NCBI GenBank assembly: GCA_002279355.1
Contig: NCBV01000015.1
Location: 1 to 43,945 of the forward strand
Length of the DNA: 43,945 nucleotides
Direction of reading: 5' to 3'
DNA from: Acidiphilium sp. 37-60-79
GTDB lineage: Bacteria; Pseudomonadota; Alphaproteobacteria; Acetobacterales; Acetobacteraceae
Part shown: piece after piece, positions 1 to 43,945 of the stretch
Numbering within the stretch: position 1 is the stretch's first letter
Layout of the letters: each line of letters opens with the position of its first letter
The notes under the pieces: generated by a model
The model's database searches: none
Told to the model about the DNA's origin: nothing
The model's input: the letters and a program-made list of their open reading frames with translations, nothing else
Program-made: the position numbers and the translations under genes

Positions 1-164
1 CGCTCCACTTGATGGACTGTCTCATCATGATGCGCAGTGAATGCCGCCTTCAGCGTCGAAGCCTCCGCGTTCTTCGCCATTTTCGGCAAGGCTTTAACCA
101 GCTGACGTTCTGCGTAGTAGACGTCTTGCAGAAAATGCATGAACAAGTCATCGAGGGATTTCAT
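1..164 (-). CDS. YciE/YciF-family ferritin-like protein (DUF892), N-terminal fragment
   Basis: The minus strand from 164 reads MKSLDDLFMHFLQDVYYAER and continues through an LVKALPKMAKNAE segment to the window edge. This is the typical opening of the YciE/YciF (DUF892) family, four-helix ferritin-like proteins linked to general stress responses. The family hallmark 'D.YYAE..L.KALPKMA' is visible at about residues 14-30. An AGGA ribosome-binding sequence lies just upstream on the minus strand, near 170-176, which supports this ATG. Only about 54 codons are inside the window; the rest lies to the left. The biochemical role of the family is not established, so only the family call is made. Confidence 0.85.
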   Translation of the reverse strand, partial: MKSLDDLFMHFLQDVYYAERQLVKALPKMAKNAEASTLKAAFTAHHDETVHQVE

Positions 165-697
165 CAAGCTTTTCCTTTTTTCAGTTATGGACGAAACAGA
201 AAATCTCTAAGTCGCTTAAACGAGGCGGCTCGATTTCCTGGCAAAGACTTGTTGTAGTCGCTTGTCGTCTGAAAGGGTCGGAATCTACTTAGACAAGTTA
301 TTAACGGTGAATCACGCGGGTTTCCCGGAGGCCACTCGCGGAATTACATTGGAGAAGTTCCATCCAGAAATTGCTTCGATAACTCAAAACATGGGTAAGC
401 TGAGTTCGATATAAAAATATCAATTAGTTATATTTTTCAAAAAGTATGACCGAAACTCCATAAACAGTCATTTGGCAAACTCCGTCATCCGATTTCAATC
501 ATTTTTTGCTCGGGGCTGTTCATAACCCAAATGGCCGTATCTGCGTTCCCCTATCCAAAGTGGCCAAGCCGCGTTCGGCCAGATCCGGCTCACGACAGAC
601 CGGAAGGTTTGCACTTCAATATCTTCATTCTCGGGACTCATCGCTAAACCCGATAATAGTCATTCATCCTGGCTCGGTAGAGCCTGGAATATTTCAA
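165..697. other. A+T-rich intergenic stretch, no convincing gene
   Basis: About 530 bases between two minus-strand genes. The composition is clearly more A+T-rich than most of the window. A frame open from 220 to a TAA at 412-414 reads through a segment ending GKLSSI; it lacks an ATG near its beginning and a clear ribosome-binding site, and I do not recognise it, so it may be a gene remnant or chance. An A/T inverted repeat follows directly (listed separately). The promoter of the YciE/YciF-type gene should lie in the left part. I see no RNA gene or mobile-element end. Confidence 0.5.
413..437. repeat. A/T inverted repeat, possible bidirectional terminator
   Basis: AAAAATAT (413-420) and ATATTTTT (430-437) form perfect 8-bp arms around a 9-base loop. 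The stem is weak because it is all A/T, but it has T-runs in both orientations. It sits immediately after the stop codon of the weak open frame that ends at 414. It could be a weak terminator, or simply part of an A+T-rich tract. Confidence 0.35.
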
Positions 698-1726
698 TCA
701 AATCTCAAGGCCCCAGAATCTGGCGATGTGATACGCACCAGATATTCCTGCATCAACAACCCCAAAGGCGGCACGCCCTCCTCCTGGGATTGCCGCATCC
801 GCCGGAAAGCCGTGCCCCATTTCGGGAAGCGTCCACCATTCGACTAAGGGCCGTTTTGCTGCGCCCCAGGTCCGTCGGCGTATTCCAGACGCTGCTACGT
901 CGTCAAAACTGGGCGCGTTTCCAAAACCATGTATCCCACTCCACTGAACAGCCAAGGCCGCCCCGTTGGCTGGATCGACCGCTCGGTCGCGTTCACCATG
1001 CCAAATTGAAATACGTGGCCATTTTCTCGGTCTTTGTGTTATTTTTTGTTTGCTCGTGATGGCACTGATTAGCGTTTCGCGGGTAGTCAATGGATTTCCA
1101 TGGTGCATATGGAGTAAAGCCGAAGTCGCATTACGTGCAGAGCCGACTGGCATACCGGCGACCACCGCGCCTGCATTGAATACTGTGGGATAGGCCGCAA
1201 GCAACGCTGCCGTAAGAGCGCCACCCGCGGATAGTCCGACGACGAAAACCTGGCGTTGATCGGATGAAAATCTTTTGATGGATGTGCGTATCATTTGCCG
1301 GACTGACATCGCCTCCCCATGTCCGCGTTGCGTATCAGAGGGGCGATACCAATTAAAGCATCGGCTGGCATTGTTGCGGGCTACTTGTTCGGGCAACAGG
1401 AGAGGCAGCCGCAAATGATTGGCAAGCGCAATCCAGCCAGAATTCGACGCAAATGATTCCGCATACTGACCACAGCCATGAAGCACGACGATCAACGGTG
1501 CATTGCGCGGAACGAGCCTTTCCGGCGTGTAAATAAACATCTTCAATTGGCCTGGATTGGTCCCAAAATCAGATATTTCGATGGTTCGGCCCATTGGATT
1601 TGCGGCCTTAGCCGTCGTAAGCAAGCCGAAAGAATTAAGCGTTGTCAGAGATCTGAATAGCGATTTGGTCTGCCGGGGAACAGTTAGGCGGACTTTCGGA
1701 AATCTAAATTTGCGCTGTCTTGCCAT
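698..1726 (-). CDS. PHB depolymerase-type esterase (alpha/beta hydrolase)
   Basis: A 342-residue alpha/beta hydrolase of the PHB depolymerase/feruloyl esterase group, which cleaves ester bonds in short-chain polyhydroxyalkanoates or related esters. Visible features are the oxyanion-hole strand PLIVVLHGCGQ (about residues 77-87), the nucleophile elbow GLSAGG with Ser166, an acid in WHGERDRAVDP and the histidine in MGHGFP near the C terminus. The N terminus is basic and has no clear signal peptide, so an intracellular or atypically exported enzyme is possible. The ATG at 1726 has an AAGG sequence a few bases upstream. The gene is more A+T-rich than the PHA block at 32-37 kb and is not linked to it, which hints at separate acquisition. 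The actual substrate cannot be read from sequence. Confidence 0.85.
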   Translation of the reverse strand: MARQRKFRFPKVRLTVPRQTKSLFRSLTTLNSFGLLTTAKAANPMGRTIEISDFGTNPGQLKMFIYTPERLVPRNAPLIVVLHGCGQYAESFASNSGWIALANHLRLPLLLPEQVARNNASRCFNWYRPSDTQRGHGEAMSVRQMIRTSIKRFSSDQRQVFVVGLSAGGALTAALLAAYPTVFNAGAVVAGMPVGSARNATSALLHMHHGNPLTTRETLISAITSKQKITQRPRKWPRISIWHGERDRAVDPANGAALAVQWSGIHGFGNAPSFDDVAASGIRRRTWGAAKRPLVEWWTLPEMGHGFPADAAIPGGGRAAFGVVDAGISGAYHIARFWGLEI

Positions 1727-1797
1727 AATACCTTACACTGGAAGATTATGATTGATACTGCCTAAGACAAGCATCTGCGTCATACGATAATTCCTGT

Positions 1798-1816
1798 TCA
1801 TAAATTGAATTTATGA
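1798..1816. promoter_or_regulatory. 19-bp perfect palindrome upstream of the esterase gene
   Basis: TCATAAATT (1798-1806), a central G, and AATTTATGA (1808-1816) form perfect 9-bp arms. The element lies 72-90 bp upstream of the esterase ATG in the divergent intergenic region. Its size and symmetry suit a dimeric repressor operator; in RNA it would have too small a loop to be a good hairpin. No regulator gene lies next to it, so the binding protein is unknown. Confidence 0.4.
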
Positions 1817-2369
1817 TAGATGCATATAAGGATTTATTATCGTTTATAAAGCGGCGCTGTTGTGGAACGCAAAAAGACTAAATTTATTTTTTCGGTATTA
1901 CTGCTGCCTAGGTCAATACGTGTTTAGCGCAATTTCGAGCGTGCTGTGGCGCAAACCAGATGGAATGTTCGAGACACTCCGTAAGCGGGACCTCGATGTG
2001 AAGCAATGCTTACAAACCGCCGCAATCGGTGCCGATGAGCTGATCCGCGATCGATTTTTGCTCTGGCCCGAGAACTATATAGCGTGCTTGCAACCACCGC
2101 AGCCGGAGTAGAGCTTTGTGGACCAGAGGCCCGCGCTTGGATGATTTAAATTAAGTTTGGGCCACGCGCCACATCAGTCAGAATACCCGCAGACCAGATG
2201 ACTGAAGATAGGATGAAAAGCCAGCAAGCCACCACTCAGGCGCCGTTGCATCGAGGCTTGTAGCGACAACGGCTCTGAGCGCCGTGCATGAGAGCAAAAC
2301 GCCATTGCCACGATGACCTCGCGAGCGACGGTTGTGGCTGATCGGACGGCGCGAGGATCCGCACCCTTT

Positions 2370-2387
2370 CCTTGATCTAGATCAAGG
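2370..2387. promoter_or_regulatory. FNR/FixK-type binding site for hemN-bchE-bchJ
   Basis: The core TTGAT-CTAG-ATCAA (2372-2385) matches the FNR/FnrL/FixK consensus TTGAT-N4-ATCAA at all ten defined positions, inside an 18-bp perfect palindrome that starts with CC and ends with GG. Its centre is 41.5 bases before the A of the hemN ATG at 2420, the classic class II activator spacing if transcription starts at that A. In Rhodobacter, FnrL is known to activate hemN-type genes and bchE, so activation under low oxygen is the expected role here. Confidence 0.88.
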
Positions 2388-2402
2388 CAGCGTGCTGGGG
2401 CG

Positions 2403-2420
2403 TGTCATAGTTTCTTTACA
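2403..2420. promoter_or_regulatory. Candidate PpsR/CrtJ repressor site over the hemN start
   Basis: TGT (2403-2405), twelve bases, then ACA (2418-2420) fits the TGT-N12-ACA motif used by the aerobic photosynthesis repressor PpsR/CrtJ. It covers the expected -10 region and the first base of hemN, where a repressor would block polymerase. The motif is short, and one such match is expected by chance every few kb. Its placement in front of a bch operon is what makes it credible. PpsR often binds paired sites; I see only one. Confidence 0.5.
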
Positions 2421-3790
2421 TGACAAATGCAGATCTCATTGCGCGGTATGATGGTCGGGTGCCGCGCTATACGAGTTATCCGACGGCGCCGCATTTTTCG
2501 GCTGCGGTGGGGCCGGATCGGTATGGGGCTTGGTTGCGGGATTTGGCCCCGGATGTGCCGATTTCGCTGTATCTGCATGTGCCGTTTTGTGATCGGCTTT
2601 GCTTATATTGCGGCTGCAATACCGGAGTGGTGCGCCATGAGGCACCCCGCCGGGCTTATGCGGCGCTGCTTGAGCGCGAGGTGCGGCTGGTGGCCGCGCA
2701 GATGGGGCGGCGGCGGGTTAGTCATGTGCATTGGGGCGGGGGGACGCCGACGACGCTGCCAGCCGATTGTTTGACCGGGCTGATGGCGTCGGTTCGCACC
2801 TTGTTTGACGTTACCGATGATGCGGAAATTGCGATTGAGTTGGACCCAACGGCGCTGCCGACGGACCGGCTCGCGGCGCTGGCGGCGATGGGGGTCACGC
2901 GGGTTAGTCTTGGCGTACAAGACCTTAATCCGGCGGTGCAGCGAGCGATTGGTCGTCTGCAATCCTATGAGGAAACCGAGGCGTGCGCGCAGGCGGTGCG
3001 CGGGATTGGGGTTCGGGCAATCAATTTGGATTTGATTTATGGCTTACCGCTGCAAACCGAACAGAGCGTGGCCGAGACGGCGCGGCGGGCGCTGGGGTTA
3101 GAGGCAGGACGGGTAGCGGTGTTTGGCTATGCGCATGTGCCCTGGATGAAGCGGCATCAAGCGCTGATCCAAGAGGCGACATTGCCCGGCGCGCAAGCGC
3201 GATTTGATCAGCGCGCGGCGATCGGGCGGGTGTTAGAACAAGAGGGCGGCTATTTGCCGGTCGGGCTCGATCATTATGCCCGCCCGGACGATGCGCTGGC
3301 GCAAGCCGCTCACCATCGGCAATTACATCGCAGTTTTCAAGGCTACACGACCGATGCGGCGCCGGCTCTGATCGGCCTCGGCGCAAGTGCAATTGGCTGC
3401 CTGCCGCAAGGCTACATCCAGAATGCGACCCGTGTTCCGGACTATGCGCAGGCGATCCGTGCCGGACAGGCGGCCACGATGCGCGGGGTGGCGCTGTCAG
3501 CAGAGGATCGGCTCCGGCGGGCCGTCATTGAGCAGGTGATGTGCGATTTACATGCTGATTTGCCCGGTCTTGCGCGGGCGCATCAGGCCGATCCTGCGCC
3601 CTTGTTAGCCGCGGCGCGCCGCCTTGAAGGGTTCGCGCGTGACGGGCTGGTGAGCTGGGATGGCGCGATGGTGCGCGTGACCGAAGCCGGCCGCCCATTC
3701 GTGCGCAATGTTGCTGCTTTATTCGATGCTTATCTCAATCAACACAACGCCGATAACGATACAAAGCCGCGCCACGCCCAAGCGGTGTGA
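2420..3790 (+). CDS. hemN: Oxygen-independent coproporphyrinogen III oxidase HemN
   Basis: A 456-residue radical-SAM enzyme that decarboxylates coproporphyrinogen III to protoporphyrinogen IX without oxygen, in the cytoplasm. The N terminus carries the HemN signature [11 protein letters not shown] (about residues 16-26). The iron-sulfur motif is C57-x3-C61-x2-C64 followed by GC66, and a WGGGTPTTL segment comes next. Length fits the family. The ATG at 2420 has no Shine-Dalgarno sequence before it, and the FNR-type box spacing predicts a transcript starting at or very near this A, so translation may be leaderless. The gene ends 23 bases before bchE and almost certainly shares its transcript, feeding protoporphyrin to the bacteriochlorophyll branch under low oxygen. 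Confidence 0.95.
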
Positions 3791-3813
3791 GCGCGATACA
3801 GGGAGGCCATACC

Positions 3814-5442
3814 ATGCGTATTCTTTTGATTCACCCAAATTATCATTCTGGTGGCGCGGAAATTGCGGGGAATTGGCCGCCTGCTTGGGCCGCCTATCTG
3901 GCGGGATCGTTGAAGGGCGCTGGTTATACCGATATTCGCTTCATCGATGCGATGACGAATAATTTGACCGATGAGCAGTTGCGCGCCCTGCTCGCGGCTG
4001 AGCGGCCCGATATTATTGGCGCGACCGCGATTACCCCGTCGATTTATAAGGCCGAGCGGGCGTTGCAGATTGCCAAGGAATTGCATCCGAACGCCGTGAC
4101 GATTTTGGGCGGTATTCACGCGACATTCATGTATCAGCAGGTGCTGAGCGAGGCGCCGTGGATTGATGTGATCGTGCGTGGCGAGGGCGAGGAAATTCTG
4201 CTGGAGCTGGTGAAATGTATCGAGGCGGGGGCATGGCCTGCCGATCGGCATGCGATCAAGGGGCTGGCGTTTAGCGAGAACGATGCCGAGGGCACGCGGA
4301 TTGTCGCGACGGCGGCGGCGCCGACGGTGAAGGATCTGGATGCGATCAGCCCGGATTGGGGGATTTTGGAATGGGATCAGTATAAATATATCCCGCTCAA
4401 CGCCCGCGTGGCGATCCCGAATATGGCGCGGGGCTGCCCATTTACATGTTCGTTTTGTTCGCAGTGGAAATTCTGGCGCGATTATCGGGTGCGCGATCCG
4501 AAGAAAGTAGTGGATGAAATCGAGACGCTTTTTGAGCGCCATGATGTGCGCTTTTTCATCCTGGCGGATGAGGAACCGACCATCAATCGCAAGAAATTCA
4601 TTCAATTCTGTGAGGAGTTGATTGCGCGGGGTTTGAACGAGAAGGTGAGCTGGGGCATCAATACGCGGGTGACCGATATATTGCGCGACGCTGATTATTT
4701 GGCGCTGTATCGACGGGCAGGGTTGTTGCATGTGTCGCTGGGCACCGAGGCGGCGGCCCAGATGAAATTGGATCGGTTCAACAAAGAAACCAAAGTGAGC
4801 GATAATAAGCGGGCGATCCAGTTGCTGCGCGAGGCGGGCATTGTGGTCGAGGCGCAGTTCATCGTGGGGTTGGAGAACGAGACCGCGGAGACGCTGGAAG
4901 AGACCTATCAAATGGCGCTCGATTGGAAGCCGGATTTGGCAAACTGGTCGATGTACACGCCGTGGCCGTTTACCCAGCTCTTTCAGGAGCTGAGCAACAA
5001 GATCGAAATATTCGATTTCGAGAAATATAATTTTGTCACCCCGATCATGAGGCCGGAGGCGATGGACCGCGCCGAGTTGCTGGATCGGGTGATGAATAAT
5101 TATCGCCGGTTTTACCTGCGCAAGGCCCTGTTTTCCTATCCGTGGTCGGGAACCGGTCAGCGGCGGCGTTATTTGCTTGGTTGCCTCAAGGCATTTCTAA
5201 AATCAGGGTTTGAGCGGAAGTTTTATGACCTTGGTAAGGTTGGCTATTGGGGTCCGCAATCCAAGAAGAAAGTCAATTTCCATTTTGATGAAAGCCGACA
5301 GCCGGCGCCCGCGCAAACGGCGGATTGGGCGGCTAGTGCTGATCGGTCGCGCAAGGCCAAGCCCCAGGCCCCAACCATGACTGCGTGCGGGAGCGAGCAT
5401 CGGGCGGATGCGCCGGTTGCGCATGACCATCAGCATTCGTGA
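3814..5442 (+). CDS. bchE: Anaerobic Mg-protoporphyrin IX monomethyl ester cyclase BchE
   Basis: A 542-residue cobalamin-dependent radical-SAM enzyme that forms the isocyclic ring of bacteriochlorophyll without oxygen. It opens with [20 protein letters not shown], which is distinctive for BchE. A B12-binding-type domain (about residues 1-140, with GGIHATF) precedes the radical-SAM motif C208-x3-C212-x2-C215. The tail after about residue 480 is low-complexity and rich in Ala, Pro and His. The ATG at 3814 follows AGGGAGG at 3800-3806; an earlier in-frame start at 3787 lacks this. The stop overlaps the bchJ GTG. With FNR-type control upstream, this is the low-oxygen cyclase; no aerobic cyclase (acsF) gene is in the window. 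Confidence 0.95.
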
Positions 5443-6059
5443 ACGCGCACGCGCACGGCAAGGCGGCGGATCGGGCCGGGAAAATCGGGCCGAATGCGGT
5501 GATCCAGCTAATCGAGGCGCTGCGGGCGGCGGGCCTGGATGCGGCGATGGCGCCGGTGTTCGTCGCGGTTGGTGCGCACGATTGGCTGTTGGCGCCTCCG
5601 GCGGCGATGGTCGATGCGATGCAGGTGGGACGGTTGCACCGCGCAGTGCGCGCCAACCTAGCACCCGTACAGGCCGCGGCGGTGATGGCGGATGCTGGAC
5701 GGCGGACGGCGGATTATTTGCTGGCTTCGCGCATTCCACCCTTGGTTAAGTGGTTGCTCAAACGGCTGCCGACACGCATTGCCGCCATGGTTCTAGTCGC
5801 GGCGATCCGCGCCCATGCCTGGACGTTCGCAGGATCGGGCCGGTTTGGCGCATCTCCTGGCTCACCGACGCGATTGTTTCTGGCTAATAACCCGCTCTGC
5901 GCGGGCGAGTGCGCCAGCATGCCGGTATGTGCGTGGCACGCGGCGGTGTTCGAGCGATTATTTCAGGCGTTGGTCGCGCCGTCCGCTCATGCGGTTGAAA
6001 CATCCTGCGCAGCCTGTGGCGATGATTGCTGTTCATTTGTGGTGGCGTGGCGGCGGTAG
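5439..6059 (+). CDS. bchJ: Bacteriochlorophyll biosynthesis protein BchJ (V4R domain)
   Basis: A 206-residue protein with the cysteine-rich C-terminal V4R domain typical of BchJ: C-x3-C-x5-C around [13 protein letters not shown] and C-x2-C-x3-CC in [12 protein letters not shown] near the end. BchJ was first linked to divinyl reduction; later work assigns that reaction mainly to other enzymes, so an accessory role in bacteriochlorophyll synthesis is the safer call. The GTG start at 5439 overlaps the bchE stop in a GTGA arrangement, implying translational coupling. bchE-bchJ adjacency is common in phototrophic proteobacteria. No puf, puh or other bch genes are in this window. Confidence 0.85.
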
Positions 6060-6135
6060 CATCGCGGGCGACGCCCCTCTTGATCGCGGGCGCGATCCGG
6101 CGTTGAACGTTGCCATGAACAAGGTCACGATATCG

Positions 6136-7500
6136 ATGAGTGAAACCGCCCCGGCGCGCCGGTTGTTCGGGACGGATGGGATTCGCGGCAAAGCCAATAG
6201 CGCGCCGATGACCGCCGAGATGGCGCTTCGGTTGGGCCAGGCGGCGGGGGTGATGTTCGTGCGCGGAACTCACCGGCATCGGGTCATTATTGGCAAAGAT
6301 ACGCGGCTCTCGGGCTATATGCTGGAGCCCGCGCTGACGGCGGGGTTTATTGGCGCGGGAATGGATGTAACGCTGGCAGGGCCGTTGCCAACACCAGCGA
6401 TTGCGATGCTGACGCGCAGTTTACGGGCGGATTTAGGGGTGGTGATTTCGGCCTCGCATAATCCGTATGAGGATAACGGGATCAAATTATTCGGGCCGGA
6501 TGGGACAAAGCTGTCGGACGCGACGGAGGCGGCGATCGAGGCGCTGATGACCGAGGATTTGAGTGCGCGTCTGGCCCCGCCGGCGGCGCTGGGCAAGGCG
6601 AGCCGGTTGGACGATGCGCCCGGGCGGTATGTCGAATGGGTGAAGGCGAGTTTTCCGCGCGGGATGAGCCTGGAAGGCATGAAAGTGGTGCTCGATTGCG
6701 CGCACGGGGCGGCGTATCGCGTGGCGCCGGCGGCGTTGTATGAGCTTGGCGCGACGGTGATTCCGCTGGGGGTGCAGCCGGACGGGTTTAACATCAATCG
6801 CGATTGCGGATCGACCGCGCCGGGCGCACTTTGTGCAGCGGTGCTGGAGCATCGGGCGGATTTAGGAATTGCGCTGGATGGCGATGCGGATCGATTGATT
6901 TTGGTCGATGAAACCGGCGCCGTCATCGATGGTGATCAGGTGCTGGGGCTGGTCGCACGGCGGTTTCAGGCGGCGGGACGGCTCACTGGCGGCGCCGTGG
7001 TGGCGACGGTGATGTCCAATCTCGGGTTGGAGCGGTTTTTAGCCGGTATTGGGCTTTCGCTCCAGCGGACGGCGGTTGGTGATCGATATGTGGCGGAAGC
7101 GATGCGCGCGGGCGGGCGCAATGTCGGTGGCGAGCAATCGGGCCATGTCATTCTCACCGATTTCGGCACCACCGGCGATGGGTTGATCGCCGCATTGCAA
7201 GTATTGGCGGCGATTGTGCAAGATGGGCGGCCCGCGAGTGCGGTATGCCGCGTGTTCGCGCCATTGCCGCAGATTTTGCGCAATGTGCGCTATCGGGGCG
7301 AATCACCGCTCGGACGCGCCGGGGTGCAGGCGGCGATTGCCGACGCGAGCGCACAATTGGATGGCGTCGGGCGACTATTAGTGCGCCCCTCAGGGACCGA
7401 GACCCTGATCCGGGTGATGGCCGAGGGTGAGGATGCGGCAATGATCGAGGCGCTGGTAAGCAAGGTGGTGGCGGCGATCGAGCGGGAAGTGGCGGGCTGA
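6136..7500 (+). CDS. glmM: Phosphoglucosamine mutase GlmM
   Basis: A 454-residue enzyme converting glucosamine-6-phosphate to glucosamine-1-phosphate for peptidoglycan and lipopolysaccharide precursors. The N terminus [14 protein letters not shown] is diagnostic. The phosphoserine loop ISASHNP has Ser107, the metal loop is DGDADR, and the C-terminal phosphate-binding loop reads [12 protein letters not shown]. The ATG at 6136 has AAGGT at 6121-6125; an in-frame ATG at 6115 would add seven residues but has no ribosome-binding site. It follows bchJ by 76 bases on the same strand and may receive read-through, although a housekeeping gene should have its own promoter. Confidence 0.95.
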
Positions 7501-7514
7501 GGAGCGATAGGCCG

Positions 7515-8327
7515 ATGATCCGGGTGCTGACGATTGGCGGCTCGGATAGCGGCGGCGGCGCAGGGATTGAGGCGGACATCAAAACGATTACCGCGTTGGG
7601 TGGCTATGCGCTGACCGCGATAACAGCGGTGACCGTGCAGGATACGCGGGCGGTGCATCAGATCGTCGCGATTGAGCCGGCCGTGGTGGCGCGGGCGATC
7701 GAGGTGGGCCTTGCGGATATCGGTGCGGATGCGATCAAGATTGGCATGCTCGGCTCGGCCGCGATGGTGAGCGCGGTGGCGGATGCGCTGGCCAGCTGGG
7801 TAACGCGGGTGCCGATTGTGCTGGACCCGGTTTTAGCGGCGTCGACCGGTGTTTCGCTGCTAGCGGCGGACGCGGTGACGGCATTGCGCACACGCTTGAT
7901 GCCCTTGGTAACTCTCGTAACGCCGAATTTGGCCGAGGCGGCGCTGTTGAGCGGGATGGAGGTGACCGATGTCGTGCAGGCGCAGGCGGCGGCGCTGGCG
8001 CTGGCGGGGCCTGGTTCAATATTGGTCAAAGGGGGGCATTTGACCGGTGCGACATTGGTGGATGTATTGGCGCAAAACGGTGCGGTGACCTGCTTTAGCG
8101 GCGAACGGATCATTACACGGGCGGGGCATGGGGCGGGGCATGGGACAGGGTGTACGTTGGCTTCCGCGATTGCAGTGGGCCTGGCCGAGGGGCTGGATCT
8201 GATTACCGCGATTGAGCGGGGGCGCGGGTTCTTGCGTGCGGCATTGACGGCTGCGCCGGGTTTCGGCGCAGGAGTCGGGCCGCTGGGCCACGCGGCAGTA
8301 GAAATTCGACCCGATCGCATTATGTAG
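7515..8327 (+). CDS. thiD: Hydroxymethylpyrimidine/phosphomethylpyrimidine kinase ThiD
   Basis: A 270-residue ribokinase-fold enzyme that phosphorylates HMP and HMP-P in thiamine synthesis. It opens with VLTIGGSDSGGGAGIEADIK, the ThiD substrate-binding signature, continues with TAVTVQDT, and has the PfkB-like GAGHGTGCTLASA anion-hole motif near residue 210. Fourteen bases separate it from glmM, so the two are probably co-transcribed; this leaves no room for a TPP riboswitch directly upstream. No other thiamine genes are nearby. Confidence 0.95.
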   Translation: MIRVLTIGGSDSGGGAGIEADIKTITALGGYALTAITAVTVQDTRAVHQIVAIEPAVVARAIEVGLADIGADAIKIGMLGSAAMVSAVADALASWVTRVPIVLDPVLAASTGVSLLAADAVTALRTRLMPLVTLVTPNLAEAALLSGMEVTDVVQAQAAALALAGPGSILVKGGHLTGATLVDVLAQNGAVTCFSGERIITRAGHGAGHGTGCTLASAIAVGLAEGLDLITAIERGRGFLRAALTAAPGFGAGVGPLGHAAVEIRPDRIM

Positions 8328-8354
8328 GTAGCGCTTTAACCAAGGAGGATCACA

Positions 8355-8777
8355 ATGAAGGCTTTGTATCACGCACATGGGCATGCAACGGGCGGACGAA
8401 CCGGCCACGCTGAGACCGATGATGGACGTCTGAAGATTGATTTGAGCACGCCCAAGGAGTTGGGCGGCGATGGCGGTGCCGGAACCAATCCGGAGCAGTT
8501 ATTTGCGCTGGGCTATTCGGCCTGTTTTCTGGGCGCCATGAAGTTTGTGGCGATGCAGGAGAAGGTGAAGCTGCCAGAAACCACCACCGTTAAGGCGAGC
8601 ATTGGCATTGGCCCGCGTGACGATGGTACCGGCTTTGGCATCAATGCGCATTTGACCATCACGATCCCTGGCATGGAGCACGAAGCCGCTAAGGCGCTGG
8701 TGCATCAGGCCGAAATTGTTTGCCCCTACGCCCATGCAACGCGGGGCAATATTGATAATCGTTTCACGGTCGCCTGA
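8355..8777 (+). CDS. ohr: Organic hydroperoxide resistance protein Ohr
   Basis: A 140-residue OsmC/Ohr-family thiol peroxidase that reduces organic hydroperoxides, usually with lipoyl or dithiol reductants. Cys57 sits in GYSACFLGA and Cys123 in VCPYAHATRGNI, matching the Ohr rather than the OsmC subgroup. The conserved Arg15 and Glu47 that orient the peroxide are present. An excellent AAGGAGG (8342-8348) precedes the ATG at 8355. It lies 27 bases after thiD. An OhrR-type MarR repressor gene is not adjacent. High expression is suggested by the strong ribosome-binding site. Confidence 0.93.
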   Translation: MKALYHAHGHATGGRTGHAETDDGRLKIDLSTPKELGGDGGAGTNPEQLFALGYSACFLGAMKFVAMQEKVKLPETTTVKASIGIGPRDDGTGFGINAHLTITIPGMEHEAAKALVHQAEIVCPYAHATRGNIDNRFTVA

Positions 8778-8866
8778 AAAAACGTGGATTTGTTGATCAA
8801 GCGTTAAGCTTTTTGTTGCATCGTTGCGGTCATGATGATCGTAATGATGCGGCAGAGAGTTCGGCG

Positions 8867-10108
8867 ATGAGCGAGGGAGCGCTGCGCGACCGCAGCCCAA
8901 CGCCGATGCGCCGGACCAAGCGCAGTGTCATGGGTTTCGCCGCGGATGCCGCGAGTGAGGCGGTATTGGAGGATGCGCTTCGCGATTTGGTGCAGGCGGA
9001 GTTGACGCGCAGCGGTGTTGAGGTGAGTCACGAGATTAAACGTGGCACGTTGAAAAGCGCGATTGCCGCGATGATGCGGGCACCGGCACCGGATATATTG
9101 ATTGTCGATATTGGCGCGGACGCGGCACCAGGGCGCCTGCTTGCGGCATTGAGCGAGGTGATCGAACCATCGGTGGCCCTGTTCGTCCTCGGCGAGGTGG
9201 ATGATATCGGACTATACCGGTTGATCACGCGCGACATTGGAGCGGTCGATTATTTATTTAAGCCGCTCACCCGCGAAACGGTGGCGCGATATTTTGGCCC
9301 TTTGATTTCACAGGATATTCAGGCGGTCGAATCGTCACGCGGTGGTCGTGTGATTGCGCTGACCGGCGCCCGCGGCGGGGTGGGGGCGAGTACGATTGCG
9401 GCGATGTTGGCGCTCTATCTTGGCGAGACCTCGAACCGACATACGTTGTTGCTTGATGCTGACCCCTTCATCGGGATTAGCCACGGGCTGTGCGGCGGCG
9501 CACCGGGTGAGGCGCTGGGTGCATTGCTGAGCGGGGAGAGCGCAATTGACGCTGCTGCGCTCGATGCGGCGATCCAGCCCGTGCGGGGGCGATTGAGCCT
9601 GTTGGCACTGCCGCCTGATTTGAATCGGCAATTCGTGCCCAAAGATGGCGCCGCAAAGGCGTTGATCGCTGCGTTGCGGCAGCGGTTCAATTTCATCATC
9701 GTCGATCTGCCGTTTTTGCCGCTGCAATCGCATCGGGAATTATTGGAAGCGGTGCATCATCGGGTGATTGTGCTTGACCCTTCGATTGCGGGTCTGCGTG
9801 ATACGTTGCGTTTGCTTGCGTTGCCGAAAGGGCCGACGCAACCCCAACGACCAACGATTATGCTCAACCATGCGAATATCAAGGGAGGGTTTGATCGCCG
9901 ACGGCTGGAGGATGCGCTTAAACGTAAGGTGGATATCGCGATGCCGGATTTACCCAAGCGGTTTCAGCCGGTGGCCAAGCTGGCCGATTTGATGCTCTCG
10001 CCCCGCGATCCGGCATTTCGGGCGGTCGCCGAGCTCGCCCGCGAGGCGGGGTTTGAGAGTGGGCGCGGGGCGCTCCGCGCGGACCCGCTAGCCGTTCAGG
10101 CAGCATGA
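8867..10108 (+). CDS. cpaE: CpaE-like ParA/MinD-family ATPase with N-terminal receiver-like domain
   Basis: A 413-residue protein. Residues about 25-150 form a receiver-like domain (PDILIVDIGAD, then VDYLFKPL), followed by a MinD/ParA-type ATPase: deviant Walker A in GARGGVGASTIA, LLLDADPF, and FIIVDLPF. This is the architecture of CpaE/TadZ, which positions type IVc (Flp/Tad) pilus secretion machinery at the pole. The ATG at 8867 has only a weak purine-rich sequence upstream; a more distal start would add 18 poorly supported residues. No other tad/cpa genes are in the window, so it is either an orphan component or a relative with another positioning role. Confidence 0.75.
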   Translation: MSEGALRDRSPTPMRRTKRSVMGFAADAASEAVLEDALRDLVQAELTRSGVEVSHEIKRGTLKSAIAAMMRAPAPDILIVDIGADAAPGRLLAALSEVIEPSVALFVLGEVDDIGLYRLITRDIGAVDYLFKPLTRETVARYFGPLISQDIQAVESSRGGRVIALTGARGGVGASTIAAMLALYLGETSNRHTLLLDADPFIGISHGLCGGAPGEALGALLSGESAIDAAALDAAIQPVRGRLSLLALPPDLNRQFVPKDGAAKALIAALRQRFNFIIVDLPFLPLQSHRELLEAVHHRVIVLDPSIAGLRDTLRLLALPKGPTQPQRPTIMLNHANIKGGFDRRRLEDALKRKVDIAMPDLPKRFQPVAKLADLMLSPRDPAFRAVAELAREAGFESGRGALRADPLAVQAA

Positions 10109-10479
10109 GCCTCGCAGTCCAGATTTGGCACGGGTGAGGTCTGAGAGGGCGGTGAGAGTGACGAACGCTATGAGAGCGGGCGATTTTGACTGTTTAGCGG
10201 CGTTGCGATGGGGGAGTAGCGGTGACGGAGGGTTTCGGTTAAGGAGAGATTGTGTGCCAAGGGGGCACGCCGATAGGGGGAATGGTCCCCCGAGACGATC
10301 GGGACGGTGTTTGCCGCCCGTTGCACGTTCCGCCGGCAAGATTTACGGCGTTTCCGGCCACATGGCCCGTGGCTGTGACGAGTTCTGCTCCGCACAGCCC
10401 CGACCCATGCCGCCCGAGACGCCGTTCTGGTGGGGGCGCACGGCGCTTGCTGTTTCGGTCCTTGTTTGAGGATCTGCTG
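10109..10479 (+). other. Long structured leader region upstream of pnp
   Basis: About 370 bases with no convincing gene. Three short hairpins follow each other: GTGCC/GGCAC (10254-10268), GGGGG/CCCCC (10276-10291) and CCGA/TCGG just after. Many pnp genes have a long leader cleaved by RNase III and autoregulated by PNPase, so the structure fits such a role. A purine-rich AAGGAGAG (10241-10248) precedes a GTG at 10252 that is in frame with pnp and would add 76 unlikely residues, so I do not use it. rpsO, the usual upstream neighbour of pnp, is absent. Confidence 0.45.
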
Positions 10480-12630
10480 ATGTTTGATAAATATTTCCGC
10501 AAAGAGCTGGACTGGGGTGGTCGCACTCTGATTTTGGAGACCGGCAAAGTGGCGCGCCAAGCGGATGGCGCGGTCATGGCACGCTATGGCGACACGGTCG
10601 TGCTCGCGACAGCGGTCGGCGCAAAATCGGCCAAGCCAGGCCAGGATTTTTTCCCGCTAACCGTGAATTACCAAGAGAAGTTTTTCGCAGCGGGGCGGAT
10701 TCCAGGTGGCTTTTTTAAGCGCGAAGGACGGCCCACCGAGAAAGAAACGCTGGTTTCGCGCCTGATCGACCGGCCGATACGCCCGCTATTTCCGGCGAAT
10801 TTCCGCAATGAAGTGCAAGTTGTGGTCACGGTGCTGAGCCATGATTTGGAAAATGATCCGGACGTGCTGGCGATGGTTGCCGCATCGGCCGCATTGACCC
10901 TATCCGGCATCCCGTTTTTCGGGCCGATAGGTGGGGCGCGCGTTGGACATATCGATGGCGCTTATGTGCTGAACCCAACCACCGCGCAGCGCGAAAAAAG
11001 CGCGCTGGATTTGGTGGTGGCGGGGACGCAGGAAGGCGTGCTGATGGTCGAAAGCGAAGCGCATGAATTGTCCGAAGAAATCATGCTCGGTGCGGTGACC
11101 TTCGGCCATGCCGCGTTCCAGCCGGTGATTGATGCAATTATCGCGCTGGCGGAACATGCCGCGAAAGACCCCTGGGCGCTGGTTGAGCCGTCTGAACAAG
11201 AGAAATCGCTGGCAACGCGGATTGACGCGCTAGCACGCGAGGGCATTCGCAGCGCGTATGACGAGCGTGAGAAGGCGTCGCGCCATGAGAAATTGAGCGC
11301 GGTGAAGAACGCCACGATGGCGGCTTTGACCGAGGAAGGTTTGGCGACCGATAAGGCGAAGGGCCTGTTCAAAGAGTTGGAAGCCGATATCGTGCGCAAC
11401 GCCATTTTGGATCATGGCACCCGCATCGATGGGCGCGATACCAAAACCGTGCGGCCGATTTTGGCGGAAGTGGGTATTTTACCACGCACCCATGGCAGCG
11501 CGTTGTTCACCCGGGGCGAGACCCAAGCGATTGTGGTGGCAACGCTGGGCACGGCGCAGGACGAGCAATTGATCGACGCGATCGAAGGCGAGTTCCGCGA
11601 GCATTTCATGCTGCACTATAATTTTCCGCCCTTCTCGGTCGGTGAAACGGGGCGCATGGGTTCACCGGGCCGTCGTGAAATCGGCCATGGCAAGCTCGCA
11701 TGGCGTGCCGTGCATCCGCTGCTGCCGGGCAAAGACAAATTCCCGTATACGATGCGGGTGGTGTCCGAAATTACCGAGAGTAACGGCTCATCCTCGATGG
11801 CGACGGTGTGTGGCACGTCGCTGGCACTGATGGATGCTGGCGTGCCGCTCACGCGGCCGGTCGCGGGCATCGCAATGGGCTTGATCAAGGAAGATCGTGG
11901 TTTTGCTGTGCTGTCCGATATTCTCGGCGACGAAGATCATTTGGGCGATATGGATTTCAAGGTGGCCGGCACCGAGACCGGGGTAACTGCCTTGCAAATG
12001 GATATCAAAATCACGTCGATCACGCCGGAAATCATGAAAATCGCGCTGGATCAGGCGCGCGATGGGAGGCTGCATATTTTGGGCGAGATGGCCAAGGCGC
12101 TGCAAGGCGCGCGGGCTGATGTGTCCTCCAATGCGCCGCGCATTACCGTGATTTCGGTGCCGAAGGACAAGATTCGCGACGTGATCGGCACGGGCGGCAA
12201 GGTGATCCGCGAAATCGTTGAACAAACCGGCTGCAAAATCGATATCGAAGATGACGGCACCATCAAAATTGCCGCCACCTCCGATGAGCAGGCGCAGAAA
12301 GCCATCGATAAAATCCGTGGCCTGACCTCTGAGGCGGAAGTCGGGGCGATCTATACGGGCAAGGTTGTCAAAATTGCCGATTTCGGCGCGTTCGTGAACT
12401 TCATGGGCGCGAAGGATGGGTTGGTGCATATCAGCGAACTGGCTCAGGGTCGGGTGGCGCGCACCGGCGACGTGGTCAAGGTTGGCGACGTGGTTAAGGT
12501 GAAAATGATCGGCGTCGATGATCGCGGCAAGGTTAAGCTGTCGATGCGCGTGGTCGATCAGGCGACCGGTGCGGATATTTCCGAGCAGGTGGGCGCCAAA
12601 GGGGCCCGCCGCGACGATGCCGCTGAGTAA
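10480..12630 (+). CDS. pnp: Polyribonucleotide nucleotidyltransferase (PNPase)
   Basis: A 716-residue phosphorolytic 3'-5' exoribonuclease, part of the RNA degradosome. It has two RNase PH-like domains (about residues 1-220 and 300-540), with [16 protein letters not shown] in the first and [15 protein letters not shown] in the second. A KH domain follows ([12 protein letters not shown], about residue 570) and an S1 domain ([15 protein letters not shown]) near the C terminus. The ATG at 10480 follows GAGGA at 10468-10472. Full family length. A strong terminator follows, so it is the last gene of its transcript. Confidence 0.97.
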
Positions 12631-12658
12631 ATCACGCATCCGCGCGTGACGCGAAATA

Positions 12659-12689
12659 CCCCGTCCGGACCACCGGGCGGGGTTTTTTT
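12659..12689 (+). terminator. Rho-independent terminator of pnp
   Basis: CCCCGTCCGG and CCGGGCGGGG (12659-12682) pair around an ACCA loop with one G-T mismatch position, followed by seven T (12683-12689). It starts 28 bases after the pnp stop codon. Confidence 0.9.
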
Positions 12690-12757
12690 ACGCCCTATTT
12701 GCACAAATTCGTTAACAGGATATCGTATAGGGAAGTGTACAAACGGGAGCGAAAATC

Positions 12758-14029
12758 ATGTCGCAACGCCAGGCTCTGATCGCCCAAGCGGACGAATTGC
12801 CCCTTGCGGCGATTCATGTCGGTCAGCCACTACTATTTCAACATGATGCGTTCTGGCCTTATTTTGCCCGGCTGCGGCGTGAGGCGCCCGTGCATTACTG
12901 CAGTGACAGCGAATATGGCGCTTATTGGTCGATCACCAAATATCGTCACATTATGCAAATCGAGGCCAAGCCAGAGATTTTCTCATCGGATGTGAAATAT
13001 GGCGGCATTGCGATTCGCGACCAACAGCTGGATTTCACCATGCCAATGTTCATCGCCATGGACCCGCCGCGCCATACCCAGCAGCGCGCAGCGGTGCAGC
13101 CCATTGTCGGCGCGCCCAGCTTGGCGGCGCTGGAAATCCTGATCCGCAAGCGCGCACAGGGAATTTTGGATGGCTTGCCGATTGGTGAGGATTTCAACTG
13201 GGTCAGCCAGGTCTCGATTGAACTCACCACCCAATTATTGGCGACGTTATTCGATTTTCCTTGGGCAGATCGCCATAAATTGACCCGCTGGTCTGACGTG
13301 GCGACAGCGGTGCCAGGTGGCGGCATTGTTGAGAGCGAGGAGCAAAGACGGGCGGAATTGCTGGAATGTTTGCAGTATTTCCTGCAGCTATGGCAGGAGC
13401 GCGCCGCAGCGCCGCCCCGTGGTGATTTGATCTCGATGATGGCGCATGCGGACGCGACGCGCCATCAAACGCCGATGGAGTATTTGGGCAATTTAATTTT
13501 GCTCATTGTCGGCGGCAACGACACCACCCGCAATTCAATCAGCGGCGGGCTGTTCGCACTGAACCAGTTTCCCGATCAATATACCAAATTGCTTGATAAT
13601 CCAGGATTGGTTGCAAATATGGTGCCAGAAATCATTCGCTGGCAGACCCCGCTTGCGCATATGCGGCGGACGGCGGTGTGCGATACCGAATTTGAGGGAC
13701 AAAAAATCAAGGAGGGTGATCGCGTGGTGCTCTGGTATGTTTCCGGTAATTATGACGAGGACGCCATCGAACAAGCGGACCAGTTGGTGATTGATCGGGC
13801 GCGGGCGCGCAAGCATCTATCGTTCGGCTTTGGGCTGCATCGGTGCCTCGGCGAGCGGCTCGCCGATATGCAGTTACGGATTATGTGGGAGGAAATCTTA
13901 CGCCGATTCGGGCGGATCGAGGTGGTGAGCGAACCGGAGCGGATTTTTTCTGCATTCGTTAAGGGCTATTCGCGGCTGACGGTGCGTATTCCCGCCGATC
14001 AGGTAAAGCCGGGATTTGGCCGCCATTAG
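12758..14029 (+). CDS. Cytochrome P450, CYP153-like (alkane/fatty-acid terminal hydroxylase type)
   Basis: A 423-residue soluble P450. The I-helix oxygen-activation motif is GGNDTTRNS, the K-helix ExxR is EIIRWQTPLAHMRR, and the haem loop FGFGLHRCLGERLA holds the thiolate Cys363. AMDPPRHTQQR, LATLLFDFPW-like and GNLILLIVGGNDTTRN segments match CYP153 alkane omega-hydroxylases closely. These need a ferredoxin and a ferredoxin reductase; neither is adjacent, so partners must be encoded elsewhere. It lies between the pnp terminator and the low-oxygen promoter of the next gene and so is probably monocistronic. Substrate is inferred from the subfamily only. Confidence 0.85.
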   Translation: MSQRQALIAQADELPLAAIHVGQPLLFQHDAFWPYFARLRREAPVHYCSDSEYGAYWSITKYRHIMQIEAKPEIFSSDVKYGGIAIRDQQLDFTMPMFIAMDPPRHTQQRAAVQPIVGAPSLAALEILIRKRAQGILDGLPIGEDFNWVSQVSIELTTQLLATLFDFPWADRHKLTRWSDVATAVPGGGIVESEEQRRAELLECLQYFLQLWQERAAAPPRGDLISMMAHADATRHQTPMEYLGNLILLIVGGNDTTRNSISGGLFALNQFPDQYTKLLDNPGLVANMVPEIIRWQTPLAHMRRTAVCDTEFEGQKIKEGDRVVLWYVSGNYDEDAIEQADQLVIDRARARKHLSFGFGLHRCLGERLADMQLRIMWEEILRRFGRIEVVSEPERIFSAFVKGYSRLTVRIPADQVKPGFGRH

Positions 14030-14160
14030 GGTGTTTCGCTCTGCAATGGACGCGTTCAACTCATCATTTGTTCATAAATTTCATCGAATCACTCTGAAGG
14101 GCACCACTGAGGCGAAGGCTCGATTGCGCCGAAGCTGATGCGGCTCGGCCCGCAATCAAA

Positions 14161-14174
14161 TTGATCATCATCGA
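14161..14174. promoter_or_regulatory. Near-perfect second FNR/FixK-type site
   Basis: TTGAT-CATC-ATCGA matches nine of ten defined positions of the TTGAT-N4-ATCAA consensus. Its centre is 45 bases upstream of the centre of the perfect site at 14206-14219, so two dimers could bind in tandem. It could also be chance in an A+T-richer promoter. Confidence 0.45.
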
Positions 14175-14205
14175 GAGTTTGCGTCGTGCTGCACGTGCGA
14201 ACCAA

Positions 14206-14219
14206 TTGATATAGATCAA
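14206..14219. promoter_or_regulatory. FNR/FixK-type site for the cytochrome-porin operon
   Basis: TTGAT-ATAG-ATCAA matches all ten defined positions of the FNR/FixK consensus, extended by an A/T pair to a 16-bp palindrome (14205-14220). Its centre is 64.5 bases before the ATG at 14277; class II spacing would put the transcription start near 14254, leaving a leader of about 23 bases with AGGGGAG at 14262-14268. This predicts activation at low oxygen. Confidence 0.85.
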
Positions 14220-14276
14220 TGCCCCCTGCCCGGCTCGGGCGCATGGATTACGGATCGAGATAGGGGAGATTTTGTT

Positions 14277-15611
14277 ATGCGTAAGGTCGTTCAACAATCA
14301 GGTTTGCTCGCGATACTAGCCTTGAGCGCCTTGGCGCCGGGGCGGGCGTGGGCGATTCCGGCCTTTGCCGCGCAAACGGGCGAGCCATGTTCGGCCTGCC
14401 ATATCGGCTTTCCACAGCTCACGCCGTACGGGCGGGATTTCAAGCTCGAAGGCTATATCGCTGGCGGGACGTTTCCGACCTGGAAGAATTTTGCGCTGAT
14501 GTCGCAAATCGGGTTCACCCAAATGCATGACAAGGTTCCGGGTGGATTGGCGCCAGGTTTCAAGAGCAATGATGCCTGGGCGGCCCAGCAAACCAGCCTG
14601 TTTTACGGTGGGGCGCTCGATTCGAAGCTTGGCATCGGCGCTTTCGTGCAGGTTACCTATGATGGCATCGCCCACCAGCTCCACTGGGATAACATCGATA
14701 TTCGTCTAGCGCGTCCTGGCCAGCTGTTCGGCAAGCCATTATTCTGGGGCCTTACATTCAATAATGCGCCGACAGTCACGGATTTATGGAATTCGCCGCC
14801 GAGTTGGGGCTATCCGTTCATCCCCTCAGGATTAGCGAACGGGCCGGCGGCGGAGCAACAAATACCGGCCTTGGCGCAGGGTGTTTATGGCGTCGGCGCC
14901 TATAGCGCGCTTAACCTGACGCCCGAAAACATGCTGTATACGGAAGTAGATTTTTACAAATCACTACCAAACCGGATGAGCTATGCACTTGGTGTCGGCC
15001 CGGCAACCCAAATTGATGGCTTAGTCCCGTATGTGCGGCTCGCGGTGCAACATCAATGGGGCAATTCATCGATTGAAGTGGGCAGCTACGCGCTGATGGA
15101 TCGGCCTTATCCGCAGGGCATGATCAATGGTCCGACCGATCAGTTCCTGGATATCGCGGCGGACAGCCAGTTTCAATATATCACCGCCAAGCAAGCCTTC
15201 TCGGTGCAAGCGAACTTCATCCACGAATCGCAAAGCTGGCAGGCCAGCTATCCGCTTGGCCTCGTGAGCAACCCGGCGGACACGTTGAATACCGCAACCC
15301 TTACTGTCTCAGAATTGTTGCTGCAAAAATATGGCATTACTGAATCATACAGCATAATCTATGGAAATAGTGATGTTTCACTCTACGGAAATGCCAATGG
15401 CAAGCCCAATACCACGAGTTGGACCACCGAGCTTGACTATTACCCGTTCAATAATGGCGGTCCGGCGTTCCTGCCCTGGTTAAATGCGAAGTTCTTTGTT
15501 GAAAATACCCTCTATCCGACGTTTAATGGCTTGGCCCGTAATTATGACGGTGCCGGCACGAACGCCCAGGCCAATGATACGCTGTTTGCCGGAATATGGC
15601 TCGCTTTCTAA
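14277..15611 (+). CDS. Cyc2-like outer-membrane fused monohaem cytochrome c-porin
   Basis: A 444-residue exported protein. A Sec signal peptide (about residues 1-26, ending GRAWA) is followed at once by a single haem site, C38-S-A-C-H42, within AIPAFAAQTGEPCSACH, and then a FPQLTPYGRDFKLEGY segment. The remaining 380 or so residues are rich in alternating aromatic and polar stretches and end in LFAGIWLAF, with the terminal Phe typical of BAM-assembled beta-barrels. This plan (one N-terminal haem plus a porin-sized barrel) is that of Cyc2-type iron-oxidising cytochromes, and the residues around the haem resemble that group. Such proteins pass electrons across the outer membrane. Direction (Fe(II) oxidation or outward transfer) cannot be read from sequence. 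A ribosome-binding site AGGGGAG lies 8 bases upstream. Confidence 0.72.
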   Translation: MRKVVQQSGLLAILALSALAPGRAWAIPAFAAQTGEPCSACHIGFPQLTPYGRDFKLEGYIAGGTFPTWKNFALMSQIGFTQMHDKVPGGLAPGFKSNDAWAAQQTSLFYGGALDSKLGIGAFVQVTYDGIAHQLHWDNIDIRLARPGQLFGKPLFWGLTFNNAPTVTDLWNSPPSWGYPFIPSGLANGPAAEQQIPALAQGVYGVGAYSALNLTPENMLYTEVDFYKSLPNRMSYALGVGPATQIDGLVPYVRLAVQHQWGNSSIEVGSYALMDRPYPQGMINGPTDQFLDIAADSQFQYITAKQAFSVQANFIHESQSWQASYPLGLVSNPADTLNTATLTVSELLLQKYGITESYSIIYGNSDVSLYGNANGKPNTTSWTTELDYYPFNNGGPAFLPWLNAKFFVENTLYPTFNGLARNYDGAGTNAQANDTLFAGIWLAF

Positions 15612-15637
15612 TCGTTTACCTTCTGAAAGGACTGACT

Positions 15638-16033
15638 ATGCTCAACATGAAAAATTCACTTATCGCCGCCATCGCACTCGCAGTTGCCCTTGGCAGTTTG
15701 GGCGTGGCCCATGCCGCCAATGTGGCGAAGGGCAAGAGCGTCTTTGCCGCTCAATGCGCCGCCTGCCATAGTGTGGCGCCGGGGCAGAATGGTATCGGGC
15801 CGAGCCTTGCCGGGATTTATGGCAAGCCAGCGGCCAGCACCACGGGCTTCATGTTTTCCCCGGCGCTGAAATCTTCGCACATCGTCTGGACCAGCGCCGC
15901 ACTCGATAAATTCTTGGCCAACCCGCAAGGCGACGTGGCCGGGACGAAAATGCCGTATATGGGCATGCCGAATGCGAAAAAACGCGCTGACGTGGTGGCC
16001 TATATCAAGACGCTCGGCGCCAAAGCGCCATAA
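15638..16033 (+). CDS. Periplasmic class I cytochrome c
   Basis: A 131-residue protein with a signal peptide (residues 1-26, ending GVAHA) and one haem site C40-A-A-C-H44. Other class I landmarks follow: GPSLAGIYGK, then the axial methionine in TKMPYMGM, and a C-terminal helix ADVVAYIKTL. It should be a small soluble periplasmic electron carrier. The ATG at 15638 follows GAAAGGA (15625-15631); an earlier in-frame start at 15596 overlaps the upstream gene and lacks a site. It begins 27 bases after the cytochrome-porin stop, so the two form an operon, and it is the obvious periplasmic partner for the outer-membrane haem. Confidence 0.92.
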   Translation: MLNMKNSLIAAIALAVALGSLGVAHAANVAKGKSVFAAQCAACHSVAPGQNGIGPSLAGIYGKPAASTTGFMFSPALKSSHIVWTSAALDKFLANPQGDVAGTKMPYMGMPNAKKRADVVAYIKTLGAKAP

Positions 16034-16061
16034 CGCTTCATCAGAATTTCGTGATCAACGC

Positions 16062-16109
16062 GATGGCTTTGATGGGTCTCTGCATGGTTCCATCAAAGCC
16101 ATCATTTTT
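16062..16109 (+). terminator. Strong terminator of the cytochrome operon
   Basis: GATGGCTTTGATGG (16062-16075) and CCATCAAAGCCATC (16090-16103) form a perfect 14-bp stem with a 14-base loop, followed by ATTTTT. It closes the two-gene cytochrome operon and separates it from the convergent ligase gene. Confidence 0.92.
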
Positions 16110-16115
16110 GGGTGA

Positions 16116-17369
16116 TTAATCGGCCTGATGAGGGTGCTGCGCACACGCGGCCAAGGACCAGCCGATAGTCATGAACACCCAACCCGCCGTGGACAGGGTA
16201 AAAAGGCTACTGGTCGAGGCGATCGGCCATAAAATCACGCAGCACGCGACCGTCAGCATCGCTTGGCGTGGGTCGCGCAGCGGCGCGACGCGGCGGATCA
16301 TGCTGGTAACCCACCAACCGACCATCGCGAAAAAAATCAGCAGGCCGGGAATGCCCGCCGAGGTGCCGATTTGCAAATAATAATTATGCGGATGGATATT
16401 GCAGCCGCGCAACCCGCCATTATCGGCATTGGGCAGGCCGAGCGCGGGAAACCCATGGAAATAGGCGGGATTGGCGCAAAAATCCCGAAACCCGTCAAAG
16501 CCAAAGCCGAGCCAGGGATGGGCTGCAACCATCACGGCTGCACGGGTATAAAGCTGGCCATAGGGGCTGCGGGGAAAGTGCGACATTTGTGACGTAAATT
16601 TGATAATCAACTTGGCATAGGTGGGCGGCGAGATCACCGGCAGGGCGATCAGCGCGATGATGCCGATGCTCACCGCAATGGCAAAGGGAACGCGAAACCG
16701 TTTGACCAGGAGCGCACTCAAGCAAAGACCAAATAGCATGAGCAAATTGGGCATGCGTTGGCCAATCAGGATCATGGTCAGCACCAGAAAAATCAGCAGC
16801 GCAGCGCCGCCAAGACGGGAGCGCCAGTCTGGCCGCTGGATCAGCGTAACCACCACGGGCATCAGACCCGTGAAAAACACCAGCAGGAATTGCGGCCCGG
16901 CACGCGGCTTGAAGAACGGGCCGGTGAGCGAGCCATCCGGCCAGCGTGCATCACCGAGGATGTTATGGCCGAACAAATATTGCTGCCAGCATTGCACCAG
17001 CAGCCAAACGGCGGCGATCGCAACACTGACCCCGAGCCACGAGCGCGATTGCGCGTCGGTCAACACCCAGGATTCCAGAGCAGCGGCAAAAATAAACAGC
17101 CGGATCAGGACCAGGGCCTCCAGGCTGGAATGGGTTTTACCGCTGGTGATCGAGCTGATTAGAATCAGCAGCCAAAGCAGGAGCGCAAGTCGTACCCAGG
17201 GCTTTTGGGTCCAACGCCAATCACGGGTGATGGCCGAATGGGCGAGAAATAGGATGGCAGTTATCGAGAGTAGCCCATCGGCAACAGCGCGCCCATAGAA
17301 AAAAAACGCCGGGAGCAGCAGGGTTGCGCCGAGTGCGGCTTGCCGGAGCCGGAGGGAGACAGATTTCAT
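16116..17369 (-). CDS. O-antigen ligase/polymerase family membrane protein (WaaL/Wzy)
   Basis: A 417-residue polytopic membrane protein with about ten to twelve hydrophobic segments. A large periplasmic loop between about residues 260 and 345 carries GFGFDGFRDFC and the conserved HPHNYYLQIGTSAGIPGLL motif of O-antigen ligases (the second His is catalytic in this family). It should join O-polysaccharide to lipid A-core or act as a related polymerase. I use the ATG at 17369; a TTG at 17378 is the alternative, and neither has a clear ribosome-binding site. It begins 25 bases after cydC on the same strand and is probably co-transcribed with cydDC, though no functional link is obvious. Confidence 0.85.
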   Translation of the reverse strand: MKSVSLRLRQAALGATLLLPAFFFYGRAVADGLLSITAILFLAHSAITRDWRWTQKPWVRLALLLWLLILISSITSGKTHSSLEALVLIRLFIFAAALESWVLTDAQSRSWLGVSVAIAAVWLLVQCWQQYLFGHNILGDARWPDGSLTGPFFKPRAGPQFLLVFFTGLMPVVVTLIQRPDWRSRLGGAALLIFLVLTMILIGQRMPNLLMLFGLCLSALLVKRFRVPFAIAVSIGIIALIALPVISPPTYAKLIIKFTSQMSHFPRSPYGQLYTRAAVMVAAHPWLGFGFDGFRDFCANPAYFHGFPALGLPNADNGGLRGCNIHPHNYYLQIGTSAGIPGLLIFFAMVGWWVTSMIRRVAPLRDPRQAMLTVACCVILWPIASTSSLFTLSTAGWVFMTIGWSLAACAQHPHQAD

Positions 17370-17393
17370 AGGGATCAATCAAGCCAAGCCAAA

Positions 17394-19049
17394 TTAAAAG
17401 GTTGCGGAGGTAAGGTGGCCGGCTTGCAGGCGCCAGACCCGGTCGATCTTTTCCACGCCGGTCAGCCGATGGGTGATCAGCAACACGCTGCGGCCTTGGG
17501 TGGTGAGGTTGAGCGTGGTCATGAAATCGCGCTCGGTCGCGGGATCCAGCCCGGCGCAGGGTTCATCGAGGATCAGGATAGGGGCGGGGCTGAGCAGGGT
17601 GCGAGCCAAAGCGAGGCGACGCCCCTCCCCGCCAGAGAATTGCGCGCCTTGCTCACCCACCCAAGCATCGAGCTGATCGGGCAGGCCGCGCACCATATCG
17701 GCGATGCGCGCCGCATCCAGCGCGGCCCATAATTGGTCATCGGTGGCGTCAGGGCGAGCGAGGCGCAAATTGTTGCGCACTGTGTCGGCAAACAAATGCG
17801 TGGTTTGCGCCAGATAAGCGATGCGGGTGCGCACATCGGCGGCGCTGAGCTGGGCCAGATCGACGCCGCCGAGCCGGATGCTGCCCGCTTGCGGCGCAGC
17901 AAGTTTCAACGCGAGGGCCGCGAGGGTGGATTTACCCGCGCCGGAGGGCCCAAGCACCGCGATGCGCGCACCGGCGGGGAGTTGCAGCGATAGACCATCG
18001 AGCACCACGGGGTGATCAGGACTCCAGCGAAATTGCACATCATCGAAGCGGAGTGCTGTGGCGGCAGATAGCGGCACCGGATCGGCAGGATCAGGCACGC
18101 TGGGCGGGGCTTCTGCGGCGGCGATCACGCGACTGGCGGCGGCAGCGGCAACCCCAGCGAGCGCACCAGCGCGTGGCATGCCGCCAACGGCCTCAAAAGC
18201 CGCAATCACCACGAAAGCCGCGATGAGCGCCGCAATCGGTGCGTGGGCACCGCCGATCAGCAGCACCGCGAGCAGGGCCGCTTGGGCCGCAAGAAATGAC
18301 CCGGCTTGCAGCACAGCGCCACGGGCGGCGAGGCCGCGTTCCGCGCTGAACAACCCGGCCTCCTTGGCTTGAATATTGGCCAACATGCGGCCTTCCGCGC
18401 CAAAAACCTTGATCTCGCGCAAGCCCGTCAACGCATCGAGCGCGGCGACGCGCAACGAAGATGCGGCCTCGGTTTGCGCCGTAGCCGCAGCACGGGCGGC
18501 GCGCATGGCGCGAATCGGCAATAGGCCGACGATCAGCACAAACAGAGCCAGCACAAGGATCGCGGCAATCACGCTATCGCGGCCAACCGCCCAAGCGAGG
18601 ATCGGCACCAGCATCAGCGCGGACAAGCCCGGGACCAGAATGCGCAGATAAATCCCGTCCAGCGCGTCGATATCGGTGATCAGGCGCGAGAGTAAATCAC
18701 CTGCGCGGCGCAGGCCAAGGCCGCCAGCAGCGCTCCCGGCGAGGCCGCGCAGGAACCAGACGCGCAACGCCGCCAGGGCGCGGAAGGTCGCATCATGGGT
18801 CGATAGCCGTTCGAGATAGCGCAACACCACGCGCGCCACACCGAGAATCGACAGGCTCAGCGGGACCACCAGCACGAGGCCCGCGATGGCGGCGCCGATA
18901 AAACGGGCCGATTGCGCCATCAGCGCAATACCACTGGCGAGCGCCGCGAGGGCGATCAACGCGCCGAGGATCAGCGCCGGAGCTTGGCGGCGCCAGAGGG
19001 AGAGGATGCGCAGCAAAGGCGGGCGCGGATTAAAGCCGGGTTCGGTCAT
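17394..19049 (-). CDS. cydC: Thiol reductant ABC exporter subunit CydC
   Basis: A 551-residue half-transporter: six membrane helices in residues about 20-290, then an ATPase domain with Walker A GPSGAGKST, signature FSGGEGRRLALARTLL and Walker B ILILDEPCAGLD. With CydD it moves thiols (cysteine, glutathione) or haem-related reductant to the periplasm, needed for cytochrome bd and c-type cytochrome assembly. Its ATG overlaps the cydD stop by four bases (ATGA), so translation is coupled. The cytochrome bd genes cydAB are not here. The neighbouring c-type cytochromes would depend on a suitable periplasmic redox state. Confidence 0.92.
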   Translation of the reverse strand: MTEPGFNPRPPLLRILSLWRRQAPALILGALIALAALASGIALMAQSARFIGAAIAGLVLVVPLSLSILGVARVVLRYLERLSTHDATFRALAALRVWFLRGLAGSAAGGLGLRRAGDLLSRLITDIDALDGIYLRILVPGLSALMLVPILAWAVGRDSVIAAILVLALFVLIVGLLPIRAMRAARAAATAQTEAASSLRVAALDALTGLREIKVFGAEGRMLANIQAKEAGLFSAERGLAARGAVLQAGSFLAAQAALLAVLLIGGAHAPIAALIAAFVVIAAFEAVGGMPRAGALAGVAAAAASRVIAAAEAPPSVPDPADPVPLSAATALRFDDVQFRWSPDHPVVLDGLSLQLPAGARIAVLGPSGAGKSTLAALALKLAAPQAGSIRLGGVDLAQLSAADVRTRIAYLAQTTHLFADTVRNNLRLARPDATDDQLWAALDAARIADMVRGLPDQLDAWVGEQGAQFSGGEGRRLALARTLLSPAPILILDEPCAGLDPATERDFMTTLNLTTQGRSVLLITHRLTGVEKIDRVWRLQAGHLTSATF

Positions 19050-20743
19050 AATACGCTATCGAGCCTGGATAAGGTGCGTGCGCCAAGATCAAGCTTGCGG
19101 CCGGAAAATTCGTGCGCGAAGGCGGCATGGGTCGCGAGAATAACGGTTCGGCCCAAGGTCAGGCGGCGCAGTGCGTCCAGCACGTCGCGCTCGGTCGCGG
19201 GATCAAGCTGAGCGGTTGGTTCATCGAGCAAGAGCAGTTGAGCGTCTTTGAGGAAGGCGCGGGCGATGGCGATGCGCTGCGCCTGCCCCCCCGAAACGCC
19301 GAAGCCACCATCACCGATCAGGCTATTCAGCCCGTCGGGCAGCGCATCGGTAAACGCCGTAACGTGAGCACGTTCGGCGGCGCGCTGCACCGCCTCATCG
19401 CTCGCCTCGGGTTGGCCGAGGCGAATATTATCAGCGATTGAACCGGCGAACAAAAAGGGTTTCTGGCTGATCAGCGCGGTCAAGCGGGCCAAAGCGGCGG
19501 GAACAACCGACTCGATCGGCGCACCGTTGATCGTGATCCGGCCCGATTGCGGGCGCACGCCGCCGAGCAGCAGCTCGATAATGGTGGATTTACCCGAGCC
19601 GGACGGGCCGACCAGCATCATGGTTTCGCCCGCCGGCAGGCGAAAGCTGAGATGGCTGAATACCGGGCCGCGCGCATCGCTCCAGGCGAAACCGACATCC
19701 TCGAACGCGATGGCCACACCTTGGGCTGCGACGGTGCGGATCGGTGGGGTGGCTATCGCGGCGACGGGCTCGGCGCTGGGCAGGGTCGCAAGCCCTTCGG
19801 CAGCGGCCTGGGCGGCCATGCGGTCTTGATAGACCGCGCTGAAATTGCGGAATGGGGTGAAAAACTCCGGAACCAGCAGCAGCGCGAACAAGGCGGTCGG
19901 TATTAAAGCGACATTGCCAGCGCGCAGCGGTGCCGCGAAGCGAAGCGCAATCCCGATCAGGGCAACAGCGGCCGCCAGATCGAGCGCGGTCGAGGAGAGA
20001 AACGCGACCCGCAACACGCGCATGGTGCGTTGGCGCAATTCATCGGCAGCAACCCCAAGGGCGATGGCTTCCGCCTCGGCACGGCCCGCGAGCACGATGG
20101 TGCTGATGCCGCGCACCCGATCAATGAAGCGGGTCTGCAGGCGGGTAAGAGCGGTAAATTGGCGCCGCGAGGCGGCGGCGGCGCCGATTCCCGCGAACGC
20201 CATCGCGATGGGCACCAGTAGGCCGGTGACAGCAAGGATTAGCGCTGTGCGCCAATCGACCAGGAGCGCCGCGAGAACAACGAGGGCCGGGCTGATCAGC
20301 AAAATGGCGGCGGCGGGGATCCACCGGCCAAACAAACCATCCAGCGCCTCAATCCGGTCCACCACCACGCCGGTTAGTTCGGCAGAATGGCGGCCGCGCA
20401 AGCCGGCCGAACCAAGGCTGAGCAAGCGCGACAACACCGCGCCGCGCAGCCGACGGCGGGCGCCAATGCCGAGCGATTTGGCCAACCGCTCCTGGAGGAT
20501 GGTCAGGCCAGCGCGCAAAAGGGCTAGGAGCGAAAAACCTGCGGCGGCCAGAAAAATACTGTGATCGGTGGGATGCAGCACGGCGGCGAGCAGTCGGGTC
20601 GCGCAAAAAATCTGGCCGATGGCAAGGGCGGTTTGCGCGACGCCGGCGGCGATGGCAGGCGAAGCAAGGCGCCGCCCCGCGCCGATTTCATGCCGAAGCC
20701 AGGATTTAGCCGCGATGGTTTCTGCGCTGTCACTCTGAGCCAT
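19046..20743 (-). CDS. cydD: Thiol reductant ABC exporter subunit CydD
   Basis: A 565-residue ABC half-transporter, partner of CydC. The membrane domain spans about residues 30-320; the ATPase domain has Walker A GPSGSGKST, the Q-loop in ALISQKPFLFAG, signature VSGGQAQRIAIARAFL and Walker B LLLLDEPTAQLD. It is the first gene of a minus-strand operon cydD-cydC-ligase. The ATG at 20743 has GGAG unusually close (about two bases), so initiation may be modest. It diverges from panC across 215 bases. Confidence 0.92.
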   Translation of the reverse strand: MAQSDSAETIAAKSWLRHEIGAGRRLASPAIAAGVAQTALAIGQIFCATRLLAAVLHPTDHSIFLAAAGFSLLALLRAGLTILQERLAKSLGIGARRRLRGAVLSRLLSLGSAGLRGRHSAELTGVVVDRIEALDGLFGRWIPAAAILLISPALVVLAALLVDWRTALILAVTGLLVPIAMAFAGIGAAAASRRQFTALTRLQTRFIDRVRGISTIVLAGRAEAEAIALGVAADELRQRTMRVLRVAFLSSTALDLAAAVALIGIALRFAAPLRAGNVALIPTALFALLLVPEFFTPFRNFSAVYQDRMAAQAAAEGLATLPSAEPVAAIATPPIRTVAAQGVAIAFEDVGFAWSDARGPVFSHLSFRLPAGETMMLVGPSGSGKSTIIELLLGGVRPQSGRITINGAPIESVVPAALARLTALISQKPFLFAGSIADNIRLGQPEASDEAVQRAAERAHVTAFTDALPDGLNSLIGDGGFGVSGGQAQRIAIARAFLKDAQLLLLDEPTAQLDPATERDVLDALRRLTLGRTVILATHAAFAHEFSGRKLDLGARTLSRLDSVL

Positions 20744-20958
20744 GCCATCTCCATATAAAGTTCCGCGCTAAAACCCAAGCCCCGGCAGCTTGCGCGCCCG
20801 CGCAATGTGGCACAGATGACCGCCGGAACATAACAGGACCATTAAAATCACTTTAGAAACGATCATGAACAAAGGGTGATTCTGGTCGTCGCGAACTCTG
20901 GACGCGGGCGTTGCTCTGTCGCATGAGGCGGAGCAGAAATTGGAAACGAGGTCATACA

Positions 20959-21834
20959 ATGATCATTGCCCGCACAATCGAGGCGTTGGATGCCGCACGC
21001 ACCACGCTGGGGCCGTTGGCGCTGGTGCCGACGATGGGCGCGCTGCATGCGGGCCATGTGTCGTTGGTGGCGGCAGCGCACGAATCGGGGCTGGCGGTGG
21101 CTGCGTCGATTTTCGTCAATCCGCTGCAATTCGGGCCGAATGAGGATTTTGCCCGTTATCCGCGCGATGAGGCGGCGGATTTGGCGGCGCTGCGCGCGGC
21201 GGGCTGTGCGCTGGCGTGGCTTCCCGATGCGTCGGTCATGTATCCGTCGGGCGATGCAACGGTGATTGAGGTGGCTGGGCCCGCGCAACGCTGGGAGGGT
21301 GCGGCGCGGCCGAGCCATTTTCGCGGGGTGGCGACGGTGGTGGCAAAATTATTCGGCCAAATTCGCCCCGAGCGCGCTTATTTTGGCGAAAAAGATTGGC
21401 AGCAAGTGCAAGTTGTCAGTCGGATGGCGCGCGATTTGGCGCTGCCGGTAACAATTGTGACGGTACCGACGATGCGCGAGCCTGATGGGTTAGCGTTATC
21501 GTCGCGCAACCGCTATCTGGCGCCGGAGGAGCGGCGCAGGGCGGCAATTTTACCCGCAACCTTGCAGGATTTACGCGCTGAATTACAAAATGACGCGGTG
21601 GCTGAAAGCGCAACGGCGGCAGCGCTTGAGCGCGCTCATACGCGACTGCGCGATCATGGATTCGCGGTCGATTATGTCGCGCTGGTGGATGCTGTTTCGC
21701 TCGAGCCGATCACGTGTCCGCGCGCCGGGAGCCGGTTGCTGGCGGCAGCACGGCTCGGTGCGGTGCGATTGCTGGATACGATGAGCGTGGATATGACGAT
21801 GGTGCGGGAAGAAATATCGAGTGAGGTTCACTGA
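20959..21834 (+). CDS. panC: Pantothenate synthetase PanC
   Basis: A 291-residue ligase joining pantoate and beta-alanine with ATP to give pantothenate. The nucleotide-binding HIGH-like motif is in PTMGALHAGHVSLV (about residues 22-35), with FVNPLQFGPNEDF and KLFGQIRPERAYFGEKDWQQ after it, and the KMSKS-equivalent region around LALSSRN. The ATG at 20959 follows CGAGG seven bases upstream. panB is not adjacent. Divergent from cydD. Confidence 0.96.
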   Translation: MIIARTIEALDAARTTLGPLALVPTMGALHAGHVSLVAAAHESGLAVAASIFVNPLQFGPNEDFARYPRDEAADLAALRAAGCALAWLPDASVMYPSGDATVIEVAGPAQRWEGAARPSHFRGVATVVAKLFGQIRPERAYFGEKDWQQVQVVSRMARDLALPVTIVTVPTMREPDGLALSSRNRYLAPEERRRAAILPATLQDLRAELQNDAVAESATAAALERAHTRLRDHGFAVDYVALVDAVSLEPITCPRAGSRLLAAARLGAVRLLDTMSVDMTMVREEISSEVH

Positions 21835-21934
21835 AAATTCATTTTTAGCCACGATTATAAGTTCAGCAAAACAGAGATGAGGTCGCAAAATGCGGCAGCT
21901 GGATGAGCCGACGATCAAGAATGGCTGAGAGTGG

Positions 21935-23026
21935 ATGATGAGTAATGTTGCCCCTGATGAAGCTGCATTTGCTGCCCCCCCATTAGATTTGCGCGATGAT
22001 ATAAGCGGGTTCGACCCGATCACCTCAGAGGCGAGTGATGCGAGCGAGGCAGCGCGCCGCCATGCCGCGATCCGTCGGCTGGAGGCGACTGACCGGCGGC
22101 GTTTGGCTGCACGGCTTGATAGCGCCATTCAGGAACATGGATTTGCCTTGCGCTATGCGCCGCGACTGACCGCCCTGACCGCAGCGGCAGAGGCATCACT
22201 CGACGTGGGCAGAGTGAACCAGGATGGCTTGGAACGCAGCGAATGGGCTTCTGGCGGGCCGAATGAGGGCCGGTTGCGCAGCGCACGCGGCGATAAAGAC
22301 CGATTTGGCCATAATCGATTTGACCCCCGAGCAACCGGAGCCAACGCGGCGCGCTCGCTGTTCTGCGGCGCAGAGCTGATTATCGGGGTACAGCATCGGC
22401 GCCGTGGGGTCGTGCCGGTGGAGCGCTATTTGCGCTCGGTGAAGCGCGCCCCCCTGATCGCCTCCGTCATCGTCGAGGGCCTGACCGAGGCGTTGGCCGA
22501 AATAGCCGCTTGGCCTGCCGCCTGGACATTGAGTGTGGTGGTGCCGCCGCGCCTCGCTGATTTGGCGGCCTTGCACCAAGCACTCAGCAAGGTTCCGCCG
22601 GACCAAGCGCGTCGCGTTGCGTTCATGGTGGATGAAGCAACGCTCATCTCTGACGGTCTTGACGCGCTCGATTGGCTCGATGCGCTGCGCAGCGACGGGT
22701 TTGGCCTGATTCTCGATCGGTTTGGCGGCCGGTTTGGCAGTTTGGCGCTGCTCCGCAGCCTGCCCCTGACCGGCGTAAAATTGGATCGGGCATTGCTGCA
22801 TAGTGAGCCGAGCCAACGCCAATCCAACTTGGTGCTGACCGAGGCAAGCATTGCGATTGGGCATGATCTCGGCCTGATGGTGATCGCCGGCGGGGTGGAA
22901 ACCGAGACCGATTATAATTTGCTCCAGCGCTTGGGCATTGATGCAGTGCAAGGCAATTGGGCCGGGGCCGCGGTGACTGCGTCCGCGATTCATCATTCAC
23001 CACACGGGGCGCCGCACGCCGCCTGA
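21935..23026 (+). CDS. Degenerate EAL-domain protein, probably not a phosphodiesterase
   Basis: A 363-residue protein. From about residue 60 it follows the EAL fold (FALRYAPRL, then a barrel ending GIDAVQGNWAG, the counterpart of the usual QGY/QGF segment). The catalytic signatures are changed: the EAL motif reads AELIIG near residue 144, the DDFGTG loop reads LDRFGGRFGSL near residue 260, and the loop-6 AEGVE reads AGGVETE near residue 317. About 55 charged, low-complexity residues are inserted before the altered EAL motif. Cleavage of cyclic di-GMP is therefore unlikely; a cyclic di-GMP sensor or scaffold is possible. No GGDEF, sensory or membrane part is present. Adjacent ATGs at 21935 and 21938 are equivalent starts. 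Confidence 0.75.
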   Translation: MMSNVAPDEAAFAAPPLDLRDDISGFDPITSEASDASEAARRHAAIRRLEATDRRRLAARLDSAIQEHGFALRYAPRLTALTAAAEASLDVGRVNQDGLERSEWASGGPNEGRLRSARGDKDRFGHNRFDPRATGANAARSLFCGAELIIGVQHRRRGVVPVERYLRSVKRAPLIASVIVEGLTEALAEIAAWPAAWTLSVVVPPRLADLAALHQALSKVPPDQARRVAFMVDEATLISDGLDALDWLDALRSDGFGLILDRFGGRFGSLALLRSLPLTGVKLDRALLHSEPSQRQSNLVLTEASIAIGHDLGLMVIAGGVETETDYNLLQRLGIDAVQGNWAGAAVTASAIHHSPHGAPHAA

Positions 23027-23068
23027 AGCCATTGGCGCGCAGGGCCGGTCGCGGCTGCTGGCTGATCC

Positions 23069-23407
23069 GTGCTTGCCAAAAGCCGCAAACCGGATCATGC
23101 CGCGATCGTGAATAATTCCAATCCAACGGATCCGGCGGCGGCCGAGGCAATTTTGACTCTGTGCCGAGAGCGCGGCCCGGCAAAATCGATTTGTCCAACC
23201 GATGCCGCCCGCCGACTAGCCGGACAACCGTCTGACTTAGCCTGGCGCGCTGCTTTGCCGCGGATCAAGCGAGCGGCTGCAGGGCTTGCACAAGCCGGGA
23301 TTATCGACATTTTACGCAAGGGCAAACCCGTTGCACCGGCGGACGCACGTGGCGTGGTGCGGCTTCGGCTGCGCGATGAGGTCGATAAAACTGAAGGAGC
23401 GGACTGA
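23069..23407 (+). CDS. DUF3253 protein
   Basis: A 112-residue protein matching the DUF3253 pattern: AILTLCRERGPAKSICPTDA, a W in DLAWRAALPRIKRAAA, and KGKPVAPADARGVVRLRL. It looks like a small winged-helix-like fold, so nucleic-acid binding is conceivable but unproven. The start is uncertain: GTG at 23069 or GTG at 23108, neither with a strong ribosome-binding site. Its stop overlaps the ATG of the next gene by one base. It heads a coupled run DUF3253-DUF1499-small ORF-phosphodiesterase. Confidence 0.8.
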   Translation: MLAKSRKPDHAAIVNNSNPTDPAAAEAILTLCRERGPAKSICPTDAARRLAGQPSDLAWRAALPRIKRAAAGLAQAGIIDILRKGKPVAPADARGVVRLRLRDEVDKTEGAD

Positions 23408-23889
23408 TGGCTGTTGGTCTTTTACCGCTAATTTTGAGCTTAGTGTTTCCGCTATGCGGCACTCCCGGCGCGAAGAACGTGCCAGCGCCGGGGGTGCTGG
23501 ATTTCGCGCATCTGACCCTGCCAACCTCGCCGAATAAGGCGCTGGCCGCGCCAGCCGGGTTCAGCCCCAAGCCTGATTTGGTGACGCCCGCCTATGCGCT
23601 GCCGCCGGACCAACTCTTTGAAACGGTGCGCACGACGCTGCTGGCTATGCCAAATACCTATGCGCTCGATGATCACCCGGGGCATCTTCAAGCAGCTTTC
23701 GTCGCACGCACGCCGCGCGCCAATTTCCCGGACATCATCGCGATTGCGGTGCAGCCTGATGCGCAAGGCGGATCGCAGCTGGTGATGTATTCCCATTCGA
23801 TTTACGGCCACTCGGATTTGGGTGCCAATCTGGCGCGGCTGACCGCCTGGCTTGCCGCGATCAACGCAAAACTCCCCGCGAAACCATGA
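23407..23889 (+). CDS. DUF1499 protein, probably exported
   Basis: A 160-residue protein. An N-terminal hydrophobic stretch (about residues 3-18) may be a signal peptide or anchor. The rest follows DUF1499: LTLPTSPNKALA where the family has a TSPN-type motif, then PPDQLFETV, and a C terminus SIYGHSDLGANLARLTAWLAAI that closely matches the family ending. Function is unknown. It overlaps the upstream gene by one base (TGATG) and its own stop overlaps the ATG of a 19-codon ORF. Confidence 0.8.
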   Translation: MAVGLLPLILSLVFPLCGTPGAKNVPAPGVLDFAHLTLPTSPNKALAAPAGFSPKPDLVTPAYALPPDQLFETVRTTLLAMPNTYALDDHPGHLQAAFVARTPRANFPDIIAIAVQPDAQGGSQLVMYSHSIYGHSDLGANLARLTAWLAAINAKLPAKP

Positions 23890-23945
23890 AATTTGATCTG
23901 ATTCTCGCCGACCAACGGCGCGATTGGTTGGATCGCGCCGGGTGA
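23886..23945 (+). CDS. 19-codon ORF linking DUF1499 and phosphodiesterase genes
   Basis: The ATG at 23886 overlaps the DUF1499 stop (ATGA), and the stop at 23943-23945 overlaps the GTG of the next gene (GTGA). It encodes MKFDLILADQRRDWLDRAG. Both junctions are classic termination-reinitiation overlaps. The phosphodiesterase GTG at 23942 has no Shine-Dalgarno sequence of its own, so translating this ORF would be what delivers ribosomes to it. It could be a small functional peptide, a pure coupling device, or chance. Confidence 0.45.
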   Translation: MKFDLILADQRRDWLDRAG

Positions 23946-24874
23946 CCGCGCCAAAAAGATTTCCCGTATTTGGCCATCGTGGCGCACGGGGTTTGGCGCC
24001 GGAGAATAGTTTGCCCGGCTTTGCGCTGGCGCGGGATTTGGCGCTGACCGGCGTCGAGTTCGATATTGCATTAAGCGCCGATGACGTCGCGCTGGTGCAT
24101 CATGATCCGCAATTGAACGCCGAGATCACCCGCGATGCGGCGGGACAATATCTGGCCGCACCCGGGCCGATTTTGCGTGATCGCGCGGCTGCCGATTTGG
24201 CTGGCTTTGATATTGGCCGGGCCCAACCAGGTTCGGCCTATGCGGCCCGCTACCCAACGCAGCGTGCGCTGGATGCTGTGCGAATCCCAACCTTGCGCCA
24301 AGTGCTGGACGCGCTGGGGCCACTCGATGTGTTGATCGAGTTAAAGAGCTTTCCCGACCGGCCGTCATTGACGGCGCCGCCGGATGTCATGGCGGCTGCG
24401 GTGATTGCGGTGTTGCGGCAGCATCAGGCCATTGAGCGGACCCTGTTGTTCGCGTTTGACTGGCGGGTGCTGCGCGCGGTGGCTGGATTGGAGCCGCTTC
24501 TGCGGCGCTGCTGCCTCACCGCCCCCGACACCGTCGCGCCGATCAGCGCGACGGGCGGACGCCTTTGGCTGGATGATATCGATTTAGACGCGTTCGGCGG
24601 CGAGGTGGCTCGGGCCGTGGCCGCCACCGGCGCCTGCGCTTGGGCGCCGCTGCACAGCACGCTTGATCGGCGCTCGTGCGAGCTGGCGCAGTCGCTCGGC
24701 CTCGCGGTCATACCGTGGACCGTCAATCTCCCGAGCGACATTGAAACCATGATCGCTCTCGGTGTCGATGCGTTGATTTCCGACTATCCGGACCGGGTGA
24801 TTGCCAGGCTGCGGGGCGAAGGACGCGATGTGGCGCCCCCGGGATTCGTCGCGACCTTGCGGCACAATCGCTGA
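23942..24874 (+). CDS. Glycerophosphodiester phosphodiesterase family protein
   Basis: A 310-residue TIM-barrel enzyme hydrolysing glycerophosphodiesters to glycerol-3-phosphate and an alcohol. The catalytic set is visible: HRGARGLAPENSLPGF (first His and Glu region), GVEFDIALSADD (metal-binding E and D) and VHHDP (second His), then IELKS and the C-terminal ALISDYPDRV typical of the family. No signal peptide, so cytoplasmic. The GTG at 23942 is chosen because it overlaps the stop of the preceding small ORF; a TTG at 23924 is the alternative. Its 3' end overlaps an opposing gene by about 290 bases. Confidence 0.88.
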   Translation: MTAPKRFPVFGHRGARGLAPENSLPGFALARDLALTGVEFDIALSADDVALVHHDPQLNAEITRDAAGQYLAAPGPILRDRAAADLAGFDIGRAQPGSAYAARYPTQRALDAVRIPTLRQVLDALGPLDVLIELKSFPDRPSLTAPPDVMAAAVIAVLRQHQAIERTLLFAFDWRVLRAVAGLEPLLRRCCLTAPDTVAPISATGGRLWLDDIDLDAFGGEVARAVAATGACAWAPLHSTLDRRSCELAQSLGLAVIPWTVNLPSDIETMIALGVDALISDYPDRVIARLRGEGRDVAPPGFVATLRHNR

Positions 24875-25501
24875 ATCCCAGAAATTAGCACGGCGCGCGG
24901 CGCGGCCGAGAAAGTCACGCATGGCCGGGGCGCGCCATGCCCCGATGCCGGTGAGCGCATCAATGGGCGCGAATAATTCGTGGGCGTGAGCCAAGCTGCC
25001 GCAGGCGAATTCCTGGAACTGCCTCGGTTTGAGCGCATAGAGCACGCGAATATCACGCACCGGCAGCACCAACGGCCGGGTTGGTTCCTCATCGAGCAGG
25101 CCGGTTGCGCGCCAACGCGGGATCGCCTCGGTGCCAGGAACCGGGCTGAGCAGCCAGGCGAGTGGGCAGGTGATCAGCAAGGAATGCAGGCTCGGCGCGT
25201 AGCGCGAGCGTTTATCGAGCAGATTTTGCAAGCCACCACAGACTTCGATGGCAAACAAATCGACATACGGATCATTGGCATCGCCGCCGAACCACAACCA
25301 TAGCCCATCGGGCACGGTGCGCATCCGCGCTGAGCCTGGAACTTTGAGCAGCGGTGACTCAGGATCGGTTTCACTACAGGGCCGCGCCTTAAGCCACGCG
25401 CCGGTCGCGCCGAAATCAGCGTTTTCGAGGCCGGGCGGCGTTTGCGGCCAAGCGCGCATGGTTTGCCGAAAAAATGCGTCGAGACTTAGAAAACCTGTCA
25501 T
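24584..25501 (-). CDS. Unknown protein, long antisense overlap with the phosphodiesterase gene
   Basis: Not recognised. The frame from the ATG at 25501 gives 305 residues: MTGFLSLDAFFRQTMRAWPQ, a tract DGLWLWFGGDANDPYVDLF, then LLDEEPTRPLVLPVRDIRVL. The first 210 or so residues look like a real soluble protein with balanced composition. The last 95 or so lie antisense to the phosphodiesterase gene and become rich in Arg, Ala and Gly, so the natural end may have been lost by a frameshift near 24870 or may truly overlap. A GTG at 25513 is an alternative start. It diverges from the efflux operon across the 21-bp palindrome, so it may be co-regulated with it; it shows no helix-turn-helix. Confidence 0.5.
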   Translation of the reverse strand: MTGFLSLDAFFRQTMRAWPQTPPGLENADFGATGAWLKARPCSETDPESPLLKVPGSARMRTVPDGLWLWFGGDANDPYVDLFAIEVCGGLQNLLDKRSRYAPSLHSLLITCPLAWLLSPVPGTEAIPRWRATGLLDEEPTRPLVLPVRDIRVLYALKPRQFQEFACGSLAHAHELFAPIDALTGIGAWRAPAMRDFLGRAARRANFWDSAIVPQGRDESRGRHIASFAPQPGNHPVRIVGNQRIDTESDHGFNVAREIDGPRYDREAERLRQLARAPIKRAVQRRPSAGAGGGHGPSHLAAERV

Positions 25502-25533
25502 TTTTGGACCCACTTGTTCGATATGAGACAGAA

Positions 25534-25554
25534 AATACTACCTTAGGTAGTATT
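25534..25554. promoter_or_regulatory. 21-bp perfect palindromic operator at the efflux operon
   Basis: AATACTACCT (25534-25543), a central T, and AGGTAGTATT (25545-25554) form perfect 10-bp arms. It sits between the divergent unknown gene and emrA. A TATCAT hexamer (25556-25561) just downstream resembles a -10 element for the efflux operon, so a bound TetR- or MarR-type dimer would block it. No regulator gene of these families is in the neighbourhood. Confidence 0.65.
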
Positions 25555-25720
25555 CTATCATTATCGATGCTTGGCAAGTGCTTTTGCTGCAGGCAACGAA
25601 AGATTACGCAGGTGAGACAATCAAACAAGTCGGTTAGCGTCACTGGATTTTCTCTGCAGGATCGGCCAGATCACAATGACGCAAGCGCGCAGAGACGCAT
25701 AATCAGGATGAGTGCCAACA

Positions 25721-26752
25721 ATGGATCAAGCGACCGATCAAAACACGCCGAAAGACGCTCGCAAAACAGGCACCACTGGTGGTGTGCGGAAATTCATTAT
25801 TCTCGGGATCGTGCTGCTCGGATTAGCGCTCGCCGGGCTGATTTATTGGCTACATGCACGGCATTTTGCGGTCTCCTCCGATGCGGAAATCGACGGGCCG
25901 ATCCATCCGATTGCACCGCGCATCGCCGGAAGCGTGCTGGCCGTGCTGGTCCATCAGAATGAGCATGTCATACGCGGCCAAATACTGGTCCGGCTCGATC
26001 CGGCAAGCGAGCAGACCGCGCTGGCCCGCGCGCAAGCGCAGGCGCGCGAAGCCCAGGCGCAGATTGCGCTGCGCCGGGCCCGGCTGCTGGGCGCGCAAGC
26101 GCAGGTCGAGGTCGCGAACGCTGATTTAGTCAAGGCGAAGCAGGATTTTGCCCGCTACGCCGCGATTAATCCGCAGGCAGTAACCCGGGCCAATCGTGAT
26201 AACGCCACCGCCGCTGAGCGAGCGGCGATGGCGCGGCTGGATGCCGCAAAGGCGCAGGTCACCAGCGCGCAAGCGTCGTTGCAGGCGGCGAAAGCGACAG
26301 CGCAAGCCGCGAAGGTCGCAGTGACCACGGCCCGATTGCAATTGGGCTATACCATGATCCGCGCGCCAGCCGCAGGCTATATCGCCGATCGGACAGTGCG
26401 GCGGGGCAATATCGTCGCCCCCGGCGCGGGGCTGATGGCGCTGGTGGGGGATCGGATCTGGGTAACCGCGAATTTCAAGGAAACCCAGCTTGGGCGGATT
26501 CGTCCCGGCCAGCAGGCCCGAATTACGATCGATGCGGTGCCGGGCCTATCGTTTCATGCGCGCGTGGCGTCAATCCAGCACGGCACCGGCTCAGTATTCT
26601 CGCTGCTCCCCGCTGAAAATGCGACGGGCAATTACGTGAAAATCGTGCAGCGCGTGCCGGTGCGGCTGGTGTTTAACGACCAGCGGATAAAAAAATATTT
26701 GATCACGCCGGGCATGTCAGTTGAAGCCTCGATCCGGATCTCGGGGAAATAA
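25721..26752 (+). CDS. emrA: HlyD/EmrA-family membrane-fusion efflux subunit
   Basis: A 343-residue periplasmic adaptor. One membrane segment (about residues 25-46, FIILGIVLLGLALAGLIYW) anchors it. The split lipoyl halves are around IAPRIAGSVLAVLVHQNEHV and MIRAPAAGYIADRTVRRGN, separated by an Ala/Gln-rich coiled-coil hairpin (about residues 95-200). The C-terminal beta-barrel begins at IWVTANFKETQLGRI. It links the EmrB-type pump to the outer-membrane factor. The ATG at 25721 lies 12 bases after AGGA; a GTG at 25712 is too close to that site. First gene of the operon. Confidence 0.9.
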   Translation: MDQATDQNTPKDARKTGTTGGVRKFIILGIVLLGLALAGLIYWLHARHFAVSSDAEIDGPIHPIAPRIAGSVLAVLVHQNEHVIRGQILVRLDPASEQTALARAQAQAREAQAQIALRRARLLGAQAQVEVANADLVKAKQDFARYAAINPQAVTRANRDNATAAERAAMARLDAAKAQVTSAQASLQAAKATAQAAKVAVTTARLQLGYTMIRAPAAGYIADRTVRRGNIVAPGAGLMALVGDRIWVTANFKETQLGRIRPGQQARITIDAVPGLSFHARVASIQHGTGSVFSLLPAENATGNYVKIVQRVPVRLVFNDQRIKKYLITPGMSVEASIRISGK

Positions 26753-26759
26753 TCGCCCG

Positions 26760-28310
26760 ATGAGTTTGATTTACGCCTCCAAACCCAATTTACCCCGCTC
26801 GGCGGCCGGGCTTTATAACCCCTGGCTGATCGTTGCGATGATTGCGGTGGCCCCGTTCATGGAGGTGCTGGATACCACCATTGCGAATGTCGCACTCACC
26901 CATATTGCCGGGTCGCTGGCCGTCAGCCCGGAGGAAAGCACCTGGGTGCTCACTTCATATTTAGTGTCGAACAGCATTATTTTGCCGATCACCGGCTGGT
27001 TGCAGGGGGTGGTGGGGCGTAAACGATTATTCCTGATTTGTGTAGCGCTCTTTACCGCAAGCTCGGTTTTGTGCGCATTTTCCACATCCTTATCAATGCT
27101 CATCATCGCGCGCGTGTTGCAGGGTTTGGGCGGTGGCGGGTTACAGCCGATCACCCAATCGATGTTTGCCGATACGTTTCCACAGGAAAAGCGCGCGCAG
27201 GTTTTTGCGGTCTATGGGCTGGTGATTATCGTCGCACCCGCGACCGGTCCGCTGGTCGGCGGCTGGATTACCGATCATTTGTCCTGGAACTGGGTATTTT
27301 TGATCAATCTACCGATCGGACTGATCGCGTTCGCGTTGATCGCGACATTCGTTGCCGAGCCCGCGATTTTGGTGCGCGAGCGGGTGGCACGGCTGGCGCG
27401 CGGGCTGAAATTTGATTATGTCGGGCTGGTGCTGGTCGCGCTGGGTTTTGGCTCCTTGCAGATTTTTCTTGATAAATTCTCGCTCGATGATGGATTTTCC
27501 AGCCTGCTGATCCGCACCCTCTTCGTGATCTGGAGCGTATCATTGGTAACGCTCGCCGTCTGGGAGTGGGATCATCCCGAGCCCGTGATGAATATCCGGC
27601 TATTTCGCTATCGGAACTTCGCGATTTCCTGCTTGCTGATGTTCGTGATCGGGTTTGTGCTGCTCAGCACCACACAATTATTGCCGCAACTAACCCAAAC
27701 ATTGCTCGGCTATTCAGCGCAAACCTCGGGCTTCGCGCTGGCATTGGGCGGTATGGCGACGATTGGGTTGATGCCGGTGGCGGGTATCATCACCGGCCGC
27801 TTCGTCTCAGCCCGGGTGTTGCTCATTGGCGGGCTGGTTGAGACCGGCATTGCATTGATCATCCAATCGCATTTAGCGCCAAACGCATCATTCGGGATTA
27901 TCTCGACCGACCGGATATTGCAGGTATTGGCCTTGCCATTTCTGTTCGTGCCGGTCTCGGCGCTCTCCTATGTCGGCCTGCCGCCGGAGCGCAGCGCCGA
28001 TGCCTCCGCGATCATCAACCAAGTGCGCAATATCGGCGGCAGTATTGGAATTTCGTTTGTGACCACCATGCTCGCCTGGCGCACCCAATTTCATCATGCA
28101 CGGCTTGCGGAGCAGATCACCGATTATGGCAGTCTTCATGGCCAAACCCTTCCCCATATCGCTGCTATCGTGCAACATCAGGCTCAGTTCATGAGCTATC
28201 TGGATATGTTTCATCTACTGGGCATTGGCGCGCTCCTGGTTTGGCCCTTGGCGCTCCTGCTCGGTGCGCCGCCGAAATCGGCCGCTAAAGGAGTTGTTTA
28301 TGAGGTTTAA
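26760..28310 (+). CDS. emrB: EmrB-type MFS multidrug exporter (DHA2, 14 TM)
   Basis: A 516-residue proton-driven exporter of the DHA2 family with about fourteen membrane segments. Markers are LDTTIANVALTHIAGSLAVS (motif D1 region), GVVGRKRLFL (motif A), and ATGPLVGGWITDHLSWNW (motif C with the gating Gly/Pro residues). The pair EmrA/EmrB exports hydrophobic toxins or uncouplers. It begins seven bases after emrA, and its stop lies inside the next gene, so all three are one operon. Confidence 0.93.
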   Translation: MSLIYASKPNLPRSAAGLYNPWLIVAMIAVAPFMEVLDTTIANVALTHIAGSLAVSPEESTWVLTSYLVSNSIILPITGWLQGVVGRKRLFLICVALFTASSVLCAFSTSLSMLIIARVLQGLGGGGLQPITQSMFADTFPQEKRAQVFAVYGLVIIVAPATGPLVGGWITDHLSWNWVFLINLPIGLIAFALIATFVAEPAILVRERVARLARGLKFDYVGLVLVALGFGSLQIFLDKFSLDDGFSSLLIRTLFVIWSVSLVTLAVWEWDHPEPVMNIRLFRYRNFAISCLLMFVIGFVLLSTTQLLPQLTQTLLGYSAQTSGFALALGGMATIGLMPVAGIITGRFVSARVLLIGGLVETGIALIIQSHLAPNASFGIISTDRILQVLALPFLFVPVSALSYVGLPPERSADASAIINQVRNIGGSIGISFVTTMLAWRTQFHHARLAEQITDYGSLHGQTLPHIAAIVQHQAQFMSYLDMFHLLGIGALLVWPLALLLGAPPKSAAKGVVYEV

Positions 28311-29880
28311 CGGTCGGACCGGCAGGCAAGCGGCGCGAATCGTCGCTTTCGGCATTTTGAACCTGGGAATGATGGGGGGCCTCGCGGGATGCGAATTGGG
28401 GCCAAATTTTAACGCGCCACACCCGCATGTGCCCGCATCGTTCAAGGCGGCGGATGCGCCCGCACAGGATCGGAACCAGATTTCCAATGCGGCCATCGAT
28501 ACCGCATGGTGGCAAAGTTTTCATGATCCAGTGCTGACTGCGCTTGAGCATGACGCCGTCAGCCAGAATTTAGACGTGCAAATCGCCACCCAACGCTTGG
28601 CCGAGGCCCGCGCTCAGGCCGAAATTGAGGGCGCTTCGTTATATCCTTCGCTCGATTTTGCCGGATCGCTCACCCGCGAAGGGCCGAGCAAAAAGGGCGT
28701 GTTTACCGCGCTCGGCGGCGGCTCCAACACCGCAACATCGACCAGAGCATCGAATACCGCCGGTGGTGCCCGCACCTCCATTGGCGGGGGCGGGATTCCG
28801 GGCTCGGCAATCCAGCCATTCAACCTGTTTCAATACGGGTTTTCCTCGGTGTTCGATTTTGATCTGTGGGGCAAGAACCGGCGCACCCGCGAAGCAGCCC
28901 TGGCGGCTGTTACCGCCTCGGCCGATGCGCGCCGGGCGGTATTGCTCAATATCGAGGCCGAAGTGGCGCAGGATTATATTTCGCTCCGCGCCGATCAAAC
29001 CTTGCTCAACATCGCGCAAAGCAATTTGCGCACCGCCGATCGTTTGACCAAGCTCACCCACGAGCGCGCCCAGGCCGGGCTTGCGAATGCGCTGGAAGTT
29101 GCCGATTCCGAGGCCCAAGCCGCATCGGTCAAGGCGCAAATCCCCTCGCTGCGCGCCGCGATTGCCGGCCAAGAAAGCCAGATCGGGCTGTTGCTCGGCC
29201 GTTCGCCGGGAGCCTTGGCCACCGAGCTTGGTGCGCCTCGTGCGGTGCCCGCTGCCCCGCCGGTGGTGCCGGTGGGCTTACCATCACAGCTATTGACCCG
29301 CCGGCCCGATATGCGCGAAGCCGTTGCGAAACTGCATGAAGCAACCGCAGAAATTGGCGTGGCGACCGCGGATTTCTTCCCGGATTTGACCCTCTCCGGG
29401 TCGGTTTCCCTGCAGGCGCTGCAATTCTCGAATTTGAACCAGTTAGCGGCGGTGACCTATGCGATTGGTCCGGAAATCACCGTGCCGTTGTTCGAGGGCG
29501 GTAAATTACGCGGCCAGTTGCGGCTGCGCAAAGCCGAGCAGCGTGAAGCAGCGGTGAATTACGCCAAAACGGTGCTGACCGCCTTGCACCAAGTAGATGA
29601 CACGCTCACCGATTATGACCAGGAGCAGCACCGTTTGGTATCGCTCAACCGCGAGGTGGCCGCCAGTCAGCACGCACTCACCCTAGCGCAAGAGCGTTAC
29701 CGGCAAGGTCTCGCTGATTATTTAGAGGTGTTGACCGCCCAGCAAACCGTGCTCGGCGCCGAGCAAACCCAAGCGCAGAGCCTTGCCGCGATCTCGATGG
29801 ATCTGGTCAAGCTCTATCAGGCACTTGGGGGCGGATGGGAGCAGACCTACCCGATCATGATTGCGGCGAAGGCGAACTGA
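28300..29880 (+). CDS. NodT/OprM-family outer-membrane efflux factor, lipoprotein
   Basis: A 526-residue RND/MFS outer-membrane channel. The signal peptide ends in a lipobox GLAGC (about residues 24-28), so it is probably lipid-anchored. Two repeats of the TolC fold are visible with the helical hairpins around NLDVQIATQRLAEARAQAEI and GLADYLEVLTAQQTVLGAEQ. A Gly/Ser/Thr-rich insertion at about residues 140-165 includes GGGSNTATSTRASNTAGG. AAGGAG (28288-28293) precedes the ATG at 28300, which overlaps emrB by 11 bases. It completes a tripartite pump; the 3' end overlaps the convergent glucoamylase gene by 26 bases. Confidence 0.92.
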   Translation: MRFNGRTGRQAARIVAFGILNLGMMGGLAGCELGPNFNAPHPHVPASFKAADAPAQDRNQISNAAIDTAWWQSFHDPVLTALEHDAVSQNLDVQIATQRLAEARAQAEIEGASLYPSLDFAGSLTREGPSKKGVFTALGGGSNTATSTRASNTAGGARTSIGGGGIPGSAIQPFNLFQYGFSSVFDFDLWGKNRRTREAALAAVTASADARRAVLLNIEAEVAQDYISLRADQTLLNIAQSNLRTADRLTKLTHERAQAGLANALEVADSEAQAASVKAQIPSLRAAIAGQESQIGLLLGRSPGALATELGAPRAVPAAPPVVPVGLPSQLLTRRPDMREAVAKLHEATAEIGVATADFFPDLTLSGSVSLQALQFSNLNQLAAVTYAIGPEITVPLFEGGKLRGQLRLRKAEQREAAVNYAKTVLTALHQVDDTLTDYDQEQHRLVSLNREVAASQHALTLAQERYRQGLADYLEVLTAQQTVLGAEQTQAQSLAAISMDLVKLYQALGGGWEQTYPIMIAAKAN

Positions 29881-32260
29881 TCGTCACGGTAAAATTAGTC
29901 CCCTGCCATGTTTCCGGGTGATCACGCAGGCGCCAGGTAAAAATCACCTGGCCGCCCGCGATAAGGCTTTTGGTATCGAGCGTCACGATATGCAGGCCAT
30001 CGCCAAAGTCATCGGTTTCGCACTCCTGCCAATGCGCCCAATCATCGCTGGTCCAGCGAATGATCGCGGCGTCATCGAGCTGTATGCGGAGCAAACGCCC
30101 AGCCATCATTTCGCTCCGGCGCCAAACCGGGCGCCAGTCCGCGATGCAAGGTTTTTGCTGATCCTTAATGTATCGTTGCACGGTTTGCGGCGGCAAATCG
30201 AACACCGCGCCATCGCGTAACGAGCGGAGTAATTTGACATATTCGGCATGGGCCCAAACCAGCGGCATCGCCGAGCCGCTGGGGCGGCCGCGATAAAGCT
30301 CATGTTCAGGAATATCCGCACTATCCCAGACTTGCTCGGGCAATAATCCGCCGGCACTCGCGCAATTCTCCAGCGTGGTGCAAAGCACGCGGGCTGTCGC
30401 ACCGTCGCCCGCGCAGAGCGCATAATGGGCGCGCTCGCCAGTGAGGAGCGGCCAAGCGCGGCCATGGCCGGTGCCATCGAACGGGCGGCCATCATGATGT
30501 TCGCCATACCCATCATCATTGTAACGATGCCATACCGGGCCTTGCGGCAACTCCACCCGGGTCAGATGATCGATCACTTTCAGCGTATCGAGAATGCGCG
30601 GATCATTCGCATCACGCAGGCCGAACCGCACCAAGGCGAGAACGTCTGGCCCGGTCAACGCATCCGCCGCAATGCCAGCTTCGCGCTCAGGGCGGTTGCG
30701 CAGCGCAATCCGGCCATGGGCGTCGGTGCGGGCCAAATCATGATTTCCCTCCGGCGCGATGCGGACATAATAGCCCGCCACCCCCACCGCGCGGGCGGCT
30801 GGCGTGTCCGTGACATAGATCCAGTTTTCGATATCCGCGTTCCAAGCATCGGCGGTGTCACGCAGGATCGTCGCCAGATCAGCCTCACCCGCCAGCGCCG
30901 CCCGCTCCGCCGCCACCAACAAAGCTGCGATTTCAACCGCGAGCGTCGCTGGGGTGTAGCCGGCATTTTCCTCCCAACGATCCTGCCCGGTCACCGGGCC
31001 GTTCCGCAACAAAAACGCCGCCGCAGCGCGGATCATCGGCCAATAATGCACGGTTTCCTCAGCCGGAATGGCACCAGTGCGGCATGCGAGATCGACCAGC
31101 AGGATCGGGAAAGCGGTTTCATCAAGCTGCAAGCCGGACCAATAGGCGGAACCATCGAGCCAGCAATTTTGCGGCCAATGCCCGTCCGGCTCCTGGGTCG
31201 CACGCAAATAATCGAGCGTGCGCCGCGCATCGGCCAACGCGCCGCACGCGAGCAACGCGCCCGCAGTCTCCACTAGGTCGCGGGGCCAGACCAGATGGTA
31301 GCCCCCCAGATCATCATCGCCTTTCGAAGCCCCCCACGGGATCGACAGGCTGGCAATCGAGCCGCCGGGGAAATTCGGGCTTTCATGGGCGCGCAAAACG
31401 GCGGTGCTGATCCGGTAGAAATTATGCCGTTGAGCCTGCTCGGGAGGATCGAGCTTGAGCAAATCATGCTGCCAGCCTTGCCAGCTTGCATTATATTCCT
31501 GCTCCGCTGCGGTGAAGCCGCGCTGCAGGCTCATGCGTGCCTGAAAAGCTGCCTCTTCGGGCTTGCGGCCAAAACCGATGGCGAGCAAGCAGGAAGCCTC
31601 GATTTCAGCAACCAGCGCCACATTGCCGTCGCTTGCCGTATCAAAAGGCTCAATCAAGGCCCCATCGCGCTTGAGAATTTGCCACCCATCCGACGCGCCG
31701 ACAAAACCGACCGAGCGCGCACGGAACCCTTCGCGGCACGCGAGCGCGAGGGACGACCCATCGCCGGTCGCAAACAGCATATCCATGCCTTTAAACTGGC
31801 CAAGCCAAGCGTTGTTATGGCCGCCGCCATTCACCAAATGCGGTGCCAGCAGCACGAATAGACGCAAATCGGGCGCGCTCTCGCCCGGGTGCAGCCTGAT
31901 CCGCTGCAACACCGCATCGCCCCACGGATCAGCCACGATGCGCTTTTCGATGCTGAACAGCCCGTCCGGATGGGTGTTGCGGATGGCGAAGGCCGGCGTG
32001 CCATCCATCACCCTATTGGTTTCGCTAATCGTATCGCGCTTTTCCTCAGCGAACAGGCCGCCCGCACGACCATCGGTAACAATCAAGCCGCAATCGCGCG
32101 TGCAGGCCTGATCAACGCGGGGAAAATAAATCTCATCAAGAATTCCGTGACTGAGCGTGAACCAAACCCTGCTCAGCGGCGACAGCGCCGTGCCAACGCC
32201 GTCTTTGGCGCTGGAGGTCCAGCGCGGCGCCATCCCGGGCTGGCCGGGCGCTTCAGCCAT
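29855..32260 (-). CDS. Bacterial GH15 glucoamylase (glucan 1,4-alpha-glucosidase)
   Basis: An 801-residue enzyme of the prokaryotic GH15 type: an N-terminal beta-sandwich (to about residue 270), then an (alpha/alpha)6 catalytic domain starting around YHLVWPRDLVETAGALL and containing WEENAGYTPATLAVE with a catalytic acid; a C-terminal beta-rich tail from about residue 690 is also present. It releases glucose from maltodextrins or glycogen-like glucans. There is no signal peptide, so it probably acts on internal glucan. Its ATG shares bases with the phaR stop (TAATG), so its translation is coupled to the PHA regulator. Confidence 0.9.
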   Translation of the reverse strand: MAEAPGQPGMAPRWTSSAKDGVGTALSPLSRVWFTLSHGILDEIYFPRVDQACTRDCGLIVTDGRAGGLFAEEKRDTISETNRVMDGTPAFAIRNTHPDGLFSIEKRIVADPWGDAVLQRIRLHPGESAPDLRLFVLLAPHLVNGGGHNNAWLGQFKGMDMLFATGDGSSLALACREGFRARSVGFVGASDGWQILKRDGALIEPFDTASDGNVALVAEIEASCLLAIGFGRKPEEAAFQARMSLQRGFTAAEQEYNASWQGWQHDLLKLDPPEQAQRHNFYRISTAVLRAHESPNFPGGSIASLSIPWGASKGDDDLGGYHLVWPRDLVETAGALLACGALADARRTLDYLRATQEPDGHWPQNCWLDGSAYWSGLQLDETAFPILLVDLACRTGAIPAEETVHYWPMIRAAAAFLLRNGPVTGQDRWEENAGYTPATLAVEIAALLVAAERAALAGEADLATILRDTADAWNADIENWIYVTDTPAARAVGVAGYYVRIAPEGNHDLARTDAHGRIALRNRPEREAGIAADALTGPDVLALVRFGLRDANDPRILDTLKVIDHLTRVELPQGPVWHRYNDDGYGEHHDGRPFDGTGHGRAWPLLTGERAHYALCAGDGATARVLCTTLENCASAGGLLPEQVWDSADIPEHELYRGRPSGSAMPLVWAHAEYVKLLRSLRDGAVFDLPPQTVQRYIKDQQKPCIADWRPVWRRSEMMAGRLLRIQLDDAAIIRWTSDDWAHWQECETDDFGDGLHIVTLDTKSLIAGGQVIFTWRLRDHPETWQGTNFTVTISSPSPQS

Positions 32261-32877
32261 TACGAGCCGCCATGCCTTGGTGCTCGCTTGGTGTGGGCCA
32301 ATTCGGCCTGCAGCCGCTCCACCTCAGCACGCAAGGTGCGAATTTCCTCGTCACGCTCATCGGCGGGCGCGGTGCCGCCTTCGGCCGTCGCAAACGGCGC
32401 GAACAGGCCCATCGCCCGCTCGATCATCGCAATATTTTGCCGGCCGATCTCTTCCATGCCCGGAGGCAGGAAGCGACCCATGGTTTGCTGCATGGTTTGC
32501 TGCACGGTTTGCTGCATCGCCTCGCGCATTTGGCGCTGCTGACGGCCAAATTGGCTCATCGCGGAATCGAGGTAACGCGGCACAACCGATTGCAAATTAT
32601 CGCCATACAGGCCGATGAGTTGGCGCAGAAAATTGATCGGCAACATCGCCCGATCATCCTTGCTTTCCTCCTCGACGATGATTTGGGTCAGCACGGCGCG
32701 GGTGATGTCTTCGCCGGTTTTCGCATCAGACACCACGAAGTGCCGCCCGGCGCGCACCATGTCCGCCAAGGTATCGAGCGTAATGTAGCTGGATGTTTCG
32801 GTATTATAGAGACGCCGGTTTGCATATTTTTTAACAATAACCGGCGGTTCCGGTGGGGTTTCATCGTCTTGTGGCAT
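32260..32877 (-). CDS. phaR: Polyhydroxyalkanoate synthesis repressor PhaR
   Basis: A 205-residue DNA- and PHA-granule-binding repressor. The N-terminal PHB/PHA accumulation regulator domain is clear: VIVKKYANRRLYNTETSSYI, then LDTLADMVRAGRHFVVSDA and TGEDITRAVLTQIIVEEE. A Gln/Met-rich middle (QQTVQQTMQQTMGRF) and a heptad-like C terminus (RTLRAEVERLQAELAH) probably mediate oligomer and granule contacts. It senses free PHA and controls phasin and synthase genes. It is divergent from the PhaE-like/phaC genes, its likely targets, across 188 bases, and its stop overlaps the start of the glucoamylase gene. Confidence 0.95.
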   Translation of the reverse strand: MPQDDETPPEPPVIVKKYANRRLYNTETSSYITLDTLADMVRAGRHFVVSDAKTGEDITRAVLTQIIVEEESKDDRAMLPINFLRQLIGLYGDNLQSVVPRYLDSAMSQFGRQQRQMREAMQQTVQQTMQQTMGRFLPPGMEEIGRQNIAMIERAMGLFAPFATAEGGTAPADERDEEIRTLRAEVERLQAELAHTKRAPRHGGS

Positions 32878-33065
32878 TGGCGTGACCCTTTCAACACGCA
32901 GCCCCCAGGGCCAGGGCGCTGCCTTAGCGAACCATGACAGAGCGCGGCACGATTGACCAGAGCGATGAAGTGGACCGTGGCCCCGTCATATGAATGAACT
33001 AGATTACCATGCACGTGATGCGGTAAGGCAGGCGAGATGCGAAGCGCTGTGATCCGGAATGGACG

Positions 33066-33455
33066 ATGACCAAGGATACCGAACCCGCTTTGGCGGATCT
33101 GGCTCAAGATTGGGTGACATTGTGGCAAAGCGAAATGACCGCCTTGGCGCGCGACCGCGAGGCGCAGGAACATTGGGCCAAACTGGTTGGCTTCTGGGCC
33201 GGCATCGCCGTGCAGGTCATGACGGCCAATGCCGCGACTGCCAATGCCGCTGCGGCGCGCAGCCGTGACGGGCACGCGCCCCGACCAGCCCGGACCAATG
33301 ACCCGGCGCGGCCCGCGCCCGCTCCTGCTGCATCTGACCCTGGCGGCCAGCCGCGCGCTGATCAGCTTACCATCGCTGGGTTGCACCGGCGCATCATCGA
33401 CCTCGAGGCAAGATTGGCCGCGCTGGATCGAAGCAGCGAGCCGCGCCGCGACTGA
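33066..33455 (+). CDS. Small PhaE/phasin-like protein upstream of phaC
   Basis: A 129-residue protein not matched to a named family with certainty. The N-terminal part is helical and amphipathic (LADLAQDWVTLWQSEMTALA, then WAKLVGFWAGIAVQVM). A Pro/Ala-rich linker (about residues 70-97) follows. The C terminus LTIAGLHRRIIDLEARLAAL is a short coiled coil much like the tail of PhaE, the partner of class III PHA synthases. Position directly ahead of a short PhaC and opposite phaR supports a synthase-partner or phasin role. Its last 158 bases overlap the phaC frame. The ATG at 33066 has only a weak GGA upstream. Confidence 0.55.
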   Translation: MTKDTEPALADLAQDWVTLWQSEMTALARDREAQEHWAKLVGFWAGIAVQVMTANAATANAAAARSRDGHAPRPARTNDPARPAPAPAASDPGGQPRADQLTIAGLHRRIIDLEARLAALDRSSEPRRD

Positions 33456-34470
33456 TCCGGCCTTCGCCCACGCGCTGGTCAGCGCCGCAAGCGGCCCGGA
33501 TCAAGCCTTGATCGCCGGGATCGCTGCCTATCGCCGCCACAGCTACCAGCGCGATTTGGCGGAACCGCCAGTGATCTGGGCCGAGGGTGAAACCCGGCTG
33601 CTCGATTATGGCGGCAACGGGCCAATTGTGCTGTTCGTCCCCAGCCTGGTCAATCGGGCCTATATTCTGGACCTCGCCGAACAAGCCTCTTTCATGCGCT
33701 ATCTGGCCGCGCATGGCGCGCACCCGCTGTTGCTCGATTGGGGATGGCCGGGGCCGATCGAACGGCAATTCACGCTTACCGATTATATCGCCGGGCGGCT
33801 GGATCGTGCGCTGATGGCAATCGAGGCGCCGATTATTCTCGCTGGCTTTTGCATGGGCGGGCTGCTTGCTTTGGCCAGCGCTCAACGCAACCCCGCGCGC
33901 ATCAGCGGCCTGGCTTTGCTCGCAACACCTTGGGATTTCCATGCCGATAATCCCGAGGGCGCCAGCCGCCTTGCCGCGAGCCTGCCCCTCATGGAGCCGA
34001 TGCTCCAGGCGAGCGAAACTCTGCCGATCGACGCTTTACAAACTTTATTCGCGATGCTCGATCCGTTCGGGGTTAGCGAGAAATATCGCAGCTTCGCCGA
34101 TCTCGACCCCGCCTCGGCACGCGCACAGCGTTTCGTGGCACTGGAAGACTGGCTCAATGATGGCGTGCCGCTCGCCGCCCCGGTCGCCCGCGAGACGCTA
34201 AGCCAATGGTATGGCGCGAACGCACCGATGCGCGGGCAATGGCGCGTCGCCGGATTGCCAGTCGATCCCGGCCAGATCCCCTGCCCTGCCCTCATCGTCG
34301 CCCCATCCCGCGACCGGCTAGTGCCGCCAGCCGCCGCCAAGCCACTCGCATCGCTGATTGATCGCGCCACCCTGATCGAACCGCAAGCCGGGCATATCGG
34401 CATGGTGGCCGGCATGCATGCCCAGACGGCGCTGTGGCAGCCATTCCTGAATTGGCTGGCCGCACTGTAG
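33298..34470 (+). CDS. phaC: Short PHA synthase-like alpha/beta hydrolase (class III/IV PhaC type)
   Basis: A 390-residue enzyme polymerising hydroxyacyl-CoA. The nucleophile is a cysteine, Cys185 in GFCMGGLLAL, as in PHA synthases rather than lipases. LLDWGWPGPIERQFTLTDYI matches the class III DWG.P...LT.DY pattern. The acid is in APSRDRLVPP and the histidine in AGHIGMVAG. Length suits class III/IV (about 40 kDa), shorter than class I. The ATG at 33298 gives an N terminus TRRGPRPLLLHL that I recognise from related proteins; this start lies 158 bases inside the preceding gene in another frame. A later start would clip conserved sequence. Confidence 0.78.
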   Translation: MTRRGPRPLLLHLTLAASRALISLPSLGCTGASSTSRQDWPRWIEAASRAATDPAFAHALVSAASGPDQALIAGIAAYRRHSYQRDLAEPPVIWAEGETRLLDYGGNGPIVLFVPSLVNRAYILDLAEQASFMRYLAAHGAHPLLLDWGWPGPIERQFTLTDYIAGRLDRALMAIEAPIILAGFCMGGLLALASAQRNPARISGLALLATPWDFHADNPEGASRLAASLPLMEPMLQASETLPIDALQTLFAMLDPFGVSEKYRSFADLDPASARAQRFVALEDWLNDGVPLAAPVARETLSQWYGANAPMRGQWRVAGLPVDPGQIPCPALIVAPSRDRLVPPAAAKPLASLIDRATLIEPQAGHIGMVAGMHAQTALWQPFLNWLAAL

Positions 34471-34521
34471 CAGCGCGACAGCAAATCAGTTAGAAGGAGC
34501 GAAATCGAGGAGGGGACCATC

Positions 34522-35694
34522 ATGGACGATATCGTCATCGTAGCCGCCGCACGCACACCGGTGGGCAGTTTCAACGGCGCCTTTGCCAACACACCAGCCC
34601 ATGTCTTGGGCGAAATTGCGCTGAAGGCCGCGATCAAACGCGCCAACCTGTCCCCCGATGATATCGACGAGGTTATCCTCGGTCAGGTGCTAACCGCCGG
34701 GGCAGGACAAAATCCAGCCCGGCAGGCCGCACGCAATGCCGGTATCCCGGACAGCAAAACCGCCTTTGGCATTAATCAAGTCTGCGGCTCAGGCTTGCGC
34801 GCCGTCGCCCTCGCCGCCCAGCAAATCATGTCCGGCCAGAGCGATATCGTGATCGCCGGAGGCCAGGAAAGCATGTCGCTCAGCCCGCATTGCGCGCATC
34901 TGCGCGCCGGCACCAAAATGGGCGATATGAAATTCATCGACACCATGATCAAAGATGGTCTGTGGGACGCTTTCCACGGCTATCACATGGGCACCACAGC
35001 CGAAAACGTCGCCCGCGCCTATCAGATCACCCGCGATGAGCAGGATGCGCTGGCACTCGCCTCGCAGCAAAAAGCGTCAGCGGCGCAGAAATCCGGCAAG
35101 TTCAGCGACGAAATCGTCGCGGTGACCATCGCCGGGCGCAAAGGCGATATCGTGGTAAGCGATGATGAATATATTCGTCACGATTCCTCCGCCGAAACCA
35201 TGGCACGGCTCAAGCCCGCTTTCGCCAAGGACGGCACCGTGACCGCAGGCAACGCGTCTGGCCTGAATGATGGCGCAGCCGCGCTGGTGGTGATGAGCAG
35301 CACACAAGCCGCCCGGCGCGGCCTCACCCCGCTCGCCCGCATCGCCAGCTTTGCCACCGCCGGGGTCGATCCGGCGCTGATGGGCACCGGGCCAATCCCA
35401 TCCTCGCAAAAAGCCCTCGAGCGGGCCGGTTGGACCGTCGATGATCTCGACTTGATCGAGGCCAATGAAGCCTTCGCCGCCCAAGCCTGCGCGGTCAACA
35501 AGGCCTTGCATGTCGATCCGAGCAAGGTCAACGTCAATGGCGGCGCCATCGCCATCGGCCATCCGATCGGCGCCTCAGGGGCGCGCATCCTGGTGACGTT
35601 GCTGCATGAAATGCAGCGTCGTAGCGCCCATAAAGGCCTTGCCACCCTCTGCATCGGCGGCGGCATGGGTGTTGCGATGTGCGTCGAGCGCTAA
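34522..35694 (+). CDS. atoB: Acetyl-CoA acetyltransferase (thiolase)
   Basis: A 390-residue biosynthetic/degradative thiolase interconverting two acetyl-CoA with acetoacetyl-CoA. Catalytic residues are Cys88 in [11 protein letters not shown], His in [16 protein letters not shown] near residue 348, and Cys in [10 protein letters not shown] near residue 378; ANEAFAAQA is also present. It supplies precursor for PHB and, with the CoA-transferase that follows one base later, returns acetoacetate to acetyl-CoA. Codons favour C in the third position more than in most of the window. Confidence 0.96.
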
Positions 35695-35695
35695 G

Positions 35696-36397
35696 ATGAG
35701 CAAAATCTATCCCAACGCCACCGCCGCCCTCGCTGGCATTTTGCGCGATGGCATGACCATTCTCTCCGGCGGCTTCGGCCTGTGCGGCATTCCCGACACG
35801 CTGATCGCAGCCATCCGCGAAAGCGGCGTGCGTGATCTGACCATCGTCTCGAATAATGCCGGGATCGATGGTACCGGCCTCGGCATGCTGCTCGAAACCC
35901 GGCAAGTGCGCCGCATGATCTCCTCCTATGTCGGCGAAAACGCCACCTTCGCCAAACAATATCTGGCCGGTGAATTAGAAATCGAGTTTAACCCGCAAGG
36001 CACCCTGGCCGAACGCATTCGCGCTGGCGGCGCTGGTATTCCCGCGTTCTTCACCGCTACCGGCTATGGCACCGAAGTGGCCAAGGGCAAGGAAACCCGC
36101 GAATTCGATGGCCGCCATTACGTAATGGAACGCGGCATTTTCGGGGATCTCGCCATTATCCATGCCTGGAAGGCCGATACCGAAGGCAATCTCGTCTATC
36201 GAAAAACCGCCCGGAATTTCAACCCGATGATGGCAACTGCTGCAAAAATAACCGTCGCCGAAGTCGAACATCTGGTCGAAGCCGGCACCATCGATGGCGA
36301 TCATATCATCACCCCCGGTATTTTCGTCAAAAGGCTGGTCAAGCTCGATCACGTGCAGAAGCATGTCGAGCAACGCACCACCCGCAAACGCGCATAG
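35696..36397 (+). CDS. scoA: Succinyl-CoA:3-ketoacid CoA-transferase subunit A
   Basis: A 233-residue alpha subunit of the two-subunit enzyme moving CoA from succinyl-CoA to acetoacetate. Visible family sequences are ILSGGFGLCGIPDTLI, TIVSNNAGIDGTGLGMLL, SYVGENATFAKQYLAGELE and PQGTLAERIRAGGAGIPAF. The ATG at 35696 is one base beyond the thiolase stop; there is no separate ribosome-binding site, so it depends on coupling. With thiolase and subunit B it forms the ketone-body/PHB-use branch. Confidence 0.95.
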   Translation: MSKIYPNATAALAGILRDGMTILSGGFGLCGIPDTLIAAIRESGVRDLTIVSNNAGIDGTGLGMLLETRQVRRMISSYVGENATFAKQYLAGELEIEFNPQGTLAERIRAGGAGIPAFFTATGYGTEVAKGKETREFDGRHYVMERGIFGDLAIIHAWKADTEGNLVYRKTARNFNPMMATAAKITVAEVEHLVEAGTIDGDHIITPGIFVKRLVKLDHVQKHVEQRTTRKRA

Positions 36398-36408
36398 GAC
36401 CGCTCAAC

Positions 36409-37050
36409 ATGCCCTGGACCCGCGATCAAATGGCCGCCCGCGCCGCACGCGAATTGCAAGACGGCTTCTACGTCAATCTCGGTATCGGTATCCCCACCCT
36501 GGTGGCCAATCATATCCCGCCCGGCATCTCCGTGCAGCTTCACTCGGAAAACGGCATGCTCGGCATCGGCCCGTTCCCCTATGAAGGCGAGGAAGACGCC
36601 GACGTCATCAACGCAGGCAAACAAACCGTGACCGCCCTCCCCACCACCAGCTATTTCGATAGCGCCGCCTCCTTCGCCATGGTGCGCGGCGGACATATCA
36701 ACATCTCCATCCTCGGCGCCCTGCAAGTCGCCGAAAACGGCGACCTCGCCAACTGGATGATCCCCGGCAAAATGGTCAAAGGCATGGGCGGCGCCATGGA
36801 CCTCGTCGCCGGCGTACCCCGCGTGGTGATCCTGATGGAACATACCGCCAAAGGTGAGCCAAAAATCCTCAAATCCTGCAGCCTGCCCCTAACCGGCAAA
36901 GGCGTCGCCAGCCTTATCGTTACCGATATGGCCGTGTTCACCGTCAACCCCAGCCAAACCCCCTCCCTCACCCTGATCGATAAACCCGACGATGTGACGA
37001 TCGATGCTATCCGCGCCGCGACCGAGCCGGATTTTGCGGTGGCGTTGTAA
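36409..37050 (+). CDS. scoB: Succinyl-CoA:3-ketoacid CoA-transferase subunit B
   Basis: A 213-residue beta subunit. The catalytic glutamate that forms the CoA thioester is Glu47 in LHSENGMLGIGP. GIGIPTLVANHIP, GKMVKGMGGAMDLV and FTVNPSQ also fit the family. It starts 11 bases after subunit A. It is the last gene of the block running from the PhaE-like gene. Third-position C is strikingly frequent here (GCC, ATC, CTC, ACC). Confidence 0.95.
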   Translation: MPWTRDQMAARAARELQDGFYVNLGIGIPTLVANHIPPGISVQLHSENGMLGIGPFPYEGEEDADVINAGKQTVTALPTTSYFDSAASFAMVRGGHINISILGALQVAENGDLANWMIPGKMVKGMGGAMDLVAGVPRVVILMEHTAKGEPKILKSCSLPLTGKGVASLIVTDMAVFTVNPSQTPSLTLIDKPDDVTIDAIRAATEPDFAVAL

Positions 37051-37056
37051 GGGCGG

Positions 37057-37086
37057 AAAAAGGCCAGGGGCAGCGCCCCTGGCCTT
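37057..37086 (-). terminator. Terminator between scoB and cysK
   Basis: GGCCAGGGGC (37062-37071) and GCCCCTGGCC (37075-37084) form a perfect 10-bp stem with an AGC loop. On the minus strand it is followed by five T (complement of 37057-37061), which fits termination of cysK. On the plus strand only TT follows, so scoB transcription would stop less efficiently there. Confidence 0.85.
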
Positions 37087-37117
37087 CCCTGCCCTGATCA
37101 ATCCTACGCCAACCCGA

Positions 37118-38116
37118 TCATGTCATCCAGGGCGGTATGGGCAGGTTTTTGCTGGCAAGAAAGCTGGGGTTGAACAATTTGGATTGGTAGCGTGCGCCTG
37201 AGTCGCAGAGGATGGTGACGATGGTGTGACCGGGTCCGAGTGTGTGGGCGGTTTGGATGGCGGCGGCGACGTTGATGCCGGCGGAGCCACCGATGCAGAG
37301 TCCTTCGTGGATCATCAAGTCGAACACTTGGCCGAGTGCTTCGGTATCGGAAATGCGGACGGCGTCATCGATGGGGGCGCCGTTCAGATTGGCGGTCACC
37401 CGGCCTTGGCCGATCCCTTCGGTCATGGACGAGCCACTCGCGCTGAGTTCGCCGGTTTTAACCCAGCTATAGAGGGCGCTGCCATCGGGGTCGGCGAGGA
37501 TAATTTTCACCGAGGGGTCGTGGGCTTTGAGGGCCATGCCTACGCCCGCGAGGGTGCCGCCCGTGCCGCAGGCGCAGGTGAACGCATCAATTCGTCCGCC
37601 GGTCTGCGCCCAAATTTCTGCCCCGGTGGTGCGGCGATGGCCTTCGCGGTTATCGACATTATCGAATTGATTGGCCCAGAACGCCCCCATTTCCTCGGCA
37701 ATGCGCTGGGAGACATGGACGTAATTGCCCGGATCTCGATACGGCTTGGCGGGCACTAGGCGCAAATCCGCGCCGATCATGCGCAGAAAATCGATTTTTT
37801 CCTGACTTTGGGTTTCGGGCATCACGATAATGCAACGATACCCGCGCGCATTGGCCACCAGCGTCAGCCCGATGCCGGTATTGCCGGCGGTGCCTTCGAC
37901 GATGGTGCCGCCGGGCTTGAGCGCACCACGGACTTCGGCGGCTTGGATGATAGCGAGGGCGGCGCGGTCTTTAACCGAGCCACCGGGATTCATGAATTCC
38001 GCCTTGCCGAGAATGGTGCAGCCGGTGGCCGCGGATGCGCGGTTGAGGCGGATGAGCGGCGTATGGCCAATGGCACCGAGTAGGCCATCGGCGATCGAGG
38101 AGGCAGCATGGGGCAT
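37118..38116 (-). CDS. cysK: Cysteine synthase A
   Basis: A 332-residue PLP enzyme making cysteine from O-acetylserine and sulfide. The PLP lysine is Lys49 in NPGGSVKDRAAL; the substrate loop is EGTAGNTGIG and the PLP-phosphate loop GTGGTLAGVG. The C-terminal stretch GGSAGINVAAA fits cysteine synthases of alphaproteobacteria rather than cystathionine beta-synthase with CBS domains. The ATG at 38116 has AGGA nine bases upstream; the longer open frame upstream is not protein-like. Divergent from a rhodanese gene, with which it may share sulfur-dependent control. Confidence 0.92.
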   Translation of the reverse strand: MPHAASSIADGLLGAIGHTPLIRLNRASAATGCTILGKAEFMNPGGSVKDRAALAIIQAAEVRGALKPGGTIVEGTAGNTGIGLTLVANARGYRCIIVMPETQSQEKIDFLRMIGADLRLVPAKPYRDPGNYVHVSQRIAEEMGAFWANQFDNVDNREGHRRTTGAEIWAQTGGRIDAFTCACGTGGTLAGVGMALKAHDPSVKIILADPDGSALYSWVKTGELSASGSSMTEGIGQGRVTANLNGAPIDDAVRISDTEALGQVFDLMIHEGLCIGGSAGINVAAAIQTAHTLGPGHTIVTILCDSGARYQSKLFNPSFLASKNLPIPPWMT

Positions 38117-38223
38117 CACGGTTGATCCTGGCGTTGGTATAACGGTTCGGCGGGTTGCCAAAATTGTTGGTTGCACGCAAACTAGTCCCAACGCCGAGCA
38201 GAAACAATTCACGGGAATAGCCA

Positions 38224-38634
38224 ATGATTGACGATGTCGCACCGCGTCAGGTTTGGGAAGCGCTGATGAGCAATCCGGATGCGTTTTTATGTGATGTGCG
38301 CACGGTCGCGGAATGGCAGTTCGTTGGCCTGCCTGACCTCTCGCAGACCGGCAAGCGACCGGTGATGATCGAATGGCAGGTCTTTCCCAGTATGCAGCCA
38401 AATCCGGATTTCATGGCGGCGTTGCAAGCGGCGGGGCTGACGCCCGAACAGCATGTGTATTTTGTCTGCCGATCCGGCGGGCGCAGCATGGCTGCCGCGC
38501 GACTGGCGCGCGACCATGGGTTTCACCATGTCTATAACGTAAAAGACGGCTTTGAGGGCCCGCATGACCAGCGAGGCCAGCGCGGACACGTCGCGGGCTG
38601 GAAGCATGATGGCCTGCCCTGGTCGCAAAACTAG
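38224..38634 (+). CDS. Rhodanese-like sulfurtransferase
   Basis: A 136-residue single-domain rhodanese. The active-site loop is C82-R-S-G-G-R-S, with LCDVRTVAEW near the N terminus and HVYNVKDGFEGPHD close to the C terminus. It carries persulfide sulfur on Cys82 in the cytoplasm. GGGAA lies upstream of the ATG. It diverges from cysK across 107 bases; the shared region and shared sulfur theme suggest joint regulation, which I infer and do not see directly. Confidence 0.93.
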   Translation: MIDDVAPRQVWEALMSNPDAFLCDVRTVAEWQFVGLPDLSQTGKRPVMIEWQVFPSMQPNPDFMAALQAAGLTPEQHVYFVCRSGGRSMAAARLARDHGFHHVYNVKDGFEGPHDQRGQRGHVAGWKHDGLPWSQN

Positions 38635-38749
38635 CTGGCTTGATCGCTGAACGACCCTGATCAGCGTGACCACGGCTTGTTGATGGGGATCGGTTCGGCG
38701 AAAACGGTTTAATGAGCGTCGTCTTTCAGCCTGAGCCTCGGAGCGGCGC

Positions 38750-39943
38750 ATGATTTCGCGCGGGAGTCGCGAATTCCGCCGCGCCAATCTGGCGATGGTG
38801 GCTGCCGGTTTTGCCACATTCGAATTGATGTATTGCGTGCAGCCATTATTGCCGGTGTTTGTGCGCGTGTTCGGGGTAACGCCGTTGGGGTCGAGTTTCG
38901 CGCTTTCCATGACCACCGGGAGCTTGGCGTTGGCGTTGCTGGTGGCGAGTGCGTTTTCGGAGACGCTGGGGCGCACGCCGATGATGATCAGCGCGATCTT
39001 GATGGCGGCGGCGCTGACGATTGCCTCGTCGGTGATCGGCGATTGGGGTCCTTTTTTACTTATGCGTGCCGCGATTGGGGTGGTGTTATCGGGTCTACCC
39101 GCCGTGGCGATGGCGTATTTGGCCGAGGAGGTCGATCGCGAGTCGATTGGCTTAGCGATGGGGCTTTATGTGGCCGGCAGCGGCTTTGGTGGAATGACCG
39201 GGCGATTATTGACCGAAATGGTTGCCGATGCGGCGGGCTGGCGCATCGCGATTGCGGTGGTGGGGGCGATTGGGCTGGCGGCGGGGCTGGTGGTGGTGAT
39301 GGCGCTCCCGCGCTCACGGCATTTTGCGCCAAGGCCATTCGCGGTGCGCCAATTGGCGTTTAATTACCTTGATCACCTGCGCGATCCGGCTCTGGTGCCG
39401 TTATTTTTAGAAGCGTTTTTGATCATGGGCGGCTTTGTTAGCGTATATAACTACATTACCTTCCGGCTGTTGGGGCCACATTTTGGCTTGTCGCAAAGCC
39501 GCGTCGGGTTGATTTTCGCGGTCTATTTGGTCGGCGTGGTGAGTTCGGCTTGGGTCGGCGGGATTGCCGGGCGGGTCGGGCGCGCGCGGGCCTTGCCGGT
39601 CGCGATTGGGGTGGAGTTGCTGGGGGTTTTACTGACGTTATCGGGGAATTTAGGCCTTGTGGTGTTGGGCATTGCGCTGGTGACGTTTGGCTTTTTTGGG
39701 GCGCATTCGGTGGCGAGTTCCTGGGTAGGGTTGCGGGCGCGGAGCAATCGGGCGCAAGCGGCGGCGTTATATTTGTTCTTGTATTATCTTGGATCGAGCG
39801 TGATTGGATCAGCCAGTGGCGTAGCGTACGGCAAAGCGGGTTGGGATGGGGTGGTGACATTCATCGCCGCACTCTTGATCGGCGCGCTGGGGGTTGCCCG
39901 GCTAGTCGCCATCTTGCCATCGCGCACAGGCGCGGTCATGTAA
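38750..39943 (+). CDS. MFS transporter, DHA1/YnfM-like
   Basis: A 397-residue carrier with about twelve membrane segments. ELMYCVQPLLPVFVRVFGVTP in the first helix region and SETLGRTPMMI (motif A variant) fit the YnfM/AraJ-like exporters, and GLAMGLYVAGSGFGGMTGR is typical of that group. GGAG six bases before the ATG supports the start. Substrate unknown; drug or sugar-efflux roles are known for relatives. It may be monocistronic, as 40 bases separate it from map. Confidence 0.88.
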   Translation: MISRGSREFRRANLAMVAAGFATFELMYCVQPLLPVFVRVFGVTPLGSSFALSMTTGSLALALLVASAFSETLGRTPMMISAILMAAALTIASSVIGDWGPFLLMRAAIGVVLSGLPAVAMAYLAEEVDRESIGLAMGLYVAGSGFGGMTGRLLTEMVADAAGWRIAIAVVGAIGLAAGLVVVMALPRSRHFAPRPFAVRQLAFNYLDHLRDPALVPLFLEAFLIMGGFVSVYNYITFRLLGPHFGLSQSRVGLIFAVYLVGVVSSAWVGGIAGRVGRARALPVAIGVELLGVLLTLSGNLGLVVLGIALVTFGFFGAHSVASSWVGLRARSNRAQAAALYLFLYYLGSSVIGSASGVAYGKAGWDGVVTFIAALLIGALGVARLVAILPSRTGAVM

Positions 39944-39983
39944 GGGTCATGAACAACGTCTTGCATTCGCGCCGCCTCGGGTG

Positions 39984-40781
39984 ATGGACGCCGTGACCGC
40001 GCCGCAACGGATTACCATCCATCAAGCGCAGGATTTCGCGCCGATGCGCGCTGCCGGCGCGTTGGCGGCGGCGACCCTTGATATGATCGCCCCTCATGTG
40101 CGCCCCGGGATAACGACCGGCGCGTTGGACCGGATTTGCCATGAGTTTATCGTCAGCCATGGGGCCGTTCCGGCAACGTTGAATTATCGCGGCTATCCGA
40201 AATCGAGCTGCATTTCGATCAATCATGTCGTTTGTCATGGAATTCCCGGTGATCGGCGCTTAGATCCGGGTGATATTCTGAATATCGATATCACCGTGAT
40301 CCTGGATGGTTGGCATGGCGATACCAGCCGGATGTATATAGCGGGGGAGGCGTCGGTGAAGGCGCGACGCCTGATCGATGTCACCTATGAAGCGATGATG
40401 CGCGGCATCGAGGCGGCCGCACCCGGGCGGCATTTTGGCGATATTGGCCATGCGATCCAGCTCTATGCCGAAGCGCAGCGCTGCGCGGTGGTGCGCGATT
40501 TTTGCGGCCATGGGATTGGCCGGACCTTCCATGAACCGCCGAATGTGCTGCATTTCGGCCGCCCTGGCACCGGGCCGGAATTACGGCCAGGGATGTTTTT
40601 CACCATCGAGCCAATGCTCAATCTGGGACGACCCGAGGTCAAAATTCTCGATGACGGCTGGACCGCAGTGACCCGTGACCGCAGCCTATCGGCACAATTT
40701 GAGCATATGATTGGCATTACCGAGACTGGGTATGAGATTTTCACCCTCTCGCCGGCAGGCCATACCCGCCCGCCTTATTAG
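39984..40781 (+). CDS. map: Methionine aminopeptidase type I
   Basis: A 265-residue metalloprotease removing N-terminal methionine. The metal ligands are visible: Asp in NIDITVILDGWHGDTSRMY (both D positions), His in FCGHGIGRTFHEPPNVLHF, Glu in FTIEPML and the final Glu in QFEHMIGIT. It lacks the N-terminal zinc fingers of longer types. The ATG at 39984 is taken; a GTG one codon earlier is possible, and the ribosome-binding site is weak. It precedes radC, as in several alphaproteobacteria. Confidence 0.96.
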   Translation: MDAVTAPQRITIHQAQDFAPMRAAGALAAATLDMIAPHVRPGITTGALDRICHEFIVSHGAVPATLNYRGYPKSSCISINHVVCHGIPGDRRLDPGDILNIDITVILDGWHGDTSRMYIAGEASVKARRLIDVTYEAMMRGIEAAAPGRHFGDIGHAIQLYAEAQRCAVVRDFCGHGIGRTFHEPPNVLHFGRPGTGPELRPGMFFTIEPMLNLGRPEVKILDDGWTAVTRDRSLSAQFEHMIGITETGYEIFTLSPAGHTRPPY

Positions 40782-40867
40782 GGCGCTATTCCGACAAACA
40801 CGCTTGCCGGGCGTCATTGATCAGCGAGGCTTCCATCTCGCACGCGAATATGACAACCTAAGCGTGC

Positions 40868-41620
40868 ATGACTCAAAACACACACTCATGGCACGATTAT
40901 GCTGAATTTGATTTTGCGCTGACGGCGGAACCGCGGGTCGATAAAACGCCGCCCGGTGCTAGCGGCCATCGCGCACGGCTACGCGAGCGGCTCTTATGTG
41001 CGGGGCCTGAAGCGTTGGCCGATCACGAAGTGCTGGAAATGATCTTGTTCACCGCCCTGCCCCGGCGTGACACCAAGCCGATCGCGCTTGCGTTAATCAA
41101 GCGCTTTGGGTCGTATTCGAATGCGATTGCCGCACCGTTGGCGGATCTGCTGGCGATTGAGGGCGTGGGCGACGCAGGGGCGGCGGCGTTGAAATTGGTG
41201 CAAGCGGCCGCGACGCGGCTGGTACAGGCGGAGCGACGATATCGGCCGCTGCTGCACAATTGGGACCGGCTGATTGAATATCTCACATCGGTGCTCGCCC
41301 ATCAGCGGATCGAACATCGGCGCGTGTTATATCTGGACCCGCGCAATCGACTGATCGCCGATGAGGGTGAAAGCCGGGCGGCAATGGACCCGATCAATAT
41401 TGATCCACACGCGTTGGTCATGCGGGCCATTGCGAAAAAAGCGACGGCGATCATTTCAGTGCATCATCATCCCGCCGGTGACCCGACCCCGTCCGCTACG
41501 GATATTGAGATGACCCGCGCGCTCAAGCTGGCCGCTGCCACCTATGCGATTGTGCTGCATGACCACGTGATTATCGGCAATGGCACATGGGTAAGCTTGA
41601 AACGGCTGGGATTGTTATGA
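40868..41620 (+). CDS. radC: RadC/JAB-domain protein
   Basis: A 250-residue protein. An N-terminal helix-hairpin-helix part (IEGVGDAGAAALKL) precedes a JAMM metalloprotease-like domain with the zinc motif in SVHHHPAGDPTPSATD. Despite the name, a DNA-repair role is doubtful for the family; a JAMM-type hydrolase activity is predicted. It lies 86 bases after map. Its 3' end overlaps a convergent methyltransferase gene by six bases. Confidence 0.93.
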   Translation: MTQNTHSWHDYAEFDFALTAEPRVDKTPPGASGHRARLRERLLCAGPEALADHEVLEMILFTALPRRDTKPIALALIKRFGSYSNAIAAPLADLLAIEGVGDAGAAALKLVQAAATRLVQAERRYRPLLHNWDRLIEYLTSVLAHQRIEHRRVLYLDPRNRLIADEGESRAAMDPINIDPHALVMRAIAKKATAIISVHHHPAGDPTPSATDIEMTRALKLAAATYAIVLHDHVIIGNGTWVSLKRLGLL

Positions 41621-42379
41621 GGCCCAGCCGGTGAGCACGCCGAGTTGCAACGTGATCGTCGCCGACGCTTCCGCCGGTGCCAGGCTTGCCAACGCCTGGG
41701 GGAACAGCGAGCGCGGCGCGATTATGCGGGTGCGGGCCAGCAAAGCGTTGGTTTCACCAGCATCCTGCAAATCGCGCAGCACGCCGAGCCGGTCGCGATA
41801 TTCAAAACGGATCATATCGCGTTCAGCCACCGGCAGTGCAAAGCCCGCACGTTGCAGCAAAGCGGCGCAATCGGCCAAATCAGGGAATGGGGCAATGCGC
41901 GGTGGCGCGCCGCCGCTCAATAGGCTGTCGGCTTCAAGCAAGGCCGTGCGCAATTCGGCAAGCGTGCCGACCAGCGGCAGGCTGGCGAGGAATAATCCGC
42001 CAGGGCGCAATATGCGGCGTAGCTGCACCAAGGTGCCGGGCAAGTCATTCACCCAATGCAGCGAACAATGCGCAACAATCAGGTCAAATGAGCGCTCGGC
42101 AAAGGGGATCGCTTCGGCGTCAATCACCACATCCGCACCGATCGGCGTGGCAAGATCCGCCTTGGTAACCGCAATCCCCCGCGCGGCGAGAAACGGCGCA
42201 ACCGCGCCGCGCCCGCCAATATCCAAAGCGGCGGTGAAGCGGACCGCACTATCATCAAGCCGGTCCAGCACCCGCGCTGCCAAATCATCCAGTACCAAGC
42301 GGAGCCGCTCCAAGCGGCGGCTCGCACGGTGGCGATGGGCAGCCACTGCTTTGCCATCAAAAATCAATCTTTGGTTCAT
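41615..42379 (-). CDS. SAM-dependent methyltransferase, BioC/NDUFAF5-like
   Basis: A 254-residue class I methyltransferase. It opens MNQRLIFDGKAVAAHRHRAS, which resembles the alphaproteobacterial homologues of NDUFAF5 (a complex I assembly hydroxylase) and BioC. Motif I is ALDIGGRGAVAPFLA, motif III-IV region FDLIVAHCSLHWVNDLPGTL, then LRRILRPGGLFLASLPLVGTL. The role could be complex I maturation or biotin precursor methylation; no bio genes are nearby, which favours the former slightly. The ATG at 42379 diverges from comF across 42 bases. Confidence 0.8.
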   Translation of the reverse strand: MNQRLIFDGKAVAAHRHRASRRLERLRLVLDDLAARVLDRLDDSAVRFTAALDIGGRGAVAPFLAARGIAVTKADLATPIGADVVIDAEAIPFAERSFDLIVAHCSLHWVNDLPGTLVQLRRILRPGGLFLASLPLVGTLAELRTALLEADSLLSGGAPPRIAPFPDLADCAALLQRAGFALPVAERDMIRFEYRDRLGVLRDLQDAGETNALLARTRIIAPRSLFPQALASLAPAEASATITLQLGVLTGWAS

Positions 42380-42421
42380 CGACGTCTGTTTGCACGGGTT
42401 GCGCCCGGCGGAGAAGCCCTG

Positions 42422-43156
42422 ATGTGGACCCTCGCACGGACGATGCTTGATGCGCTGCTTCCCGCCCATTGCATGGCCTGCAACGAAATGGTGGAGCAAA
42501 ACGGCTTGCTGTGTGAAGCCTGCTTCAAAGCCACCGATTTCATCACCGATCCGGTCTGCCGCCATTGCGGCTTGCCGCTGGAGCAGGATAACGGACTATG
42601 CACCGGCTGTGACTGGGACCCGCCGCGCTTTCGCGCCGCGCGCGCGGCCTTGCGCTATGGTCCCGGCGCGAAAAGATTGATTTTGCCGTTCAAATATTCC
42701 GATCGGCCGGAAGCCGCTCGCGGCCTCGCCAAAATGATGATGCGGCCAGGGGCGGCGATGCTGGCGCAGGCAGACTTTCTCGCGCCGGTGCCGCTGCATC
42801 GGCGGCGCTTGGCGCAGCGCGGCTATAACCAGGCGGGGCTGCTGGCCGGCGCACTCGGTCATTGGGCCCAACGCCCTGTGCTGATCGATGCGCTGGCACG
42901 CATTCGTGCGACCCCTGCCCTCGCCAGCCTCGATCATGATGCGCGCGCCCAATGGATGCAGGGGGCGATTGCCGTGCGAGCGCATCGGCGTGCCCAGATC
43001 GAAGGAAAGATTATTCTGTTGATCGATGATGTATTGACTTCCGGCGCTACCGCCTCGGCCTGTGCCGATGCGTTGCTCGCATCCGGTGCGGCGGCGGTGG
43101 ATGTGCTCGCCCTCGCACGGGTCGCCGATGAGCGGGCCGATGAGGATTATGCGTAA
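42422..43156 (+). CDS. comF: ComF family protein (phosphoribosyltransferase-like)
   Basis: A 244-residue protein. An N-terminal zinc ribbon has cysteine pairs C-M-A-C and C-E-A-C, then C-R-H-C and C-T-G-C (residues about 16-60). The PRTase domain carries VPLHRRRLAQRGYNQAGLLA and the PRPP loop IILLIDDVLTSGATASAC. ComF family members act in DNA uptake in competent bacteria, but the role in alphaproteobacteria is open. The ATG at 42422 has GGAG nine bases upstream; an earlier in-frame start would run into the divergent gene. Confidence 0.92.
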   Translation: MWTLARTMLDALLPAHCMACNEMVEQNGLLCEACFKATDFITDPVCRHCGLPLEQDNGLCTGCDWDPPRFRAARAALRYGPGAKRLILPFKYSDRPEAARGLAKMMMRPGAAMLAQADFLAPVPLHRRRLAQRGYNQAGLLAGALGHWAQRPVLIDALARIRATPALASLDHDARAQWMQGAIAVRAHRRAQIEGKIILLIDDVLTSGATASACADALLASGAAAVDVLALARVADERADEDYA

Positions 43157-43242
43157 CATACGATGGTGAAATTACCTCGGCGCACGCCATCCCCCCTTGT
43201 GCAGCGTGCTACCTCGCGTATGTGACGGGATGGAGACAAAGA

Positions 43243-43500
43243 ATGCCGCAGATCGAAATCTACACCCAGGCTTTTTGCCCCTATTGCAGCCGCGCCGTGA
43301 GTTTACTGCGCCGCAAGGGCGTGATGTTCACCGAGATCGACGCGCCCAATGGCAGCGCCGCCCGGCGCGATGCGGTATCCCGCTCTGGCGGCCAAACCAC
43401 CGTGCCACAAATTTTTATCAATAACCGCTCGATTGGCGGCTGCGATGAATTGATGGCGCTCGAGCAACGCGGCGCGCTCGATCCGCTGCTCACCGCCTGA
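43243..43500 (+). CDS. grxC: Glutaredoxin 3
   Basis: An 85-residue glutathione-dependent disulfide reductase with active site C12-P-Y-C15, the cis-proline in TVPQIFIN, and GG-C-DEL in SIGGCDELMAL for glutathione binding. The ATG at 43243 follows GGAG by seven bases. The comF-grxC-DUF1178 order is common in alphaproteobacteria and supports the calls. Confidence 0.96.
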   Translation: MPQIEIYTQAFCPYCSRAVSLLRRKGVMFTEIDAPNGSAARRDAVSRSGGQTTVPQIFINNRSIGGCDELMALEQRGALDPLLTA

Positions 43501-43526
43501 AGCGATCCACGCAGGTCGGCAATCCA

Positions 43527-43945
43527 ATGATCCATTACGATCTTCGCTGCGATGACGGTCACGAGTTTGATGGCTGGTTCAAAGGCAGCGCCGCGTTTGA
43601 TCGCTTGGCCAAGGCGAAATTACTGACCTGCCCGCAATGCGGCGGGTCCACGGTTGATCGGGCGATGATGGCGCCACGGATCGCCAAGCGCGCTCGGCCA
43701 ATGCCGACCCCGATGCGTGACGAACCCGCCGCACCAGCCGAGGCCCCCAAGCCCGCCCCCGCCCTCGCCGGCCCGATCCCGGATGGGTTACGCGCCGTGC
43801 TGGCCAAATTGCGCGACGAGGTGGAGTCACGCTGTGATTATCTCGGCGCCGACTTCGCCGAGGAAGTCCGCCGGATCCATGAAGGATCGGCACCGGCACG
43901 CGGTATTTACGGCGAGGCGACGCCCGATGATATCGAATCATTGCT
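43527..43945 (+). CDS. DUF1178 protein, C-terminal end outside the window
   Basis: The first 139 codons of a DUF1178 protein. The N terminus MIHYDLRCDDGHEFDGWF and a C-P-Q-C zinc-knuckle remnant in LLTCPQCGG are characteristic, as are the later CDYLGADFAEEVRRIHEG and RGIYGEAT segments. A Pro/Ala-rich linker (about residues 55-85) joins the two halves. Function unknown. It begins 26 bases after grxC and is cut by the window edge. Confidence 0.9.
   Translation, partial: MIHYDLRCDDGHEFDGWFKGSAAFDRLAKAKLLTCPQCGGSTVDRAMMAPRIAKRARPMPTPMRDEPAAPAEAPKPAPALAGPIPDGLRAVLAKLRDEVESRCDYLGADFAEEVRRIHEGSAPARGIYGEATPDDIESL

Follow-up and report, generated by a model that had tools for sequence, protein, structure and literature searches.

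A two-gene unit in Acidiphilium sp. 37-60-79 pairs a Cyc2-like cytochrome-porin (ORF A) with a secreted cytochrome c (ORF B) behind a perfect FNR/FixK-type box. Judged from sequence and its recurrence among relatives, this architecture and its control by low oxygen are likely, and it is probable that the pair carries out extracellular electron transfer with iron. The finding is real and partly in print; searches of the open-access PubMed Central literature turned up no report of its regulatory layer, be it the conserved box or the control of a cyc2 gene by FNR. The pair is thus a good candidate for the wire between Acidiphilium-type bacteria and iron outside the cell, and a recurring low-oxygen box before a genus-wide Cyc2-like pair offers one operon and one regulator class to examine. 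It also carries a caution, that a Cyc2-like gene is not always evidence of aerobic iron oxidation.

Architecture of the Locus

The window is the whole stretch of 43,945 nucleotides that was analysed. The pair occupies the following features.

14161–14174, no strand: FNR-type box TTGATCATCATCGA, one mismatch, doubtful
14206–14219, no strand: perfect FNR/FixK-type box TTGATATAGATCAA (TTGAT-ATAG-ATCAA), 71 bases 5' of the start codon
14262–14268, + strand: likely ribosome binding site AGGGGAG (sequence reading)
14277–15611, + strand: ORF A, 444-aa Cyc2-like cytochrome-porin (homology, AlphaFold2, Foldseek)
14277–14354, + strand: ORF A signal peptide, residues 1–26, hydrophobic core, cleavage after AWA (inspection)
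14355–14417, + strand: haem segment IPAFAAQTGEPCSACHIGFPQ, with CSACH at residues 38–42 and a Cyc2 signature that has Ala in place of Arg (sequence)
14490–15605, + strand: predicted 16-strand outer-membrane barrel, residues 72–443 (E72 to E443), C-terminal Phe 444 (AlphaFold2)
15638–16033, + strand: ORF B, a secreted cytochrome c of class I (131 aa) with CAACH at residues 40–44 (PF00034)
16062–16109, + strand: intrinsic terminator, 15-pair stem then T5 (RNA fold)

A sequence-only reading had inferred a two-gene electron-transfer module from what it saw in this region, and what it saw is confirmed. The signal peptide with its hydrophobic core ending in AWA, the single CxxCH (CSACH, the sole one in ORF A), the barrel-sized remainder with its terminal Phe, and the strong terminator are all present. 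The gene that follows does encode a cytochrome c, at a spacing of 26 bases from the stop codon of ORF A to the start of ORF B and not 27. The interpretation is partly supported: a cytochrome-porin with a likely periplasmic partner stands, and the direction of electron flow lies beyond the sequence evidence. The terminator hairpin has a z score of −2.88, was equalled in 1 of 200 shuffles, and has five T within two bases after the stem; a pattern scanner limited to loops of at most 8 found no terminator at the locus, and a sigma-70 scan found no promoter-like site 5' of ORF A.

The same reading had asked for a structure prediction that should give a 16-strand barrel, and AlphaFold2, supplied with a 35-row alignment of the window protein and 34 homologues, models ORF A with 16 strands (mean pLDDT 82.1, pTM 0.80). 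Because residues 16–44, haem site included, have pLDDT below 50, the position of the haem in the model is a candidate only; the low value is also a point against the outward reading developed below. At an E cut-off of 0.001, a Foldseek search of the PDB with the model returned 146 matches. Among the 50 matches listed, nearly all are outer-membrane barrels, with AlgE first (E 3e-8) and with general porins, OprO, and OprP present. TM scores by query length run from 0.26 to 0.46; they settle the class of fold but single out no close relative. OprO and OprP are the structures also named for the Cyc2 of Mariprofundus (PMC8406198). By sequence, ORF A falls in no Pfam family, matches nothing meaningful in NCBIfam (an SDR model comes first, at E 0.024), and finds no relative in the PDB (best E 0.38 alone, 0.54 as a profile). 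ORF B matches PF00034 at E 2.7e-11 and the NCBIfam model for c-550 CycA at E 3.4e-20, below that model's cut-off, and its relatives in the PDB include cytochromes cy and c2.

Relationship to Cyc2

ORF A is homologous to Cyc2-type cytochrome-porins on a sequence likeness established with signature-bearing homologues only. An hhalign comparison of A1 with A4 gave 99.3% probability (E 7e-21) over 326 aligned columns. Homologues were found at 16 named loci, seven of them titled Acidiphilium. All 13 genomes of the genus Acidiphilium that were searched have a match to the porin gene, some copies being fragmentary, and 46 of the 299 genomes of the order, from 16 of 65 genera, carry homologues. Across the phylum, profile A1 matches 88 of 398 genomes, 65 of them in family f38, and homologues occur in 35 of the 213 genera of the phylum sample; of the loci in the 88 matching genomes, reading covered 29 in addition to the window's own. 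The best matches in f38 span roughly the first 60–150 of 451 profile positions, which hold the haem domain and first strands, and the exact published Cyc2 signature was present in 11/11 f38 proteins sampled. From this signature and the many matches we infer that f38 represents the Zetaproteobacteria. In a tree of 66 proteins, from which the truncated L031 and duplicates were excluded, the window protein groups with Acidiphilium sequences in a clade with support (100/98 for 5 rows and 100/98 for 13 rows), and the f38 proteins form a separate one.

The motif AxPxFAR[Q/K][T/Y], a consensus of homologues, is called a signature unique to Cyc2 by the authors who described it (PMC8406198). ORF A reads AIPAFAAQT at this place, with Ala at the position of the Arg. 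The same substitution is found in 29/31 intact homologues of the window's clade; the Arg is kept by 5/29 other members of the order and by 26/29 homologues phylum-wide (12/12 at L110–L121 and 14/17 others). Since just 5 of those 29 order members have the Arg, its loss is common in the order and not specific to the clade. Among the sequences compared, it is the near-uniform Ala that is the clade's own mark. The PxL that follows CxxCH in Cyc2 is present in ORF A (CSACHIGFPQL), and its 444 residues exceed the published minimum of 365 aa (PMC8406198). Identification as a strict Cyc2 was rejected for want of the signature Arg. On sequence and predicted structure, ORF A is Cyc2-like by architecture and homology and fails one published defining feature; the Cyc2 type proposed earlier thus holds for the fused architecture and not for strict identity.

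With the Cyc2 proteins of Acidithiobacillus, Mariprofundus, and Gallionellaceae, ORF A shares the signal peptide, one N-terminal CxxCH, PxL, a 16-strand barrel, and a length over 365 aa, and its gene, like cyc2 of Acidithiobacillus, is followed by a cytochrome gene (PMC10654088). It differs from them in having Ala for the signature Arg, in forming its own clade on the tree, and in its FNR-type box. The host differs from the bearers of Cyc2 as well: its genome has no rusticyanin match (a search for the family gave 0/398 genomes over cut-off), and ctaD lies on another contig. Acidithiobacillus Cyc2 has been linked with Acidiphilium homologues in a similarity network (PMC10654088), and an Acidocella genome is described as possibly encoding a Cyc2-like cytochrome (PMC8357290).

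A Conserved FNR-Type Box

The perfect box reported by the sequence-only reading exceeds chance expectation genome-wide. TTGAT-N4-ATCAA occurs at 12 places in the 3.07-Mb genome, and the reversed control at none. One perfect box, at window positions 2372–2385, precedes hemN at 2420 (TIGR00538); others precede Crp-family genes, a zinc alcohol dehydrogenase, and a CBS-domain protein, all named by reading. At least four of the 12, which lie inside long open frames, are probably due to chance.

What marks the box as a likely element of an FNR/FixK regulon is its recurrence before orthologues, and here the FNR-type box reported earlier is supported. Within 200 bp upstream, 26 of 60 homologues from the order have a perfect box (0.02 expected from shuffles) and 44 have one with at most one mismatch (0.39 expected), expectations that overstate independence because the homologues are related and the recurrence is a footprint rather than a series of independent trials. 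The remaining 16 have no box within one mismatch, which counts against the outward reading. In the phylum set, the corresponding figures are 2/28 (0.01 expected) and 5/28 (0.34 expected), and at the signature-bearing loci L110 and L112–L121 the 200 bp upstream contain no box even with one mismatch (0/11). These counts exclude seven loci without an intact recognisable ORF (L012, L016, L039, L053, L056, L057, and L059); collapsing copies identical from the haem site onward left 89 homologues, and omission of L111, with 41 bases upstream, left 60 from the order and 28 from the phylum for the box count. Loci L060–L069 are outside all counts. Start codons were chosen by rule, so distances to the box may be off.

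In an alignment of 15 upstream regions, chosen among those with a box or near-box, the spacer varies, and the columns without change are nine within the box, a G directly 3' of it, and the start codon ATG. The near-perfect second box of the sequence-only reading exists as a one-mismatch site at 14161 and may be a chance occurrence; it is absent in the nearest relative, L013 (92% identical), and was rejected as an established second functional box.

Sites of the TTGAT-N4-ATCAA type are common to FNR, FixK, and Dnr proteins, and an oxygen-sensing FNR is expected to have an N-terminal cysteine cluster and a central cysteine. By reading, two Crp-family proteins of the genome have four cysteines that make up such a cluster and a central cysteine, and two further Crp-type regulators lack the cluster. 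The latter, with the shared site, leave room for a different arrangement, in which an NO-sensing regulator like Dnr or NnrR binds the box and the electrons are exchanged with something else, for instance humic substances, metals other than iron, or nitrogen oxides. The spread of homologues over so many genera (16/65 and 35/213, as above) would suit a varied use of this kind, as would a formate/nitrite transporter gene about 5 kb from the pair in Ideonella dechloratans. The presence of hemN among the boxed genes argues for oxygen instead, and a nitrogen-oxide reductase is named in none of five annotated plasmid regions, a weak argument in the same direction. Such an arrangement seems distinctly unlikely.

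Partner Gene and Neighbourhood

A cytochrome c gene lies within 150 bp downstream in 18/31 intact homologues of the window's clade, always monohaem, and follows the porin gene in 5/29 other members of the order, in 1/12 of L110–L121, and in 8/17 other members of the phylum, four of these being dihaem. The wider neighbourhood has not been kept. Besides the window's own loci, the Wzy gene is found in just two, the near relatives L013 and L048; the neighbouring CydC and CydD recur in L013 at 89–91%, a few other loci giving weaker ABC matches of up to 38%; and the upstream P450 is confined to the window's own loci, the L013 sequence ending 315 bases upstream. The gene pair is therefore the unit. 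Acetobacteraceae have been reported to carry Cyc2 homologues, in many cases with a gene for a mono- or dihaem cytochrome next to them, and iron oxidoreduction has been proposed (PMC10715153). Both the gene pair and the bacterial group match those described here, and the unit is accordingly less new than the sequence-only reading thought; in the main text of that paper, FNR and "regulat" do not occur.

Two plasmids, pACRY03 of A. cryptum JF-5 and pACMV3 of A. multivorum, carry a homologous pair near genes for UbiT, UbiU, and UbiV, which score over NCBIfam cut-offs on pACRY03 and are 95–97% identical on pACMV3. These three proteins serve oxygen-independent synthesis of ubiquinone. A perfect box stands about 80–90 bases 5' of ubiT on both plasmids; since a transposase gene lies between it and the pair in each, the box is there only a candidate for serving the pair. 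A search of the other loci examined, many of which have short flanks, gave no UbiTUV genes. In E. coli, ubiT, ubiU, and ubiV are controlled by Fnr (PMC10470549). On the plasmid maps, this proximity ties the pair to an oxygen-poor, ubiquinone-based respiration. That the plasmids belong to other species is a point against extending the argument for outward flow to the window.

Direction of Electron Flow

The following scheme may best account for the pair. ORF A and ORF B would form one transcription unit, turned on at low oxygen by an oxygen-sensing regulator of the FNR/FixK type. ORF A would be an outer-membrane barrel of 16 strands that holds one c-type haem close to its periplasmic opening, and ORF B a mobile periplasmic cytochrome c that swaps electrons with this haem, so that single electrons could cross the outer membrane without a multihaem wire. 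Electrons would leave quinol by way of periplasmic cytochromes, reach ORF B and then ORF A, and end on soluble Fe(III) in acid water, giving a low-oxygen-inducible ferric reduction such as has been reported for some Acidiphilium. We infer for the pair haem insertion, membrane location, co-transcription, and regulator binding, as well as electron transfer between ORF A and ORF B, its substrate, and its direction. On sequence evidence, the most likely direction is outward, with Fe(III) as acceptor under oxygen shortage, a direction favoured mainly because of the UbiTUV genes near the homologous plasmid pair. The complete scheme, outward direction included, has an even chance of being correct.

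The physiology in print is varied. Acidiphilium reduces Fe(III), some strains only at low oxygen (PMC8790237), and an oxygen-inducible ferric-reducing system was inferred in 2002, as told in the same source. The mechanism is described as not yet revealed in detail (PMC8790237, PMC7142476), and the ferric reductase of Acidiphilium and Acidocella as having no conclusive identification by 2020 (PMC7142476). Reduction is constitutive in Acidiphilium sp. SJH and proceeds at any oxygen level in A. cryptum JF-5, so that it is not specific to low oxygen across the genus, which weighs against the scheme; SJH and A. acidophilum show zero Fe(III) reduction without oxygen (PMC8790237). ApcA has already been named a ferric-reducing protein of the genus (PMC7677001), also an argument against the scheme. 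The ApcA of A. cryptum thus resembles the pair in proposed role.

Inward flow is possible with the aa3-type cytochrome c oxidase of this genome, whose CtaD is the sole match to PF00115. Fe(II) would then be oxidised microaerobically, with electrons passing from ORF A to ORF B and on to the oxidase. Characterised Cyc2 proteins do oxidise Fe(II) (PMC8406198), which speaks for this direction and against the outward one, and such a route has been proposed in print for those acidophilic Acetobacteraceae whose bc1 complex is deranged (PMC10715153). The only oxidase of the PF00115 type is one that takes electrons from cytochrome c, and ORF B is similar to cytochromes of the c2, cy, and c550 kinds. 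Low-oxygen control suits oxygen respiration less well, although a microaerobic pathway would fit it. Also against inward flow, the box is missing from 11/11 of the signature-bearing loci L110 and L112–L121, and RuBisCO has no match in the genome (assembly 96% complete), although a heterotroph would not need it. Microaerobic oxidation of Fe(II) by the pair is rather unlikely on balance.

Phototrophy

The genome encodes reaction-centre L and M and PufC, genes that support the setting proposed by the sequence-only reading, a bacterium that also makes bacteriochlorophyll. Photoferrotrophy is a further alternative, in which low oxygen and light would let Fe(II) feed electrons by way of the pair into PufC and the reaction centre. 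A precedent exists in pioABC of Rhodopseudomonas palustris, which has two FixK boxes and is activated by FixK under anoxia (PMC3050613). The TIE-1 operon is like the pair in being an alphaproteobacterial iron electron-transfer operon with FNR/FixK-type boxes (PMC3050613); unlike the pair, it specifies a decahaem cytochrome, a separate outer-membrane protein, and a HiPIP, and is set apart by description.

A special tie to photosynthesis did not emerge from the order. Reaction-centre genes are over cut-off in 16/46 carriers of the pair and in 55/253 non-carriers (Fisher p = 0.06), a weak association, and 30/46 carriers have no such match. Phototrophy is therefore not the common denominator of the pair, and photosynthesis was rejected as its general reason. 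Boxes are likewise found without a reaction centre: a perfect box precedes the gene in 9/16 carriers with a reaction centre and 10/29 without, and a box with at most one mismatch in 12/16 and 24/29, respectively, genome G239, whose gene contains a stop, being absent from this count. Genome G169, which encodes an ORF A identical to the one in A. iwatense, combines the gene and a perfect box with the lack of a reaction-centre match. With no RuBisCO match in the host genome either, photoferrotrophy is very unlikely.

Comparison with Known Conduits

If the pair does conduct electrons outward to Fe(III), its origin might be sought in a change of function. A tentative possibility is that a Cyc2-like clade in acidophilic Acetobacteraceae lost the signature Arg and gained oxygen-sensing control, converting the design of an iron oxidase into a low-oxygen-inducible ferric reductase. 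Were this true, Acidiphilium and its relatives would possess a minimal, two-haem outward respiratory wire. The MtrAB and PioAB conduits, by comparison, join a decahaem cytochrome to a large, separate barrel of 26 strands, whereas a single CxxCH is present in each of ORF A and ORF B and the predicted barrel has 16 strands.

Genomic neighborhood of the pair

Further features were noted on either side of the pair formed by the Cyc2-like cytochrome-porin gene (ORF A) and the class I cytochrome c gene (ORF B). The features concerned are:

2372-2385: perfect FNR-type box (TTGAT-N4-ATCAA), the second in the window, upstream of hemN
2420-3790: hemN, oxygen-independent coproporphyrinogen III oxidase (TIGR00538, above cut-off)
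17394-20743, strand opposite to the pair: CydC and CydD, thiol reductant exporter (above NCBIfam cut-offs)

The CydC and CydD genes lie about 1.3 kb downstream of the pair, past a Wzy-like gene. Their exporter is of use in cytochrome assembly.

Paralogues and additional copies

The genome of the window (C87) also carries, at L124 / L150, a paralogue of ORF B that is 42% identical; the open frame before it weakly matches TonB-dependent haem receptors. In five of the 13 genus genomes (G149, G193, G265, G299, and G303), ORF A has several matches, some of which are fragments or contain stops. Two distant homologues (L096 and L106) have a dihaem cytochrome gene directly after them and a perfect FNR-type box upstream.

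Plasmid-borne copies

Copies of the pair on plasmids pACRY03 of A. cryptum JF-5 (L151) and pACMV3 of A. multivorum (L152) have a perfect FNR-type box and transposase genes nearby. The porin gene of pACMV3 is annotated as two pieces, and the match to that of pACRY03 falls in two pieces. Both copies lie close to ubiT, ubiU, and ubiV. The match in CP084173.1 (49232-50942), labelled as a plasmid of Acidithiobacillus ferrooxidans, is identical in percentage (69.6%) and in span to that of the A. cryptum plasmid, which would reflect either recent transfer or a labelling problem. On plasmid pSBC1_3 of Caballeronia sp. SBC1 (L153), a gene for a high-potential iron-sulfur protein lies upstream of a homologous pair.
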